Below, one piece after another: positions 1-64,000 of a DNA stretch of 64,000 nt (positions are counted from its first letter, which is position 1; each line of letters begins with the position of its first letter). This stretch comes from an uncultured Alphaproteobacteria bacterium (GTDB lineage: Bacteria; Pseudomonadota; Alphaproteobacteria; Methylaequorales; Methylaequoraceae). A model generated the notes under the pieces. It saw nothing but the letters and a program-made list of their open reading frames with translations. It did no database searches and was not told the DNA's origin. Location: contig CACEWP010000001.1 in assembly GCA_902563305.1 (NCBI GenBank), forward strand, positions 271,886-335,885. Direction: 5' to 3'. The position numbers and the translations under genes are program-made.

Positions 1-760
1 TTGATAACGCGCCTGAGTAATGTTGTGTGTCATCATCTTTAAGTTCCACACCTGCAAGGCCTGCTGGAGGTACAGCATTAACATCCGCCAAAACTTTTGC
101 TTTTGTAGCGAGCTTCATTTGATCTTTATTTAATACTTCAGTACCTGCTCTCGCTGCACAGAAGATAATGTCCGCATCATTTAAATAAGAGGAATTGAGA
201 TCATCTGTTGATCCATCACCTGGAATAATATCTACGTTAAAACGTGACTTGTATTCTTCTGCTTTTTTAGCAACATTAGAAATGCCGTCATATCCAACAA
301 TTGTACATTTCGAACCTTGCTGAGCACACATAATGGCCGATATTCCGCCAACAATTCCCTTGCCTCCATAAATTATTATATTTTTGTTGTTAAGGTCTGT
401 GTTAAACTTATTTTTAAGAGTTTTTTCAGTACAAGCAACCATTGCAGCTGCAGTGGTAAAGGATCCGGCTGGGTCTGGGAAGACTGATATCTCAAAAGGG
501 GGAACCATTGATTTTTTTGCCATATCCATCATATCAAGAGCTAAGGACGCATCTTTACCGCAGATAAAAATTCCAGTTTTTTTTGCATTGTTAACTGATC
601 TAGAAAAAATTGCATCTTGCACTAATGCTTTTATATCTGTTAGATTTACGTTTGTGTATGGAAAAACTAAATCATACCCAGCGTCGCAAGCCATATTTAC
701 GTCAAATGGGCTTACATTTCCCTGCGGACTAATCATGTGAAGAATATTCTTTTTTGTCAT
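1..760 (-). CDS. mtdB: NAD(P)-dependent methylene-tetrahydromethanopterin dehydrogenase (partial, runs off the left edge)
   Basis: Reverse-strand translation from ATG at 760: MTKKNILHMISPQGNVSPFDVNMACDAGYDLVFPYTNVNLTDIKALVQDAIFSR..., followed by a GGKGIVGG nucleotide-binding motif; sits beside other H4MPT genes. Confidence 0.85.
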   Translation of the reverse strand, partial: MTKKNILHMISPQGNVSPFDVNMACDAGYDLVFPYTNVNLTDIKALVQDAIFSRSVNNAKKTGIFICGKDASLALDMMDMAKKSMVPPFEISVFPDPAGSFTTAAAMVACTEKTLKNKFNTDLNNKNIIIYGGKGIVGGISAIMCAQQGSKCTIVGYDGISNVAKKAEEYKSRFNVDIIPGDGSTDDLNSSYLNDADIIFCAARAGTEVLNKDQMKLATKAKVLADVNAVPPAGLAGVELKDDDTQHYSGALS

Positions 761-1731
761 AACATTTCCTTTGTAAATATTTTTTTACCAAAATTCCTTC
801 CACCCACTTTTAATAGTTGAATACCAAAAATATTCTTTAAATTAATATAATTTTCTATGTGCTTTAACAACTGATTTCTTTTTTTTGAATTTTCAAAAAA
901 AAGGAAACCGGTTGGTCCCCACGATGACTGACCAAAACCTTTTATTCTGTATTTCTTTAAATTTAAGAAAATCTTTTCAACATTTTTGCTTGCAAATTTA
1001 TTTATTCCTCCATGAAAAGTTCTTGACATATTTTCTTGAATTATCCTTACACCTTTAGCAAATTCATTGAAATTTTGCTCAATTAAACCAGGTATAATAT
1101 TCATAACAAGAGCTTTGTATGTTAGATTGGATTGATCTAAACTAATTTCTTCTAATTCTTTAAATTCTTCGATTTCCTTTTTTCCATGAACCCCAATAAG
1201 ATTTTTATCAAGAATTAGAAGTATCTTCCATTCTCTTGGCCATTTTAAATTGAGTATGTTTAATGGTGGATTAGGAGATCCAACTAATTTTCCAACATCA
1301 ATATTAAACCCACCCTTTTTGAAAGACTGGATTCCAACACCTGAACGTAATCCACGATTAAGAAAATTAGAAATTTGATCAATACTAATGTCAAGATTAT
1401 TGAATTTACTTATTAAATATCCAAGTGATAGAGCCAGTTGAGTACCTGAACCAAGACCATTATGAATTGGAATTTCATTTAGAACAGTTATTTTAAATTG
1501 CGAAATGGAGTATTTTAATTGAAACTTTTTGATTATATTTATAATTTTATCCTTTAACAATTTGTTCTCACAAATAACACGTATTTTACTAAATTTTTCT
1601 ATTTTAATTTTGTAATAAAAGTCAGAAATAGTGAGACCAATACTTCCAAACTTTCTCATGCTTTTTTTTTCTAAATCAAGAAAACCGATATGGATTCTTG
1701 CTGGAGCAGTGATTGTTAAACTTTTGTTCAT
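757..1731 (-). CDS. beta-ribofuranosylaminobenzene 5'-phosphate synthase (GHMP-kinase-like, H4MPT biosynthesis)
   Basis: N-term ITAPARIHIGFLDLEKKSMRKFGSIGLTI, NGLGSGTQLALSLG motif; stop overlaps mtdB start (ATGA). Confidence 0.85.
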   Translation of the reverse strand: MNKSLTITAPARIHIGFLDLEKKSMRKFGSIGLTISDFYYKIKIEKFSKIRVICENKLLKDKIINIIKKFQLKYSISQFKITVLNEIPIHNGLGSGTQLALSLGYLISKFNNLDISIDQISNFLNRGLRSGVGIQSFKKGGFNIDVGKLVGSPNPPLNILNLKWPREWKILLILDKNLIGVHGKKEIEEFKELEEISLDQSNLTYKALVMNIIPGLIEQNFNEFAKGVRIIQENMSRTFHGGINKFASKNVEKIFLNLKKYRIKGFGQSSWGPTGFLFFENSKKRNQLLKHIENYINLKNIFGIQLLKVGGRNFGKKIFTKEML

Positions 1732-1814
1732 TAATTTATTTTTTTTATTTTGATTTAAAATATACTATTATAATTTTTTCAGTTTATATTATTTAAAATG
1801 TCAGGGGAAATCTT

Positions 1815-2189
1815 GTGAATAAAAAAATCAAAGTTTTTAATGAATCAGAAATTAATAAAAAATTAAATAAAGAGTTCGATGGTTGGGAATATGATGGAAA
1901 ATGGATTAGAAAAACTTTCAAAACTTATAGCTGGAAGTCAACCTTAATGGTAGTTAATTCAATCGGTCATTTAGCCGAATCAGCATGGCACCATCCAGAT
2001 CTTCAAGTATCATATGCTTTTGTAGAAGTTAAATTAATGAACCATTCCATGAAAGGAATTACGGAATTGGACTTTGATTTAGCAAAAAAAATTGATGAGT
2101 TTATACTTTGGAATCCAAGAGATGAAGACTCATCTTTAGAAGGGACTCCATCGGATCCAAGGTTCGCATATATAAAATATAAAAAATAA
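1815..2189 (+). CDS. 4a-hydroxytetrahydrobiopterin dehydratase-like (PCD/DCoH family) protein
   Basis: WHHPDLQVSYAFVEVKLMNHSMKGITELDFDLAKKIDE motif; GTG start. Confidence 0.8.
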   Translation: MNKKIKVFNESEINKKLNKEFDGWEYDGKWIRKTFKTYSWKSTLMVVNSIGHLAESAWHHPDLQVSYAFVEVKLMNHSMKGITELDFDLAKKIDEFILWNPRDEDSSLEGTPSDPRFAYIKYKK

Positions 2190-3292
2190 TGCAGATAAGC
2201 TTAAATGACTTTCATTGGTTTGGTTTTACTAACCAAAGAGCAGACTTAACTAAAGAAATTGAGTGTTACAATTTAAATCAGTGTCCATTAATAAACGGAA
2301 AGCAAACTTCATTAGAAATAGCTATTAAAGAACTAAAATTAATTTTAAGAGATTTCAGTGTCCATTTTGATGGACTTTGTTGTGACCACCAATCTCAGAG
2401 TTCACTTATTGACTTAGCCGAAAAATCTAGATCATCAATTAATCATTGCGAACATGAAGAAATTAATAGTTTTTATTCAGCATACCAAAGATATGGAGGT
2501 TCAATAGTTTCATTTAATGAAATAAAAAAAAGATCTGATTTAATAATTTTTGTAGGAAAATTTGATGAATATTTTTTAGAGAGGTTTATCGAAAAAATTA
2601 ATTGGAAAAACACAAAAAAAAAGGAAGCTATGTACAATTTAGGAAATTCAAACCCATCTGTAATTGAAACAAATATAAAAATAAAGGACATAGATTTTAC
2701 TTTAAACCTTCTTCTGGATCTTTTTAGGGATAAATCAACTAGTAAAAAACTTAGATCTCTAAAAGAAAAAATAATTTATTCTAAATATCCAGTAATTGTA
2801 ATTAACCCAAATAATGGATTTATTATTACTCAGAAAATTTTCAGAATAGTAGATCATATAAATAAAAAATTTAAAAAAATTAGAATGTTTAGAGTTTCAG
2901 GATCAAATAACTCTTCAGGCTTTGTCAATAATTGTGTAATCAAAACTGGTTTTCCTGGTTCAGTAAGTTTTAACGATTGGGGTGTCTCATACAACCCTTT
3001 ACAGTATAATGCAGAAAATTTAAAAAATTTAAAAAATACTCAAATCTACGTCTCAAATTTAAATTCAGAACCAAGAATAGTAAAATTTAAACAAAATATT
3101 TTTGTTGGTCACCCAAATATAAAAAAAAAAAAAGATTTCAGAATATTTATTCCTGTAAAAACTCCTGGTATTGATTCTAGTGGACTAATCCTGAGATCAG
3201 ATGGAGTTGGTTTATTTAAACTAGAAAAAAAAATAGATTCTGATTACATTGAATTAAATCAGCTTATACAGAAACTTAGAAATTATGATTAA
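2189..3292 (+). CDS. fhcB: formylmethanofuran dehydrogenase subunit B-like (formyltransferase/hydrolase complex FhcB)
   Basis: Cofactor-free FwdB/FhcB-like sequence, directly upstream of fhcD and fhcC. Confidence 0.75.
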   Translation: MQISLNDFHWFGFTNQRADLTKEIECYNLNQCPLINGKQTSLEIAIKELKLILRDFSVHFDGLCCDHQSQSSLIDLAEKSRSSINHCEHEEINSFYSAYQRYGGSIVSFNEIKKRSDLIIFVGKFDEYFLERFIEKINWKNTKKKEAMYNLGNSNPSVIETNIKIKDIDFTLNLLLDLFRDKSTSKKLRSLKEKIIYSKYPVIVINPNNGFIITQKIFRIVDHINKKFKKIRMFRVSGSNNSSGFVNNCVIKTGFPGSVSFNDWGVSYNPLQYNAENLKNLKNTQIYVSNLNSEPRIVKFKQNIFVGHPNIKKKKDFRIFIPVKTPGIDSSGLILRSDGVGLFKLEKKIDSDYIELNQLIQKLRNYD

Positions 3293-4166
3293 GATAGAAA
3301 ATACTTTTGCTGAAGCTTTTCCGATGAAGTGTAGCAGATTAATAGTTACTGCACATAATAAAAACTGGGTTAAGAATGCTGCAGAGTCATTTTGTGGTTT
3401 CGCAACATCTGTGATCGCATGTGGATGTGAAGCTGGTGTTGAGGCATATTTATCTCCTAAAGAAACTCCTGATGGAAGACCAGGCGTCTCAATCCTTATT
3501 TTCTCAATGTCATCAAAAGAATTGTCTAAGCAAATATTAAATAGGACAGGACAATGTATTATGACAAGTCCTACATCAGCAGTCTTTTCAGGTAACACTG
3601 GAAAAGAAAAGATTCCACTTGGTAATGCTCTTAGATACTTTGGTGACGGATATCAGATAGCTAAAGTTATTGACGACAAAAGATATTGGCGAATTCCGGT
3701 TATGGATGGGGAATTTCTCTGTGAAGACTATGCCTACCAAATTATGGGTATTGGAGGCGGCAATTTTCTTATTCTAGGTGATACTGTTGAAAATGTTCTT
3801 TTTGCTGCTGAAAGTGCTGTAAAAAAAATGAAAAAAGTAAAAAACATTATCTTACCTTTTCCTGGTGGAGTTGTAAGGTCTGGCTCGAAGGTTGGTTCAA
3901 AATATAAAAATCTTATTGCATCTACAAATTTTGATTATTGTCCTACTTTGAAAGGAGTAACAAAATCAAAGTTAGATAAAGAAACTGGTTGTGTTTTAGA
4001 AATAGTAATTGACGGAATTAATAAAAAGGATATTGAGATTGCGATGAGAGTCGGAATTCTAGAGGTTAAAACCCTCAGTCCACATTGTGGTATAAGATGT
4101 ATTTCTGCTGGAAATTATGGGGGCAAACTAGGTCCATATATATTTAAATTGAGAGATATTGTATGA
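3285..4166 (+). CDS. fhcD: formylmethanofuran--tetrahydromethanopterin formyltransferase
   Basis: IENTFAEAFPMKCSRLIVTAHNKNWVKNAAESFCGFATSVIACGCEAGVEAYLSPKETPDGRPG is typical Ftr/FhcD. Confidence 0.93.
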   Translation: MIKIENTFAEAFPMKCSRLIVTAHNKNWVKNAAESFCGFATSVIACGCEAGVEAYLSPKETPDGRPGVSILIFSMSSKELSKQILNRTGQCIMTSPTSAVFSGNTGKEKIPLGNALRYFGDGYQIAKVIDDKRYWRIPVMDGEFLCEDYAYQIMGIGGGNFLILGDTVENVLFAAESAVKKMKKVKNIILPFPGGVVRSGSKVGSKYKNLIASTNFDYCPTLKGVTKSKLDKETGCVLEIVIDGINKKDIEIAMRVGILEVKTLSPHCGIRCISAGNYGGKLGPYIFKLRDIV

Positions 4167-4972
4167 TTAAAATTACTCTAAAACCCAAATTCAAAATTAA
4201 GTCAGAGATGAATTTAAAAAACTTGAGTAACCATAAGTTTAATAGAAAATTAATTTATAAAACAAAGATATTATATGACAATCAGGAGATCGCATTAGAC
4301 AAAATCTTTGAAATAAAAATTGATAAAAATGAAGAAATACAAAATGAACTTGTAATATTTGATTTAAATAAAAACTGCGATTATTTAGGTTGGAAATGGA
4401 GAGATGGAATTTTAAGAGTTAAATCTAATGTTGGATCATTCCTCGGATCAAAAATGATAGCCGGACAAATTTTTGTTGATGGATCTGCAGAACATTTCGT
4501 TGGATCGCAAATGTGTGGTGGAAAAATAATCATCAAATCAAATGTTCTTGACTTTGCTGGTTCATCTTTACCTGGATATAAAAAAGGTATGAGTGGTGGA
4601 TTAATTATAATCAATGGAAATGCCAGAGATTATTTGGGCTTCAACATTAGAAGAGGAATATTATTTGTAAAAGGAAATGTTGGGAACTATTCTTGTAATA
4701 GTATGATTGCCGGAACTGTTATCTTAAAAAAAAAAGTTGGAAAAAATCTAGGATTTGGGATGAAAAGAGGAACAATCTTTATAAGTAAAAAGATATCGAG
4801 TCTAAAAAACTTTACTAGAATAGGAGAGATAAAAAATTCTTTTTTTAATTTATTAAATGTTTATTTTATTAGAAGCTTTGGTTTAAAGATTTTTCAAAAG
4901 GGTGAACCATTGATCAAGTATTATGGTGATAAAAGTTTAGATGGAACGGGTGAAATAATAGTTAAGAAATAG
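4163..4972 (+). CDS. fhcC: formylmethanofuran dehydrogenase subunit C-like (GltS/FwdC beta-helix)
   Basis: Repeated GxxxG..M..G.I.v.G units; ATGA overlap with fhcD. Confidence 0.9.
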   Translation: MIKITLKPKFKIKSEMNLKNLSNHKFNRKLIYKTKILYDNQEIALDKIFEIKIDKNEEIQNELVIFDLNKNCDYLGWKWRDGILRVKSNVGSFLGSKMIAGQIFVDGSAEHFVGSQMCGGKIIIKSNVLDFAGSSLPGYKKGMSGGLIIINGNARDYLGFNIRRGILFVKGNVGNYSCNSMIAGTVILKKKVGKNLGFGMKRGTIFISKKISSLKNFTRIGEIKNSFFNLLNVYFIRSFGLKIFQKGEPLIKYYGDKSLDGTGEIIVKK

Positions 4973-5578
4973 TTAAATCTTATTTTTTAATTTAAGATCA
5001 GAGATTAGCCCATCAAACCCTTTTTCTTCTATAATTTTTTTGAAGTCTGACTTTTTTGTTGCTATCTCACTTATGGAGCCATCTAACAGTATATCAAATA
5101 TCCTCCATCTCTTTCCGTTTTTGTACATTAGATAGTCCAAGGAGATAAGTTCCTCATCTGCTTTTAGATCAAATTTAACCAATATAAAATTATTTCCAAT
5201 AACTTTTGTTTCTTTATGAATAAAATTTAATTTTTGTATTTTACTAAATCTTCTAATGTAATTTACTGTTATAAACTCACCAAAAACATTAATAAATTTA
5301 TCTTTATCTTCTGGTGTTATCTTTGCCCACTTACTGCCGATTATCATTCTTCCCATCTTCTCAATATCGTAAATTTCTCTTGTAACATTTAAAAATTCAT
5401 TAAATGAATAATCATTAAGGTTGTTTTGGGTTATTTTTTCTAAACTGAAATGTAATTTATTTAAAATGTCGAGGGGCTTTACTTCTGCAGAGATTGCTGA
5501 AGAAAAATAAAAAAAAATAGATATTTTTAGAATATTAAAAAAAAAATTACAAAAACTATTGGATAAAAATCTCATCAT
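4973..5578 (-). CDS. MlaC/Ttg2D family phospholipid-binding protein, probably hopanoid-associated HpnM
   Basis: Signal-peptide-like N-term; YDIEKMGRMIIGSKWAKITPEDKDKFINVFGEFI; next to hpn genes. Confidence 0.75.
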   Translation of the reverse strand: MMRFLSNSFCNFFFNILKISIFFYFSSAISAEVKPLDILNKLHFSLEKITQNNLNDYSFNEFLNVTREIYDIEKMGRMIIGSKWAKITPEDKDKFINVFGEFITVNYIRRFSKIQKLNFIHKETKVIGNNFILVKFDLKADEELISLDYLMYKNGKRWRIFDILLDGSISEIATKKSDFKKIIEEKGFDGLISDLKLKNKI

Positions 5579-5617
5579 TGATTATGTTTTATATCATAAA
5601 AAATTCCTTAAAAAAAA

Positions 5618-6607
5618 ATGAATAAAAAAATCCTTATCACCGGAGCTAATGGGTTCCTTGGTTCTGCAATAACAAAAATAGCATTAAAAAAAAAATTTAT
5701 AGTTAATGTACTTATTAGGAAAAATACAAACATCCAAAATCTTGATAAAATAAAATCCAAGATTAATTTTTTCTATGGTGATTTGAGGCAAATCAATAGT
5801 TTAGATTCAGCAATTTCTCAATCAGACGTGATATTTCACGTAGCAGCAAACTACAGACTATGGTCAAGATATCCTAAAGAAATTTATGATTCAAATGTAA
5901 GAGGTACAGAAAACATTTGTATCAAAACAACACAGTTTAAAAAAAAACTAATTTATACCTCCAGTGTTGCAACACTTGGAATAAAACCAAATAAACAGTC
6001 AGATGAGGATACACCTGTAAACTTTTCTGATATGGTTGGAGATTATAAAAAATCAAAATATTTAGCCGAAAAGATTGTAGACAAGTTTATCAAAAACAAA
6101 AAAATGCAAGGTATCATTGTTAACCCTTCAACTCCAATAGGACCCGGAGATATAAAACCAACTCCAACAGGAAAAGTTATTTACGATTTACTGAATGGAA
6201 AAATGCCAGCTTACGTTGATACAGGTTTAAATATTGTTCATGTGGATGATGTTGCCGAAGGACATTTTCTTGCATTAAGGTATGGAAGAGTTGGAGAGAG
6301 ATACATTTTAGGAGGTGAAAATTTAGAATTCAAAGAATTCCTTGACCTTATTTCAGAGTTTGGGAACAGACCAAAGGTATCTATAAGGCTGAATCCAAGG
6401 CATTTAATCCCCTTTGCTTATCTAAACGAAATTATAAGTAAATATTTTATTAATAAAGACCCAACATTAACGATCGCAGGTTTAAAAATGTCTACTAAAA
6501 AAATGTTTTTTTCATCAGAAAAAGCAAAAAAGAAACTTCGTTATAGACCAAGAACATCTAAAAGTGCTATAAAGGATTCAGTTAAATGGTTTGAAAACAT
6601 TGAGTAG
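5618..6607 (+). CDS. hpnA: hopanoid-associated sugar epimerase (SDR) HpnA
   Basis: ILITGANGFLGSAI Rossmann motif, YKKSKYLAEK; hopanoid gene neighbourhood. Confidence 0.85.
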   Translation: MNKKILITGANGFLGSAITKIALKKKFIVNVLIRKNTNIQNLDKIKSKINFFYGDLRQINSLDSAISQSDVIFHVAANYRLWSRYPKEIYDSNVRGTENICIKTTQFKKKLIYTSSVATLGIKPNKQSDEDTPVNFSDMVGDYKKSKYLAEKIVDKFIKNKKMQGIIVNPSTPIGPGDIKPTPTGKVIYDLLNGKMPAYVDTGLNIVHVDDVAEGHFLALRYGRVGERYILGGENLEFKEFLDLISEFGNRPKVSIRLNPRHLIPFAYLNEIISKYFINKDPTLTIAGLKMSTKKMFFSSEKAKKKLRYRPRTSKSAIKDSVKWFENIE

Positions 6608-6616
6608 AGAAAATAT

Positions 6617-7585
6617 ATGGACGATATAAAGCATGATCTTAAACCACTAAAAGTGTTCCTTGCCCAACCACGAGGATTCTGTGCAGGAGTAGAAAGAGCA
6701 ATTGAAATTGTTGAACGGGCATTAAAAATATATGGTCCACCAGTTTATGTTAGACATGAAATAGTTCATAACAAAAGGGTAGTAAATAATTTAAGTTCAA
6801 AAGGTGCGATTTTCGTCCAAGAGCTTGATCAAATTCCTGCTGGTGCAGTTACAATTTTCAGTGCACATGGAGTTGCACAAAAAATTGAAGATACTGCAAA
6901 GGATAGAAGATTACCAATTTTAGACGCCACATGTCCATTGGTTGCTAAAGTTCATAAAGAAGGACAGAGATATTCATCCAAGGGTTATGAGGTTATTCTC
7001 ATAGGGCATGAAGGTCACCCTGAAGTTGAAGGTACCATGGGTAGAATTTCTGGAGATGTATATCTTGTTTCCAATACGGAAGATGTCTTCAAATTAAAAG
7101 TTAAAAACCCGAAAAAACTATCTTACATAAGTCAAACAACTCTTTCAGTAGATGATACGAAGGTAGTTATAGAGGCATTAAAAAAAAGGTTCCCCCTAAT
7201 TGAGGGGCCTGATGTAAAAGATATTTGTTATGCTACTCAAAATAGACAATCTGCTGTAAGAGATTTAGTTGATCATGTTAATTTAATTCTCGTTGTTGGA
7301 GCAAAAAATAGTTCTAATTCAAATAGACTTAGAGATTTAGGTGAAGAATCTGGAGTTGATACTTATTTGATTGAGACAGCAGATGATCTAGACAGTAAGT
7401 GGTTTGACAATGTTGAATCAATCGGAATATCTTCTGGTGCATCAACACCTGATGAGTTGGTTAAAGAGGTCATCAATAGAATTTCATCTTTTAGAGAAAT
7501 TAAAATTGAAAAAAGACCAGGCATCGAAGAAAATATTGTTTTTAAATTACCAAAAGAGCTTACCGATATTAAGGTTCTAAATTAA
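6617..7585 (+). CDS. ispH: 4-hydroxy-3-methylbut-2-enyl diphosphate reductase
   Basis: LAQPRGFCAGVERAIEIVERAL, DATCPLVAKVHKEG, SGASTPDELV. Confidence 0.97.
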   Translation: MDDIKHDLKPLKVFLAQPRGFCAGVERAIEIVERALKIYGPPVYVRHEIVHNKRVVNNLSSKGAIFVQELDQIPAGAVTIFSAHGVAQKIEDTAKDRRLPILDATCPLVAKVHKEGQRYSSKGYEVILIGHEGHPEVEGTMGRISGDVYLVSNTEDVFKLKVKNPKKLSYISQTTLSVDDTKVVIEALKKRFPLIEGPDVKDICYATQNRQSAVRDLVDHVNLILVVGAKNSSNSNRLRDLGEESGVDTYLIETADDLDSKWFDNVESIGISSGASTPDELVKEVINRISSFREIKIEKRPGIEENIVFKLPKELTDIKVLN

Positions 7586-7623
7586 TCTTTACTTTTAAAT
7601 AACAATTAATTAGATTTATATTC

Positions 7624-8823
7624 ATGGGAATACCATTAATACAACAAATAAGAGTAGGTTCATACATACTAAAACAAAAAATTCTTGGAAGATCAAGATA
7701 TCCACTAGTTTTGATGTTAGAACCTCTTTTTAGATGCAACCTTGCATGCGCAGGATGTGGTAAAATTGATTACCCTAAAGAAATTTTAAATCAAAGGCTT
7801 TCTACTCAGGAATGCATTGACTCTGTTGAGGAATGTGGAGCACCTATAGTTTCTATTCCAGGAGGGGAACCTTTAATTCATAAAGAGATGCCAGAAATTG
7901 TTAGAGAACTAGTTAAAAGAAAGAAGTTTGTATATCTTTGCACAAACGCAGTTTTGATGGAAAAGAAACTATCTGAATATAAGCCCAGCCCTTACTTTAC
8001 ATGGTCAGTACATTTAGATGGAATGAAAGAAGAACATGATAAAGCAGTTTGTCAAGAAGGAGTTTTTGATAGATGTGTTTCTGCAATAAAAAAAGCAAAA
8101 TCATTGGGGTTTAGATGCAATGTGAACTGTACCATTTTTGACAATGCGCATGAGGAGGGTTTGAAAAATTTCTTAAATTATGTAACTGATGAGCTAAATG
8201 TCGACGGTATAACCATTTCACCAGGCTTCGCTTATGAAAGAGCCCCTGATCAAGAACATTTTATAAAAAGATCTAATACTAAAAACTTTTTTAGAAATGT
8301 TTTTAAATCAGATGACTTTAAAAAATGGGATTTTAGTCACTCTGGTCTTTATTTAGATTTTCTTGCCGGTAATCAGTCATACAAATGCACGCCATGGGGA
8401 AATCCAACAAGAAATATTTTTGGTTGGCAAAAACCTTGTTACCTTCTTGGAGAAGGGTATGTGAAATCATTCAAAGAACTTATGAACGACACTGAGTGGG
8501 ACAAATATGGGACAGGTAATTATGATAAGTGCTCGGATTGTATGGCACACTGCGGTTATGAGGCATCGGCAGTTACAGACGTTTTTAAGAATCCTTTTAA
8601 GGCTGCAACAATAGCCATCAAAGGCCCTAGGACTGAGGGAGCAATGGCTAAAGAAATAGATATTAGCAATTCAAGAGACCCAGACTTTTTTCATGACACT
8701 CATGTAAGTGAGATGATGAAAAAACTTCATGCACAAAAACAAAGCGAATCTAATGAATCTCCCATTCCTTCAGCTGGCGCAGCAATTAACCCAAAAAGTG
8801 ATTTAGCAAAAAAAACAAGATAG
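7624..8823 (+). CDS. hpnH: adenosyl-hopene transferase HpnH (radical SAM)
   Basis: CNLACAGCGKIDYP radical SAM motif; MGIPLIQQIRVGSYILKQKILGRSRYPLVLMLEPLFRCN is typical of HpnH. Confidence 0.95.
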   Translation: MGIPLIQQIRVGSYILKQKILGRSRYPLVLMLEPLFRCNLACAGCGKIDYPKEILNQRLSTQECIDSVEECGAPIVSIPGGEPLIHKEMPEIVRELVKRKKFVYLCTNAVLMEKKLSEYKPSPYFTWSVHLDGMKEEHDKAVCQEGVFDRCVSAIKKAKSLGFRCNVNCTIFDNAHEEGLKNFLNYVTDELNVDGITISPGFAYERAPDQEHFIKRSNTKNFFRNVFKSDDFKKWDFSHSGLYLDFLAGNQSYKCTPWGNPTRNIFGWQKPCYLLGEGYVKSFKELMNDTEWDKYGTGNYDKCSDCMAHCGYEASAVTDVFKNPFKAATIAIKGPRTEGAMAKEIDISNSRDPDFFHDTHVSEMMKKLHAQKQSESNESPIPSAGAAINPKSDLAKKTR

Positions 8824-8832
8824 TGGTCTGTC

Positions 8833-9504
8833 TTAAAAGTTATTGATTATATCTCCAAGAACCTTTTTGCTTTTTATAAATTTGATATTTAACTTTAAAA
8901 GGTCAAATATAATTGATGGACTAAGGGTCAACTTTCTCAAAAAAGTTAATGTTCTTAGTTCACCGTTATCATCAATACAATCTTGAATAAAATGGGGTAG
9001 ATCAAAAGACAAATCATCAAATATTACCTTTATAGATAACATAGGTATATTAGCTTTAAAAAGTTCTTTTTTAATATGAAAAGCCTCCATATCAATTACT
9101 GAAATTGATTTGAATTTTTTTACAAGATTCAATTTCTCTTTTTTGTCAACTGCAATTTTATTAACAGTGAGTAAATTACATTTAAAAAACTTAAAATTAT
9201 TTTCTAAATCTCTAAGTAAATTGATATCAGATTTATAAGTTGAAAGTTTTTCTTTTTCTTCATTAAAGATTTTTTCTATAAAGACAATATCACCATTTCT
9301 TAAATTTTTGGAGATAGAACCAGCAAATCCAAAATTAATTACAATGTCTACACCTAATTTTATAAGTTCTTTTGCTGCATTCTTTGATGCTTTTCCATAC
9401 CCATAAACACAAAATATATTATTATTTTTGTCAGAAATTAGTTCCATTTCTCTCTTCAGTCCGAAAATAAAACCAATCTTTTTAAATTTTTTTTTATGCT
9501 CCAT
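8833..9504 (-). CDS. hpnG: nucleoside phosphorylase-like protein, HpnG
   Basis: Phosphorylase-type NFGFAGSI and VIDMEAFHI motifs; overlaps 3' end of shc. Confidence 0.8.
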   Translation of the reverse strand: MEHKKKFKKIGFIFGLKREMELISDKNNNIFCVYGYGKASKNAAKELIKLGVDIVINFGFAGSISKNLRNGDIVFIEKIFNEEKEKLSTYKSDINLLRDLENNFKFFKCNLLTVNKIAVDKKEKLNLVKKFKSISVIDMEAFHIKKELFKANIPMLSIKVIFDDLSFDLPHFIQDCIDDNGELRTLTFLRKLTLSPSIIFDLLKLNIKFIKSKKVLGDIINNF

Positions 9505-11404
9505 AATTCGGGAAAATCGAATTTTTTTTTAACTGATTTTTTATTTTTGAGATTACAAGGAGAGGAAAATATTCGGCATAACCATGATATTTTAAATAAA
9601 AAACTTTTGGAAAACCAACTGCGGTGAAGTAATCTTCTTTAAATTTAATTTTACTATTAGTTAAAAATTTTAATCCTTTTTCCATCTCATTGCTATGGAT
9701 TTGACCTCCTGCCAGAAGTCCCATCAAAGCCCATGAGGTTTGTGAGGGTGTACTTTCTTTAGATAGATTTTCAAAATTTTTATAATATGATTTACCATCT
9801 TCTCCCCACCCACCGTCTTTTCTTTGCATTTTTTTTAAGTAATTTACACCGTTACTAATAACTTTTTCTTTATTTTTGAACTCAACTAAATTGAGAGCTG
9901 AGAGAACAGACCATGTTCCATAAATATAATTTGTTCCCCATCTACCATACCAACTACCATCCTCTTCTTGTTCCGATAAGAGATACTTGACTGCCATATT
10001 AATACAATCTTTATTTCTAGGATTATTTAACTGTGCTAAAAAACTTAGGCATCTAGCAGAGACGTCGGCAGTAGGCGGGTCAAGCAATGCTCCATGGTCG
10101 GCGAAAGGAATAGAGTTTAAACTATAGTGTGTGTTATTAATATCGAACGCTCCCCACCCTCCATTATCTGATTGTATTGAAACAATCCATTCTCTTGTTC
10201 TTTCAATTGCAAGTTTAATAGATTTTTTTTTTTTTTTTTGGTTATATCTATCCAAAAACATACCCACAAGTGCGGTATCATCAACATCCGGATAAAAATC
10301 GTTGTTAAATTGAAAAGCCCATCCTCCTGGATTAATATTACTTTTTTCTTTAGACCAATCTCCCTTAATTTTAATCTCTTTTTTTAAAAACCAATCTACT
10401 AGTTTTTTTTCTTCAATTCCATTTTCAAGATTCACTAGGCCCATCCAACCTGAATCCCATACTGGTGAAAAACAGGGTTGACAATATGCATAATTTTTCT
10501 TTTCTACGATTAATCTATTAATTGCATTTTGAACCGTTTTAATTTCCTTTACATATTTGTCCTCGTTAACTATTTTTAGGGCTATTAGAGAATTTACCAT
10601 CGCTGGAAAAATTCCTCCCAAACCGTCTAACCCATTTAGTCTTTTTATAATCCATTTTAAAGCAATATCTTCACAATGATTTTTATATTTTTTAGAATGG
10701 AGGGAAAAAAATATTCTAGCTACTTTATCAATATATATAAAAATCTTTGAAAGAATATCGTTTTTGGAAATGAGTTTAATTTTTTGAGAATGATTTTTTT
10801 TATCTAAGAACAATTCTGTTATTGAAATTTTATTTGGATTGGATGCAATGGGTTTTCTTCTCATTATGATCAGAAGTGGTACAAGAACAGTTCTAGACCA
10901 ATAAGAAATTTTATAAATATTAAAGGGAAACCATTTGGGGAATTTCATTATTTCGATTGGCATATAAGGTATTGAACTCCAGGTAATTTGACCAAAGATT
11001 GCAAGAGAAATTCTTGTAAAAACATTTACCTTTTCTATGCCCCCCATTTTAACAATACAGTTTTTTGCTTTAGTCATATTACTTGACTTTTCGTTTAAAC
11101 CAGAGAGCTTTAAGGCATAGTAAGCCTTAACAGAGGCGCTTAGGTCAGTATCTCCTTTAAAAAAAAGTGGCCAACCACCCTCATTATTTTGTTTGCTTAA
11201 AATATAATTTACAATTTTATTTTGAAGTTTAATATCAATTTCACCAGTATAATGCATGAGCATTATATATTCTGAAGGAATTGTTGTATCTGCTTCAAGC
11301 TCGTATACATAACAACCTTCTTTAAGTTTCTTTGTTTGTTGTTTAACTAAAAGATCCTCAAATTTTTTTTCAAAATTTTCAATTATTTTTTTTAAGTTCT
11401 TCAT
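9494..11404 (-). CDS. shc: squalene-hopene cyclase
   Basis: DVDDTALVG catalytic motif, QSDNGGWGAFDINN, QEEDGSWYGRWG QW repeats; ORF track opens at 11488 but MKNLKKIIENFEKKF at 11404 is the more likely start. Confidence 0.96.
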   Translation of the reverse strand: MKNLKKIIENFEKKFEDLLVKQQTKKLKEGCYVYELEADTTIPSEYIMLMHYTGEIDIKLQNKIVNYILSKQNNEGGWPLFFKGDTDLSASVKAYYALKLSGLNEKSSNMTKAKNCIVKMGGIEKVNVFTRISLAIFGQITWSSIPYMPIEIMKFPKWFPFNIYKISYWSRTVLVPLLIIMRRKPIASNPNKISITELFLDKKNHSQKIKLISKNDILSKIFIYIDKVARIFFSLHSKKYKNHCEDIALKWIIKRLNGLDGLGGIFPAMVNSLIALKIVNEDKYVKEIKTVQNAINRLIVEKKNYAYCQPCFSPVWDSGWMGLVNLENGIEEKKLVDWFLKKEIKIKGDWSKEKSNINPGGWAFQFNNDFYPDVDDTALVGMFLDRYNQKKKKKSIKLAIERTREWIVSIQSDNGGWGAFDINNTHYSLNSIPFADHGALLDPPTADVSARCLSFLAQLNNPRNKDCINMAVKYLLSEQEEDGSWYGRWGTNYIYGTWSVLSALNLVEFKNKEKVISNGVNYLKKMQRKDGGWGEDGKSYYKNFENLSKESTPSQTSWALMGLLAGGQIHSNEMEKGLKFLTNSKIKFKEDYFTAVGFPKVFYLKYHGYAEYFPLLVISKIKNQLKKNSIFPNYGA

Positions 11405-11418
11405 AAAGTTTTTATTAA

Positions 11419-12651
11419 TTATATTACTGCTTTTTTTCCTGACAAAATTGAACCCTCTATTGTACAAGGAAGAGAGGTTTGTGTCCAATCACCACAAATA
11501 CTTAAATTTTTAGGCAATCCATTTAAATTTTTAACAAGTTCAAAGTTTGATGGTGATTGCTCAACTGTTGCCTTTTTTTCTTTTACAACCTGAAAATCTG
11601 GAATTTGGTGATTGGTATTCATAAAACTGCAAATCTCACTCCATATAATATTTGCAATTTTATTTGAATCAAGATTATTTAAATGATTTGCATTACTGAT
11701 GGTTACCGATAGATAATCATCCTTGACAAATAACCAGTGCGCATTTGAATTAACAAAGCCAATTATTTGATGAGATATTTTTTCTTTTAATTTTTTTGGA
11801 AGATTATAATGAATATTTACAATTGAATTGTAATTACTAGGCAGAGTAGAGTAGGGGAAAAATTTAGAGAGATTTGTGGGAGGTATGGCGAAGATAACAC
11901 TATCTTGTTCATCAATTTCAATTGTATTTTCACTAAAACAAAGTTTAGAAATATGATTATATTCAATTTCTATACTTTTGAGACTTTTTCTTAATTCTAT
12001 TTCACAGCCATTATTTTTTAAAAACTTTATACAAGGATCAATAATTGAATTGTTCCAACTAACTTTGGGTTGATAGATCCTACAATATTTTTCACCCTTA
12101 AGAAGGGTTTTTTTGATAACATTGGACAGGATTTTTGCAGATGCTTTTTGACTAGAGGTATTCATAACTCCTAGAGTCAGTGGATCCCAAAATGCCTCAA
12201 AAATTTTGGATTTTCCAACAATTTCATGTACTGTTTGTTTTTTTCTAACATAAAGAAACTTTAGAATTGAAAAATAATCAAAAAGTTTTGAATCAGGTAT
12301 TAAATTAAGATTATTTGATAATAATCTTTTCATATTTAGATTTTTTAAATCCAGATTCCATCTAAGGTCTCTTTTTAAATCGTAAAAATATAGATTGGGA
12401 GATAGTATTTTTAATTTATTTTCTGAACCAACAATTTTACAAAGTTCATAAAAATTTATGTTTGCTGAAAAAACAAGATGATTTCCATTATCTATTTCTT
12501 TTCCTAACCTTTTTTCAAAAAAGGATCTACATCTTCCACCAATTAAATTAGATGACTCGAAAATTTTTACTTTTTTGTTATTTCTTATTGCATGGATCGA
12601 TGCTGATAAACCAGATAGGCCTGCGCCAATTATGTAGATATTCCTAGAAAT
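11419..12651 (-). CDS. hpnE: hydroxysqualene/squalene-associated FAD-dependent oxidoreductase HpnE, probable non-NTG (ATT) start
   Basis: Frame stays open upstream of the tracked ORF (12333) and encodes ISRNIYIIGAGLSGLSASIHAIRNNKKVKIFESSNLIGGRCRSFF (FAD-binding GxGxxG); in-frame TAA at 12663-12661 and no ATG/GTG/TTG/CTG before the motif. Confidence 0.8.
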   Translation of the reverse strand: MSRNIYIIGAGLSGLSASIHAIRNNKKVKIFESSNLIGGRCRSFFEKRLGKEIDNGNHLVFSANINFYELCKIVGSENKLKILSPNLYFYDLKRDLRWNLDLKNLNMKRLLSNNLNLIPDSKLFDYFSILKFLYVRKKQTVHEIVGKSKIFEAFWDPLTLGVMNTSSQKASAKILSNVIKKTLLKGEKYCRIYQPKVSWNNSIIDPCIKFLKNNGCEIELRKSLKSIEIEYNHISKLCFSENTIEIDEQDSVIFAIPPTNLSKFFPYSTLPSNYNSIVNIHYNLPKKLKEKISHQIIGFVNSNAHWLFVKDDYLSVTISNANHLNNLDSNKIANIIWSEICSFMNTNHQIPDFQVVKEKKATVEQSPSNFELVKNLNGLPKNLSICGDWTQTSLPCTIEGSILSGKKAVI

Positions 12652-12652
12652 T

Positions 12653-13489
12653 TTAATACCTTATTAAAAACTTAAATAAAATGAATATTTTTTCGATTGA
12701 ATTGAGTCTGATTTTTTGTTTGAAGTTTATATTTTTATTAAACATTTTTTTATGTATCGCTTCATAAAACTCTTTCATTATTTCGGATGCTATTATATCT
12801 TTTTTGGATATACTCTTAGATTCTAGCATGGATTTTTGAAAATAATTTCTTGCTTCTCTCAGAATATCTTGAAATATATTTTGAAGTTTTGGTTCATTTA
12901 CAATAGTTTTAATATCTTTATCTACTCCATACTTTGAGAGATACTCTGATGCAATGTAGCAGCGGTCTCTCCTTAGATCCTCATAAAAATCTCTAACAAT
13001 ATTAGTAAGTTGAAATGCTCTCCCTAAGTAAAATGCATATTTCTTATCTTTTTCAGACAGACCAAAGATTTTTATAGATAAATATCCTACTGCTACTGCG
13101 ACTCTATCACAATAAAGATCAAGATTTTTTTTTGTTGGGAATTGTATATCATTTAAAGCATCCATCATCATTCCTTCTATAATTGAGTCAAAGTCATATT
13201 TTTCTAAATTAAACATTTCGATAGATAACTTTAGTTCTTTTTCTAAACTTGTTTTAGGAACCTTTTGCTCAAATATATTTTGAATTTTTTGCTTCCAATC
13301 TTTAAGTTTTTTTTGTTTTAATTTTTTATTATTTATTTCATCTGCTATATCATCTACAATTCTACAAAAAGCATAAATAGAAAACATAGCTCTTTTTTTT
13401 TTGGATTCTAGGATCTTCATCCCCCAAAAAAAGGAAGAGCCAGAACTTTTTACGATTTTTTCTACAGCGATTTGGTCATCGGCTTGCAT
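12653..13489 (-). CDS. hpnD: presqualene diphosphate synthase HpnD
   Basis: SSFFWGMKILESKKKRAMFSIYAFCRIVDDIADE, FQLTNIVRDFYEDLRRDRCYI. Confidence 0.92.
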   Translation of the reverse strand: MQADDQIAVEKIVKSSGSSFFWGMKILESKKKRAMFSIYAFCRIVDDIADEINNKKLKQKKLKDWKQKIQNIFEQKVPKTSLEKELKLSIEMFNLEKYDFDSIIEGMMMDALNDIQFPTKKNLDLYCDRVAVAVGYLSIKIFGLSEKDKKYAFYLGRAFQLTNIVRDFYEDLRRDRCYIASEYLSKYGVDKDIKTIVNEPKLQNIFQDILREARNYFQKSMLESKSISKKDIIASEIMKEFYEAIHKKMFNKNINFKQKIRLNSIEKIFILFKFLIRY

Positions 13490-13507
13490 TTTTAAAATTT
13501 TTGGTGT

Positions 13508-15430
13508 CTAAGCTCTTTCGAGCGAGATTTTTCTAGGATAAGCAATTCCTAATGCCCCAAGAGCTGTCTTTATGATGCTGTCAGTGTCAATACCACATTC
13601 AATATTTTGTTGATCAGGTTTACCATGGTTTATAAATTTGTCAGGAAAAAATATTGGCCTGAATTTTAATCCTTTATCTAAAGCCCCGGATTTAGTCAAA
13701 AAAGACATAACTTGAGCTGAAAACCCTCCAATTGATCCTTCTTCAACAGTTAGAAATACCTCGTGATCTCGAGCAAGTTGAGTAATTAAAAGTTGGTCAA
13801 TTGGTTTCGCAAATCTAGCATCTGCAACTGTTGTGGGCAATCCGTAAGAGGCCAAAATTTCCGATGCTTTAATAGAATCTTTCAGTCTAGTCCCCAAGGA
13901 TAATATACAGATTTTGTTACCTTCAGTAATTATTTTTCCTTTTCCTATTTTCCATATTTCTGGATTATCATTGATTTTTACACCAACTCCCTCCCCTCTA
14001 GGATATCTAAAAGCAGAAGGTCTATCATTAATCATTGTTGAAGTTGCTATACTATTTGATAGTTCATTTTCATCACTTGGCGCCATCACTATGAAATTCG
14101 GAAGTGTACATAAATAAGCTAAATCAAATGACCCAGCGTGTGTTGCACCGTCTGCTCCAACTTGTCCAGCTCTATCAATTGCAAATCTTACAGGTAAAGA
14201 TTGTATTGCAACATCATGAACAACTTGGTCATATGCTCTTTGAAGGAATGTTGAATAAATTGCTGCATATGGTTTCATTCCTCGAGAGGCCAAACCAGCT
14301 GCAAATGTAACCGCATGTTGTTCAGCAATTCCAACGTCAAATGTTCTAGAAGGATATGCCTTTTGAAAGTGATCTAATCCAGTCCCTGATGGCATTGCTG
14401 CTGTAATAGCTACAATTGTTTTATCCTTTTTAGCTTGTTTAATGAGGGAATCTGCAAAAACTTTTGTGTAACTGGGAACTTTCGAAGATGACTTTACTTG
14501 TTCCCCGGTTACGACATTGAATTTACTTACACCGTGATATTTGTCTTCAGACTTTTCCGCTGGTTCATATCCATAACCCTTTTTTGTAACAACATGAAGG
14601 AAAACTGGTCCGTCCCACTTGGATTTTTCTAGGTTTCTTAAAACTGGTAATAAATGATCTAAATTATGTCCGTCGATAGGTCCTAAATAAAAGAACCCTA
14701 ACTCCTCAAAAAGTGTACCTCCAGTTACCATACCTCTTACGTATTCGTCTGCTTTGGCTGCCATGTTTTGAAAACTCTTTGGGAATTTTTTTGCCATGTG
14801 TTTTGCTAACGTCCTCGCTGATTGGAATGTTTTTGTTGATAATAATCTTGAAAGATAGGCACTCATAGCTCCTACAGGAGGTGCAATTGACATATCGTTA
14901 TCATTTAAAATTACAATTAATCTAGCATTCATTGAACCAGCGTTGTTCATGGCTTCGTAAGCCATTCCTGCACTTATTGCACCGTCACCAATAACACAAA
15001 CTACATTGTGATTTTCTTTTTTTAAATCTCTGGCCACTGCCATTCCAAGTCCTGCAGATATTGAGGTAGAAGAATGGGCTGCACCAAAAGGATCATAATC
15101 ACTTTCAGTCCTTTTTGTAAAACCATACAATCCACCTGGTTGTCTTATTGTTCTGATTTTATTTCGTCTTCCCGTTATAACTTTGTGTGGGTAACATTGA
15201 TGCCCAACATCCCATATTAATTTATCTTTTGGTGTGTTGAAGACGCTATGAATTGCAACTGTTAATTCAACAACTCCGAGACCAGCACCAAGATGACCTC
15301 CTGTTACTGAAACAGCGTCTACTACCTCGTCTCTCAATTCTTTGCATAAATCCTTAAGTTGATTGTCAGAAAAGCTTTTTAAGTCTTTAGGATACTTAAC
15401 TTTATCAAGAAGGTTTTTTGGGTTTTTCAT
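13508..15430 (-). CDS. dxs: 1-deoxy-D-xylulose-5-phosphate synthase
   Basis: [56 protein letters not shown]. Confidence 0.97.
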
Positions 15431-15465
15431 ATTTAATTCTTTCCTTTATAAATGGAAAATAAATC

Positions 15466-16329
15466 CTAATCTATTATTATTCCTTTTATAAAACAAAAAA
15501 TCAAATCAATACGTGATAATTTTATTTTTTTTTCTAAAGGATCATTACTTTTTAACAGAAAACACAATCTTTTTGCAATATTTAAAATAATAAGTGTTTC
15601 TTTTCTTAATCCCCAAACTTCAATTTTTTTTAAATTTTCTTTTAAATTTTCCAGTAATTTCTCAACATTAGATACGATGTCCTTTTTCAATTCGTCAAAT
15701 TTTTCTGAGGATTTTTTTTTTTTTAAAATATTAACTTTTATCGCATACTTTTTAAAGTATGAAATTGGTAAGTAGACTCTATTAAGTTTTGTGTAATCTT
15801 CTTGGCAGTCTTGCAGATGATTTATGATCTGAAGTGCAGTACAAAGATTGTCGGATGAGGAGAAAATTTCATATTTATTTTTTAACTCTTTATTTTTTTC
15901 CGAATAAGTTAAATCTATGAAGAATCTTCCAACTGGATTTGCTGAATACTTACAATAGTTTTCTAGTTCACCCCAGTTCTTATATCTTTTTTTAGTTGCA
16001 TCAAGTTTGAATGCAGTCAATAAATTTCTTGAGTATTTTTTTGAAAATTTTTTTTCCTTAGATTGATTTATTAAACTGTTCAAAATGCTGATATCTGAAC
16101 TTCTTCCATTTTTGATGGAATCGTCAAAAAAATTTAATATATCTAGTTTATTTTTACTGCTAATTTTACTATTGTCGGCAATATCATCAGCCATTCTTGC
16201 AAAAGAATAAAATAATCTAATAGTTTGTTTAATTTTTTTTTTAATAATAAAAGATGCAACTGGAAAGTTTTCATCTTGAAAGTTTTTTCCTGATAATAGA
16301 TCTGATATATATTTTTGGTTAACTTTAAT
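15466..16329 (-). CDS. hpnC: squalene synthase HpnC (hydroxysqualene synthase), start uncertain (ATT at 16329 or GTG at 16356)
   Basis: SGKNFQDENFPVASFIIKKKIKQTIRLFYSFARMADDIADN; tracked TTG start at 16386 would overlap hpnB by 62 nt. Confidence 0.88.
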   Translation of the reverse strand: MKVNQKYISDLLSGKNFQDENFPVASFIIKKKIKQTIRLFYSFARMADDIADNSKISSKNKLDILNFFDDSIKNGRSSDISILNSLINQSKEKKFSKKYSRNLLTAFKLDATKKRYKNWGELENYCKYSANPVGRFFIDLTYSEKNKELKNKYEIFSSSDNLCTALQIINHLQDCQEDYTKLNRVYLPISYFKKYAIKVNILKKKKSSEKFDELKKDIVSNVEKLLENLKENLKKIEVWGLRKETLIILNIAKRLCFLLKSNDPLEKKIKLSRIDLIFCFIKGIIID

Positions 16330-17509
16330 AACTTCTCCCTTTCCATCTATTGCCACTAAAAAAGAAATGATTTGAAGCCGAAGCAATTGTCATTAAACCA
16401 TAAAGAGATGCAGATAATGGCAATGTTAGAGTATATTTTATATTTAATTTATAAAATCTTATTGTAGGTGAAAATATAATTACCATAATTAGAAAAGAAA
16501 GAATATTTGCGATTAAAGATGGTATAAAAATTTGACCTGAGTTAATCGTAAAAATAGAGTAAAAAAAAGAAATTAATGGGAATATATAAGTTATTACCAA
16601 ACTTATTATTGAAATGATTAGAAGAAATATTGAGTGTTTAAGTTGTTCGAACGCTGTCCTAGAGACCATTCGCCATATCTCGTTAAAACAAAAATACTTC
16701 CGATGACTTACAACCTGATTTGTTAAGCCAAGCCAAATATTCCCTTTTTTCTTAAATAAATTTGCAATATTACAATCATCAATAACTTTATCTTTGATTT
16801 TATTATAAAAATTTTCATTCCTGAGTATCTCTGCTTTACAAAAGATGAAACCTCCCGCAGCAGCAGAAATCTTTGATTTACTGCTAATTACTAAATTAAA
16901 TGGATAAAGTTTTTGAAAAAAGAAGATGAAAGGTGGGATAAGAAGTTTTTCCCAATTAGATTGGCAATTTAATTTAGCCATTAAAGAAATCATTAAGTAT
17001 TCACCTCTGTTCATAAATAAAGAAACTTTTTTAAGTAAGTTTCTTTTTATTACTATGTCCGAATCTACAAAAGTATAAAAATCGTAAATTTTTTCATTGG
17101 CAAAATCAACACCTTGTTTCATAGCCCAAGCTTTTCCTACCCATCCTGGAGGGAGTTTTTTCCCGGATATTAGGTATGTTTTTTTAAATCTTTTTTTAAA
17201 TAAGTTTACAACATTTGAAGTTTTATCAGAACTATTATCGTCTACGACCACAATATCTAGATTTTTTATTTTCTGTTCTTTTAAACTATTAAGAGTTTTT
17301 AGAATTGTTTTTTCTTCATTTCTAGCTGGGATAATGGCACAAATTTTTGGATTATTTCTAATTTGTTTAGGAAGTTCCTGTTTTTCAAAAATAATTTTAT
17401 TTGACCAAAAAAAGTAATCTCTTGATAGATTTTTTCTACCATGAAAGAAAGCTAAATAAATCCATATTAATAAGGATAAGTGAGAAATAAAAATCAAGTA
17501 GTTCATCAT
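16325..17509 (-). CDS. hpnB: hopene-associated glycosyltransferase HpnB (GT2)
   Basis: ICAIIPARNEEKTILKTLNSLKEQKIKNLDIVVVDDNSSDKT, TM segments; upstream of hpnC. Confidence 0.88.
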   Translation of the reverse strand: MMNYLIFISHLSLLIWIYLAFFHGRKNLSRDYFFWSNKIIFEKQELPKQIRNNPKICAIIPARNEEKTILKTLNSLKEQKIKNLDIVVVDDNSSDKTSNVVNLFKKRFKKTYLISGKKLPPGWVGKAWAMKQGVDFANEKIYDFYTFVDSDIVIKRNLLKKVSLFMNRGEYLMISLMAKLNCQSNWEKLLIPPFIFFFQKLYPFNLVISSKSKISAAAGGFIFCKAEILRNENFYNKIKDKVIDDCNIANLFKKKGNIWLGLTNQVVSHRKYFCFNEIWRMVSRTAFEQLKHSIFLLIISIISLVITYIFPLISFFYSIFTINSGQIFIPSLIANILSFLIMVIIFSPTIRFYKLNIKYTLTLPLSASLYGLMTIASASNHFFFSGNRWKGRSY

Positions 17510-17705
17510 AGCTAACCTATTGGATAATAATATTTAAAATAAAAAAAAACATCTAAAATGAACCAAGTTGTAAAAAAACAACAAATTAAACCCCTAAACT
17601 TAAAGTTTTTTTAAAAATGATTGATTTGGCTACTTTATTGTATTAAATTAATATCAATGATTAATTTTTAAACAAAAAATATATATGCCTAATTATTATG
17701 CATTT

Positions 17706-17721
17706 AAACACTTAGGTGTTT
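17706..17721 (+). promoter_or_regulatory. Small hairpin in the 5' leader of the porin gene
   Basis: AAACAC-TTAG-GTGTTT just upstream of the AGAGGAAAGG ribosome-binding region. Confidence 0.35.
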
Positions 17722-17737
17722 AGAGGAAAGGATTAAA

Positions 17738-18508
17738 ATGATAAAAAAAACAATTATTGCTGGAGCGTTAGCCCTACCATTTTTGCTTACGAACCCAGCT
17801 AAATCTTTTGAATTTCCAGAAGAAATTCCTTATGGATCAATATCTGCAAACGTTGGTTTCTACTCTCAATATGTGTGGAGAGGTGAACAACAAAATGCAG
17901 GACAATCTGCTGTTCAGGGTGGATTAGACTATGGTGTTACACTTCTTGACACCTATATAGATGCTTATGTTGGATTCTGGGGTTCAAACGTTTCTGGCGG
18001 GACAAACTCTCTTTCAGGTAATGAGCTTGACTATTATGGTGGTTTTACAGGTGCTGTTCCTCTACTTGAAGATTACTTTTCATGGGATGCCGGTTTCTTA
18101 TATTACGATTATCCAGGAATGACAGACCAAAACACTCTTGATGGTGCTAGGAATGTAGATTTTTTTGAATATTATGGTTCACTTAGTTTAGCTGTTCCTA
18201 ACCCACTTACGGATATTGGTATTTCCTACTACTACGGTTATTCTCCGAATGGTTTCCAGCAAGGTGAGTACGATTATCAAAACGTTAGTGTAGAAATTGC
18301 TGTTCCCAACACTCCATTTACAATTGCCGGTGGAGCAGGCTTTACAGGAGCAGACGATGAAGGTATGAATCAATATACAGATTATATAGCTTCTATCTCA
18401 ACAAGTATTTTTGGTTTAGATCTTGGAGTAAATTACACAACTGTAGATGGTTACACTACAGATACTGATATGGATCAAGTGACGTTTTCTATAGTCAAAA
18501 ACTTTTAA
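17738..18508 (+). CDS. TorF-family putative outer-membrane porin/beta-barrel (Gcw_chp-like)
   Basis: Signal peptide; SANVGFYSQYVWRGEQQN..SAVQGGLDY, beta-barrel-like repeats, C-terminal F. Confidence 0.8.
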   Translation: MIKKTIIAGALALPFLLTNPAKSFEFPEEIPYGSISANVGFYSQYVWRGEQQNAGQSAVQGGLDYGVTLLDTYIDAYVGFWGSNVSGGTNSLSGNELDYYGGFTGAVPLLEDYFSWDAGFLYYDYPGMTDQNTLDGARNVDFFEYYGSLSLAVPNPLTDIGISYYYGYSPNGFQQGEYDYQNVSVEIAVPNTPFTIAGGAGFTGADDEGMNQYTDYIASISTSIFGLDLGVNYTTVDGYTTDTDMDQVTFSIVKNF

Positions 18509-18513
18509 TTAGT

Positions 18514-19587
18514 TTAATCCTTAAATGTTGGGGCAAATCTTTGTCCCAACATACTTCTAACCTCGCAAAGAGAAATTATTATTAAGGACAAAACAATCAG
18601 AGATCCCAACTGATGCATTAGACCAAGAAACATGGGAACATATAGCTTCAAAATAATAATACCCAACGCATATTGAAAAATAATGGTAAAAATCAACAAG
18701 TAAAATATATTTATAAAACTAGCAAATATGTTATCTTTTTTTGCCATTACTATTGTGTATAAAACGTATAACAAAGTTGTTGTTGCCAGAATACGATGAA
18801 GAAATTGAAGAAATCCTTGATCATTTAATAACATTTCAAGATCAAATGAATATTCAGAAGTTAGAACAGGTGGTAAAAAACCATTACCCATAAGTGGAAA
18901 GTTATTATATGACAGTCCAGCATCAGTTCCAGATACAAGTGCGCCAGCAGAGATGGTAGTGAAAAGTAAAAATAAAGATAAGATAAAGTTATTTTGGTGT
19001 GTTTTCAGATTTACCACATTAACAATTTTTTCTTGAGTCTTTTTCTTATATAAGAGATTCCAAAAGTAATATAATAAGACGGAATATATAAAAAATGCAG
19101 TAAGAAGATGGGCTGATAATCTAAAATGACTAACATCAGGTTTGTCAATTAACCCGCTTTTAACCATATACCACCCCATGAATGCTTGAAAGAAACCGAG
19201 TGAAGAAAGCAGAGTTAATAACTTAATTTCATTTTTATCAAACCAACCTTTGATCCAAAAAACTACAAACGGTAAAAAAAATACCAAACCAATAAGTCTT
19301 CCCCAAATTCTATGAAGATACTCCCAAAAAAAGATCTTTTTAAATTCCATAATTGTCATTGTACTGTTCTTTAGATTATATTCAGGGTATTGTTTGTAGA
19401 GGTCAAATAAATTTATCCAGTCTTGATCATTAAGCGGCGGAATTACCCCTTTTAACAAATTCCAACTAATCATTGACAATCCAGAGTCTGTTAGCCTTGT
19501 TATTCCTCCAATAATTACCATTGCAATGACCATAAAAAGATTTACAGCTATCCATAGGATCTTAGTATTATTTACATTTTCAGACAT
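18514..19587 (-). CDS. ctaA: heme A synthase
   Basis: VIIGGITRLTDSGLSMISWNLLKGVIPPL, EYLHRIWGRLIGL, SGTDAGLSYNNFPLMG. Confidence 0.95.
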   Translation of the reverse strand: MSENVNNTKILWIAVNLFMVIAMVIIGGITRLTDSGLSMISWNLLKGVIPPLNDQDWINLFDLYKQYPEYNLKNSTMTIMEFKKIFFWEYLHRIWGRLIGLVFFLPFVVFWIKGWFDKNEIKLLTLLSSLGFFQAFMGWYMVKSGLIDKPDVSHFRLSAHLLTAFFIYSVLLYYFWNLLYKKKTQEKIVNVVNLKTHQNNFILSLFLLFTTISAGALVSGTDAGLSYNNFPLMGNGFLPPVLTSEYSFDLEMLLNDQGFLQFLHRILATTTLLYVLYTIVMAKKDNIFASFINIFYLLIFTIIFQYALGIIILKLYVPMFLGLMHQLGSLIVLSLIIISLCEVRSMLGQRFAPTFKD

Positions 19588-19697
19588 ACAATATTAATAA
19601 TTAGAAAATAATAAATTAAAATACATTATTTTTGTGTGGTATTAAATATTTTACATATCTTGTTGACAAATACTTAATATTATCATTTATAAATATT

Positions 19698-20396
19698 ATG
19701 ATAAAAAGCCTGGATTTGTTGAACAAACTAAATAAAAATTATAAGAATTTTTCACCTCAAATAATTTTAGAGGAATCCATAAAAAAAACTTTTAACAAGA
19801 AAATTGTTTACATCTGTTCATTTGGTACTGAATCAGCAATAATTCTTCATATGATATCAAAAATTGATAAAGAATTCCCAGTAATTTTACTTAATACAGA
19901 ATTTCTGTTTAAGGAAACTATAAATTATAAAAATTATTTACTGAAAAAATTTAATTTAAGTAATTTTAGAGAATTCTTTCCGAATAAAAATGATTTGGAA
20001 GTTAATGATGACAAAGGAGAATTATGGAAAGAGAATCCTGACCTGTGCTGTAATATAAGAAAAGTTTTACCATTACAAAAAATACTTGAAAATTATGATG
20101 CTTGGATTTCCGGAAGAAAATCATATCAAGTAGGGGAAAGAAAGAATTTAGATTTTTTTGAAAGACTAAATGGAAAAGTTGTAGTCAACCCTTTAGCAAA
20201 TGTAGATCAAAATTTTGTAAATAACTACTTTGAGGAAAATGAAATTAAAAGACATCCACTTTTTCAAAAAGGATATTTATCAATAGGTTGTACTCACTGC
20301 ACCGTAAAAGCCATTTCAAGCCAAAACCCAAGATCAGGTAGATGGTATAATAAAATCAAAACCGAATGTGGTATACATTACAATTTGAAGAAGTAG
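19698..20396 (+). CDS. cysH: phosphoadenylyl-/adenylyl-sulfate reductase
   Basis: CSFGTESAIILHMI, CCNIRKVLPL, GCTHCT; start at MIKSLDLLNK preferred over 19632. Confidence 0.9.
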   Translation: MIKSLDLLNKLNKNYKNFSPQIILEESIKKTFNKKIVYICSFGTESAIILHMISKIDKEFPVILLNTEFLFKETINYKNYLLKKFNLSNFREFFPNKNDLEVNDDKGELWKENPDLCCNIRKVLPLQKILENYDAWISGRKSYQVGERKNLDFFERLNGKVVVNPLANVDQNFVNNYFEENEIKRHPLFQKGYLSIGCTHCTVKAISSQNPRSGRWYNKIKTECGIHYNLKK

Positions 20397-20397
20397 G

Positions 20398-21195
20398 ATG
20401 CATAAAAATCTCAAAAAGTTAGAAAATGAAAGTATCTATATTTTTAGACAAGCTTACAGATCAATTCCTAATATTGCTCTGTTGTGGTCTTTAGGTAAAG
20501 ATTCTAATGTGATGTTATGGCTTGCATTTAAAGCTTTTCTAGGAAAAATACCTTTCCCACTTGTACATGTTGACACAGGAAAAAAATTCAAGGAGATGTA
20601 TGCTTTTAGAGATAAATATGAGAAAGAATGGAAATTAAATCTTATAAGAGGAAGCTGTCCACCCTTAGAGAAAATCGACCCATCTTTGCCTCCTGCTGCA
20701 AGATCTGCAGCTAGAAAGACAGAGGGTTTAAGAGATATAATAAAGAATAAAAAATTTAAAGGTATTATTGCAGGTATTAGAAGAGACGAGCAAGGTACTA
20801 GAGCCAAAGAGAGGATCTTTAGTCCTAGAGATGTAACAGGTAATTGGAATATTAAAAACCAGCCTCCAGAATTCTGGGATCAATCAAATTTTAATTATCC
20901 TGATTCAGTTCACATTCGAATTCATCCATTGTTAGGATGGACAGAGTTGGATATTTGGCAATACATAAAGAATGAAAATATTCCTGTTGTAGATCTATAT
21001 TTCTCCAAGAAGGGAAAAAGGTTTAGGTCCCTAGGAGACAACGATATCACCTTCCCAGTTAAAAGTTCGGCTAAATCAATTGACGAAATAATTGAAGAGC
21101 TTAAGGTCAGTAAAACATCAGAAAGATCAGGTAGAGCTATGGATCATGAAGAGGAAAATGTTTTTGAAAGACTTAGGTCAAAAGGTTATATGTAA
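20398..21195 (+). CDS. cysD: sulfate adenylyltransferase subunit 2
   Basis: ALLWSLGKDSNVMLWLAFKAF, GIIAGIRRDEQGTRAKER. Confidence 0.96.
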   Translation: MHKNLKKLENESIYIFRQAYRSIPNIALLWSLGKDSNVMLWLAFKAFLGKIPFPLVHVDTGKKFKEMYAFRDKYEKEWKLNLIRGSCPPLEKIDPSLPPAARSAARKTEGLRDIIKNKKFKGIIAGIRRDEQGTRAKERIFSPRDVTGNWNIKNQPPEFWDQSNFNYPDSVHIRIHPLLGWTELDIWQYIKNENIPVVDLYFSKKGKRFRSLGDNDITFPVKSSAKSIDEIIEELKVSKTSERSGRAMDHEEENVFERLRSKGYM

Positions 21196-21196
21196 A

Positions 21197-23059
21197 ATGA
21201 AAAAAAATCTAGAAAACACTGAAGTCCCAAAAGTAGTTGTTGTTGGACATGTAGATCACGGAAAATCTTCATTTATAGGCAGATTTTTATTTGACGTGGG
21301 AGAGGTTCAAAAAGAAAAATTCGACGAACTTAAGAAAGCCAGTGAAAGAAGAGGTGTCGAGTTTGAATTTGCCTTTCTACTCGATGCTCTTCAAGATGAA
21401 AGAGACCAGGGAATAACAATTGATACTACCCGCATTTTTTTTAAAACAAAGTTAAGAAAGTATGTGTTTATTGATGCACCAGGACATAAAGAATTTATTA
21501 GAAATATGATCACAGGTGCTTCGTCTGCCGACATAGCAATCTTGATTGTTGACGTAGATGAGGGAATTAAGCAACAAACAAAAAAGCATGCTTATTTACT
21601 TAAATTGTTGGGTATAGAACAAATCATTACACTTTTTAACAAAATGGATAAAGTAAATTATAGTGAGGAAAAATATACACAAACCAAATTTGATTTAAAC
21701 AAATATCTTGCTGAAATAGGAATTAAATGTCATTCATCAATCCCAATCTCATCAAAATTAGGCGATAATATAGTATCTTTAAGCAAAAATATGAAGTGGT
21801 ACTCTGGCCCATTATTTGTAAATGTTTTAGATAATTTTAAAGTATCTGAAACTAAAATTTCAGAAGTTATAAGATTTCCAGTTCAAGATATCTATAAAAT
21901 AGGTGAAAAAAGAGTTGTTGTCGGAAGAATAGAATCAGGAAGGATCTCTAAAGGGACAAAACTTATTTTTCTTCCTTCCAATGAAAGAGTAGATGTAAAA
22001 ACTATAGAGGTGTGGCCTAAAGCTAAAAAAGAATACGTAATTGGAGACTGTATTGGTATTACTCTAAGTGAACAAATTTTTGTAGACAAAGGAAATATGG
22101 CTTCGGATACAATTTTTCCTCCTAAATTAACAAATCGTTTTGAATCGATTGTTTTTTGGTTAAGTGAAAAAAAAATTTCTTCAAAAAAAAAATATTTTAT
22201 GAAGATTAATACCGGTGAATATGAGGTTTCTGTAAATAGAATAAAAAGAGTAATAGACACTGAAAATCTTAATATTAAAAAAAATAATACGGTTTATAAA
22301 AATGACGTTTGTGAACTTGTTATTCATTCATCACAATTAATTCCAATGGATGATTATTCTTTCAATAAATCTACAGCAAGATTTTGTCTACTCGACAATG
22401 AAGAAATAGTTGCCGGAGGGATAATTGATTTAAAGAACTATCCTGATCAGAGAGAAGTAAAAGAATTGCCTAAGCGTAACATAACGCCGGAAAACTATTC
22501 AGTCTCTGAAATTGATAGATCAATGAAATTTAATCATAGACCTGGTATAATTTGGCTTACGGGTTTGTCTGGTTCTGGTAAAAGTACAATAGCAAAGAAT
22601 GTTGAAAAAAAACTGTTTAAACGAAATCTTAACGTATTTTCATTAGATGGAGATAATTTGAGAATTGGTTTAAACAAAAATTTAGCTTTTTCACCAGAAG
22701 ACAGAACTGAAAATATTCGAAGAACTGCTGAGGTTGCAAAACTATTCACTCAAGCAGGTTTTATTGTTTTAGTATCACTTATTTCTCCCTACAGGAGTGA
22801 GAGGAAGAAAGCTAGAGATATTCGTTCGGAATTATTTCGTGAAATTTATATAAAAGCTTCTGTTGAAGTTTGTTCTAAAAGAGATGTTAAAGGTTTATAT
22901 GCAAAAGCAGTCAGTGGAGAGATTAAAAATTTTACAGGAATTTCATCTCCTTACGAAGAGCCAGAAAAGCCGGATTTGGTTATAAATACTTCAATAGAAG
23001 ACGTGGACGAAAGCGTAAATAAACTTGAAGAATATATTTTGAATGAATTTAGTTTTTAG
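21197..23059 (+). CDS. cysNC: bifunctional sulfate adenylyltransferase subunit 1 / adenylylsulfate kinase
   Basis: N-terminal EF-Tu-like GHVDHGKSSFIGRFL; C-terminal LTGLSGSGKSTIAKNVE APS-kinase domain. Confidence 0.95.
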   Translation: MKKNLENTEVPKVVVVGHVDHGKSSFIGRFLFDVGEVQKEKFDELKKASERRGVEFEFAFLLDALQDERDQGITIDTTRIFFKTKLRKYVFIDAPGHKEFIRNMITGASSADIAILIVDVDEGIKQQTKKHAYLLKLLGIEQIITLFNKMDKVNYSEEKYTQTKFDLNKYLAEIGIKCHSSIPISSKLGDNIVSLSKNMKWYSGPLFVNVLDNFKVSETKISEVIRFPVQDIYKIGEKRVVVGRIESGRISKGTKLIFLPSNERVDVKTIEVWPKAKKEYVIGDCIGITLSEQIFVDKGNMASDTIFPPKLTNRFESIVFWLSEKKISSKKKYFMKINTGEYEVSVNRIKRVIDTENLNIKKNNTVYKNDVCELVIHSSQLIPMDDYSFNKSTARFCLLDNEEIVAGGIIDLKNYPDQREVKELPKRNITPENYSVSEIDRSMKFNHRPGIIWLTGLSGSGKSTIAKNVEKKLFKRNLNVFSLDGDNLRIGLNKNLAFSPEDRTENIRRTAEVAKLFTQAGFIVLVSLISPYRSERKKARDIRSELFREIYIKASVEVCSKRDVKGLYAKAVSGEIKNFTGISSPYEEPEKPDLVINTSIEDVDESVNKLEEYILNEFSF

Positions 23060-23066
23060 AAAAAAC

Positions 23067-23094
23067 TTGACAACAAAAAATTAATAATTAACTT
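23067..23094 (+). promoter_or_regulatory. Candidate sigma70 promoter of groESL
   Basis: TTGACA (23067-23072), 16-nt spacer, TAACTT overlapping the CIRCE element. Confidence 0.5.
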
Positions 23095-23119
23095 AGCACT
23101 CATGAGTGAGGAGTGCTAA
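23093..23119 (+). promoter_or_regulatory. CIRCE operator (HrcA binding site)
   Basis: TTAGCACTC-N9-GAGTGCTAA, exact match to consensus, upstream of groES. Confidence 0.97.
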
Positions 23120-23160
23120 TAAGACTTATCACTTGAATTGTCTAACAAAGGAGATTCTTT

Positions 23161-25144
<1,984 letters not shown>

Positions 25145-25173
25145 TACCATCTCAATCCATTAGTTATTTGAGT

Positions 25174-25207
25174 ATAAAAGCTCGGTGTTATGAGACTGAG
25201 CTTTTAT
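25174..25207 (+). terminator. Hairpin terminator after groEL, probably bidirectional
   Basis: ATAAAAGCTC...14-nt loop...GAGCTTTTAT, perfect 10-bp stem between convergent genes. Confidence 0.7.
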
Positions 25208-25656
25208 GGTTGATAATAAAGACCATTATCCATATTTAAAAATTCAATCCAGATATCCTTATCGCTCTCAGCAATTTCCACAGAGTCAAACCCACACCTA
25301 ATTAAAAAAATATATTGATCAGGTAAAATATGTCCGGTTGCTCTAATTTCTCCCTTATAACCATATTTTTTCCTAAGATTTCTTGCAAATGTAAAAGGTC
25401 TTCCATCTTTAAATGTTTCAAATTTAATCTGGATTAAAGAGATCTCTGACATGCTGCTTTCGTTAGACGATGAACATTCATTTGAACTAAATTCAATGCC
25501 AATTTTGACTTTTTTATTTTTAAATTCTTTTTTAATTTCAACCCATTGTGCAAGATTAAGTATTGCTCCATCAAAAAATTTTCTATCTAGAAAATCACGG
25601 TCGTTAATTTTTTTATATTCATTCTCCTTTTCATGTCTCTTGTTAAGTATTATCAT
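25204..25656 (-). CDS. DUF934 family protein (sulfite reduction-associated)
   Basis: FKDGRPFTFARNLRKKYGYKGEIRATGHILPDQYIFLIRCGFD; adjacent to sulfite reductase. Confidence 0.88.
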   Translation of the reverse strand: MIILNKRHEKENEYKKINDRDFLDRKFFDGAILNLAQWVEIKKEFKNKKVKIGIEFSSNECSSSNESSMSEISLIQIKFETFKDGRPFTFARNLRKKYGYKGEIRATGHILPDQYIFLIRCGFDSVEIAESDKDIWIEFLNMDNGLYYQP

Positions 25657-27283
25657 ATAAATCTTTTTTAAATTCTTTTATACCAACTCTCCTAAAAACA
25701 GAGAGAAAATCTTCAGTCTTTTTTTTTTTATTTTTTTTATAGGTGTTTAGAATTGTATTAATGGCATCTATTAACTTACTTTCAGGAAAAGATGGGCCAA
25801 CTATCTCTCCTATAGACGCATCCTCTTTGGCAGACCCACCTAAGGTAATTTGGTAAAATTCTTGTCCATTTCTATCTAAGCCTAGGATACCAATATTTCC
25901 TACGTGATGATGCCCGCAGGCATTTATACAACCTGAGATCTTAATTTTTAGATCACCTAATATTTTCTGATCTGAAAAGCTTTTAAAATGATTGCTAATT
26001 TTTTGTGATATTGGAATTGATCGTGCTGTTGCTAAGGCACAATAATCCATTCCTGGACAACATATGGTATCAGAAATTAAACCTATATTAGGTGTTGCTA
26101 ACGATAATTTTTTCAGTTCAATCCATAGTTTGTAAATATTTTTATTTTCGACATGCGGGAGAATAAGGTTTTGTTCGTGTGTTACTCTAATCTCTGAAAA
26201 TGAGAAATCTTCAGAGATTTTTGATAGAGCCATCATTTGTTGACTTGATATATCACCGGGCGGATGGTTGGCAGATTTAAGTGAGATATGTACAATTGAA
26301 TATCCAGAAACTTTATGACTAAGTGTATTTTGCGTTACCCATTCATTATATTCCTTATTTTTATGAATCTGAACTTTATGGGAATTAGGTTTAAGTTCAG
26401 GTAAAGTAAAAAAACTAAAAATTTTATCTATTGAAACTTTATCGATTTCTAAATTCTTATCAGATAATTTTTTAAAGTTTTCATCTACTAATAATTTGAA
26501 TTTTTCTATGCCTAATTCTTTTACTAAAATTTTAATCCTTGCTTTGTAAATATTATCTCTTCTACCCTCTTGGTTATATGTATTTAAAATCGCTTCTAAA
26601 TAATTAAGTAAGTCTTTTTTTTGTAAAAAGTTTTTAATTTTCTTCGCTATAATTGGTGTCCTTCCTTGCCCACCACCAACAAAGACTTCAAATCCTATTT
26701 CCTTGTCTTTTTTTATAAGTCTCAAGCCAATATCATGAACCAGCATGGCTGCTCTATCTTTTTTTGAACCTATGACTGCAATCTTAAATTTTCTTGGTAA
26801 AAAAGAAAACTCAGGATGAAAAGTTGACCATTGTCTAATGATTTCACACCATGGTCTGGGATCCTCAATTTCATCAATTGTTATTCCAGCTAAATGATCA
26901 GATGATATGTTTCTTATGCAATTTCCAGATGTTTGAATTGCATGCATTTCGACTTTTGAGAGTTCATGTAAAATATCTGGTACATCTGGAAGTTTTGGCC
27001 AATTAAATTGAATGTTTTGTCTAGTAGTAAAATGACCATAACCTCTATCAAATTTTTCAGCTATGAAAGCAAGTTTCCTTAATTGTGAAGAAGAAAGTTC
27101 ACCATAAGGAATTGCCACTCTTAGCATGTACGCGTGTAGTTGAAGATACAAGCCATTCATTAGTCTTAGTGGTTTAAACTCTTCCTCAGAAAGTTGTCCA
27201 TTAAGTCTTCGCTGGACTTGATTTTTGAATTGCTTTGTTCTGCTTTCAATTATACTTTTATCTTTTTCTGAGTACTTATACAT
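25643..27283 (-). CDS. nitrite/sulfite reductase (siroheme, assimilatory sulfite reductase)
   Basis: FDRGYGHFTTRQNIQFNWPKL, CCPGMDYCALATARS, KISGCINACGHHHVGNIG. Confidence 0.93.
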   Translation of the reverse strand: MYKYSEKDKSIIESRTKQFKNQVQRRLNGQLSEEEFKPLRLMNGLYLQLHAYMLRVAIPYGELSSSQLRKLAFIAEKFDRGYGHFTTRQNIQFNWPKLPDVPDILHELSKVEMHAIQTSGNCIRNISSDHLAGITIDEIEDPRPWCEIIRQWSTFHPEFSFLPRKFKIAVIGSKKDRAAMLVHDIGLRLIKKDKEIGFEVFVGGGQGRTPIIAKKIKNFLQKKDLLNYLEAILNTYNQEGRRDNIYKARIKILVKELGIEKFKLLVDENFKKLSDKNLEIDKVSIDKIFSFFTLPELKPNSHKVQIHKNKEYNEWVTQNTLSHKVSGYSIVHISLKSANHPPGDISSQQMMALSKISEDFSFSEIRVTHEQNLILPHVENKNIYKLWIELKKLSLATPNIGLISDTICCPGMDYCALATARSIPISQKISNHFKSFSDQKILGDLKIKISGCINACGHHHVGNIGILGLDRNGQEFYQITLGGSAKEDASIGEIVGPSFPESKLIDAINTILNTYKKNKKKKTEDFLSVFRRVGIKEFKKDLYDNT

Positions 27284-27289
27284 TGTGTT

Positions 27290-27565
27290 TTAAATTTTGA
27301 ATGTTAATCCTGAGTTTCTTATTTTATCTCTCAATGATTTAATTTTTCTATTTTCATCGAGCTCAACAAATTTTGAGGATACTATTATACATTTTTTTTC
27401 ATCTCTATCAGATATTGCTTGAAATTTATCAACTTGATCAATCTTTATTATAGTTGCTTCACTGGAATTGACTGACCATCCTTTTTCTGTAAGAAAAACA
27501 ACCTCTCCAGTTCGCAAATCATTAGCTGACAAAATAAAAAATTCTCCTCGAAGTTTTTTAGCCAT
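27290..27565 (-). CDS. DUF2849 domain protein
   Basis: LSANDLRTGEVVFLTEKGWSVN; upstream of sulfite reductase as usual in alphaproteobacteria. Confidence 0.8.
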   Translation of the reverse strand: MAKKLRGEFFILSANDLRTGEVVFLTEKGWSVNSSEATIIKIDQVDKFQAISDRDEKKCIIVSSKFVELDENRKIKSLRDKIRNSGLTFKI

Positions 27566-27720
27566 TTTTAAATATAATCATAACCTAATAGTAAAAATAA
27601 AGGGGAAAAAAAATATTACAAGTAAAAATTGTTTAATTTTTTTTTATACATAATTATAATGTACAATAGTTTTTTTTAGTGCTTGATAATAGTTTTAAAG
27701 TGAATAGTTTATAATTGGTT

Positions 27721-29268
27721 ATGGAAGAAATAAATTATAAATTATGGCCATTTATTGAAGCTAAAAAACTTCTTAAAAGAGTCAGTGAAAGAAAAAAAAA
27801 AGAATGTATATTCCAAACTGGCTATGGACCTTCTGGTTTACCTCACATTGGAACTTTTGGAGAAGTGCTAAGAACATCAATGGTTATTAAAGCTTTTAAG
27901 AGTATTTCAGAAATACCCGTTAAACTATTTGTGTTTTCAGATGATATGGATGGTCTAAGAAAAGTTCCTCTCAATATACCCAACAAAGAAATTATTAGTA
28001 AACACTTAGAAAAACCTTTATCTTCAATACCAGACCCTTTCGAAAAATTTGAAAGTTTCTCAAAGCATAATAATAATAAATTAGTGGAATTTCTAGAAAG
28101 ATTTAATTTTGATTTTGAATTCAAGTCTGCAACAGAAAATTACAAAAGTGGAAAATTTAATGAGGGTTTAGTTTCAATTTTTGATAATTATGATAAAATT
28201 TTAAATATCATTTTACCTACACTTGGTAAAGAAAGACGAAAAACTTACTCACCTTTTCTTCCGATTTGTAAATCTAGCGGTAAGGTTCTTCAGGTCAAAG
28301 TAGATAATTTGGATAAAAAAAATAAAAAAATAGAATATTTTAATCCTATTACTAGGAGTAAAGAATCCTCATCAATTTTTGATGGTAATTGTAAACTGCA
28401 ATGGAAAGTAGATTGGGCGATGCGTTGGTTAGTTTTAGATGTTGATTACGAAATGAATGGAAAGGACTTAATAGAGTCTTTTGTACTTTCGAGTAAAATT
28501 AATAGAGTTATTGGAGGAAGACCACCCAATAATTTTACCTATGAATTATTTCTTGATGAAAATGGAGAGAAGATCTCCAAATCAATAGGTAATGGTATAT
28601 CAGTTGAGAATTGGTTAGAATTTTCCCCACGGGAGAGTCTAGAATTATTTATGTTTCAGAACCCAACAAGAGCAAAACGACTTTATTTTGATGTTATTCC
28701 AAAGATGACAGATGATTATTTGAAGTTGAGAAAGGATTACGAAAACTTGGCAGATAAAGAAAAACCTAATAGCCCAATTTGGTTTCTGAACAATGAAAAG
28801 GCATATCAAACACTTGAAAACTTTTCATTCAACATGATTCTGAATCTTGCTAATGTTTGTAATGCTGATAGAGCTGATATTCTGTGGGGTTTCTTAGAAA
28901 ATTATTACAAAGATTTAGATAGAAAAAGCTTTCCATATGTACAGAAATTACTTGAGTATGGTGTTGAATACTATAAGAAATTTGTCTTACCAAAAAAAAA
29001 CTACAGATCACCAAATCAACTTGAAAGATCTGGTTTATTAAAAATGATTGAAATGCTCGAATCTTTAGATGAAAAATGTGAAGCTGAGGAAATTCAAACT
29101 AAAATATATGAAATTGGAATGAACCTTAAGTTTGATAATCTTAGAGATTGGTTTTCTGCCTTCTATCAGGTGGTTTTAGGACAAGAACAAGGACCAAGGC
29201 TTGGTTCATTTATAAAACTTTACGGAATAAAAAAAACGATTACCTTATTAAATCAGAAAATAAAATGA
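27721..29268 (+). CDS. lysS: class I lysyl-tRNA synthetase
   Basis: FQTGYGPSGLPHIGTFGEV HIGH-type motif, GEKISKSIGNGIS KMSKS-type motif. Confidence 0.94.
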   Translation: MEEINYKLWPFIEAKKLLKRVSERKKKECIFQTGYGPSGLPHIGTFGEVLRTSMVIKAFKSISEIPVKLFVFSDDMDGLRKVPLNIPNKEIISKHLEKPLSSIPDPFEKFESFSKHNNNKLVEFLERFNFDFEFKSATENYKSGKFNEGLVSIFDNYDKILNIILPTLGKERRKTYSPFLPICKSSGKVLQVKVDNLDKKNKKIEYFNPITRSKESSSIFDGNCKLQWKVDWAMRWLVLDVDYEMNGKDLIESFVLSSKINRVIGGRPPNNFTYELFLDENGEKISKSIGNGISVENWLEFSPRESLELFMFQNPTRAKRLYFDVIPKMTDDYLKLRKDYENLADKEKPNSPIWFLNNEKAYQTLENFSFNMILNLANVCNADRADILWGFLENYYKDLDRKSFPYVQKLLEYGVEYYKKFVLPKKNYRSPNQLERSGLLKMIEMLESLDEKCEAEEIQTKIYEIGMNLKFDNLRDWFSAFYQVVLGQEQGPRLGSFIKLYGIKKTITLLNQKIK

Positions 29269-29594
29269 ATACTAACACTAGTTTTATTTACAGAATATTC
29301 AAGGAAAAGGAATTTATGAATTTCAAAAAAAACAAGAAATTTGTGGGTAATAAGCTAGATATTGATTCAGGCTTTATCCATTTATCAACTTATGAACAAA
29401 TTGAGGGAACGTTAACAAAATATTTTGAAGAAAATAATAATATTTTCATTTCTAAATTTAAAGTCTCAGACCTTCAAGATTCTTTAAAATGGGAAAAGAG
29501 TAGCGATTCAGAAATCTTTCCACATTTCTACGGAATTTTAAAATTTAAATTTATTGTAAAAACTGTCAAAAGAGAAAATATTCATGAATTTTAG
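29265..29594 (+). CDS. DUF952 family protein
   Basis: IYRIFKEKEF...LDIDSGFIHLSTYEQIEGTLTKYF; ATGA overlap with lysS. Confidence 0.85.
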   Translation: MNTNTSFIYRIFKEKEFMNFKKNKKFVGNKLDIDSGFIHLSTYEQIEGTLTKYFEENNNIFISKFKVSDLQDSLKWEKSSDSEIFPHFYGILKFKFIVKTVKRENIHEF

Positions 29595-30639
29595 AGCATA
29601 TTCAAGAATTCTCGACCTACTTCCACCTGAATTTCTACACCAATTATTTATAAAGCTTTTACAAACTAAAATATTAAAGAAAAAAGTAATTTTTGATAAC
29701 CTGAAAATAAATATCTTCGGTAAAGATTTTGTAAATCCAATTGGATTAGCTGCAGGTTTTGATAAGAATGCTGAAGTTATTGATGGAGCATTGAACTTAG
29801 GATTTGGATTTTTAGAATTGGGTACAGTAACTCCAATGCCACAAATTGGAAATAAAAAACCAAGAGTTTTTAAAATACCTGAATTATCTGCAGTAATTCA
29901 AAGGTTAGGTTTTAATAATAAAGGGGTGGAAGAGTTTTTGAACAATTTAAAAAAGGTAAAACGAGTAAATAATATTTTAGGCGTAAATATTGGCAAAAAT
30001 AAAAACTCTAAAGATTTTATATCAGACTACAAATTCCTATATGAAAAACTTCTCCCTTTTTCAGATTATATTACAATAAATATATCTTCACCTAATACAC
30101 CTGGTTTGAGAGATATTCAGAAAAAAGGAAATATTGAGAAATTAATAAAAAATCTATCAGCAATTAAAAAAAGGAAACCTACATTTTTAAAATTATCACC
30201 TGATTTATCTGAAGAAAATTTTAGTAATATATGTGATTTAGTTATTAAGGATGATTTTATTAGTGGATTAATACTAACTAATACTACTATTTCCAGAGAT
30301 AGTCTTTATAAAAAGCCGGTTAAAAATTCGTGGAAACTTCATGAACAAGGGGGTCTTTCAGGAAAACCCTTGAAGGATAAAACAAATATGCTAATAAAGA
30401 AAGCATTCAGCTTAACTAAAGGAAAAATAATAATTATTGGTGTGGGTGGTGTATCAAGTGGAAAAGATGCTTTTGAAAAAATTTCCTTGGGTGCCAGTTT
30501 GGTGCAACTTTATACATCGTTGATTTATGAAGGTCCAAATGTGGTTGTCAAAATTTTAAGTGAGTTAAGTGTCTGTCTAAAAAAAAAGGGAATCAATAAT
30601 GTTAGTGACTTAGTCGGAAAAAATATTAGTTATGATTGA
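29584..30639 (+). CDS. pyrD: dihydroorotate dehydrogenase (quinone, class 2)
   Basis: FVNPIGLAAGFDKNAEVIDG, ITINISSPNTPGLRD, GGLSGKPL, GVGGVSSGKDA. Confidence 0.96.
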   Translation: MNFRAYSRILDLLPPEFLHQLFIKLLQTKILKKKVIFDNLKINIFGKDFVNPIGLAAGFDKNAEVIDGALNLGFGFLELGTVTPMPQIGNKKPRVFKIPELSAVIQRLGFNNKGVEEFLNNLKKVKRVNNILGVNIGKNKNSKDFISDYKFLYEKLLPFSDYITINISSPNTPGLRDIQKKGNIEKLIKNLSAIKKRKPTFLKLSPDLSEENFSNICDLVIKDDFISGLILTNTTISRDSLYKKPVKNSWKLHEQGGLSGKPLKDKTNMLIKKAFSLTKGKIIIIGVGGVSSGKDAFEKISLGASLVQLYTSLIYEGPNVVVKILSELSVCLKKKGINNVSDLVGKNISYD

Positions 30640-31474
30640 GGTTAATCAAATCAAAAAATTATCAGAAATCTATGAGAACTATGACTGCTTTTTTGTAGAT
30701 CTATGGGGGGTGATTCATAACGGTGTGCATTTATTTGAAAATGTAGTTGATACTTTGACTTCCCTAAAAAAGAAAGAAAAGAAGATTTTTTTTTTAACCA
30801 ATGCTCCCAGAAGATCCCAAGTTATAAAGCATCAATTATCAGAATTTGGTTTAAGTGAACATTTATATGAAGAAGTTATTTCTTCAGGCGAAATAACATG
30901 GCAAAAAATGAAAGAGAAAAGTGATTTAAATTGTTTTTTAATTGGTCCGCCTCGTGATTTTCATTTGATAGAAGGCTTAAACTTAAATGTTGTCACAGAA
31001 AAAAAAAATGTAGATATAATTATAAATACTGGTCCTTGGGGGGATAATGACAAACTAGATAATTATAAACCGTTATTGAATGAATTAGTTAAGTATAACC
31101 CTTTAATGATCTGCTCTAATCCAGATAAAACAGTGGTTAGAGGAGAGAATTTCATGATCTGTGCTGGATTGTTAGCTGAATATTATCAAAAGATTGGTGG
31201 TAAAGTTGAATATTATGGTAAACCATTTGACGAAATTTATGACTTTACTTTTTCAAAAATAAAAAATAAGGATTCTAAAGTTTTAGTGGTAGGTGATTCA
31301 TTGGATAATGACATAAAAGGGGCTAATCTCCAAAACTTGGATTCCGTATTAATTACTTCAGGAATTCATAGGAAAGTAAATAATGATAACAATGTTGATA
31401 AAGAAGAATTAAATGATTTAATAAAAAAAAAAAAAATATACCCAAATTATTTTATGAGGTATTTTACTTTTTGA
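30632..31474 (+). CDS. HAD-superfamily class IIA hydrolase
   Basis: DCFFVDLWGVIHNGVHLFENV, FFLTNAPRRS, VVGDSLDNDIKGA. Confidence 0.88.
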   Translation: MIEVNQIKKLSEIYENYDCFFVDLWGVIHNGVHLFENVVDTLTSLKKKEKKIFFLTNAPRRSQVIKHQLSEFGLSEHLYEEVISSGEITWQKMKEKSDLNCFLIGPPRDFHLIEGLNLNVVTEKKNVDIIINTGPWGDNDKLDNYKPLLNELVKYNPLMICSNPDKTVVRGENFMICAGLLAEYYQKIGGKVEYYGKPFDEIYDFTFSKIKNKDSKVLVVGDSLDNDIKGANLQNLDSVLITSGIHRKVNNDNNVDKEELNDLIKKKKIYPNYFMRYFTF

Positions 31475-31484
31475 GAGATAAAAC

Positions 31485-33605
31485 TTGAACAAAATTAAAG
31501 GATATAATAACTGGAAAGAACTTGCATCTAAGGAACTTAAAGATAAAAGTTTGAACGACCACTATTGGGAAACACCTGAAGGTATAAAAGTTAAACCTCT
31601 TTACACCGAGGAAGATCTCAAAAATCTCAATCACCAAATTGGTCTGCCAGGCCTTCCTCCATTCACGCGAGGACCAAGAGCCACAATGTATACAAATAGA
31701 CCGTGGACAATTAGACAATATGCTGGATTCTCTACTGCAGAGGAGTCAAATAGATTTTACAAAGAGGGACTTAAAAATGGAGTAATGGGCTTGTCTGTTG
31801 CTTTTGATTTGGCCACTCATAGAGGTTATGATTCAGATCATCCAAGAGTTGTTGCTGATGTAGGAAATGCAGGAGTTGCTATTGATTCTATTGAGGACAT
31901 GAACTTATTATTTGATGGTATACCCCTTGATCAAATGAGTGTTTCAATGACTATGAATGGAGCTGTAATACCTGTATTAGCCAGTTTTATTGCTTCAGGA
32001 GAGGAGCAGGGGTGTCCTAGAGAAAAACTAACCGGTACAATCCAGAATGACATTTTAAAAGAATTTATGGTAAGAAATACTTTTATCTTCCCTCCCAAAC
32101 CAAGTATGAGGATTGTTGCTGATATAATAGAATATACATCTAAGCACATGCCAAGATTCAATTCTATTTCTATAAGTGGATACCACATGCAAGAGGCAGG
32201 TGCTAATCAAGTTCAAGAACTAGCTTACACACTCGCGGATGGTAAAGAGTACATAAAATCAGCTTTAGAAAGAGGGCTTAATATAGACGAATTTGCACCT
32301 AGGCTCTCATTCTTCTGGTCAATAGGCATGAACTTCTTTATGGAAATTGCAAAAATGAGGGCGTCACGATATATGTGGGCAGAGATTGTCAAAGAATTTA
32401 AACCAAAAAATAACAAAAGTTTAGCTTTGAGAACACACTGCCAGACCTCTGGAGTTTCATTAATGGAACAGGATGCATACAATAATATTGTAAGAACAAC
32501 AATAGAAGCTATGGCTGCAATTATGGGTGGAACTCAATCTCTTCATACAAATAGTTTTGATGAAGCACTTGCATTACCCACAAATTTTTCAGCAAGAATA
32601 GCAAGGAATACACAATTAATTCTTTCTGAAGAAACTGGAATTTGTAATGTAATAGATCCTTTAGCGGGTTCATATTATGTTGAGAGCCTCACATCAAGTA
32701 TTGTTCAGGAATCAAAAAAATTAATTCAAGAAATAGATGAAGTTGGAGGAATGGTTAAAGCTATTGAAATGGGTATTCCTAAAATGAGAATCGAGGAAAG
32801 TTCAGCAAAAAGACAAGCGAGAATTGATTCTAATGAGGAAACAATTGTGGGAGTAAATAAATACAAACCAACTGAAAAACAAGAAATTAATATTCTTTCC
32901 ATTGATAACGAGGAGGTAAGAGAGAGACAAGTTTCAAGATTACAAAAGCTCAAAAAATCTCGTGATAACAAAAATGTTGAAAACTTTATTGAAAAAATTA
33001 AGAACGTTGCGGGTCAAAAAGGTAATCTATTAGAAGTTTGTATAGAAGCGTCTAAAAACAGATGTACAGTAGGAGAAATGACTTCAGCTATGGAGAGTGT
33101 TTTTGGAAGGCATAATTTATCTACAAAAACAATTTCAGGAGTTTATAAAAATTCTGTAAAAAATGACGGAAAGATAGATGTTATTGATAGAGAACTAGAT
33201 AAGTTCATCAAAAATAAGGGTAGGAGACCAAGAATGCTGGTAGTAAAAATGGGGCAAGATGGACATGACAGGGGAGCAAAATTAATAGCTACAGCATTTT
33301 CAGATTTAGGGTTCGATGTTGATATTGGACCACTCTTTCAAACTCCTGAAGAAGCAGCTAAACAAGCAGTTGAGAACGATGCTCATGTAATTGGTGTTTC
33401 AACACTTGCTGCCGGTCACAAGACTTTAGTTCCACTATTAATGGAATCACTAAAGAATAATGAAGCAAATGAGATTAAGGTGATTTGTGGTGGAGTAATC
33501 CCTCCTGATGATTATCCCTTTTTGTATAAACTTGGCGTTGCCAAAGTCTTTGGTCCAGGAACTAATATTCAAGAAGCAGCAATTGAAATTATAAATTTAT
33601 TGTGA
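31485..33605 (+). CDS. methylmalonyl-CoA mutase (single-chain, with C-terminal B12-binding domain)
   Basis: [76 protein letters not shown] (DxHxxG). Confidence 0.97.
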
Positions 33606-33607
33606 TA

Positions 33608-33628
33608 TTTTAACCATCATGGTTAAAA
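33608..33628 (+). promoter_or_regulatory. Perfect 21-bp inverted repeat directly before the HTH-MeaB start codon
   Basis: TTTTAACCAT-C-ATGGTTAAAA (10+1+10); ATG of next gene begins at 33629. Confidence 0.65.
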
Positions 33629-34822
33629 ATGAAACTTAAGCATTATTTAAAACTTTTTAACATTTCCAAGATTGATTTTTCAAAAAAGATTGGGGTATCT
33701 AATGTTTCACTTTCTAGATATATAAGTGGAGAAAGGTTTCCTGAAAGAAAGGTTTTGAGTAAAATTTATCAAAGTACTAATGGTTTGGTTGATGCAAACG
33801 ATTTTTATCTTGAAGGAATCCCTAATTATGAATTGAATGATCAACAAAAAGCAGAGTTAAACAACATGATAAATAGTTTAAGAAAAGGAAAACTTAAATT
33901 TATTGCCAAAGCAATCACATTAATTGAATCTTCTTTAAAATTACATAAGCTTCAGGCTAGTTTTTTGTTATCAAAGTTAAAAGATAAAAATGATTCACTA
34001 AGAATTGGTATAACTGGCGTACCTGGAGTTGGGAAATCAACCTTTATAGAAACTTTCGGTATGACCTTAATTGATTTAGGTTACAAGGTTGCTGTTCTTG
34101 CTATTGATCCTTCATCGAAACGATCAGGTGGTTCAATATTAGGCGACAAAACTAGAATGATGAGATTATCTGTCAACAAGAATGCATATATTCGTCCTTC
34201 GCCAAGTCAGGGACATCTTGGAGGTGTAGCAAAAAAAACTCGAGATTCAATAAGGTGCTTAGAGGAAGCTGGTTACAATATTATATTTATAGAAACAATG
34301 GGAGTTGGTCAAGCAGAGACAACTGTGTATGATATGGTTGATATTTTTTTAGTTCTTCTTTTACCTTCCGGAGGAGATGAATTACAAGGTATTAAAAAAG
34401 GAATAATAGAAATAGCTGACCTAATAATAATAAATAAAGCTGATGGGAGTCTAAAAAGTACAGCTGAAATTACCATGTCGGAATATAAGAATGCTCAAAC
34501 AATGATTTCAAAAAGTAGAAAAGATATACTACCCCAGGTTTTTCAATGCTCTTCAACTGAAAATACAGGCATAAATAAAATTTTAAGCTTTGTAAAAAAA
34601 TTTGAAGAGACTAGAAAAAAAAGTGGATCATTCTATCAAACAAGGAGTGAGCAACAAATAAAAGCTCTTTGGAGTGACATAACTTTGGAAACTCAGGAAT
34701 TTATAGAAAATGATCTTAGATCAAAAGAATTTGTAAAAAAAATTATTAAAGATGTAGAAAAAAATAAATTTGATGTTAATAATGCTTCAAAGATAATCTT
34801 AGATTATATTGTAAAAAAGTAG
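33629..34822 (+). CDS. MeaB/ArgK-type G-protein chaperone of methylmalonyl-CoA mutase with N-terminal XRE-type HTH domain
   Basis: HTH: LKHYLKLFNISKIDFSKKIGVSNVSLSRYISGERFPERKVLSKIYQSTNGLVDANDFY; GTPase: RIGITGVPGVGKSTFIETFG, AIDPSSKRSGGSILGDKTRM. Confidence 0.93.
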   Translation: MKLKHYLKLFNISKIDFSKKIGVSNVSLSRYISGERFPERKVLSKIYQSTNGLVDANDFYLEGIPNYELNDQQKAELNNMINSLRKGKLKFIAKAITLIESSLKLHKLQASFLLSKLKDKNDSLRIGITGVPGVGKSTFIETFGMTLIDLGYKVAVLAIDPSSKRSGGSILGDKTRMMRLSVNKNAYIRPSPSQGHLGGVAKKTRDSIRCLEEAGYNIIFIETMGVGQAETTVYDMVDIFLVLLLPSGGDELQGIKKGIIEIADLIIINKADGSLKSTAEITMSEYKNAQTMISKSRKDILPQVFQCSSTENTGINKILSFVKKFEETRKKSGSFYQTRSEQQIKALWSDITLETQEFIENDLRSKEFVKKIIKDVEKNKFDVNNASKIILDYIVKK

Positions 34823-34858
34823 TTTGAATCAATATAGTATAAAGAATTGAGGTTAAAA

Positions 34859-35146
34859 ATGGTTAACAAGTGCAGTATAACAAAAAAAAAGCCTTTAACT
34901 GGAAATAACGTTAGTCATGCTGTAAATAAGACAAAAAGAAGATTTTATCCAAATCTTCATAATGTTTCTTTTTTCTCAGAGATTTTAGGTAAAAACGTTA
35001 GACTTAAAGTTTCGTCTAGAGGAATAAAAACTGTCGAGAAAAATGGAGGAATTGATAGCTACATTATTAACTCGAAAAATATAAACCTTACTTCTGAAAC
35101 TATAAAAATAAAAAAACTTATGTTATCCAAATCCTCTAAGAAATAA
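34859..35146 (+). CDS. rpmB: 50S ribosomal protein L28
   Basis: NKCSITKKKPLTGNNVSHAVNKTKRRFYPNLHNV. Confidence 0.95.
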   Translation: MVNKCSITKKKPLTGNNVSHAVNKTKRRFYPNLHNVSFFSEILGKNVRLKVSSRGIKTVEKNGGIDSYIINSKNINLTSETIKIKKLMLSKSSKK

Positions 35147-36802
35147 TTATCTTTTATCCTTTATTATTTCAGTTAAGTTATCAATTATAATCTCACCTAA
35201 CTTTTCAACATCGTCTATTGTAAATGCATTATTATAGTATTTTGACACATCATGTCCGATTCCAATAGCTATAAGATCAATTTTCTTTTTTTTTTCAATA
35301 TCAGCAACAGTTTCTTTAAGATGATTATCCAAAATGTTAGAGTTATTGCAAGAAAGCGTGGCATCATCTACAGGGGCACCATCAGATATAACAATTAAGA
35401 TCTTCTTTTTTTCAGTTCTTTTTCCTAATCTATTACTTGCCCAAATCAAAGCTTCGCCATCAATATTTTCTTTTAGAATTCCATCTTTGAGAACCAGACC
35501 TAAATTAAGTTTTGTTTGATTCCAAGGGGTATCTGCGTCCTTGTAGACTATGTGTAAAAGATCATTAAGCCTCCCAGGGTTAACAACTCTATTATTATCC
35601 CAAAGTTTTTTTGATTTGCCACCTTTCCATTCTTTGGTGGTAAAGCCAAGTATTTCAACATTAACTCGACATTTTTCAAGAGTTTTAGTAATTATCTCTG
35701 CTGTCATCGCTGAGGTTACAATTGGCTTTCCTCGCATTGAACCAGAGTTATCTAATAGAAGTGAAACTACTGTATTTTTTTCAGTATTTTCGTTTTTTAA
35801 CTTAAATATATTATAGGTTTTTGGATTTGCTATAAACTGAGAAAATCTTGAACTATCAAAAAATCCTTCGTCTTGATCAAATTTCCAAGTACTGTAATCA
35901 AGTGAGTAAAGAAGCTTTTCAAGTTTTTTAGCTAAACTATTTACGAGTTTTGTATTGTCTTTACATTCTTCATCAAATTTTTGTCTTAATTTTTTTAACT
36001 CAGCATGACTAATTAATCTTTCTGCTTTTGTAAAGATGTCGAATTTTTTTGTATAAACTTTATACTCTATATTATTTTGAGTTTTAGGCTCAGCGTTACA
36101 ATTTGCTTTGCCATTATCTGGTTTAAATTTTTCTTTTTTTTCATCTATTTGTTTAAAACTTATTTTCTTATTTTCTTCACTTTTTTTATTTTGTGGAGCT
36201 AGATTACTTTGCTCTTCTTTATCTTCATGTTCATTATCAAAAGATTTTTTACTTTCTGAATAAATGGAGGAAATTATTTTATTTGTATATATGTAAAACG
36301 CTTCCTCTTGATTAATTTTTTTAATGAGAGAATTTAGATGCTTCGTCTGTATTTTTGGAAAGATCTTCGAAATTTTTTTTATTTTAACAACTTTTGTTTG
36401 AAAAATATTTAGAAAAAAATCAAACAAAATATGCAATCTTTTATCATCATCATTAAAAAAACTTTGTTTAAAATCTGATAAGATTAAATTTATATTTTTT
36501 TTACAACCTTCAAAATGAGTAAAACCAAATGACAAGCATCTTGTGGCTGTAATGACTTTAAATATTTTTTTTTTCTCTTCTAATGATGGGCAATGTCGGT
36601 CATAAATACTGATATCTATATACCTTAGGTTAAGAGAAGCAATATCATACCACCCTCTACCTAAAAACTTTTCTGAAATTTCAAAACCATCAAAAAAGTT
36701 TGCCTTGCTAGATCTATTTGAAACAATAAGTTTTCTATCAGAAATTTTTTTTATTCTATTTCTTGATAATGTTTTAGCAGTCGTTTCATCTAAATTTTCC
36801 AT
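35147..36802 (-). CDS. cobT: cobaltochelatase subunit CobT
   Basis: VSLLLDNSGSMRGKPI VWA domain, acidic/charged middle region; next to cobS. Confidence 0.92.
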   Translation of the reverse strand: MENLDETTAKTLSRNRIKKISDRKLIVSNRSSKANFFDGFEISEKFLGRGWYDIASLNLRYIDISIYDRHCPSLEEKKKIFKVITATRCLSFGFTHFEGCKKNINLILSDFKQSFFNDDDKRLHILFDFFLNIFQTKVVKIKKISKIFPKIQTKHLNSLIKKINQEEAFYIYTNKIISSIYSESKKSFDNEHEDKEEQSNLAPQNKKSEENKKISFKQIDEKKEKFKPDNGKANCNAEPKTQNNIEYKVYTKKFDIFTKAERLISHAELKKLRQKFDEECKDNTKLVNSLAKKLEKLLYSLDYSTWKFDQDEGFFDSSRFSQFIANPKTYNIFKLKNENTEKNTVVSLLLDNSGSMRGKPIVTSAMTAEIITKTLEKCRVNVEILGFTTKEWKGGKSKKLWDNNRVVNPGRLNDLLHIVYKDADTPWNQTKLNLGLVLKDGILKENIDGEALIWASNRLGKRTEKKKILIVISDGAPVDDATLSCNNSNILDNHLKETVADIEKKKKIDLIAIGIGHDVSKYYNNAFTIDDVEKLGEIIIDNLTEIIKDKR

Positions 36803-36804
36803 TG

Positions 36805-37773
36805 TTATTCATGTCTTGAAATTAACTCTCGCCCAAAGCATCTTTGGTAGAACTCGTTAATAATATTTTTATCATTTAAATCACATTTATTAAAAAAAGA
36901 AAGTTTGAATGCCTGGTCTATATCTCCAAATATTTCAAAATTTTCTGCCCAAATAATACAGGTTCTAGGTGACATAATAACTGAAATTTCTGAAGCTTTA
37001 AATGCATCTCTCACTAAATTTGCAAGTCTAACCATTTTAGAGATTGAGGAATGAACTTTTTTACTACTTTTCTTTAACTTATTTTTAATAATTTTTTCCT
37101 CAATCTCAGGTTTTAAGAAATTTAAGGAACAAAAAATATTCCATCTATCGAGTTGACCTTGATTCAAATTTTGCGTGCCGTAGTAAAGACCTGAGGTATC
37201 TCCTAACCCAAGTGTATTACATGTCCCAAATATTCTGAAATATGGGTTTGGTGTAATAATCGTATTCTGATCTAAAAGAGTAAGTTTTCCGTCTGCTTCT
37301 AAAACTCTTTGAATTACAAACATTACATCTGGGCGCCCTGCATCATATTCATCAAATACCAATGCAACAGGGTTTTTAATTGCCCATGGGAGTAGCCCTT
37401 CTTTAAAGGTCGTTACTTGTTTATCATTTTTTAAAATAATTCCATCTTTACCAAGCAAGTCAAATCTACTAATGTGTCCGTCTAAATTTATACGAAGGCA
37501 TGGCCAATGTAATCTTGCAGCAATTTGTTCTATATGTGACGACTTCCCTGTTCCATGAAGTCCTTGAATCAGAACTTTTTTATTATATTTAAATCCCATC
37601 AATATAGATGTGGTAGTTGCGTCATCAAAAATATATCCATTATCAATTTCTGGAACCAAGTTAGTTTTTTCTGAAAAAGATGGAACCATAATCTTTTTTG
37701 ATGTACCAAAAACTTTTGATGAATCAACAAGTTTAGGTGTATCCAATGTTAAATTGTTATTTTCTAAAAGCAT
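36805..37773 (-). CDS. cobS: cobaltochelatase subunit CobS (AAA+)
   Basis: VLIQGLHGTGKSSHIEQIAARLHWPCLRINLDGHISRFDLLGKD. Confidence 0.95.
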   Translation of the reverse strand: MLLENNNLTLDTPKLVDSSKVFGTSKKIMVPSFSEKTNLVPEIDNGYIFDDATTTSILMGFKYNKKVLIQGLHGTGKSSHIEQIAARLHWPCLRINLDGHISRFDLLGKDGIILKNDKQVTTFKEGLLPWAIKNPVALVFDEYDAGRPDVMFVIQRVLEADGKLTLLDQNTIITPNPYFRIFGTCNTLGLGDTSGLYYGTQNLNQGQLDRWNIFCSLNFLKPEIEEKIIKNKLKKSSKKVHSSISKMVRLANLVRDAFKASEISVIMSPRTCIIWAENFEIFGDIDQAFKLSFFNKCDLNDKNIINEFYQRCFGRELISRHE

Positions 37774-38343
37774 TTAACTAATTAAAAAATTTTGAAGAAT
37801 TTTGTAAGCTTTGTTTATCTCTTTCATTTTCATCTCTTTATTACTTATATTATTATTTACATCTGGGTGATATTTCTTAACCAACGCTTTGTATTTTTTT
37901 TTTAATTGTTCCTCATTAACATCAGGTTTTAAATTCAAAGTGATTAATGAATGCTCAACTTGTTCATTTAAACTATAATTTTGTTTATTTTCAAATCTTT
38001 TTCTTTTTTTTCTAAATTTAATTTTTTGTGTATCAAAGAAAAAGCGGAATTGAAACTTGATTTTTGATGCAGACCCATTGGAAAAAGGTTTGGTAGGTTT
38101 GCCTTCAAATAGGTGATTCTTCTGATATTCATAAATCTCTTCTTGAGATTTACCCGCGAAGAAATTCCATCTTTTATTATATGATTTGATATGTTCAAGA
38201 CAAAATATGTATCTTTCAGAGCTATTCGGTGATTTAGGAGCATAGAATTCTCCAGGTTTGTTGCAATCAATCTCATCACATTGTTTTTCAATTTTTTTTG
38301 AGAAGATATCAAAACTCTTTATTGCTTTTTTTTTCATAATCAT
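37774..38343 (-). CDS. DnaJ-domain protein
   Basis: C-terminal LKKKYKALVKKYHPDVNN J domain (HPD); upstream of cobS as in other alphaproteobacteria. Confidence 0.9.
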   Translation of the reverse strand: MIMKKKAIKSFDIFSKKIEKQCDEIDCNKPGEFYAPKSPNSSERYIFCLEHIKSYNKRWNFFAGKSQEEIYEYQKNHLFEGKPTKPFSNGSASKIKFQFRFFFDTQKIKFRKKRKRFENKQNYSLNEQVEHSLITLNLKPDVNEEQLKKKYKALVKKYHPDVNNNISNKEMKMKEINKAYKILQNFLIS

Positions 38344-38358
38344 TTTATTATTAAATAT

Positions 38359-38613
38359 ATGGATGAATCAACAATTTACAAAAAACTATTTATTAATTTT
38401 AAACCTTCATTTTTAAAAGTGGAAAATGAGTCCCATCTACACAGCAACCATGCTCAAAGCCCAAAAAGCGGGAACTCTCATTTTTCCATCACAATTAAAT
38501 CAGAAGCTCTAAATAAATTAAATAGAGTCGAGGGACAAAGAAAAGTCTATAATGTATTGAGAGAAGAGATGAAAAATCATATTCACGCATTGAAAATTAA
38601 AATATTGATCTAG
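38359..38613 (+). CDS. BolA family protein
   Basis: VENESHLHSNHAQSPKSGNSHFSITIKS...VEGQRKVYNVL. Confidence 0.92.
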   Translation: MDESTIYKKLFINFKPSFLKVENESHLHSNHAQSPKSGNSHFSITIKSEALNKLNRVEGQRKVYNVLREEMKNHIHALKIKILI

Positions 38614-39065
38614 CTTCCGTATCCAGTTCCAAACATGAACTCTTGATGTTTTTTTAAAGAATCTTGAAGTTCATTATTAGCATAATCATAAAGATCTCTC
38701 ATCGATAAAATACCTATAATTTTTTTTTTTTCAATTACAGGAAGATGTCTAAAGCCCCTTGACCTCATAACATGAATAGCATCTATTGGTGTTTTTTTTG
38801 GTGAAATTGTTTCAACATTTTTAGTCATTATTTTTGATATTTCTGTTGTTTTAGGGTTTAGATTTTTAGGTATAACTTTGAACGTTATATCTCTTTCAGT
38901 AATGATACCAACTAGGTCATTATTATTATTAGAATCACAAACTAAAAGAGCTCCACATTTATTTTTGAACATTGATACTGCCGCATCAAAAGCCGATGAT
39001 CGATGGCCAATAATAACTAATCTTTGATTAATTAAAACCTTTTCAAGTACATCTTGAATAATCAA
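38610..39065 (-). CDS. CBS-domain protein
   Basis: Two CBS repeats (LVGIITERDITFKV; IIGILSMRDLYDY). Confidence 0.9.
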   Translation of the reverse strand: MIIQDVLEKVLINQRLVIIGHRSSAFDAAVSMFKNKCGALLVCDSNNNNDLVGIITERDITFKVIPKNLNPKTTEISKIMTKNVETISPKKTPIDAIHVMRSRGFRHLPVIEKKKIIGILSMRDLYDYANNELQDSLKKHQEFMFGTGYGS

Positions 39066-39108
39066 TTTACTCTCCCCAATACTATTATAGTACTAAATTA
39101 AATAAATT

Positions 39109-40386
39109 TTAATTGTTTTTTGAAATTTTTAGTAAAATTATTTGATTATTTTTTTTTGCTAAAATTTTAAATTTTAAACCAAAGAAAGAAAACATTTGAT
39201 TTTTTTTGGGTATAATTCTGCTTTCATATAATATCAAGCCAGCAACTGTAGATGCATTATTTACAGGAAGGTTTGTTCCAATTTGTTTGTTAAGGTCTCT
39301 AATGTTCACAGTTCCATTAACTAAAAAGTTATTTTTTGATGTTTCTTTTATCCCATTTTCATTTTTTGAAAGCTTCAAATCGTCAAGTTCGTCGTCTATA
39401 TCCCCCACTATTTCTTCAATTATATCCTCTAAGGTTATAATACCTAAAAATTCTCCATACTCGTCTACTACTATTGAAAAGTGCTCCTTTCTTTTTTTGA
39501 AAGCCATTAATTGATTATCTAACTTGGTTGATTCTGGGATAAACCAAGGTTTTTGACAATAACTAAGTATATTGAATTTTTTTTGATCTAAAGCATTTTC
39601 TCCAATTAATTTTCTTACATATAACACACCAACAATATTTTCTGGGTGTTTATCCCAAACAGGAATTCTGGAATGGGGAGAATTTTTTAGCTTTAATATC
39701 AAATCAGTGTAGTTAATATTTGATGGTAAACTAAATATATCATTTCTTGAAACCATTATGGAACCAACTGTTATCTCATCAAGGTCTAAGATAGATTTTA
39801 GCATTTGTGTTTCATCTTTTCCTGTAGAATCTTTTCCATGTAAATCAATTGCACCTCTAAGTTCCTCTTCACTTTTTTCTAAGATCTCTTCTTTTGTCGA
39901 ATCTTTATAATCAATTCCAAGCATCTTTAAAATAAAACCTACAACGAAATTTAAAATTTTAGTTAAAGGATATAACAAAATTATTATTATCCTAAATACT
40001 GGAGCAATTTTAAGTGCATACTTATCAGCATTCGACAATGCTATTGTTTTAGGTATCAACTCACCAAAAATTAAAATCATTAGTGTCATTATTACTGTTG
40101 CGTAAAAAATACCCTCGGTAGCTGTTATTTCTATTAATATTTTGGTTGCCAATGCTGAGGCTAAAACATTGACCAGATTGTTAGCAAACAAAATTGTACA
40201 TATCAGCTGTTCTTTGTCTTTAAATATTTTTTCAAAGATCCCAGCATTTTTTTTTCCTGACCTAGCTAAGTTGTGCATTCTTGGTTTTGATGCTGAAGTT
40301 AATGAGGTCTCGGATCCAGAAAAGAAAGCTGATAAAAATACAAGCCCAATTATTGAACCAATCAGAACTGATAAAGGAAATTCCAT
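39109..40386 (-). CDS. CNNM/HlyC-CorC family transporter (DUF21 + CBS + CorC_HlyC)
   Basis: FLSAFFSGSETSLTSASKPRMHNLA, FSIVVDEYGEFLGIITLEDIIEEIVGDIDDE. Confidence 0.93.
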   Translation of the reverse strand: MEFPLSVLIGSIIGLVFLSAFFSGSETSLTSASKPRMHNLARSGKKNAGIFEKIFKDKEQLICTILFANNLVNVLASALATKILIEITATEGIFYATVIMTLMILIFGELIPKTIALSNADKYALKIAPVFRIIIILLYPLTKILNFVVGFILKMLGIDYKDSTKEEILEKSEEELRGAIDLHGKDSTGKDETQMLKSILDLDEITVGSIMVSRNDIFSLPSNINYTDLILKLKNSPHSRIPVWDKHPENIVGVLYVRKLIGENALDQKKFNILSYCQKPWFIPESTKLDNQLMAFKKRKEHFSIVVDEYGEFLGIITLEDIIEEIVGDIDDELDDLKLSKNENGIKETSKNNFLVNGTVNIRDLNKQIGTNLPVNNASTVAGLILYESRIIPKKNQMFSFFGLKFKILAKKNNQIILLKISKNN

Positions 40387-40389
40387 AAT

Positions 40390-41496
40390 TTATCTTAGTT
40401 CATCTTTCAAAAAATTTGACAATTTTTTTTCTTCCTCCAAGAAAATTCTTACAGGCAATCCTATATCTTTTATTAGGATAAGTTTAATTTTATTTTTTTT
40501 TACTTTTTTATCAAATCTCATATGTTTCAGGAATTCTTCTGGTGAAATTTTTATGTTATAGTGTTCAAGATTAAATGGGATTCCCAAATTTTCAAGATGA
40601 GAAGAATAATGGAATAAAATATCTTTACTACAAAGTTTTAAGAAAATAGAAAATTTTATTGCTAAGTACATACCTATAAATATTGCTTCTCCATGTTTAA
40701 TTTTATGCTTATAACCAGTTATTGACTCAATTGCATGTCCAAAAGTATGACCAAAGTTTAATATCTCTCTAATACCTTTCTCCTTTTCGTCTATTGCAAC
40801 AATTTTCGATTTAATTATACAGCTTTTCTCGATTGCATAAATACAACTGTCTGAATCAAGAGAAATAACTTTTTTACCGTTTTTTACTAACCACCTAAAA
40901 AATAGCTTATCTTTAATAAATGAATACTTTAAAATTTCTGCGTAACCTGATACTAACTCTCTTTTTCCAAGTGAAGTGAGTATGTCAGTGGAAATAATTA
41001 CTGATTTTGGTTGTTTGAAAGATCCTATTAGATTCTTACCATATTTTGAGTTAATTCCAGTTTTCCCTCCAACGGAACTATCAACTTGAGATAGAAGAGT
41101 AGTAGGAACTTGAACTAGATCTATACCTCTTAAAATAAGAGAGGATGATAGTGCTGATAAATCACCAAGAACTCCGCCACCAACACAAATAAGAAGACAA
41201 TCTCGATCAACCTCAAGTTTTAAAATCTTATCAATTAAAAGCTCAAGATACTTGAAGCTTTTTGTTTTTTCACCGTGAGGAAGAATAATTTGATTAAACT
41301 TTATTTCCTTTTTAAATACATAACTAAAAAGCCTTTGGTTTTTTTTGTAAACATTTTCATCTGTTATTATAATTATTTTTGAATATTTTTGATAGTTGGG
41401 AATAAAGCTTGGGATTGAACCTAAAATATCTTTTCCAATAAAAATGGTATACGACTTTTTTCCTAGAGAAACTTTATGATTTATTAAATTTTTCAT
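40390..41496 (-). CDS. aroB: 3-dehydroquinate synthase
   Basis: CVGGGVLGDLSALSSSLILRGIDLVQVPTTLLSQVDSSVGGKTGIN. Confidence 0.97.
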   Translation of the reverse strand: MKNLINHKVSLGKKSYTIFIGKDILGSIPSFIPNYQKYSKIIIITDENVYKKNQRLFSYVFKKEIKFNQIILPHGEKTKSFKYLELLIDKILKLEVDRDCLLICVGGGVLGDLSALSSSLILRGIDLVQVPTTLLSQVDSSVGGKTGINSKYGKNLIGSFKQPKSVIISTDILTSLGKRELVSGYAEILKYSFIKDKLFFRWLVKNGKKVISLDSDSCIYAIEKSCIIKSKIVAIDEKEKGIREILNFGHTFGHAIESITGYKHKIKHGEAIFIGMYLAIKFSIFLKLCSKDILFHYSSHLENLGIPFNLEHYNIKISPEEFLKHMRFDKKVKKNKIKLILIKDIGLPVRIFLEEEKKLSNFLKDELR

Positions 41497-42013
41497 TTTT
41501 TAAAGAAATTTTTATTTTTCTTACTACTTCTGTTATTGAGGTAACATCAACATTCACGGTTATGTGACATTTTCGGTAATCATTGATTCTTTCTATATAC
41601 ATTTGTTTTAAATTATCTTCAAGTTTTCCTTCTCTTAATTTTGGTCTATTTGATAAATTTTTTTTCAATCTAGCTACAAGAGTACTAATACTTGCATTTA
41701 GGAAGATACAAATACATTTGTTTAATAGAGAACTCTTAACTTCTTTATCAGAGAAAATTCCAGCACCTGGAGATATTACAAATTTGTTTTTTTTATCTAA
41801 AAACTTTATGATTATTTTTTTTTCTAGTCTTCGAAACTCTTTTTCACCATAAATTTGAAAAAAATCTTTGATCTTTAGATTTGTGATTTTCTCAATTTCA
41901 TGATCTACGTCATGAAAATCTCTTTTAATTTCCTTTGCGAGAATTTTACCAATTGAAGTTTTTCCAACACCTGTCATACCTATAAGGATGATATTTTTAT
42001 TTTTAAATGTCAT
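41474..42013 (-). CDS. aroK: shikimate kinase
   Basis: IILIGMTGVGKTSIGKILAKEIKRDFHDVDHEIE, SPGAGIF; overlaps aroB. Confidence 0.95.
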   Translation of the reverse strand: MTFKNKNIILIGMTGVGKTSIGKILAKEIKRDFHDVDHEIEKITNLKIKDFFQIYGEKEFRRLEKKIIIKFLDKKNKFVISPGAGIFSDKEVKSSLLNKCICIFLNASISTLVARLKKNLSNRPKLREGKLEDNLKQMYIERINDYRKCHITVNVDVTSITEVVRKIKISLKNEKFNKS

Positions 42014-42098
42014 TAATTTATTTTAATGTAAATAATTGATTGTTTTGAAAAATTTTTATTAATATTATAATAATTCATTAGAAACAAATATATTGAGT

Positions 42099-42230
42099 AT
42101 GGACAAGTTAATAATAAAGATTTTAATTTCACTAACGATCGTGCTTTTTTTATTCATAATATATTTGGGAACATCAGATTTTGTGGTTAACCCAAGGCTT
42201 GTTGAGAGTGAGTTTTCTATTGAAAAATAA
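42099..42230 (+). CDS. Small putative membrane protein (43 aa)
   Basis: ATG ORF MDKLIIKILISLTIVLFLFIIYLGTSDFVVNPRLVESEFSIEK with one predicted TM; overlaps the start of the next gene; below the ORF-track size cutoff. Confidence 0.4.
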   Translation: MDKLIIKILISLTIVLFLFIIYLGTSDFVVNPRLVESEFSIEK

Positions 42231-43878
42231 TATAGTCAAATTTCTTTTTTTGATTTTAATATTTCCAGTTAAAGTTGTGCTTTCTAATCAGCTAATCTTT
42301 GATGATTATGATAATTCTAGAAGTTCAAAAGTTGAATATTTGTCAGAGTTTTTGATTTCTGATAAAACGGATTATGAATGGAAAAATGTTTTTTTAGATA
42401 AATCATTTAATCAAATAAATTCTTTTTTGAACAATTTACCAGTAAAAAATACAGATGAGGTAATTCAGAAAATTATTTTTGAAATTCTAACTTCAAAAAA
42501 ATCTTTTGATAAAAATCTTGTTAAGTCTGATGAAGATAAAGTTCTTTTTGAGACTATAATAAATAAACTTTTCGAGACCGGAAGGCTTAGTGAAATTGAA
42601 TTAATTTATTCTCAAACAAATGAGTTGGAAAGTAATAGCTTTATTTTAAAGAAAATGATTGAAGGCAATCTTCTGAGAAACAGGCACTCTGAAGCATGTA
42701 AGATTTTAAATAAAGTAAATCAAGATCCTGTTTTTTTTGGTAAAATCATGATCATTTGTAATATAATAAATAATAAATTTGATGAGGCCAAGCTTGGTCT
42801 CCAATTGTTAAAAGAACAGAATCAACCAGGTGATATTTTTTTTATCGATTTAGCTTATTCACTAATGAGTGAAAACGATATAACTCAATCCAAAGAATTA
42901 AAGAAGAATTTAGATAAAGTAAAAGATTTAAATCCAATAATAATGTCTTCACTGCAATTTGCAGACATATCTCCAAATTTTTCTCAAATTGAGAAACTCT
43001 CTACAAGTGGACTTTTATTCATTTTATCAAATCCATCTGTAGATACTGATCTTAAGATTCTTTGTTCTGAAATTCTTGTTAAACAAGGTAGAATAAATGT
43101 TGAAATGCTCTCTGAGGCATATCAACTATCAAGATTTGAAGAAAAAGAAATCCAGAATGCAGAAAAATTGTATAAATCTTTATCACCCATTAGGGCGCGT
43201 CCTTTACTATATCAGTCAATTATTAGAGATAATAAACCAGAGTCAAAATTTAGAAAGATTATAGCACTGTTAAAAATTTCTATGAATGATAATCTTTTAC
43301 CGAAAATTTCTTATTTAGTAGGTGATCTATTGGATTTTGAGAAATATGTGAGAAATCATGAGGATACAATTTTAATTTCAAAAATCTTTCAATCAAAAAA
43401 ACAATATATTCAAGCTAGGAATATTCTTAACAAGTTCTATAAGAGCCCTGAAAGTGATTATAGAAATTTAGCTATAGATATTTCTGAGTTCATAAACACA
43501 AACATAATTGATTTATATTCATTTGAGAAACTTTTGGAAAAAATCGAAGATTTAAAGATTGTTGAGCCCTCATTTATAAAAAAAGTTTTAATGGTTTTAA
43601 TAAGTAATGTTGATCTAAATCAAAATTTATTGGATAAGTTATTTAAGATTACAATTGACGCAAGCATAAAATCAACCGACGCAACAGATTTTTTTCTGGC
43701 AACAAAACTTTCTTCTGAAAAAGACTATTTCAATTCGTTTTCTTTATTATTTAAAATTGTAGGAGATAGAAATCTTATGCAGCTGAACTTAGTTCAAAGT
43801 TACTCAGTTCTAACAATACTCAAAAATTTGGGTTTTGAAAGTCAATTCAAACAATTATCTGATAATATGCTTATATGA
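42220..43878 (+). CDS. Secreted/periplasmic helical-repeat protein of unknown function
   Basis: TTG start MKNNIVKFLFLILIFPVKVVLS signal-like N-term, long alpha-helical repeat-like body; no enzyme motif recognised. Confidence 0.6.
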   Translation: MKNNIVKFLFLILIFPVKVVLSNQLIFDDYDNSRSSKVEYLSEFLISDKTDYEWKNVFLDKSFNQINSFLNNLPVKNTDEVIQKIIFEILTSKKSFDKNLVKSDEDKVLFETIINKLFETGRLSEIELIYSQTNELESNSFILKKMIEGNLLRNRHSEACKILNKVNQDPVFFGKIMIICNIINNKFDEAKLGLQLLKEQNQPGDIFFIDLAYSLMSENDITQSKELKKNLDKVKDLNPIIMSSLQFADISPNFSQIEKLSTSGLLFILSNPSVDTDLKILCSEILVKQGRINVEMLSEAYQLSRFEEKEIQNAEKLYKSLSPIRARPLLYQSIIRDNKPESKFRKIIALLKISMNDNLLPKISYLVGDLLDFEKYVRNHEDTILISKIFQSKKQYIQARNILNKFYKSPESDYRNLAIDISEFINTNIIDLYSFEKLLEKIEDLKIVEPSFIKKVLMVLISNVDLNQNLLDKLFKITIDASIKSTDATDFFLATKLSSEKDYFNSFSLLFKIVGDRNLMQLNLVQSYSVLTILKNLGFESQFKQLSDNMLI

Positions 43879-43879
43879 A

Positions 43880-44791
43880 ATGACCCCTTTTTATTTAATC
43901 GAAAAATATTTGGAAAATATCCTAGCAAAAAAAAATTTATCAAATAGTACTTTTTTATCATACAAAAATGACATTTTTCAGTTTGTAAAATACATAGATA
44001 TTAAAGATTTTGAAGATCTTGATGAACAAAAAATTAATAGTTTCATAAATTTTTTAGCTAAAAATTACTCTATTACTTCACACTGCAGAAAACTCTCTTC
44101 TGTAAAAAACTTTTTTAATTATTTATATGAAAAGCAACTAATTTCTAAAAATTTTTTAGATACTGTTCAATTTCCAAAGTTTAAAAGATCTATACCAAAA
44201 ATTTTATCCGAAGATCAAATATTAAAAATGATAAACCTTTCTTACGAAGATGATTCTTTAAAAGGTATGAGACTAAGTTTGATGCTTGAAATTTTATATG
44301 CGACAGGTATAAGGGTAAGTGAGTTAGTAAGTTTGAAAATTGGAAATCTTGCTGACGATTATTCTTCTATAATTATTTTAAATAAAGGAAGTAAAGAGAG
44401 AGTTGTTCCACTTATTGTTAAAGTTCAACATATATTAAAAAGATACCTTAAAGAATTAGTTTTAAATACCGAAGCTCGGAATAATTATTTATTTCCATCT
44501 AATTCTAATTTAGGACATTTGACTAGGATAAGATTTTTCCAAATTTTGAAAAATATTGGAACCAAAGCATCAATTGATACAAATTATTTGTCTCCTCACA
44601 AAATTAGACATTCATTTGCAACACACTTATTAAACAGAGGAGTTGATTTAAGAATTATTCAAGAATCTTTGGGTCATAAAGATATTTCTACAACGCAAAT
44701 TTATACTCACGTAAAAACAAAAAAATTAAGAAAAATTCTTAGAGAAAAACACAGTTTACAAAAAAATATGGAAAAATTAATTAAAATTTAA
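43880..44791 (+). CDS. xerD: tyrosine recombinase XerC/XerD
   Basis: LEILYATGIRVSELVSLKIGNL, LSPHKIRHSFATHLLNRGVDLRIIQESLGHKDISTTQIYTHV. Confidence 0.93.
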   Translation: MTPFYLIEKYLENILAKKNLSNSTFLSYKNDIFQFVKYIDIKDFEDLDEQKINSFINFLAKNYSITSHCRKLSSVKNFFNYLYEKQLISKNFLDTVQFPKFKRSIPKILSEDQILKMINLSYEDDSLKGMRLSLMLEILYATGIRVSELVSLKIGNLADDYSSIIILNKGSKERVVPLIVKVQHILKRYLKELVLNTEARNNYLFPSNSNLGHLTRIRFFQILKNIGTKASIDTNYLSPHKIRHSFATHLLNRGVDLRIIQESLGHKDISTTQIYTHVKTKKLRKILREKHSLQKNMEKLIKI

Positions 44792-44855
44792 GTTGTGTTT
44801 ACTGATTAATTTAGATAATAAATTTACAATGTAATATTTAAAAATTGAGGAAATT

Positions 44856-45833
44856 ATGAGTTTTAAAATTGTTGATCAAGCCCCGCCTAGGCTTAATAGA
44901 AGTGAGTTGGCTGTGCCAGGAAGTAACCCAGCACTTTTTGAAAAGGCTGCTAATAGTAAAGTTGATGTTATATTTTTGGATTTAGAGGATGCTGTTGCTC
45001 CAGACGAAAAAGAGCAGGCAAGAAAAAATATTATTGAAGCTCTTAATGACCTCGACTGGAAGGGTAAGACTTTATCAGTAAGAATAAATGGTCTTGACAC
45101 ACACTTCATGTACAGAGATGTAGTGGATTTAATTGAAAAGGCACCAGGTAAGTTGGATTTAATAATGATTCCAAAAGTTGGAACAATTTCAGATGTTTAT
45201 GCAGTTGACATGTTATGTACTCAAGTCGAGGATTCTATGGGTTTAGAAAAGAGAATTGGTTTTGAGTTGATAATTGAAACGGCGCTTGGCATGCAAAATG
45301 TCAACGAAATTGCTTCTTATAATAGAAGATTGGAATCTCTTCACTTTGGCGTTGCAGATTATGCTGCTTCTACTAAAGCTAAAACAACAGTCATAGGGGG
45401 GCCCAATCCAAATTATCACGTTCTTACTGATATTGATGGAGATAAGCCTAGAGAAAAACATTGGGGTGATATGTGGCATCATGCTGTCTCAAAAATGGTC
45501 ATTGCAGCAAGAGCTAATGGTCTTAGACCTATTGACGGGCCTTTTGGAGATTTCAACGATCCAGATGGTTATATAGCTCAGGCAAACAGATCAGCCACAT
45601 TAGGTTGTGAAGGTAAATGGGCAATTCATCCTAGTCAAATTGATCTGGCAAATCAAGTTATGAGTCCATCCGAAAAAGAGGTAAATCAAGCGAAAAGAAT
45701 TTTAGAGGCAATGGAAACAGCTAAAAAGGAGGGTAAAGGTGCTGTGTCTTTAGATGGAAGACTAATCGATATAGCCTCAATTCGTCAAGCAGAAGTTCTG
45801 GTTCAAAAAGCTAAGCTTATTGAGGGAAACTGA
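44856..45833 (+). CDS. mcl1: L-malyl-CoA/beta-methylmalyl-CoA lyase
   Basis: RLNRSELAVPGSNPALFEKAANSKVDVIFLDLEDAVAPDEK, HFGVADYAASTKAKTTVIGGPNPNYHVL. Confidence 0.92.
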   Translation: MSFKIVDQAPPRLNRSELAVPGSNPALFEKAANSKVDVIFLDLEDAVAPDEKEQARKNIIEALNDLDWKGKTLSVRINGLDTHFMYRDVVDLIEKAPGKLDLIMIPKVGTISDVYAVDMLCTQVEDSMGLEKRIGFELIIETALGMQNVNEIASYNRRLESLHFGVADYAASTKAKTTVIGGPNPNYHVLTDIDGDKPREKHWGDMWHHAVSKMVIAARANGLRPIDGPFGDFNDPDGYIAQANRSATLGCEGKWAIHPSQIDLANQVMSPSEKEVNQAKRILEAMETAKKEGKGAVSLDGRLIDIASIRQAEVLVQKAKLIEGN

Positions 45834-45843
45834 AACCAGACCA

Positions 45844-46800
45844 ATGCAAAATTTTCTAGATTTTGAAAAACCTTTGCTTGAGATTAGATCAAAGATTGAA
45901 GAGCTAAGGCATCTAAAAGATACTAGTGAAAATATTGCAAACGAACTTACTGTTCTACAGGAAAAGTTTGATAAAACTTTGGATGAAATCTATGGTAATC
46001 TTACTCCAATACAAAAAGTTAAAGTTTGTAGACATCAAGATAGACCAAAGTTTGATGAAATTGTTAATAGAATTTTTGATAAATTTGAAGTTATATCTGG
46101 TGACAGATTATATTCAGACGATACATCTATCAAAGGTGGATTGGCAAAAATAGATAATCAGAAATTTTTAGTAGTTGGGAACGATAAAGGAATAGATATA
46201 GACAGTAGGGTTAAAAATAACTTTGGTATGGCAAAACCTGAGGGATATAGAAAAGCGCAGAGACTCTTCAATCTTGCAAATAAGTTTAAGCTTCCTATTG
46301 TAACATTCATTGACACTCCTGGTGCTTTCCCAGGCGTTGAAGCTGAGGATCGTGGACAATCAGAGGCAATTGCGAGTTCAATAAAGTGTTCTATCAATAT
46401 AGAAACGCCCATTTTTTCATTTATTATTGGTGAAGGAGGATCTGGTGGGGCTGTTGCACTTGCTACTGGGAATAGAGTGGTGATGCTTGAACATGCTGTC
46501 TATTCCGTAATATCCCCTGAAGGCTGTGCATCAATACTATGGAGATCAGCTAATGAATCAGAGAAGGCAGCTCAATCACTTAAACTGACTGCACAAGATC
46601 TTTTTGATTTAGAAGTTATTGATGAAATAATTAAGGAGCCACGTGGAGGAGCGCATAGAGATGTGGCAGGTATATGTGCTCAAATCAAAGATTGTCTTTT
46701 AAGAGTAAGTAGAGAATTCATAGGAATATCTCCAGATAAAATAATTAGCCAAAGAGAAGAAAAATATTTAGGTATTGGGAAAAAGTTTTTGATAAATTAG
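45844..46800 (+). CDS. accA: acetyl-CoA carboxylase carboxyltransferase subunit alpha
   Basis: NFLDFEKPLLEIRSKIEEL, FIDTPGAFPGVEAEDRGQSEAIA, IIGEGGSGGAVALATGNRV. Confidence 0.97.
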   Translation: MQNFLDFEKPLLEIRSKIEELRHLKDTSENIANELTVLQEKFDKTLDEIYGNLTPIQKVKVCRHQDRPKFDEIVNRIFDKFEVISGDRLYSDDTSIKGGLAKIDNQKFLVVGNDKGIDIDSRVKNNFGMAKPEGYRKAQRLFNLANKFKLPIVTFIDTPGAFPGVEAEDRGQSEAIASSIKCSINIETPIFSFIIGEGGSGGAVALATGNRVVMLEHAVYSVISPEGCASILWRSANESEKAAQSLKLTAQDLFDLEVIDEIIKEPRGGAHRDVAGICAQIKDCLLRVSREFIGISPDKIISQREEKYLGIGKKFLIN

Positions 46801-46805
46801 AAAAA

Positions 46806-49364
46806 CTAAAGTTTACCACAGCAACGTTTATATTTTTTTCCTGAGTTGCAAAGAGGACATATTGCATTTCTTGATATTTTTTTGTTTCCAGAATCTTGGA
46901 GATATTCTTTTTCATTTTTTTGTGTAACCTTTAAATCGGATGTCTCTGGTATAGGAGCCTCAGTTTTAATTTCAACAAAACTTATTATTTTTGTTATATT
47001 AAATCTTATTTGTTCCATCATTTCCTCAAACATAATAAAGGCTTCTTGTTTATATTCATTAAGAGGATCTTTTTGTCCGTATGCTCTTAAAGATATTCCT
47101 TGACGAAGATGATCTAATGAAAGAAGGTGCTCTTTCCAACATTTATCAATCATCTGTAGTAAAATTGATTTTTGAGCATACGCAAAAAGCTCATTTGAGT
47201 ACTTTGTTTTTTTAAGATTTATATTTTTGTCAGAAAGTTTTATGATTTCATCTTTTATATCTTGTATTTGTGGAGATCCAGACAAAAGTTTGTCAAAGTT
47301 AATTGAAATATTGAGGTTTTGTTTACAAGAATCAATAATTTTGCTTTTTTTCTCTGAAGTTAATTCGTTTAAATCTGTTATTTCTTTATCAATTAAATCG
47401 TCTACGTATGAATCTCTCATATCAAATACAAGATTATCAATGTCTGTATCATTTATTATTTCTCTTCTTTGCTCATAAATTATCTTTCTTTGTTCATTCA
47501 TAACATCGTCAAACCTAAGAAGACTCTTTCTGATTTCAAAGTTTCTTGCTTCAACCTTTTTTTGAGCTCTTTCCAAGGCCTTAGTAATCCATGGGTGTTG
47601 AATACTTTCACCATCTGATAGTCCAAGTGTTTTTAAAACTGAATCTAACTTTTCAGAACCAAAAATTCTCATAAGATCGTCTTCTAGAGATAGAAAAAAT
47701 TTAGAGGAGCCTGGATCACCTTGCCTTCCAGATCTTCCTCTTAATTGATTATCAATTCTTCTTGACTCATGTCTTTCTGTTCCAATTATGTATAACCCGC
47801 CTGCTTTTTTTGATATTGTCATATCTTTATCAAGTTCAACAGATTCTTCAGCGCCGCCTAATTTAATATCAGTACCTCTTCCTGCCATATTAGTAGCAAT
47901 TGTAACTGTTCCAGGCTTGCCAGCAGAGGCTATTATCTCGGCCTCTTTTAGGTGATTTTTTGCATTAAGAACTTGATGCTTGATCCCTTTTTTTTTTAAT
48001 ATACTGGATAATGCTTCCGATTTTTCAATAGAAACTGTACCAACTAAGCAGGGTTGATTGTTTTGGATACATTGTTGAATTAAATTTACAATGGCTTGGT
48101 ATTTTTCCGTTAAGGTTCTATAGATTTCATCCTCATGGTCGATACGAATCATATTTTTATTGGTTGGGACCTCAACAACTTCTAGTTTATATATGTCAAA
48201 AAATTCATCAGCCTCTGTTTTTGCGGTTCCTGTCATACCTGATAACTTTTCATATAATCTGAAATAATTTTGATAAGTTATTGCAGCTAGTGTTTGATTT
48301 TCAACTTGAACTTCAAGATCTTCCTTTGCTTCAATTGCTTGATGCAAACCTTCTGAAAACCTTCTTCCCTCCATAGCTCTTCCTGTAAACTCATCTACAA
48401 TTAATACTTTTTTATCTTGTACTAAATAATCCTTGTCTTTTTCGAATATATACCTTGCTTTTAATGATTGATTTGTGTGATGAAGAAGAGTTACATTATT
48501 GATGTCATATAAACTACCCTCAGTTAATAATTTTTGCTGTCTGAATAAATCCTCTAACTTTTCAACTGAATTGTCATTGAGAACAACACTTTTTGATTTT
48601 TCATCTTTTTCGTAATCTTTAGAATCAAGTTTAGCGATTATTTTATCTACTATCTTATACAAAACTGACGATTCCTCAGCTGATCCAGAGATAATCAATG
48701 GTGTTCTAGCTTCATCAATTAATATTGAATCAACTTCATCAATAATAGCATAATTAAATCCGCTCTGTACAATATGATCTTTTGAAAACTTCATATTATC
48801 CCTTAAATAATCGAAACCAAATTCGTTATTTGTTCCGTAGGTAATATCTGATGAATATGCATCTTTTCTGGCACCGTCGTCCATTCCATTTAAAATATAT
48901 CCAGTTTTTAAGCCTAGTTTTTCATAAACGACCCCCATCCATTCACTATCTCTTTTTGCCAGGTAATCATTGACAGTAATGACGTGAACAGATTGATCTT
49001 TCAAGGAATTCAAGTATGCCGCTAGTGTAGAAACTAGTGTTTTTCCTTCACCTGTTTTCATTTCAGCAATCATTCCTCGATGTAAAACAAGGCCTCCGAT
49101 TATTTGAACATCATAGTGTCTTTGACCGAGCGATCTTTTGGCTGCCTCTCTTACATTTGCAAAGGCATCTGGTAGGATTTCTTCTAAACTTCTTCCCTTC
49201 TTAACATTCTCTTTTAGTTCAAGTGTTTTTTTTACTATTTCTTCATCAGATAGCTTTTCGAAAGCTTTTTCCAGCTTATTAACTTCATCAACTATTGGAA
49301 GAATCTTTTTTATTATTCTATCATTAGAAGATCCAAATATTTTTTTTGACAAATAATTTAACAT
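46806..49364 (-). CDS. secA: preprotein translocase subunit SecA
   Basis: MKTGEGKTLVSTLAAYLNSL, ATNMAGRGTDIKLGG, C-terminal zinc motif CPLCNSGKKYKRCCGK. Confidence 0.99.
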   Translation of the reverse strand: MLNYLSKKIFGSSNDRIIKKILPIVDEVNKLEKAFEKLSDEEIVKKTLELKENVKKGRSLEEILPDAFANVREAAKRSLGQRHYDVQIIGGLVLHRGMIAEMKTGEGKTLVSTLAAYLNSLKDQSVHVITVNDYLAKRDSEWMGVVYEKLGLKTGYILNGMDDGARKDAYSSDITYGTNNEFGFDYLRDNMKFSKDHIVQSGFNYAIIDEVDSILIDEARTPLIISGSAEESSVLYKIVDKIIAKLDSKDYEKDEKSKSVVLNDNSVEKLEDLFRQQKLLTEGSLYDINNVTLLHHTNQSLKARYIFEKDKDYLVQDKKVLIVDEFTGRAMEGRRFSEGLHQAIEAKEDLEVQVENQTLAAITYQNYFRLYEKLSGMTGTAKTEADEFFDIYKLEVVEVPTNKNMIRIDHEDEIYRTLTEKYQAIVNLIQQCIQNNQPCLVGTVSIEKSEALSSILKKKGIKHQVLNAKNHLKEAEIIASAGKPGTVTIATNMAGRGTDIKLGGAEESVELDKDMTISKKAGGLYIIGTERHESRRIDNQLRGRSGRQGDPGSSKFFLSLEDDLMRIFGSEKLDSVLKTLGLSDGESIQHPWITKALERAQKKVEARNFEIRKSLLRFDDVMNEQRKIIYEQRREIINDTDIDNLVFDMRDSYVDDLIDKEITDLNELTSEKKSKIIDSCKQNLNISINFDKLLSGSPQIQDIKDEIIKLSDKNINLKKTKYSNELFAYAQKSILLQMIDKCWKEHLLSLDHLRQGISLRAYGQKDPLNEYKQEAFIMFEEMMEQIRFNITKIISFVEIKTEAPIPETSDLKVTQKNEKEYLQDSGNKKISRNAICPLCNSGKKYKRCCGKL

Positions 49365-49421
49365 GTTATTATTTATAATTATTTTAGATATAAAGATATA
49401 TCAATTGTTTTTTGTAATATT

Positions 49422-50651
49422 ATGTTCAATAATTTATCTCCTTTAGCTCCTAAATCATTAAAAAACATAAAAATCATTGATGGAATTAGCGTTTCTGCAA
49501 CAAATTGTGGTTTGAAAAAAAACAATAAAGACGATTTAGTTTTAATAAAGTTAGATTCACCAGGAGATATGATTGGGTTTTTAACAAAATCAAAAACTCC
49601 AGGAGAACCTGTTATTTGGAATAAATCAATTTTACCTTTTGGGAAAGTGTCAGTAATTTTGATCAACTCTGGAAATGCTAATGTATTTAACGGAAAATCT
49701 GGCAGGTCATCATTATTGAAAATTGTCAAAGCACTTTCAGAGAAGTTGAATGTTCCAAAAAACCAAATATATATAGCTTCTACTGGAGTAATTGGAGAGC
49801 AACTAGATGAAAAAAAAATAATAAAAAAAATACCATTTCTAATTTCTAATCTTGAAAATAATCCTGATTCATGGCTTAAAGCCGCAAGTGCAATAATGAC
49901 TACAGATACTTATCCAAAAACTCATTCAGAAAAGCTTTCTGGAAGTAAAAATCTGATAATTAATGGTATAGCTAAAGGTTCAGGGATGATTGCTCCAAAT
50001 ATGGCAACGATGCTGGCCTTCATTTTTACAAATGTAGATTTCAATAAAAGAACATTTAAACCAACTTTCTTTGAAATTGTAAAGAAAACATTCAATTCTA
50101 TTACTGTTGATGGGGATACATCAACAAGTGATATGGTGCTTTTCTTTTCAGTAAAGGCAAAGCAAAATAAAAGACAAGAAATAAAAAATATGAAAAAAAT
50201 TTTTTTTTCTCATCTTGAAACTCTATCAAGTAAATTAGCTGAGTACATAGTAAAGGATGGAGAAGGAGCTTCAAAATTTATAAAGATCAGAGTAATTGGA
50301 GCAAAAAAAGAAATGGATGCAAAAAAAATCAGTAAATCTATTGCTAATTCACCACTTTTTAAAACTGCTATGCATGGATCTGATTCTAACTGGGGTAGAA
50401 TTGTAATGGCAGTTGGTAAATCTGATGCCATTATTGATCCTGAAAAATTATCTTTAAAGTTTGGAAAATTTACTATTTTAAAAAAAGGAAAAAGATTAGA
50501 ATCAAAAAATATTTTATTAATTGATAAATACTTAAGAAATAGTGAGTTAGAAATAACTATTGATTTAGGTCTTGGAAATAGCGAATGGACTACATGGACC
50601 TGCGATTATTCAAAGGAGTACATTTCAATAAATGCAGATTATCGAAGTTGA
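49422..50651 (+). CDS. argJ: bifunctional ornithine acetyltransferase/N-acetylglutamate synthase
   Basis: INSGNANVFNGKSG, ASTGVIGEQL, AIMTTDTYPK, GDTSTSDMVL. Confidence 0.96.
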   Translation: MFNNLSPLAPKSLKNIKIIDGISVSATNCGLKKNNKDDLVLIKLDSPGDMIGFLTKSKTPGEPVIWNKSILPFGKVSVILINSGNANVFNGKSGRSSLLKIVKALSEKLNVPKNQIYIASTGVIGEQLDEKKIIKKIPFLISNLENNPDSWLKAASAIMTTDTYPKTHSEKLSGSKNLIINGIAKGSGMIAPNMATMLAFIFTNVDFNKRTFKPTFFEIVKKTFNSITVDGDTSTSDMVLFFSVKAKQNKRQEIKNMKKIFFSHLETLSSKLAEYIVKDGEGASKFIKIRVIGAKKEMDAKKISKSIANSPLFKTAMHGSDSNWGRIVMAVGKSDAIIDPEKLSLKFGKFTILKKGKRLESKNILLIDKYLRNSELEITIDLGLGNSEWTTWTCDYSKEYISINADYRS

Positions 50652-51060
50652 TGAATATACAAATGTTGTTGCATCTGTTTTAAAAAAGAAAAAGAAAATT
50701 TTAATCTCATCTAGACCTAGTAGTAAAAAATTTTCTGGCTTTTATGAATTTCCAGGAGGAAAACTTAATACGGGAGAATATTTAATTGAGGGACTTTCAA
50801 GGGAAATAGATGAAGAGTTGGGTGTAAAAATCAATTTAAATAAGACTTATTTTCTAAAATCTTATAAGATTATACAAAAAAGAAAAAAATTAAATCTTCA
50901 TTTTTTTTTATGTTTAAAATGGTCCGGAGATCCTGTTGGAATGGAGGAACAAACTTTGAAGTGGATAGTCCCTCAGGAATTAAAAAAATACAATCTTCTT
51001 AAATCTAACCGAAAGTTTACAAACTATTTATTGAGAAACATTTTTCCAACAACTAATTGA
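50632..51060 (+). CDS. NUDIX hydrolase (MutT-like 8-oxo-dGTP diphosphatase)
   Basis: GFYEFPGGKLNTGEYLIEGLSREIDEELGV Nudix box. Confidence 0.92.
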   Translation: MQIIEVDEYTNVVASVLKKKKKILISSRPSSKKFSGFYEFPGGKLNTGEYLIEGLSREIDEELGVKINLNKTYFLKSYKIIQKRKKLNLHFFLCLKWSGDPVGMEEQTLKWIVPQELKKYNLLKSNRKFTNYLLRNIFPTTN

Positions 51061-51846
51061 AACAATGTCGCAGGTGAGTTTGAGACCATTTTTGTCACTA
51101 AATTTTCTCTTATATTCCTGATTAAGAATATTTAGAAAGTTTTTTGTCATTAAACTTTTTTTTCTTGATATTAAAGTATTATTTTCTCCAATACCTTTAA
51201 TATCCTTTAAAATTTGCAAAACGCTATTATAATAAACTTTAAAATTTATGTTTTCCGAAACTAACTCTTTAAATCCCGACGAACTAAGTTGATCTGAAAT
51301 ATTTACCATCGTAGGGTTTGGTACAATTCTTAAAAATGCTCCACCATATAATTTCTCATCTGCAGAAAAAAGTGAGTTTGTTAATTCGTACATTGTTTTT
51401 TCACCGTAAAAATTACAAATCAAAAGTCCACTTTTATTTAATAGTTCAAATAATTTTTTAAAATGTAATTCTTTATTTATAACGTTATGAAGATATAAAT
51501 TGCTAATAATCAAATCAAATTTTTCACTTTTAAATGGAAGATCTTCAAAAGAACCCTCTATTTTATTAATTTTTTTTGATTGATATTTGACCATTTTAAG
51601 AAGACTTCTGAATGGAGAGAAAAAAATTAAATTTCTCGAACTTACCTGAATTAATTCTTCTGAACATTCTCCTGCATCAGATGAGAGAATGAGTATATTT
51701 TCGAAATGTTCGCCAAGTTCAGATAACTTATCAAATAATATTCCAGAAACTTTTTTAAATAAAAAATTATGATTAATCCAATTTTTGCTTGATTTGTTTT
51801 TTGAATGAATTAAAGAGTTTATATCTATTAAACTTTTATTTGACAT
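51028..51846 (-). CDS. SAM-dependent methyltransferase (BioC/NDUFAF5-like)
   Basis: ILILSSDAGECSEELIQ, FDLIISNLYLHNVINKELHFKKLFELLNKSGLLICNFYG. Confidence 0.8.
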   Translation of the reverse strand: MSNKSLIDINSLIHSKNKSSKNWINHNFLFKKVSGILFDKLSELGEHFENILILSSDAGECSEELIQVSSRNLIFFSPFRSLLKMVKYQSKKINKIEGSFEDLPFKSEKFDLIISNLYLHNVINKELHFKKLFELLNKSGLLICNFYGEKTMYELTNSLFSADEKLYGGAFLRIVPNPTMVNISDQLSSSGFKELVSENINFKVYYNSVLQILKDIKGIGENNTLISRKKSLMTKNFLNILNQEYKRKFSDKNGLKLTCDIVSISCWKNVSQ

Positions 51847-51858
51847 CTTTGAGTTACC

Positions 51859-52119
51859 ATGAAAAAAATTATAATATATTCATCAACTATTTGTCCTTAT
51901 TGTATATCTGCTAAAAAGCTACTTGGAAACCTTAGATTGAAATTTCAAGAGAAAATTATTGATAATAACCCTCTATTAAGAGAAGAAATGGTTTCAAAGT
52001 CAGATGGTAAAAAAACTGTTCCTCAGATCTTTATTGGTGAGAAACATGTTGGAGGTTATGATGATTTAGAACTCCTATTAGAAAATGATAAACTAATGAG
52101 CTTAGTTAATGAAAAATAA
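51859..52119 (+). CDS. grxC: glutaredoxin 3
   Basis: IIYSSTICPYCISAKKLL CPYC motif, KKTVPQIFIGEKHVGGYDDL. Confidence 0.93.
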   Translation: MKKIIIYSSTICPYCISAKKLLGNLRLKFQEKIIDNNPLLREEMVSKSDGKKTVPQIFIGEKHVGGYDDLELLLENDKLMSLVNEK

Positions 52120-52918
52120 ATTTAAAGTAGCCTGCTTCCAAACAAATAGTAGTGATATACCTGAAGAAAATATTTTCATGTTAGAAAAAATCTTTTCCTC
52201 TTTTAAAGAAAAATCAGTTGATCTTATATGTCTTCCAGAATGTGTATCAATTTTTACAGATTCTAAAAAATTAATGGATGATTATATAAACAACTGGCAT
52301 TGTATTTTTCTTGAATTTATAAAAAAAAAATCAAAAGAGTTTAAATCTTATATATTGATTGGCTCATATCCTTATAAAAAAAATAATAAGAAATTTTTGA
52401 ATAGATCTATTCTTATTAATAAAAATGGGGAAATTGTTAGTCATTACGATAAAATAAATCTCTTTGATGTAATTTTGAATAAAAGCGAGAATTATTTGGA
52501 GTCAAAGAATTTTGACTCTGGAAAAAAACTGGAATTAATAAAGTTGCCTTGGGGTAATCTTGGAATGAGTATTTGTTATGATATAAGGTTTCCAAATCTA
52601 TATAGAAAATTGGCAAAAAAAGGGGCAGATTTTTTTTCAATTCCAGCTGCTTTTACTTTCACTACTGGTGTTAGTCACTGGCATACCTTGATCAGGGCAA
52701 GGGCAATTGAAAATGGGTGTTATGTTTTTGCTCCGGCACAATGCGGAACTCATAAAAATGGGAGAAAAACATTCGGTCACTCTTTAATAGTAGATCCTTG
52801 GGGGAAAATTTTGGCGGAAGCTAATAATAATAAAGAAGGTGTAATTCATGCTGTTGTTGATAAAGAATTAGTTATTGAAACTAGAAAAAGGATACCGTCA
52901 ATGACGTCTTTTGAATAA
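52109..52918 (+). CDS. carbon-nitrogen hydrolase (Nit/omega-amidase-like)
   Basis: LICLPEC, HYDKINLFDV, GMSICYDIRFPNLYRKLAKKGADFFSIPAAFT. Confidence 0.92.
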   Translation: MKNKFKVACFQTNSSDIPEENIFMLEKIFSSFKEKSVDLICLPECVSIFTDSKKLMDDYINNWHCIFLEFIKKKSKEFKSYILIGSYPYKKNNKKFLNRSILINKNGEIVSHYDKINLFDVILNKSENYLESKNFDSGKKLELIKLPWGNLGMSICYDIRFPNLYRKLAKKGADFFSIPAAFTFTTGVSHWHTLIRARAIENGCYVFAPAQCGTHKNGRKTFGHSLIVDPWGKILAEANNNKEGVIHAVVDKELVIETRKRIPSMTSFE

Positions 52919-52936
52919 TTGATTTTGAGCCTATTT

Positions 52937-53647
52937 TTATGAGTTTGAAACTGAGAAAATATAATTTATTTTAGTATTATTTGAATATCTCCATTTATTT
53001 TTAAAAGGGTTATATAGAACTCCTTTTATTTGAAAATCATGAAAATTATTTTGTAAAAATAATTTTTTAAGATGGTTTGGTCGTAAAAGTTTTCTCCATT
53101 CATGGGTCCCCTTAGGAACAAGTTTTAAGATATTTTCAGCAACAAGAAGAGCAAGAAAGTATGAACTTAAAGATTTATTTATAGTCGACCCAAAAAAGTA
53201 TCCATTTTTTGTAAGGAGTTTTTGAGATAAAGAAATTACATTTGCAACATCATCAACGTGTTCTAGAACTTCCATACAAGTAATAATATCAAATTTTTCA
53301 TTTTTAATTTGTTCCAACTCTAAATTTTTATAAGTTATTTTTAAGTTTTTTTCATTTGCATGATTTTTTGCAACTCTTATTGCCTTCTCATTTGTATCAA
53401 TTCCAGTAACAATTGCACCCAACCTTGTCAGAGGTTCACATAATATTCCTCCACCACAACCAATGTCTAAAATTCTTAAATTTTTTAATGAACTTTTGGC
53501 TATTTTATTTTTAATAAAATTTAGGCGAATTAAGTTGTAAGAGTGAAGAGCTCTAAAGCTTCCTTCTTCGTCCCACCACTCATTTGATAATTTATCAAAA
53601 AAACTTAATGTTTTAGCATCAGTACTTTTAAAATTTTTACTTTTCAT
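52937..53647 (-). CDS. ubiG: bifunctional 3-demethylubiquinone 3-O-methyltransferase/2-octaprenyl-6-hydroxyphenol methylase
   Basis: WWDEEGSFRALHSYNLIRLNFI, ILDIGCGGGILCEPLTRLGAIVTGIDTNEKAI. Confidence 0.95.
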   Translation of the reverse strand: MKSKNFKSTDAKTLSFFDKLSNEWWDEEGSFRALHSYNLIRLNFIKNKIAKSSLKNLRILDIGCGGGILCEPLTRLGAIVTGIDTNEKAIRVAKNHANEKNLKITYKNLELEQIKNEKFDIITCMEVLEHVDDVANVISLSQKLLTKNGYFFGSTINKSLSSYFLALLVAENILKLVPKGTHEWRKLLRPNHLKKLFLQNNFHDFQIKGVLYNPFKNKWRYSNNTKINYIFSVSNS

Positions 53648-53702
53648 TTTATATTAATTACATATGGTAGTATTTAAATTTTTTATTACAAAATAATTTT
53701 AT

Positions 53703-54917
53703 ATGTCAATACATGTAATGAAATTCGGTGGTACTTCAGTTGCTAATTTATCAAGGATAAAAAATGTTGTTCAAATAGTAGAAAATAAAATTTATAGACA
53801 TTCGGAGAGGATAATATTAGTTGTATCGGCTATGAGCGGTGTAACGAATAAACTTGTTGAAGAATATAAAAGAATTAATAAAGATATTTCTACTCCTGAA
53901 TACGATGCGATTGTATCCACTGGAGAACAATGTTCTTCAGCATTGATAAGTTCGATGTTAAATGAAAAAAAAATTAGTTCTAGATCAATTCTGGGTTGGC
54001 AATTACCTATTCTAACTGATAGTAATCATAGTAAAGCTAGGATTTTACAAATAGATACAAGATCATTCAAAAAATATTTAGAGGATTATAAAGTTTTAGT
54101 TGTAGCTGGTTTTCAGGGGGTTTCAAAACAAAACAGAATAACAACTCTTGGAAGAGGTGGTTCCGACACGAGTGCGGTAGCAATTGCATGTTCCATGGGC
54201 CTTGACAGTTGTGAAATTTACACAGATGTAGAAGGAATTTTTACATCTGATCCAAGAGTAGTAAAAGATGCAAATAAAATAAATTCGATTACATATGAAG
54301 AAATTTTAGAATTAGCATCTTTGGGTTCAAAAGTTTTACATCCAAGATCAGTTGAATTAGCCATGAAATATGGTATTAGAATTCATGTTAGAAGTTCTTT
54401 TGAGAAAAAAATTGGTACAATGGTTATAAAAGAAGAAAGTAAAATTGAGAGAGAAATAGTAACTGGTATCACTTCCTCAGAAAAAGATGCAAAGATTACA
54501 TTAAAAGGAATCCCAGATAAACCTGGAATTGCTGCCAAAATTTTTAGTATCTTAGCTCGAAATAATATTAATGTAGACATGATTGTGCAAAACATAACTG
54601 ATGATGGCAAATTTGCTAGTTTAACTTTTACTGTTCCTGAGGATGACGAGAAAAAAGCTGTAAAGGAGATAAAAAACTCTAATATAAAATTTAAAAATAT
54701 TCACTCAAATAGCTCTATTTGTAAAATATCAATTGTTGGTGTAGGGATGCGAAGCAATGTGGGCGTTGCTCAAAAGATGTTTGAAACACTTGCGGATATG
54801 AACATAAATATTCAAGTTATCTCAACTTCGGAAATTAAAATTAGCGTTTTAATTGATCTTCCTAATAAGAAAAAAGCTCTTAATGCACTTCATGACGCTT
54901 ATAAGCTTAGCAAGTAA
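53703..54917 (+). CDS. lysC: aspartate kinase
   Basis: VMKFGGTSVANLSRI, TTLGRGGSDTSAVAIA, ACT repeats. Confidence 0.97.
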   Translation: MSIHVMKFGGTSVANLSRIKNVVQIVENKIYRHSERIILVVSAMSGVTNKLVEEYKRINKDISTPEYDAIVSTGEQCSSALISSMLNEKKISSRSILGWQLPILTDSNHSKARILQIDTRSFKKYLEDYKVLVVAGFQGVSKQNRITTLGRGGSDTSAVAIACSMGLDSCEIYTDVEGIFTSDPRVVKDANKINSITYEEILELASLGSKVLHPRSVELAMKYGIRIHVRSSFEKKIGTMVIKEESKIEREIVTGITSSEKDAKITLKGIPDKPGIAAKIFSILARNNINVDMIVQNITDDGKFASLTFTVPEDDEKKAVKEIKNSNIKFKNIHSNSSICKISIVGVGMRSNVGVAQKMFETLADMNINIQVISTSEIKISVLIDLPNKKKALNALHDAYKLSK

Positions 54918-54922
54918 AAATT

Positions 54923-55936
54923 ATGAATAAAAAACTAAAAAAATTATTTACCAAAGGATCAGAGTTTTTAGGTGTGAAATACCCTATAATGGGTGGTGCA
55001 ATGACTTGGATATCTGAGAGTAATCTTGTTTCTGCAACGAGTAATGCGGGGGGGTTCGGTGTCATAGCAGCTGGCTCAATGAACAAAAAAAAGCTTGAGC
55101 AAGAAATAATTAAAACAAGGTCAAAAACCTCAAAACCTTTTGGAGTAAATTTAATTTTATTACATCCTGAAATAGAAGATTTAATTGATGTTTGTTTAGA
55201 ACTAGAGGTTCAACTTGTTGTTTTTGCTGGAGGCTTTCCAAAAAAGAGACATGTTGAGAAATTTAAATATAAAAATATTAAAACAATGTGTTTTGCTACA
55301 ACATCTTCAATTGCACAAAAAATGTTAGATTATGGAGTTGATGGTCTTATACTTGAGGGCAATGAGGCAGGAGGTCATATTGGTCCAGTTTCAATAAATG
55401 TGTTAGTACAAGAAATTCTTCCAAAATTTCTTGATATACCAATTTTTGTAGCTGGTGGAATTGGAAGAGGAGAAATATTTCTAAAGTATCTTGAGTTAGG
55501 TGCCGCCGGATGCCAGATTGGAACAAAACTTGTTTGTAGTAATGAATCTATAGCGCATAAGAATTTTAAAGAAATATTTATAAAATCTGAAGCAAGGAAT
55601 TGTCAAATATCTGTTAGATTAGACAAAAGATTTCCAGTAATTCCAGTCAGAGCAATTGAAAATAAGGCATCAAAAGAATTTATTGAAGAACAAAAAAAAG
55701 TTATAAAATTACTTGATAAAAATGGAATATCATTGAAAGATGCTCAATTAAAAATAGAGCATTTTTGGGCAGGGTCTTTGAGAAAAGCCGTAATTGATGG
55801 TGATATTGAGAATGGTTCACTTATGGCAGGCCAGAGTGTAAGTTTAGTAAAAAATATGCAATCAGTAGAAAATATACTTAGAGAATTAGTCTTACAAGCT
55901 GACAAACAAATACAAAACGAAGAAAAGGTTTTATAG
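54923..55936 (+). CDS. nitronate monooxygenase family protein
   Basis: YPIMGGAMTWISESNLVSATSNAGGFGVIAAG, LEGNEAGGHIGPVSINVLVQEIL, FVAGGIGRGE. Confidence 0.9.
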   Translation: MNKKLKKLFTKGSEFLGVKYPIMGGAMTWISESNLVSATSNAGGFGVIAAGSMNKKKLEQEIIKTRSKTSKPFGVNLILLHPEIEDLIDVCLELEVQLVVFAGGFPKKRHVEKFKYKNIKTMCFATTSSIAQKMLDYGVDGLILEGNEAGGHIGPVSINVLVQEILPKFLDIPIFVAGGIGRGEIFLKYLELGAAGCQIGTKLVCSNESIAHKNFKEIFIKSEARNCQISVRLDKRFPVIPVRAIENKASKEFIEEQKKVIKLLDKNGISLKDAQLKIEHFWAGSLRKAVIDGDIENGSLMAGQSVSLVKNMQSVENILRELVLQADKQIQNEEKVL

Positions 55937-56773
55937 ATGAATAATTCTGAAGAGCTTACTTTAAGTGAGCAGAAAACTAAAAACACGATATATAAAATAA
56001 TTGGGAGAAAAATATCTGAATCTAGGAAAAGCTCAAGAAGGAAATTTGAGGGAATCTCAAAGAAACTTAACATCAGTGTTGATATATTAAAAAATATTGA
56101 ATCAGGAGAAATTGAAAATATCGAAAAACAGATTCCAGTTACCGGTTTTATAAGAGCTTATGCGAAGATTACGAATACTGATATCTCTGAAGAATTAGAT
56201 AAGCTTCAGTCTAATTATATTGTAAGCGAAAAACCAAAAAGAATTTATTCACAAGTTCCATCAATAAAAGCAAGTAAAATATTCGTAGTCTTTTTGCTTT
56301 CCTTCAGTTTTTTGTTACTGGTGATTTATTTTTTAAACTCTAACAAGCAGAATAATTCAGAAATTAAACTAGAAGATAATACTTTTTCAGAAGAAGATTT
56401 TTTTAATGAGGATAATTACTCAGTAGATAAGTCAAAATTATCATCTGAATTAAAACTTGAAACAAATAATTATTCAAAACAAGTTGAAGAGGGTAAGAAT
56501 TTCTTTGAAATTATTTTTTTAGAAGAAACATGGATTGAGATATATAAAAACGATAAAACTCCTATTAAATCAGGATTATTTAACATTGGTGATAGACTGG
56601 ATTTTCAATTTGAAACAGTTGAAAGTGATTTTTTTATAAAGTCAGGAAATTTAGGTGGTTTCCAAATTTTTTTTAAAGATGAATTTTTTGCTCCATTCGG
56701 CTATTCTGGAGAAGTTAATAAAGGATTTTACCTTAAAGAAAAAATAAAAAAGATTAAAAGTATGAGGTTATGA
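55937..56773 (+). CDS. RodZ-like protein (HTH, TM helix, DUF4115)
   Basis: HTH region ISKKLNISVDILKNIESGEIENI, IPVTGFIRAYAKI, TM segment, C-term ETWIEIYKNDKTPIKSGLFNIGD. Confidence 0.82.
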   Translation: MNNSEELTLSEQKTKNTIYKIIGRKISESRKSSRRKFEGISKKLNISVDILKNIESGEIENIEKQIPVTGFIRAYAKITNTDISEELDKLQSNYIVSEKPKRIYSQVPSIKASKIFVVFLLSFSFLLLVIYFLNSNKQNNSEIKLEDNTFSEEDFFNEDNYSVDKSKLSSELKLETNNYSKQVEEGKNFFEIIFLEETWIEIYKNDKTPIKSGLFNIGDRLDFQFETVESDFFIKSGNLGGFQIFFKDEFFAPFGYSGEVNKGFYLKEKIKKIKSMRL

Positions 56774-56776
56774 AAT

Positions 56777-57874
56777 ATGAGCGTTAGGCCCTGGAGGGAT
56801 ATTCAGAGGAAGAAAACAAGAAAAATTAAGGTTGGTAATGTTGAAGTTGGAGGTGATTCACCTATATCGGTTCAATCCATGACTAATACGCTTACGACTG
56901 ATATTAAAGCTACAGTTAACCAAATAAAATCACTAGAGAATGTTGGAGCAGATCTAGTAAGAGTTTCATGTCCTGACGAAGAATCTAGTCTGTCCCTAAA
57001 AAAAATTGTCAAAGATGTTAATATTCCAATCGTCGCTGACATTCATTTTCATTACAAAAGAGCAATTGAAGCAGCTGAATCTGGAGCATCTTGTCTGAGA
57101 ATCAATCCAGGAAATATAGGTAATTCTGAACGAGTTAGGGAAGTTATTAAAGCAGCAAAAGACTACGGTTGCTCGATTAGAATAGGAGTTAACGCCGGAA
57201 GTCTAGAAAAAGAACTTCTTGAAAAGTACGGAGAACCTTGTCCAGAAGCAATGGTTGAGTCAGCTTTGAATCATGTGAAGATTCTTGAGGATAATGATTT
57301 TTTTGAATTTAAAATAAGTTGTAAGGCATCTGATGTATTTCTAGCTGTTGCTGCATACTATGGAATATCAGATGCTTGTGATTATCCAATTCATCTTGGT
57401 ATTACGGAAGCAGGTGGCATGATACCTGGAACAATAAAGTCATCAATTGGAATGGGATCTTTACTATGGGCAGGTATTGGAGATACCATTAGAGTTTCTT
57501 TATCTGCTGATCCTGTAGAGGAAATTAAGGTCGGTTTTAATATGCTGAAATCTTTAAATCTAAGACACAGGGGTGTAAATATAATCTCTTGCCCCTCATG
57601 CGCCAGACAAAATTTTAATGTAATTGGTACAGTAGGAGAATTGGAAAAAAGATTAGAACACATAACTACACCTATGACGCTCTCGGTAATTGGATGTGTG
57701 GTGAATGGTCCAGGCGAAGCGAAGGAAACTGATATTGGATTAACTGGAGGTAAGAATCATCAAATATATCTTGACGGGGAGAAACATCATATACTCAGAG
57801 AAGGTAATATGATAGATCATTTGGTCGAATTATGTGAAAAAAAGCAAAAAGAGTTGCTTCAAAAAAAAGTTTAG
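56777..57874 (+). CDS. ispG: 4-hydroxy-3-methylbut-2-en-1-yl diphosphate synthase
   Basis: [58 protein letters not shown]. Confidence 0.97.
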
Positions 57875-57878
57875 AAAA

Positions 57879-59126
57879 TTGCAAAAGGTAAGAACAGTAA
57901 AAGGAACTAAAGATCTTTTAGGGAAAGAAATCCTAATTCATAACTTTATAACTTCAAAATTCGAAAGATTATGTAAAGGTATGAATTTTCAACAAATTAC
58001 CACGCCTATACTCGAGAATTCCGAAATTTTTACCCGATCACTAGGTCTTAGCTCCGATATTGTTTCAAAAGAAATGTACAATTTTATTGACCAAGGAAAT
58101 GATAATTTAGTTCTTAGACCAGAAGGGACAGCAGCAATTGCAAGAGCAATCATAACCAATTCACTAGAACAAGATTTAAATAAATTCTTTTATTTTGGTC
58201 CAATGTTCAGAAGAGAGAGACCTCAGTCTGGAAGATCAAGACAATTTCACCAAGTCGGTGTAGAATATATTGGTTCAAAAAATCATTTAAGTGATGTTGA
58301 AGTTATTTTACTTGCCGAACAATTTTTAAAAGATTTAAAGATTAGAAAGAAACTAATTTTAGAGATAAATTCACTGGGAAACGAACAGAGTCGCCATAAT
58401 TATAATCTTAATTTAAAAAAATTTTTTGAAAAAAATTTATCCAAACTATCAGACATTAGCAAAAAGAGATTAAATAAAAACCCTTTGAGAATTTTAGATT
58501 CTAAAGAAAAGAAGGACCAAGATATTGTTCAAAGTGCACCTAACATCATCGATTATTTGGACGAAGAATCCAAACTTTTTTTTGAAGAACTTCTAAAATC
58601 TTTAGATAAACTAAAGATTGATTATAAAATAAATAGGTTCTTGGTGAGAGGATTAGACTATTATAATCATACTGCATTTGAATATATTACTAACGATAAA
58701 AAGAGTCAAAATACAGTTCTAGCTGGAGGGCGATATAATGGACTAATCAAAAATTTGGGGGGAAAGGACTTATCTGGTGTTGGATGGGCGGCAGGAATAG
58801 AAAGAATTCAAATTCAACTGGAAAAATTTGAAGAAACCAAGTTTAAAAAAGTCTGTATATTTTCTACTAATAGGAAATTAGATGTAGAAGTTTTAAAAAT
58901 GATAAGTAATCTTAAACTCAATGATACAATCCAGTTAAACTTTGTAAATGACGGTTCGCTAAAGAAAAAATTTGCTAAAGCAAATAAAATAGGTGCGTAT
59001 GGCTGCCTAATTTTTGGAGAAGATGAGTGGAAATCAAAACAAGTGATTTGGAAAGATTTTAATTCAGGTAATCAAAAACTAATTAACCTTCAAAAGGTAA
59101 ATGAATTTTTAAATAAAGACATTTAA
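57879..59126 (+). CDS. hisS: histidyl-tRNA synthetase
   Basis: VRTVKGTKDLLGKE, LRPEGTAAIARAI, MFRRERPQSGRSRQFHQVGVEYIG; TTG start at 57879 avoids overlap with ispG. Confidence 0.94.
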   Translation: MQKVRTVKGTKDLLGKEILIHNFITSKFERLCKGMNFQQITTPILENSEIFTRSLGLSSDIVSKEMYNFIDQGNDNLVLRPEGTAAIARAIITNSLEQDLNKFFYFGPMFRRERPQSGRSRQFHQVGVEYIGSKNHLSDVEVILLAEQFLKDLKIRKKLILEINSLGNEQSRHNYNLNLKKFFEKNLSKLSDISKKRLNKNPLRILDSKEKKDQDIVQSAPNIIDYLDEESKLFFEELLKSLDKLKIDYKINRFLVRGLDYYNHTAFEYITNDKKSQNTVLAGGRYNGLIKNLGGKDLSGVGWAAGIERIQIQLEKFEETKFKKVCIFSTNRKLDVEVLKMISNLKLNDTIQLNFVNDGSLKKKFAKANKIGAYGCLIFGEDEWKSKQVIWKDFNSGNQKLINLQKVNEFLNKDI

Positions 59127-59136
59127 AAAATATAAA

Positions 59137-59808
59137 GTGAACGTTAAAAATAATAATTTTTCTTCTAAGCCCAAACAAATCTCTCAGGCTACACTTCAGA
59201 TTTTATTAAAAGTCTTTGGAGAACTAAATAAAGTAAATTTAATTGTGGCTAGTGATATGGAGCTACCAATCAATATTGCAAAAAACTTTGAAACTAGTGG
59301 GTTGAAACATTACGAAGTTTTTTTCAAACCAATAGACAAACTTTTTCCAGATACAAATAAGGATACATGCATAAAAAACAACCTAATATGCTTGCTGAAA
59401 GACTATGACATGATAATGATAGGTTATAAGAATCAGTTAAAATTAATTGATAAGGACCTGGTAAAAAAAATTTTATATCAGCGGAAGCAAAAACCTTTAT
59501 TTTTTGTAGACTGTGGTATACCTGGAAACATAAATATTAATGTTGGAAAAATTCCTAATTGTTTTTTATTTGACCTAAATGATTTGGAACAATTATATTC
59601 GTCATGGATTCAAAATAACTCGATTCATGAGGATGCAAATAGAGAACTATATGATATCGAACTTAAAAGTTTAATTGACTCTTTTTTTGATAAATTAAAT
59701 TTAAATCTTGAACAAAAATTAATTTTTGAAAAAAGAATTAATTCTTTGATTCAGAAAAATAATAATGAAATAAAATATAGCTTAATAAAGTTTTTGAAGA
59801 ACTTTTAG
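59137..59808 (+). CDS. Glutamyl-tRNA reductase-like protein lacking the N-terminal catalytic domain
   Basis: Matches the HemA nucleotide-binding region layout: QATLQILLKVFGEL...; RKQKPLFFVDCGIPGNININVGKIPNCFLFDLNDLEQL resembles HemA ...[34 protein letters not shown]; GTG start; immediately upstream of prfA-prmC. Confidence 0.65.
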   Translation: MNVKNNNFSSKPKQISQATLQILLKVFGELNKVNLIVASDMELPINIAKNFETSGLKHYEVFFKPIDKLFPDTNKDTCIKNNLICLLKDYDMIMIGYKNQLKLIDKDLVKKILYQRKQKPLFFVDCGIPGNININVGKIPNCFLFDLNDLEQLYSSWIQNNSIHEDANRELYDIELKSLIDSFFDKLNLNLEQKLIFEKRINSLIQKNNNEIKYSLIKFLKNF

Positions 59809-59811
59809 ATA

Positions 59812-60873
59812 ATGGATAAAAAAAAAATAGAAAATATTTTAGAGACATTCAAAGATCTTGAGAAGAAACTCAACAATATGAATAGTCAGGACTTTAATGA
59901 ATACGCTAAATTATCAAAGGAGTATTCTGATATGAAACCTTTAGTAGAAAAATCCAGTGAATTTATTAAGCTTCAAAATGAATTAGAAGATACGGAGGAG
60001 TTGGTCTCTGGTGATGACTTGGAAATTAGAAAAGAGGCTGAGGAAGAAAAAGAGAGGCTTAAGAAAAAAATTTTCAAACTAGAGGATGAATTAAAAATAA
60101 TGCTGATTCCAAAGGATGAATCAGATGAAAGAAATGCTATAGTAGAAATTCGTGCTGGAACGGGGGGGGAAGAGGCAGCTCTTTTTGCGTCAGATTTGTT
60201 AAGGATGTATTCAAAATTTTCTGAATTAAAAGGCTGGAAAATTGAGATTATGGATATTAGTCAGACTGATCATGATGGAGTTAAAGAGGTTATCTTAAAT
60301 ATTTCAGGAAAGGATGTTTTCGGAAATTTGAAATTTGAGTCAGGTACACATAGAGTTCAAAGAGTCCCCCAAACAGAATCAGGAGGCAGAGTGCATACTT
60401 CTGCTGCTACAGTTGCAGTTCTACCTGAAGCAAATGATGTTGATGTTGAGGTGCAAGACAAGGATTTGCGGATTGATATATATAGATCTAGTGGTCCTGG
60501 AGGGCAATCTGTTAATACAACTGATAGTGCTGTGAGAATTACCCATATACCCACAGGAATTGTTGCACAATGCCAAGATGAAAAGTCACAGCATAAAAAC
60601 AAAGCTAAAGCTCTAAAAGTTTTAAGGTCACGTATTTTTGAGGTTGAAACAAAAAAAAAAGAGGATGAGAGAGCACTTGATCGAAAAACTCAGGTAGGAA
60701 GTGGGGACAGATCTGAAAGGATAAGAACTTATAATTTTCCTCAAGGAAGAGTTACTGATCACAGAATTTCTTTGACATTGTACAAATTAGACCAAATTCT
60801 TAATGGCGAGTATTTAGATGATGTAATTTCAGGACTTATAACTGATTCAAACATGAAGAAACTTGCAGAGTAA
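59812..60873 (+). CDS. prfA: peptide chain release factor 1
   Basis: [45 protein letters not shown]. Confidence 0.98.
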
Positions 60874-60877
60874 ATTT

Positions 60878-61741
60878 ATGTATCAAACCCTGCAAAACTT
60901 AATTAAAGATTCACAGGAAATTCTTTCTAATTCTGGAATAAAAAACTCAAGATATGAAACATTTCTAATTACACATAAGTCTTTAAAAAAATCATATTTA
61001 GATATCTTAACAAATCCAGAAATAATTATTTCCAATAATCAAAGAGATTGTGTCATGAGAAATATTAAAAATAGATCTAAGGGAAAACCAATTTCTAAAA
61101 TATTTGGAATAAAGGAATTTTTTTCAAATGAATTTATTGTTAATGATAATGTTTTAGACCCCCGACCTGAGACCGAGTTATTGGTTGAAGTGGCAATAAA
61201 TCAATGTTTAAATATGAACAAACCTTCAATTTCAATTCTTGATTTGGGTGTGGGAAGTGGTTGTATAATTATTTCTATTCTAAGAGAATTGCCGAATATA
61301 AAATTTAGGGCTTTGGGGGTTGATGATAGTCATGCAGCACTTGAGGTTGCAAAAAAAAATGTTAAGAAGTTTAATTTTGAAAGATATTTAAAGATAAAAA
61401 AAAGCAATTGGTTTTCTTCGGTAAAAAGTAAATTTGATTTAATTGTTTTAAACCCTCCCTACATTAAAACTTCTGAAATTTATAATTTAGAAAAAGATGT
61501 ACGTATTTATGATCCACATTTAGCTTTAGATGGAGGTTCAAATGGTTTAAAAGCGTATGAAATAATTTCAAATAAAGCTAAATTTTTTTTAAATGATCGA
61601 GGAGTAATTATAATGGAAATCGGCTTTGGTCAATTAAATTCAGTAAAAAGAATTTTTAGAACGAAAGGGTTCACAACTATTTTAGAAGAAAAAGATTTAC
61701 AAGGTATAAATAGAGTTGTAGGATTTAAGTTTAAAAAATAA
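60878..61741 (+). CDS. prmC: release factor glutamine methyltransferase
   Basis: ILDLGVGSGCIIISILRELPN, DLIVLNPPYIKTSEI (NPPY). Confidence 0.95.
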   Translation: MYQTLQNLIKDSQEILSNSGIKNSRYETFLITHKSLKKSYLDILTNPEIIISNNQRDCVMRNIKNRSKGKPISKIFGIKEFFSNEFIVNDNVLDPRPETELLVEVAINQCLNMNKPSISILDLGVGSGCIIISILRELPNIKFRALGVDDSHAALEVAKKNVKKFNFERYLKIKKSNWFSSVKSKFDLIVLNPPYIKTSEIYNLEKDVRIYDPHLALDGGSNGLKAYEIISNKAKFFLNDRGVIIMEIGFGQLNSVKRIFRTKGFTTILEEKDLQGINRVVGFKFKK

Positions 61742-61812
61742 TTTGAAAGTATATAGTTAAAGTGCTAACTTTCATTTCATCAAAAATATTAACAATCCAA
61801 TTAACTTGAAAA

Positions 61813-62298
61813 TTGATAGAAAAAAAAAGACCTCGAAGAAGAAAACCGAGATTAAGCAAAAATAGACCATCCAATCAAATAAGAAATTTTGACTCGAGAT
61901 TACCCAATATTCCTAGGTCAAGAGGTGCTTTGGCTAAAGCATTAGAAAAGTATACAAGTTTGGCTCAAGATGCTTTTTCCAATGGAGATAGGATTGTTGC
62001 TGAAAGTTATTATCAGTATGCGGAGCATTATCAAAGAGTTTTAAATGAAACTGTTGATGAAAGTAAGTTGGAAAGATCAGATAATATAAAATCTCAAAAT
62101 GGCGTTGAAGTTAAACCAAGTAGAACACAAAGGGCTATGGAGGCTCAAAATCAACGAAATGGGAAAAATGGTGGCCAACAAACTTCGCAAAATGAAAACC
62201 AAAATATCAAAAAAGAGAACGAAACCATAAAGGAACAGCAAGGCGATAAAAAATTTACCAGTGATGGACTAGAAGCCTTAAAGCCATTCGAGGTCTAA
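61813..62298 (+). CDS. DUF4167 domain protein
   Basis: RGALAKALEKYTSLAQDAFSNGDRIVAESYYQYAEHYQRVLNE; basic N-term; TTG start. Confidence 0.9.
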   Translation: MIEKKRPRRRKPRLSKNRPSNQIRNFDSRLPNIPRSRGALAKALEKYTSLAQDAFSNGDRIVAESYYQYAEHYQRVLNETVDESKLERSDNIKSQNGVEVKPSRTQRAMEAQNQRNGKNGGQQTSQNENQNIKKENETIKEQQGDKKFTSDGLEALKPFEV

Positions 62299-63818
62299 TT
62301 ATCACTAAAAGCAGTTTCTGATTCCTGAAGCTTGGTAGCAAGGAACCTTTCCCTAGTAAGAGAGACATTGGCGTAGAAATTAGGCATATCTTCTTCTTCA
62401 ACGTTTAGTGTAGATTCAGACTTTAGCTTCATGGGGTTTACTGTTCTATTTTTGTGCTTAACTTCATAATGTAAATGAGGGCCAGTACTTCTTCCAGAAG
62501 TACCAACATATCCAATTATTTCCCCTTGTTTTACTAATCTTCCTTTTTTAATTCCTTTTGCATATTTATAGAGATGAGCATATCTTGTTTTAAAATTATT
62601 GAGATGTTTAATCTCAACAAATCTTCCAAATGAACCATTTCGTCCAGCATAAGTTATTCTTCCATCACCAGCCGCCATTATTGGGGTTCCTCTTTTAGCT
62701 GCAAAGTCAACACCTCTGTGCATTTTATTAAAGCCTAGTATAGGGTGTTTTCTAACACCAAATTTTGATGATAATCGTGCACCTTTCACAGGAGTTCGCA
62801 TTAAATATTTCCTAATACTTTTTCCGCTTGCATCAAAGAAATCAATTTTTCCATTTTCAAGTCTGTATCTAAACAATTCAATTTTATGATAATTAAGATG
62901 CACAAGACCATATAAAAGCAATGGTTTTCCAACAATAGCATCATTTTTTGTAAAATTTGCTTCATACAATAATTCAATAGTATCACCGTTCTTGACATCT
63001 CTTTGAAAGTCAATTGTGTAACTTAGTTGATGAAGGTACTCATTTACAATTGACACAGGTATTCCAGCAGATTTAAGTGTTTTACTTAAACTATTTTTTA
63101 CTTTTAATCTCTTCCTTACAACTTTTGTATCAGTTGGCGCTTTGACAAAATAGAATACAAAATCATCATTAAAGTTTCTTCTTAAATTTAATTGCTCAAG
63201 ATCTTTAGCAAAAGTATTAATTTCTAAAATTTTATCTTCATCATCTGACAAAAATTTAATATTTTCCTCGATTTTATAGTCGACATAATCTTTTACTCTT
63301 TCAAAAACTATTCCAGCATCCTCTTTATTCAAAAACTTTGATAAGTTTTGCCTTAGTATTTTTTTATTCTTTACTGTTATTGTTGTTGTTTTGTAATGAA
63401 TTGGTTTTTCAGGGATTGGCCGTGCTACAGGATCTGGAATTCCTGAGAAAAGCATAGTTTCCGATACCGGAACTAAATTTAAATCAATATTTTTTTCATC
63501 TACAAAGAAGTCAGTAGTCTTTTGTACATCAAGATAATTTGCAACATCCAGACTTTTTTCAACTTCTTGATAAGGGGTATTTTGACTTTCTTTTTTTGTA
63601 AGCTCGTACCTTTGGATATTTCCAGATTTTCCAGTAAAAAACTGATCTTCTTCTGAAAGTATTAAATTTTCTGAATTATCAGAAATATTGAGCGCTTCGA
63701 GGCTTTCATCATTGTCAAGTAATCCGAAATCATTAAATTCAGATAGGTTTTGTATAGAAAAAAAAATAAAAATACAAACCAATATAAGATTTATTTTTTT
63801 TTTTAAAAAGATAATCAT
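62295..63818 (-). CDS. M23 family peptidoglycan metalloendopeptidase
   Basis: KHPILGFNKMHRGVDFAAKRGTPIMAAGDGRITYAGRNG, YVGTSGRSTGPHLHYEVKHKNRTVNPM. Confidence 0.95.
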   Translation of the reverse strand: MIIFLKKKINLILVCIFIFFSIQNLSEFNDFGLLDNDESLEALNISDNSENLILSEEDQFFTGKSGNIQRYELTKKESQNTPYQEVEKSLDVANYLDVQKTTDFFVDEKNIDLNLVPVSETMLFSGIPDPVARPIPEKPIHYKTTTITVKNKKILRQNLSKFLNKEDAGIVFERVKDYVDYKIEENIKFLSDDEDKILEINTFAKDLEQLNLRRNFNDDFVFYFVKAPTDTKVVRKRLKVKNSLSKTLKSAGIPVSIVNEYLHQLSYTIDFQRDVKNGDTIELLYEANFTKNDAIVGKPLLLYGLVHLNYHKIELFRYRLENGKIDFFDASGKSIRKYLMRTPVKGARLSSKFGVRKHPILGFNKMHRGVDFAAKRGTPIMAAGDGRITYAGRNGSFGRFVEIKHLNNFKTRYAHLYKYAKGIKKGRLVKQGEIIGYVGTSGRSTGPHLHYEVKHKNRTVNPMKLKSESTLNVEEEDMPNFYANVSLTRERFLATKLQESETAFSDN

Positions 63819-64000
63819 TTATAATACTTCAGATTAATTAGAATTTTACAAAAAAAAGATTGACCATTTAAAGTATTAGGAATATAACAATTTTCACTGA
63901 TTATCAATTATTATTTGATAATTTTGGCTGTTTGAAAATTGAATATAAAGGAATGTGTAGGTGGTGATAATCACCATCACATTCAGTAATTAATGTTACA

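Follow-up and report, generated by a model that had tools for sequence, protein, structure and literature searches.

What is a helix-turn-helix (HTH) domain doing at the N terminus of a MeaB chaperone, and which gene would it regulate? The question was raised by an open reading frame (ORF) at positions 33629 to 34822 (+) of the 64,000-nucleotide stretch of DNA that was analyzed (the window), which belongs to a genome of TMED127/Methylaequorales, an order of marine methylotrophs. An initial annotation had described a MeaB GTPase with an N-terminal XRE-type HTH, encoded directly after methylmalonyl-CoA mutase, and had suggested that it may regulate transcription, including perhaps that of its own operon. 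Taken as a whole, the explanation that we consider probable is that HTH-MeaB is both a functional chaperone for the adjoining mutase and a dedicated single-target transcription factor that would act at its own operator.

The fusion gene and its two domains

The ORF is unbroken from ATG to TAG and encodes 397 residues. Pfam MeaB (PF03308) matched residues 92 to 350 with 312.7 bits (cutoff, 23.1), and both NCBIfam MeaB equivalogs scored above their cutoffs (NF006958, 401.7 [329]; TIGR00750, 285.6 [240.75]); the complete G-domain in one frame described initially was thus borne out. This domain (residues 87 to 350; 33887 to 34678, +) contains the P-loop GVPGVGKST, switch I residues D160, D173, and R176, switch II residue E222, switch III residues D250, Q253, and K256, and NKAD at 269 to 272, all of which were invariant in an alignment of 15 orthologs. 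The switch I to III residues are those of M. extorquens MeaB (D92, D105, R108, E154, D182, Q185, and K188) (PMC10481361) at a constant offset of +68. An AlphaFold2 model built from the 15-ortholog alignment consisted of a MeaB fold, a low-confidence linker (residues 61 to 70), and five N-terminal helices. The closest PDB match of the predicted MeaB part was 4jyb (MeaB with GMPPNP bound), and PDB MeaB matches spanned the MeaB part only. The C-terminal helical extension and stop (34679 to 34822, +) follow the G-domain in the model; in MeaB, this is the dimerization region (PMC9974510).

Upstream, the mutase gene (31485 to 33605, +) encodes a 706-residue methylmalonyl-CoA mutase (Mcm; NF006944, 1217 bits; Pfam MM_CoA_mutase and B12-binding), and a 23-bp gap between the two ORFs confirmed that the fusion gene follows it directly. 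From these sequence features, HTH-MeaB is likely a working MeaB-type GTPase chaperone with the adjoining mutase as its likely client; mutase-stimulated GTP hydrolysis and AdoCbl delivery, which are predicted, would fit with mcm being the adjoining gene in fusion loci.

The first 60 residues (33629 to 33808, +) form a Cro/C1-type HTH domain. Pfam HTH_3 matched residues 3 to 46 with 25.8 bits in the whole protein and 28.2 bits with the N terminus alone (gathering cutoff, 23). Modeled in isolation with AlphaFold2, the domain folded into five helices (pLDDT, 90 to 96) resembling the DNA-binding repressors P22 c2, YdaS, and SinR (TM, 0.6 to 0.7; root mean square deviation, 0.8 to 2.1 Å; ∼50 to 60 residues), with E values that were weak because the chain is so short (∼60 residues). 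Domain scan and model therefore agree with the XRE-type HTH of the initial annotation. The recognition helix comprises residues 25 to 33, and a conserved SLSRYxxGxRxPE occupies residues 27 to 39. The linker and the beginning of the MeaB N-terminal extension (residues 61 to 86; 33809 to 33886, +), where conservation is slight, join the two domains.

Mean identity to 14 orthologs was 66% in the HTH (84% in residues 25 to 39) and 73% in the G-domain, as against 24% in the linker. In every pair with these orthologs, dS exceeded 1 for the HTH and the G-domain, so that silent sites are saturated, and dN of the HTH was 0.14 to 0.40, about the level of the G-domain, with the lowest values in the recognition helix. 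Such low dN despite saturated dS indicates that the HTH is under maintenance, its recognition helix most strongly. Residues 1 to 60 were conserved from the very start across orthologs, which, together with the low ratio of dN to dS, supports the first ATG as the translation start; a start downstream of the HTH, the possibility on which the annotation could have failed, is at odds with this conservation.

Distribution of the fusion and of related HTH fusions

Of 32 genomes sampled from TMED127/Methylaequorales, 24, representing 10 of 12 genera, have the fusion, nearly always at full length. The order has been described as one family with 12 genera (PMC12542740), in agreement with the genus count of the sampled genomes; HIMB59/AEGEAN-169 was considered as the host order instead and found no support, a genome of the window's own genus being named as TMED127 in that study. 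A search of 386 sampled genomes of the class listed no fusion outside the order (∼380 other Alphaproteobacteria genomes); the matches outside the order, again among those listed, began at query residue 34 or later, and the one beginning at residue 34 reads through stops. Twenty MeaB frames from genomes that do not belong to the order were inspected by eye, and none was seen to have an HTH at the N terminus. When short peptide patterns were searched in a collection of 85,462 species, 15 loci matched from residue 1, all in marine alphaproteobacterial records, including TMED13 and AG-892-F10, the TMED127 reference genome (PMC12542740), which is in the same genus as the genome of the window; the remaining matches were without the HTH part. 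The architecture search suggested at the outset thus returned an uncommon fusion, confined to one order among the sampled genomes. No paper on a MeaB-HTH fusion was found in the literature library searched.

Loss of the fusion alone was considered for the fusion-less genomes and rejected: these are also without its mutase, except G031, in which the mutase reaches a contig edge. Genome G009 has two copies of the fusion gene (L023 and L031) on different contigs with identical upstream sequence, reflecting either assembly duplication or a real second copy.

A search with the HTH alone recovered relatives in other Alphaproteobacteria. In another alphaproteobacterial family, an XRE HTH is fused to aspartate carbamoyltransferase (PyrB; L141:526-1689, −, and L193 to L198), and this HTH-PyrB fusion has been retained across two genera (six genomes). 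All five genomes in which the 5' end could be read have TTACC-N5-GGTAA after TTGACA, between −35 and −10. HTH-PyrB resembles HTH-MeaB in having a similar HTH (with a SLSRYLSGxRIPK helix) and an ACC-N5-GGT palindrome in its own promoter; the enzymes differ, as do the positions of the palindromes, that of HTH-MeaB lying at the −10 and start codon.

Other related HTHs are joined to a domain of the nitrate reductase delta subunit, from the NarJ/TorD-like family of cofactor insertion chaperones (L148:1492-2298, +), or to the catalytic domain of a glutamine synthetase (L150:1498-3066, +). Several stand-alone HTH relatives have a palindrome just upstream; these are single cases that may be due to chance.

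A palindrome at the 5' end of the fusion gene

The 23-bp gap separating the mutase and chaperone genes contains a perfect palindrome, TTTTAACCATCATGGTTAAAA (33608 to 33628), with the core TTAACC-N5-GGTTAA at 33610 to 33626, which is the predicted operator. Its half-site centers are 11 bp apart, about one helix turn. The core or a close variant was present between mutase stop and chaperone start in 24 of 24 fusion genomes. Searches of all 32 genomes yielded 19 exact sites in 19 genomes, each directly 5' of the fusion gene; chance expectation from base composition is about 0.15 per genome, and a reversed control pattern occurred 0 to 2 times per genome. In the other five fusion genomes, the site is retained at this position with one or two bases changed, and a symmetric double change, ATAACC-N5-GGTTAT, characterizes genus g10. 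The inner arm bases CC/GG were invariant (24/24), while the inner spacer drifts; the spacer-edge positions vary as purine/pyrimidine (R/Y), independently on the two sides, with three A-C non-pairs.

A search of the window's genome and those of relatives, covering sites within one mismatch of the consensus, turned up no second intergenic site that recurs. All such sites elsewhere in the window's genome lie in coding sequence, and those that recur in relatives are intragenic. A regulon beyond the own gene was therefore rejected: in several species, the two recurrent sites are separated by ∼4.4 to 4.5 kb and fall within one giant adhesin-like ORF of up to >2000 codons (L165, L166, L167, and L168), and these copies are probably unrelated because they are coding. 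The fourth site in the window's genome was rejected as a target because it lies inside an MnmA-like ORF. With the exact motif only at the fusion gene and the one-mismatch sites of this genome coding, the regulon is predicted to consist of one site, that of the fusion gene itself. Further operators may escape at this genome's completeness of 78%, but relatives at 90 to 93% also have one exact site.

At the level of sequence, these features lend good support to DNA binding by the fused HTH and to its regulation of the gene that encodes it, and the palindrome in the promoter of HTH-PyrB would be independent support for such autoregulation. Alternatively, another regulator, either a stand-alone XRE protein or CtrA, could bind the palindrome, the HTH of MeaB now being a protein interaction module. 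The genome does contain two further short frames with HTH_3-like matches, and TTAACCAT resembles a CtrA half-site, although a CtrA site was rejected on spacing and symmetry. However, a dedicated autoregulator would be expected to have just such an exact site, one per genome and at no gene other than the fusion; within the HTH, conservation peaks in the recognition helix, and symmetric N5 palindromes precede the HTH-PyrB fusion too. We regard binding by another regulator as quite unlikely.

The palindrome might instead act as an RNA hairpin that controls how the mcm-meaB transcript is translated or processed, independently of the HTH. Indeed, the folding energy of a hairpin at the start codon is −6 to −11 kcal/mol (z, ∼−2 to −5). 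Yet a hairpin would permit compensatory swaps, whereas the CC/GG arm bases are unchanged in all 24 genomes at saturated divergence, and the flanking R/Y position varies on each side without regard to pairing. Furthermore, the HTH-PyrB palindrome, which has the same geometry, is flanked by promoter hexamers and does not lie at the start codon. An HTH-independent hairpin is thus very unlikely, and a DNA operator bound by the fused HTH is the preferred reading.

The palindrome core is overlapped by 2 bp by a promoter-like element, TTGAAA-17-TATTTT (33583 to 33611, +), the second hexamer of which comes right after the mutase stop; most orthologs have a similar TTGAAA-(15-17)-TATATT. The number of promoter-like hexamers was not above shuffle expectation and the −35 lies within mutase codons, so that the element is weak taken alone; as a promoter of HTH-meaB it is suggestive only, and repression is read from position only. 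Of the two genes, only that of the chaperone has the palindrome on its 5' side, the mutase gene having it downstream, and the prediction is thus that the chaperone gene, or read-through into it, is controlled rather than the mutase promoter; the mutase gene, upstream of the operator, is not an obvious target. Of the regulation of an own operon proposed initially, the own-gene part is therefore retained, given an order-wide, genome-unique palindrome at the 5' end, and the mutase promoter drops out as a predicted target.

It could also be that HTH-MeaB is an activator of the gene encoding it, or that it regulates distant genes through sites weaker than the consensus that was searched. In Rhodobacter, genes of the methylmalonyl-CoA pathway are activated by PccR, a ScfR regulator (PMC10370305), and the search covered sites with at most one mismatch, leaving room for weaker ones. 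Against activation, repressors typically bind where this palindrome is located, next to the promoter-like −10 and the start codon; against distant genes, no intergenic second site recurred. Activation or distant action is unlikely, and own-gene repression by HTH-MeaB is the reading developed below.

Known counterparts and a proposed mechanism

HTH-MeaB is like the MeaB/MMAA G3E GTPase chaperones in its G-domain, switch I/II/III residues, mutase neighbor, and scores above curated cutoffs and is unlike them in the additional 60-residue HTH and linker ahead of the MeaB part. A catalytic and a DNA-binding domain on one chain, both under selection, are the hallmark of trigger enzymes, and the best reading of the sequence is that HTH-MeaB belongs with this already-known class. 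PutA is likewise a metabolic protein that also represses transcription (PMC6978683). The folds of PutA and other trigger enzymes differ from that of HTH-MeaB, and PutA represses its catabolic operon. In Alphaproteobacteria, the methylmalonyl-CoA pathway is also linked to PccR, a transcription factor of the ScfR family that we take to be XRE-type. PccR, however, is separate from the chaperone and is an activator of pathway genes, and in the Pfam scan MeaB alone follows the HTH of HTH-MeaB, without ScfR C-terminal domains, which sets it apart from the ScfR/PccR family.

The closest parallel in logic may be BirA, a biotin ligase and repressor that represses at low client demand (PMC6391492). Both are cofactor-loading proteins that carry a DNA-binding domain at the N terminus and whose operator, here a predicted one, is a palindrome. 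The HTH and catalytic fold are unrelated, and no biotin ligase domain was found in the Pfam scan, so the analogy is functional only and not one of family. The ligand switch is BirA's and for HTH-MeaB is conjectured; BirA targets biotin synthesis, whereas the sole predicted target of HTH-MeaB is its own gene.

In the proposed mechanism, HTHs dimerized through the MeaB part would bind TTAACC-N5-GGTTAA between the mutase stop and their own start codon, and bound HTH-MeaB would repress initiation at its own promoter and/or block read-through from the mutase gene, matching the chaperone level to need. Both DNA binding itself and repression instead of activation are what we infer. MeaB alone is a resting dimer, in which a GTP analogue and the Cbl-binding domain of the mutase turn one protomer by ∼180 degrees (PMC9974510, PMC10481361). 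The resting dimer could place two N-terminal HTHs on the two half-sites, and recruitment by the mutase would alter their geometry. By BirA-like logic, an idle chaperone would repress its own gene and an engaged chaperone would not, with both the sign and the coupling conjectural. By analogy with the published MeaB structures, it is plausible that HTH-MeaB senses the mutase, B12, or GTP state, as the annotation had supposed. Release from DNA once the mutase engages the chaperone in its GTP state is a possible step, on which we would not insist.

A bolder and still more tentative version would have mutase cofactor maturation sensed directly: apo- or damaged mutase and GTP would drive the 180-degree rearrangement, pulling the HTHs off the operator, so that demand for B12 or mutase is read as transcription. 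The related XRE modules on PyrB, a NarJ/TorD-type chaperone, and glutamine synthetase would then represent a self-regulation plug-in in Alphaproteobacteria, streamlined ones included. HTH-MeaB offers a ready test of whether the large rearrangement of the MeaB dimer can be read as transcription, with the predicted operator providing a defined target of 17 to 21 bp, and HTH-MeaB and HTH-PyrB suggest a general route by which small genomes may build regulation into enzymes.

Further genes were noted. CobT- and CobS-like cobaltochelatase genes (35147 to 37773, −) converge on the HTH-meaB/L28 pair, a gene arrangement that most relatives share; they scored under the NCBIfam equivalog cutoffs (391.9 of 759 and 438.4 of 558.6). 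A second MeaB, of 299 residues and without an HTH (L002:1432-2331, +), adjoins a glyS-like gene. A second AdoCbl mutase of 659 residues (L183:988-2967, −) adjoins a crotonyl-CoA reductase (Ccr)-like gene and, from that position, is likely an ethylmalonyl-CoA mutase.
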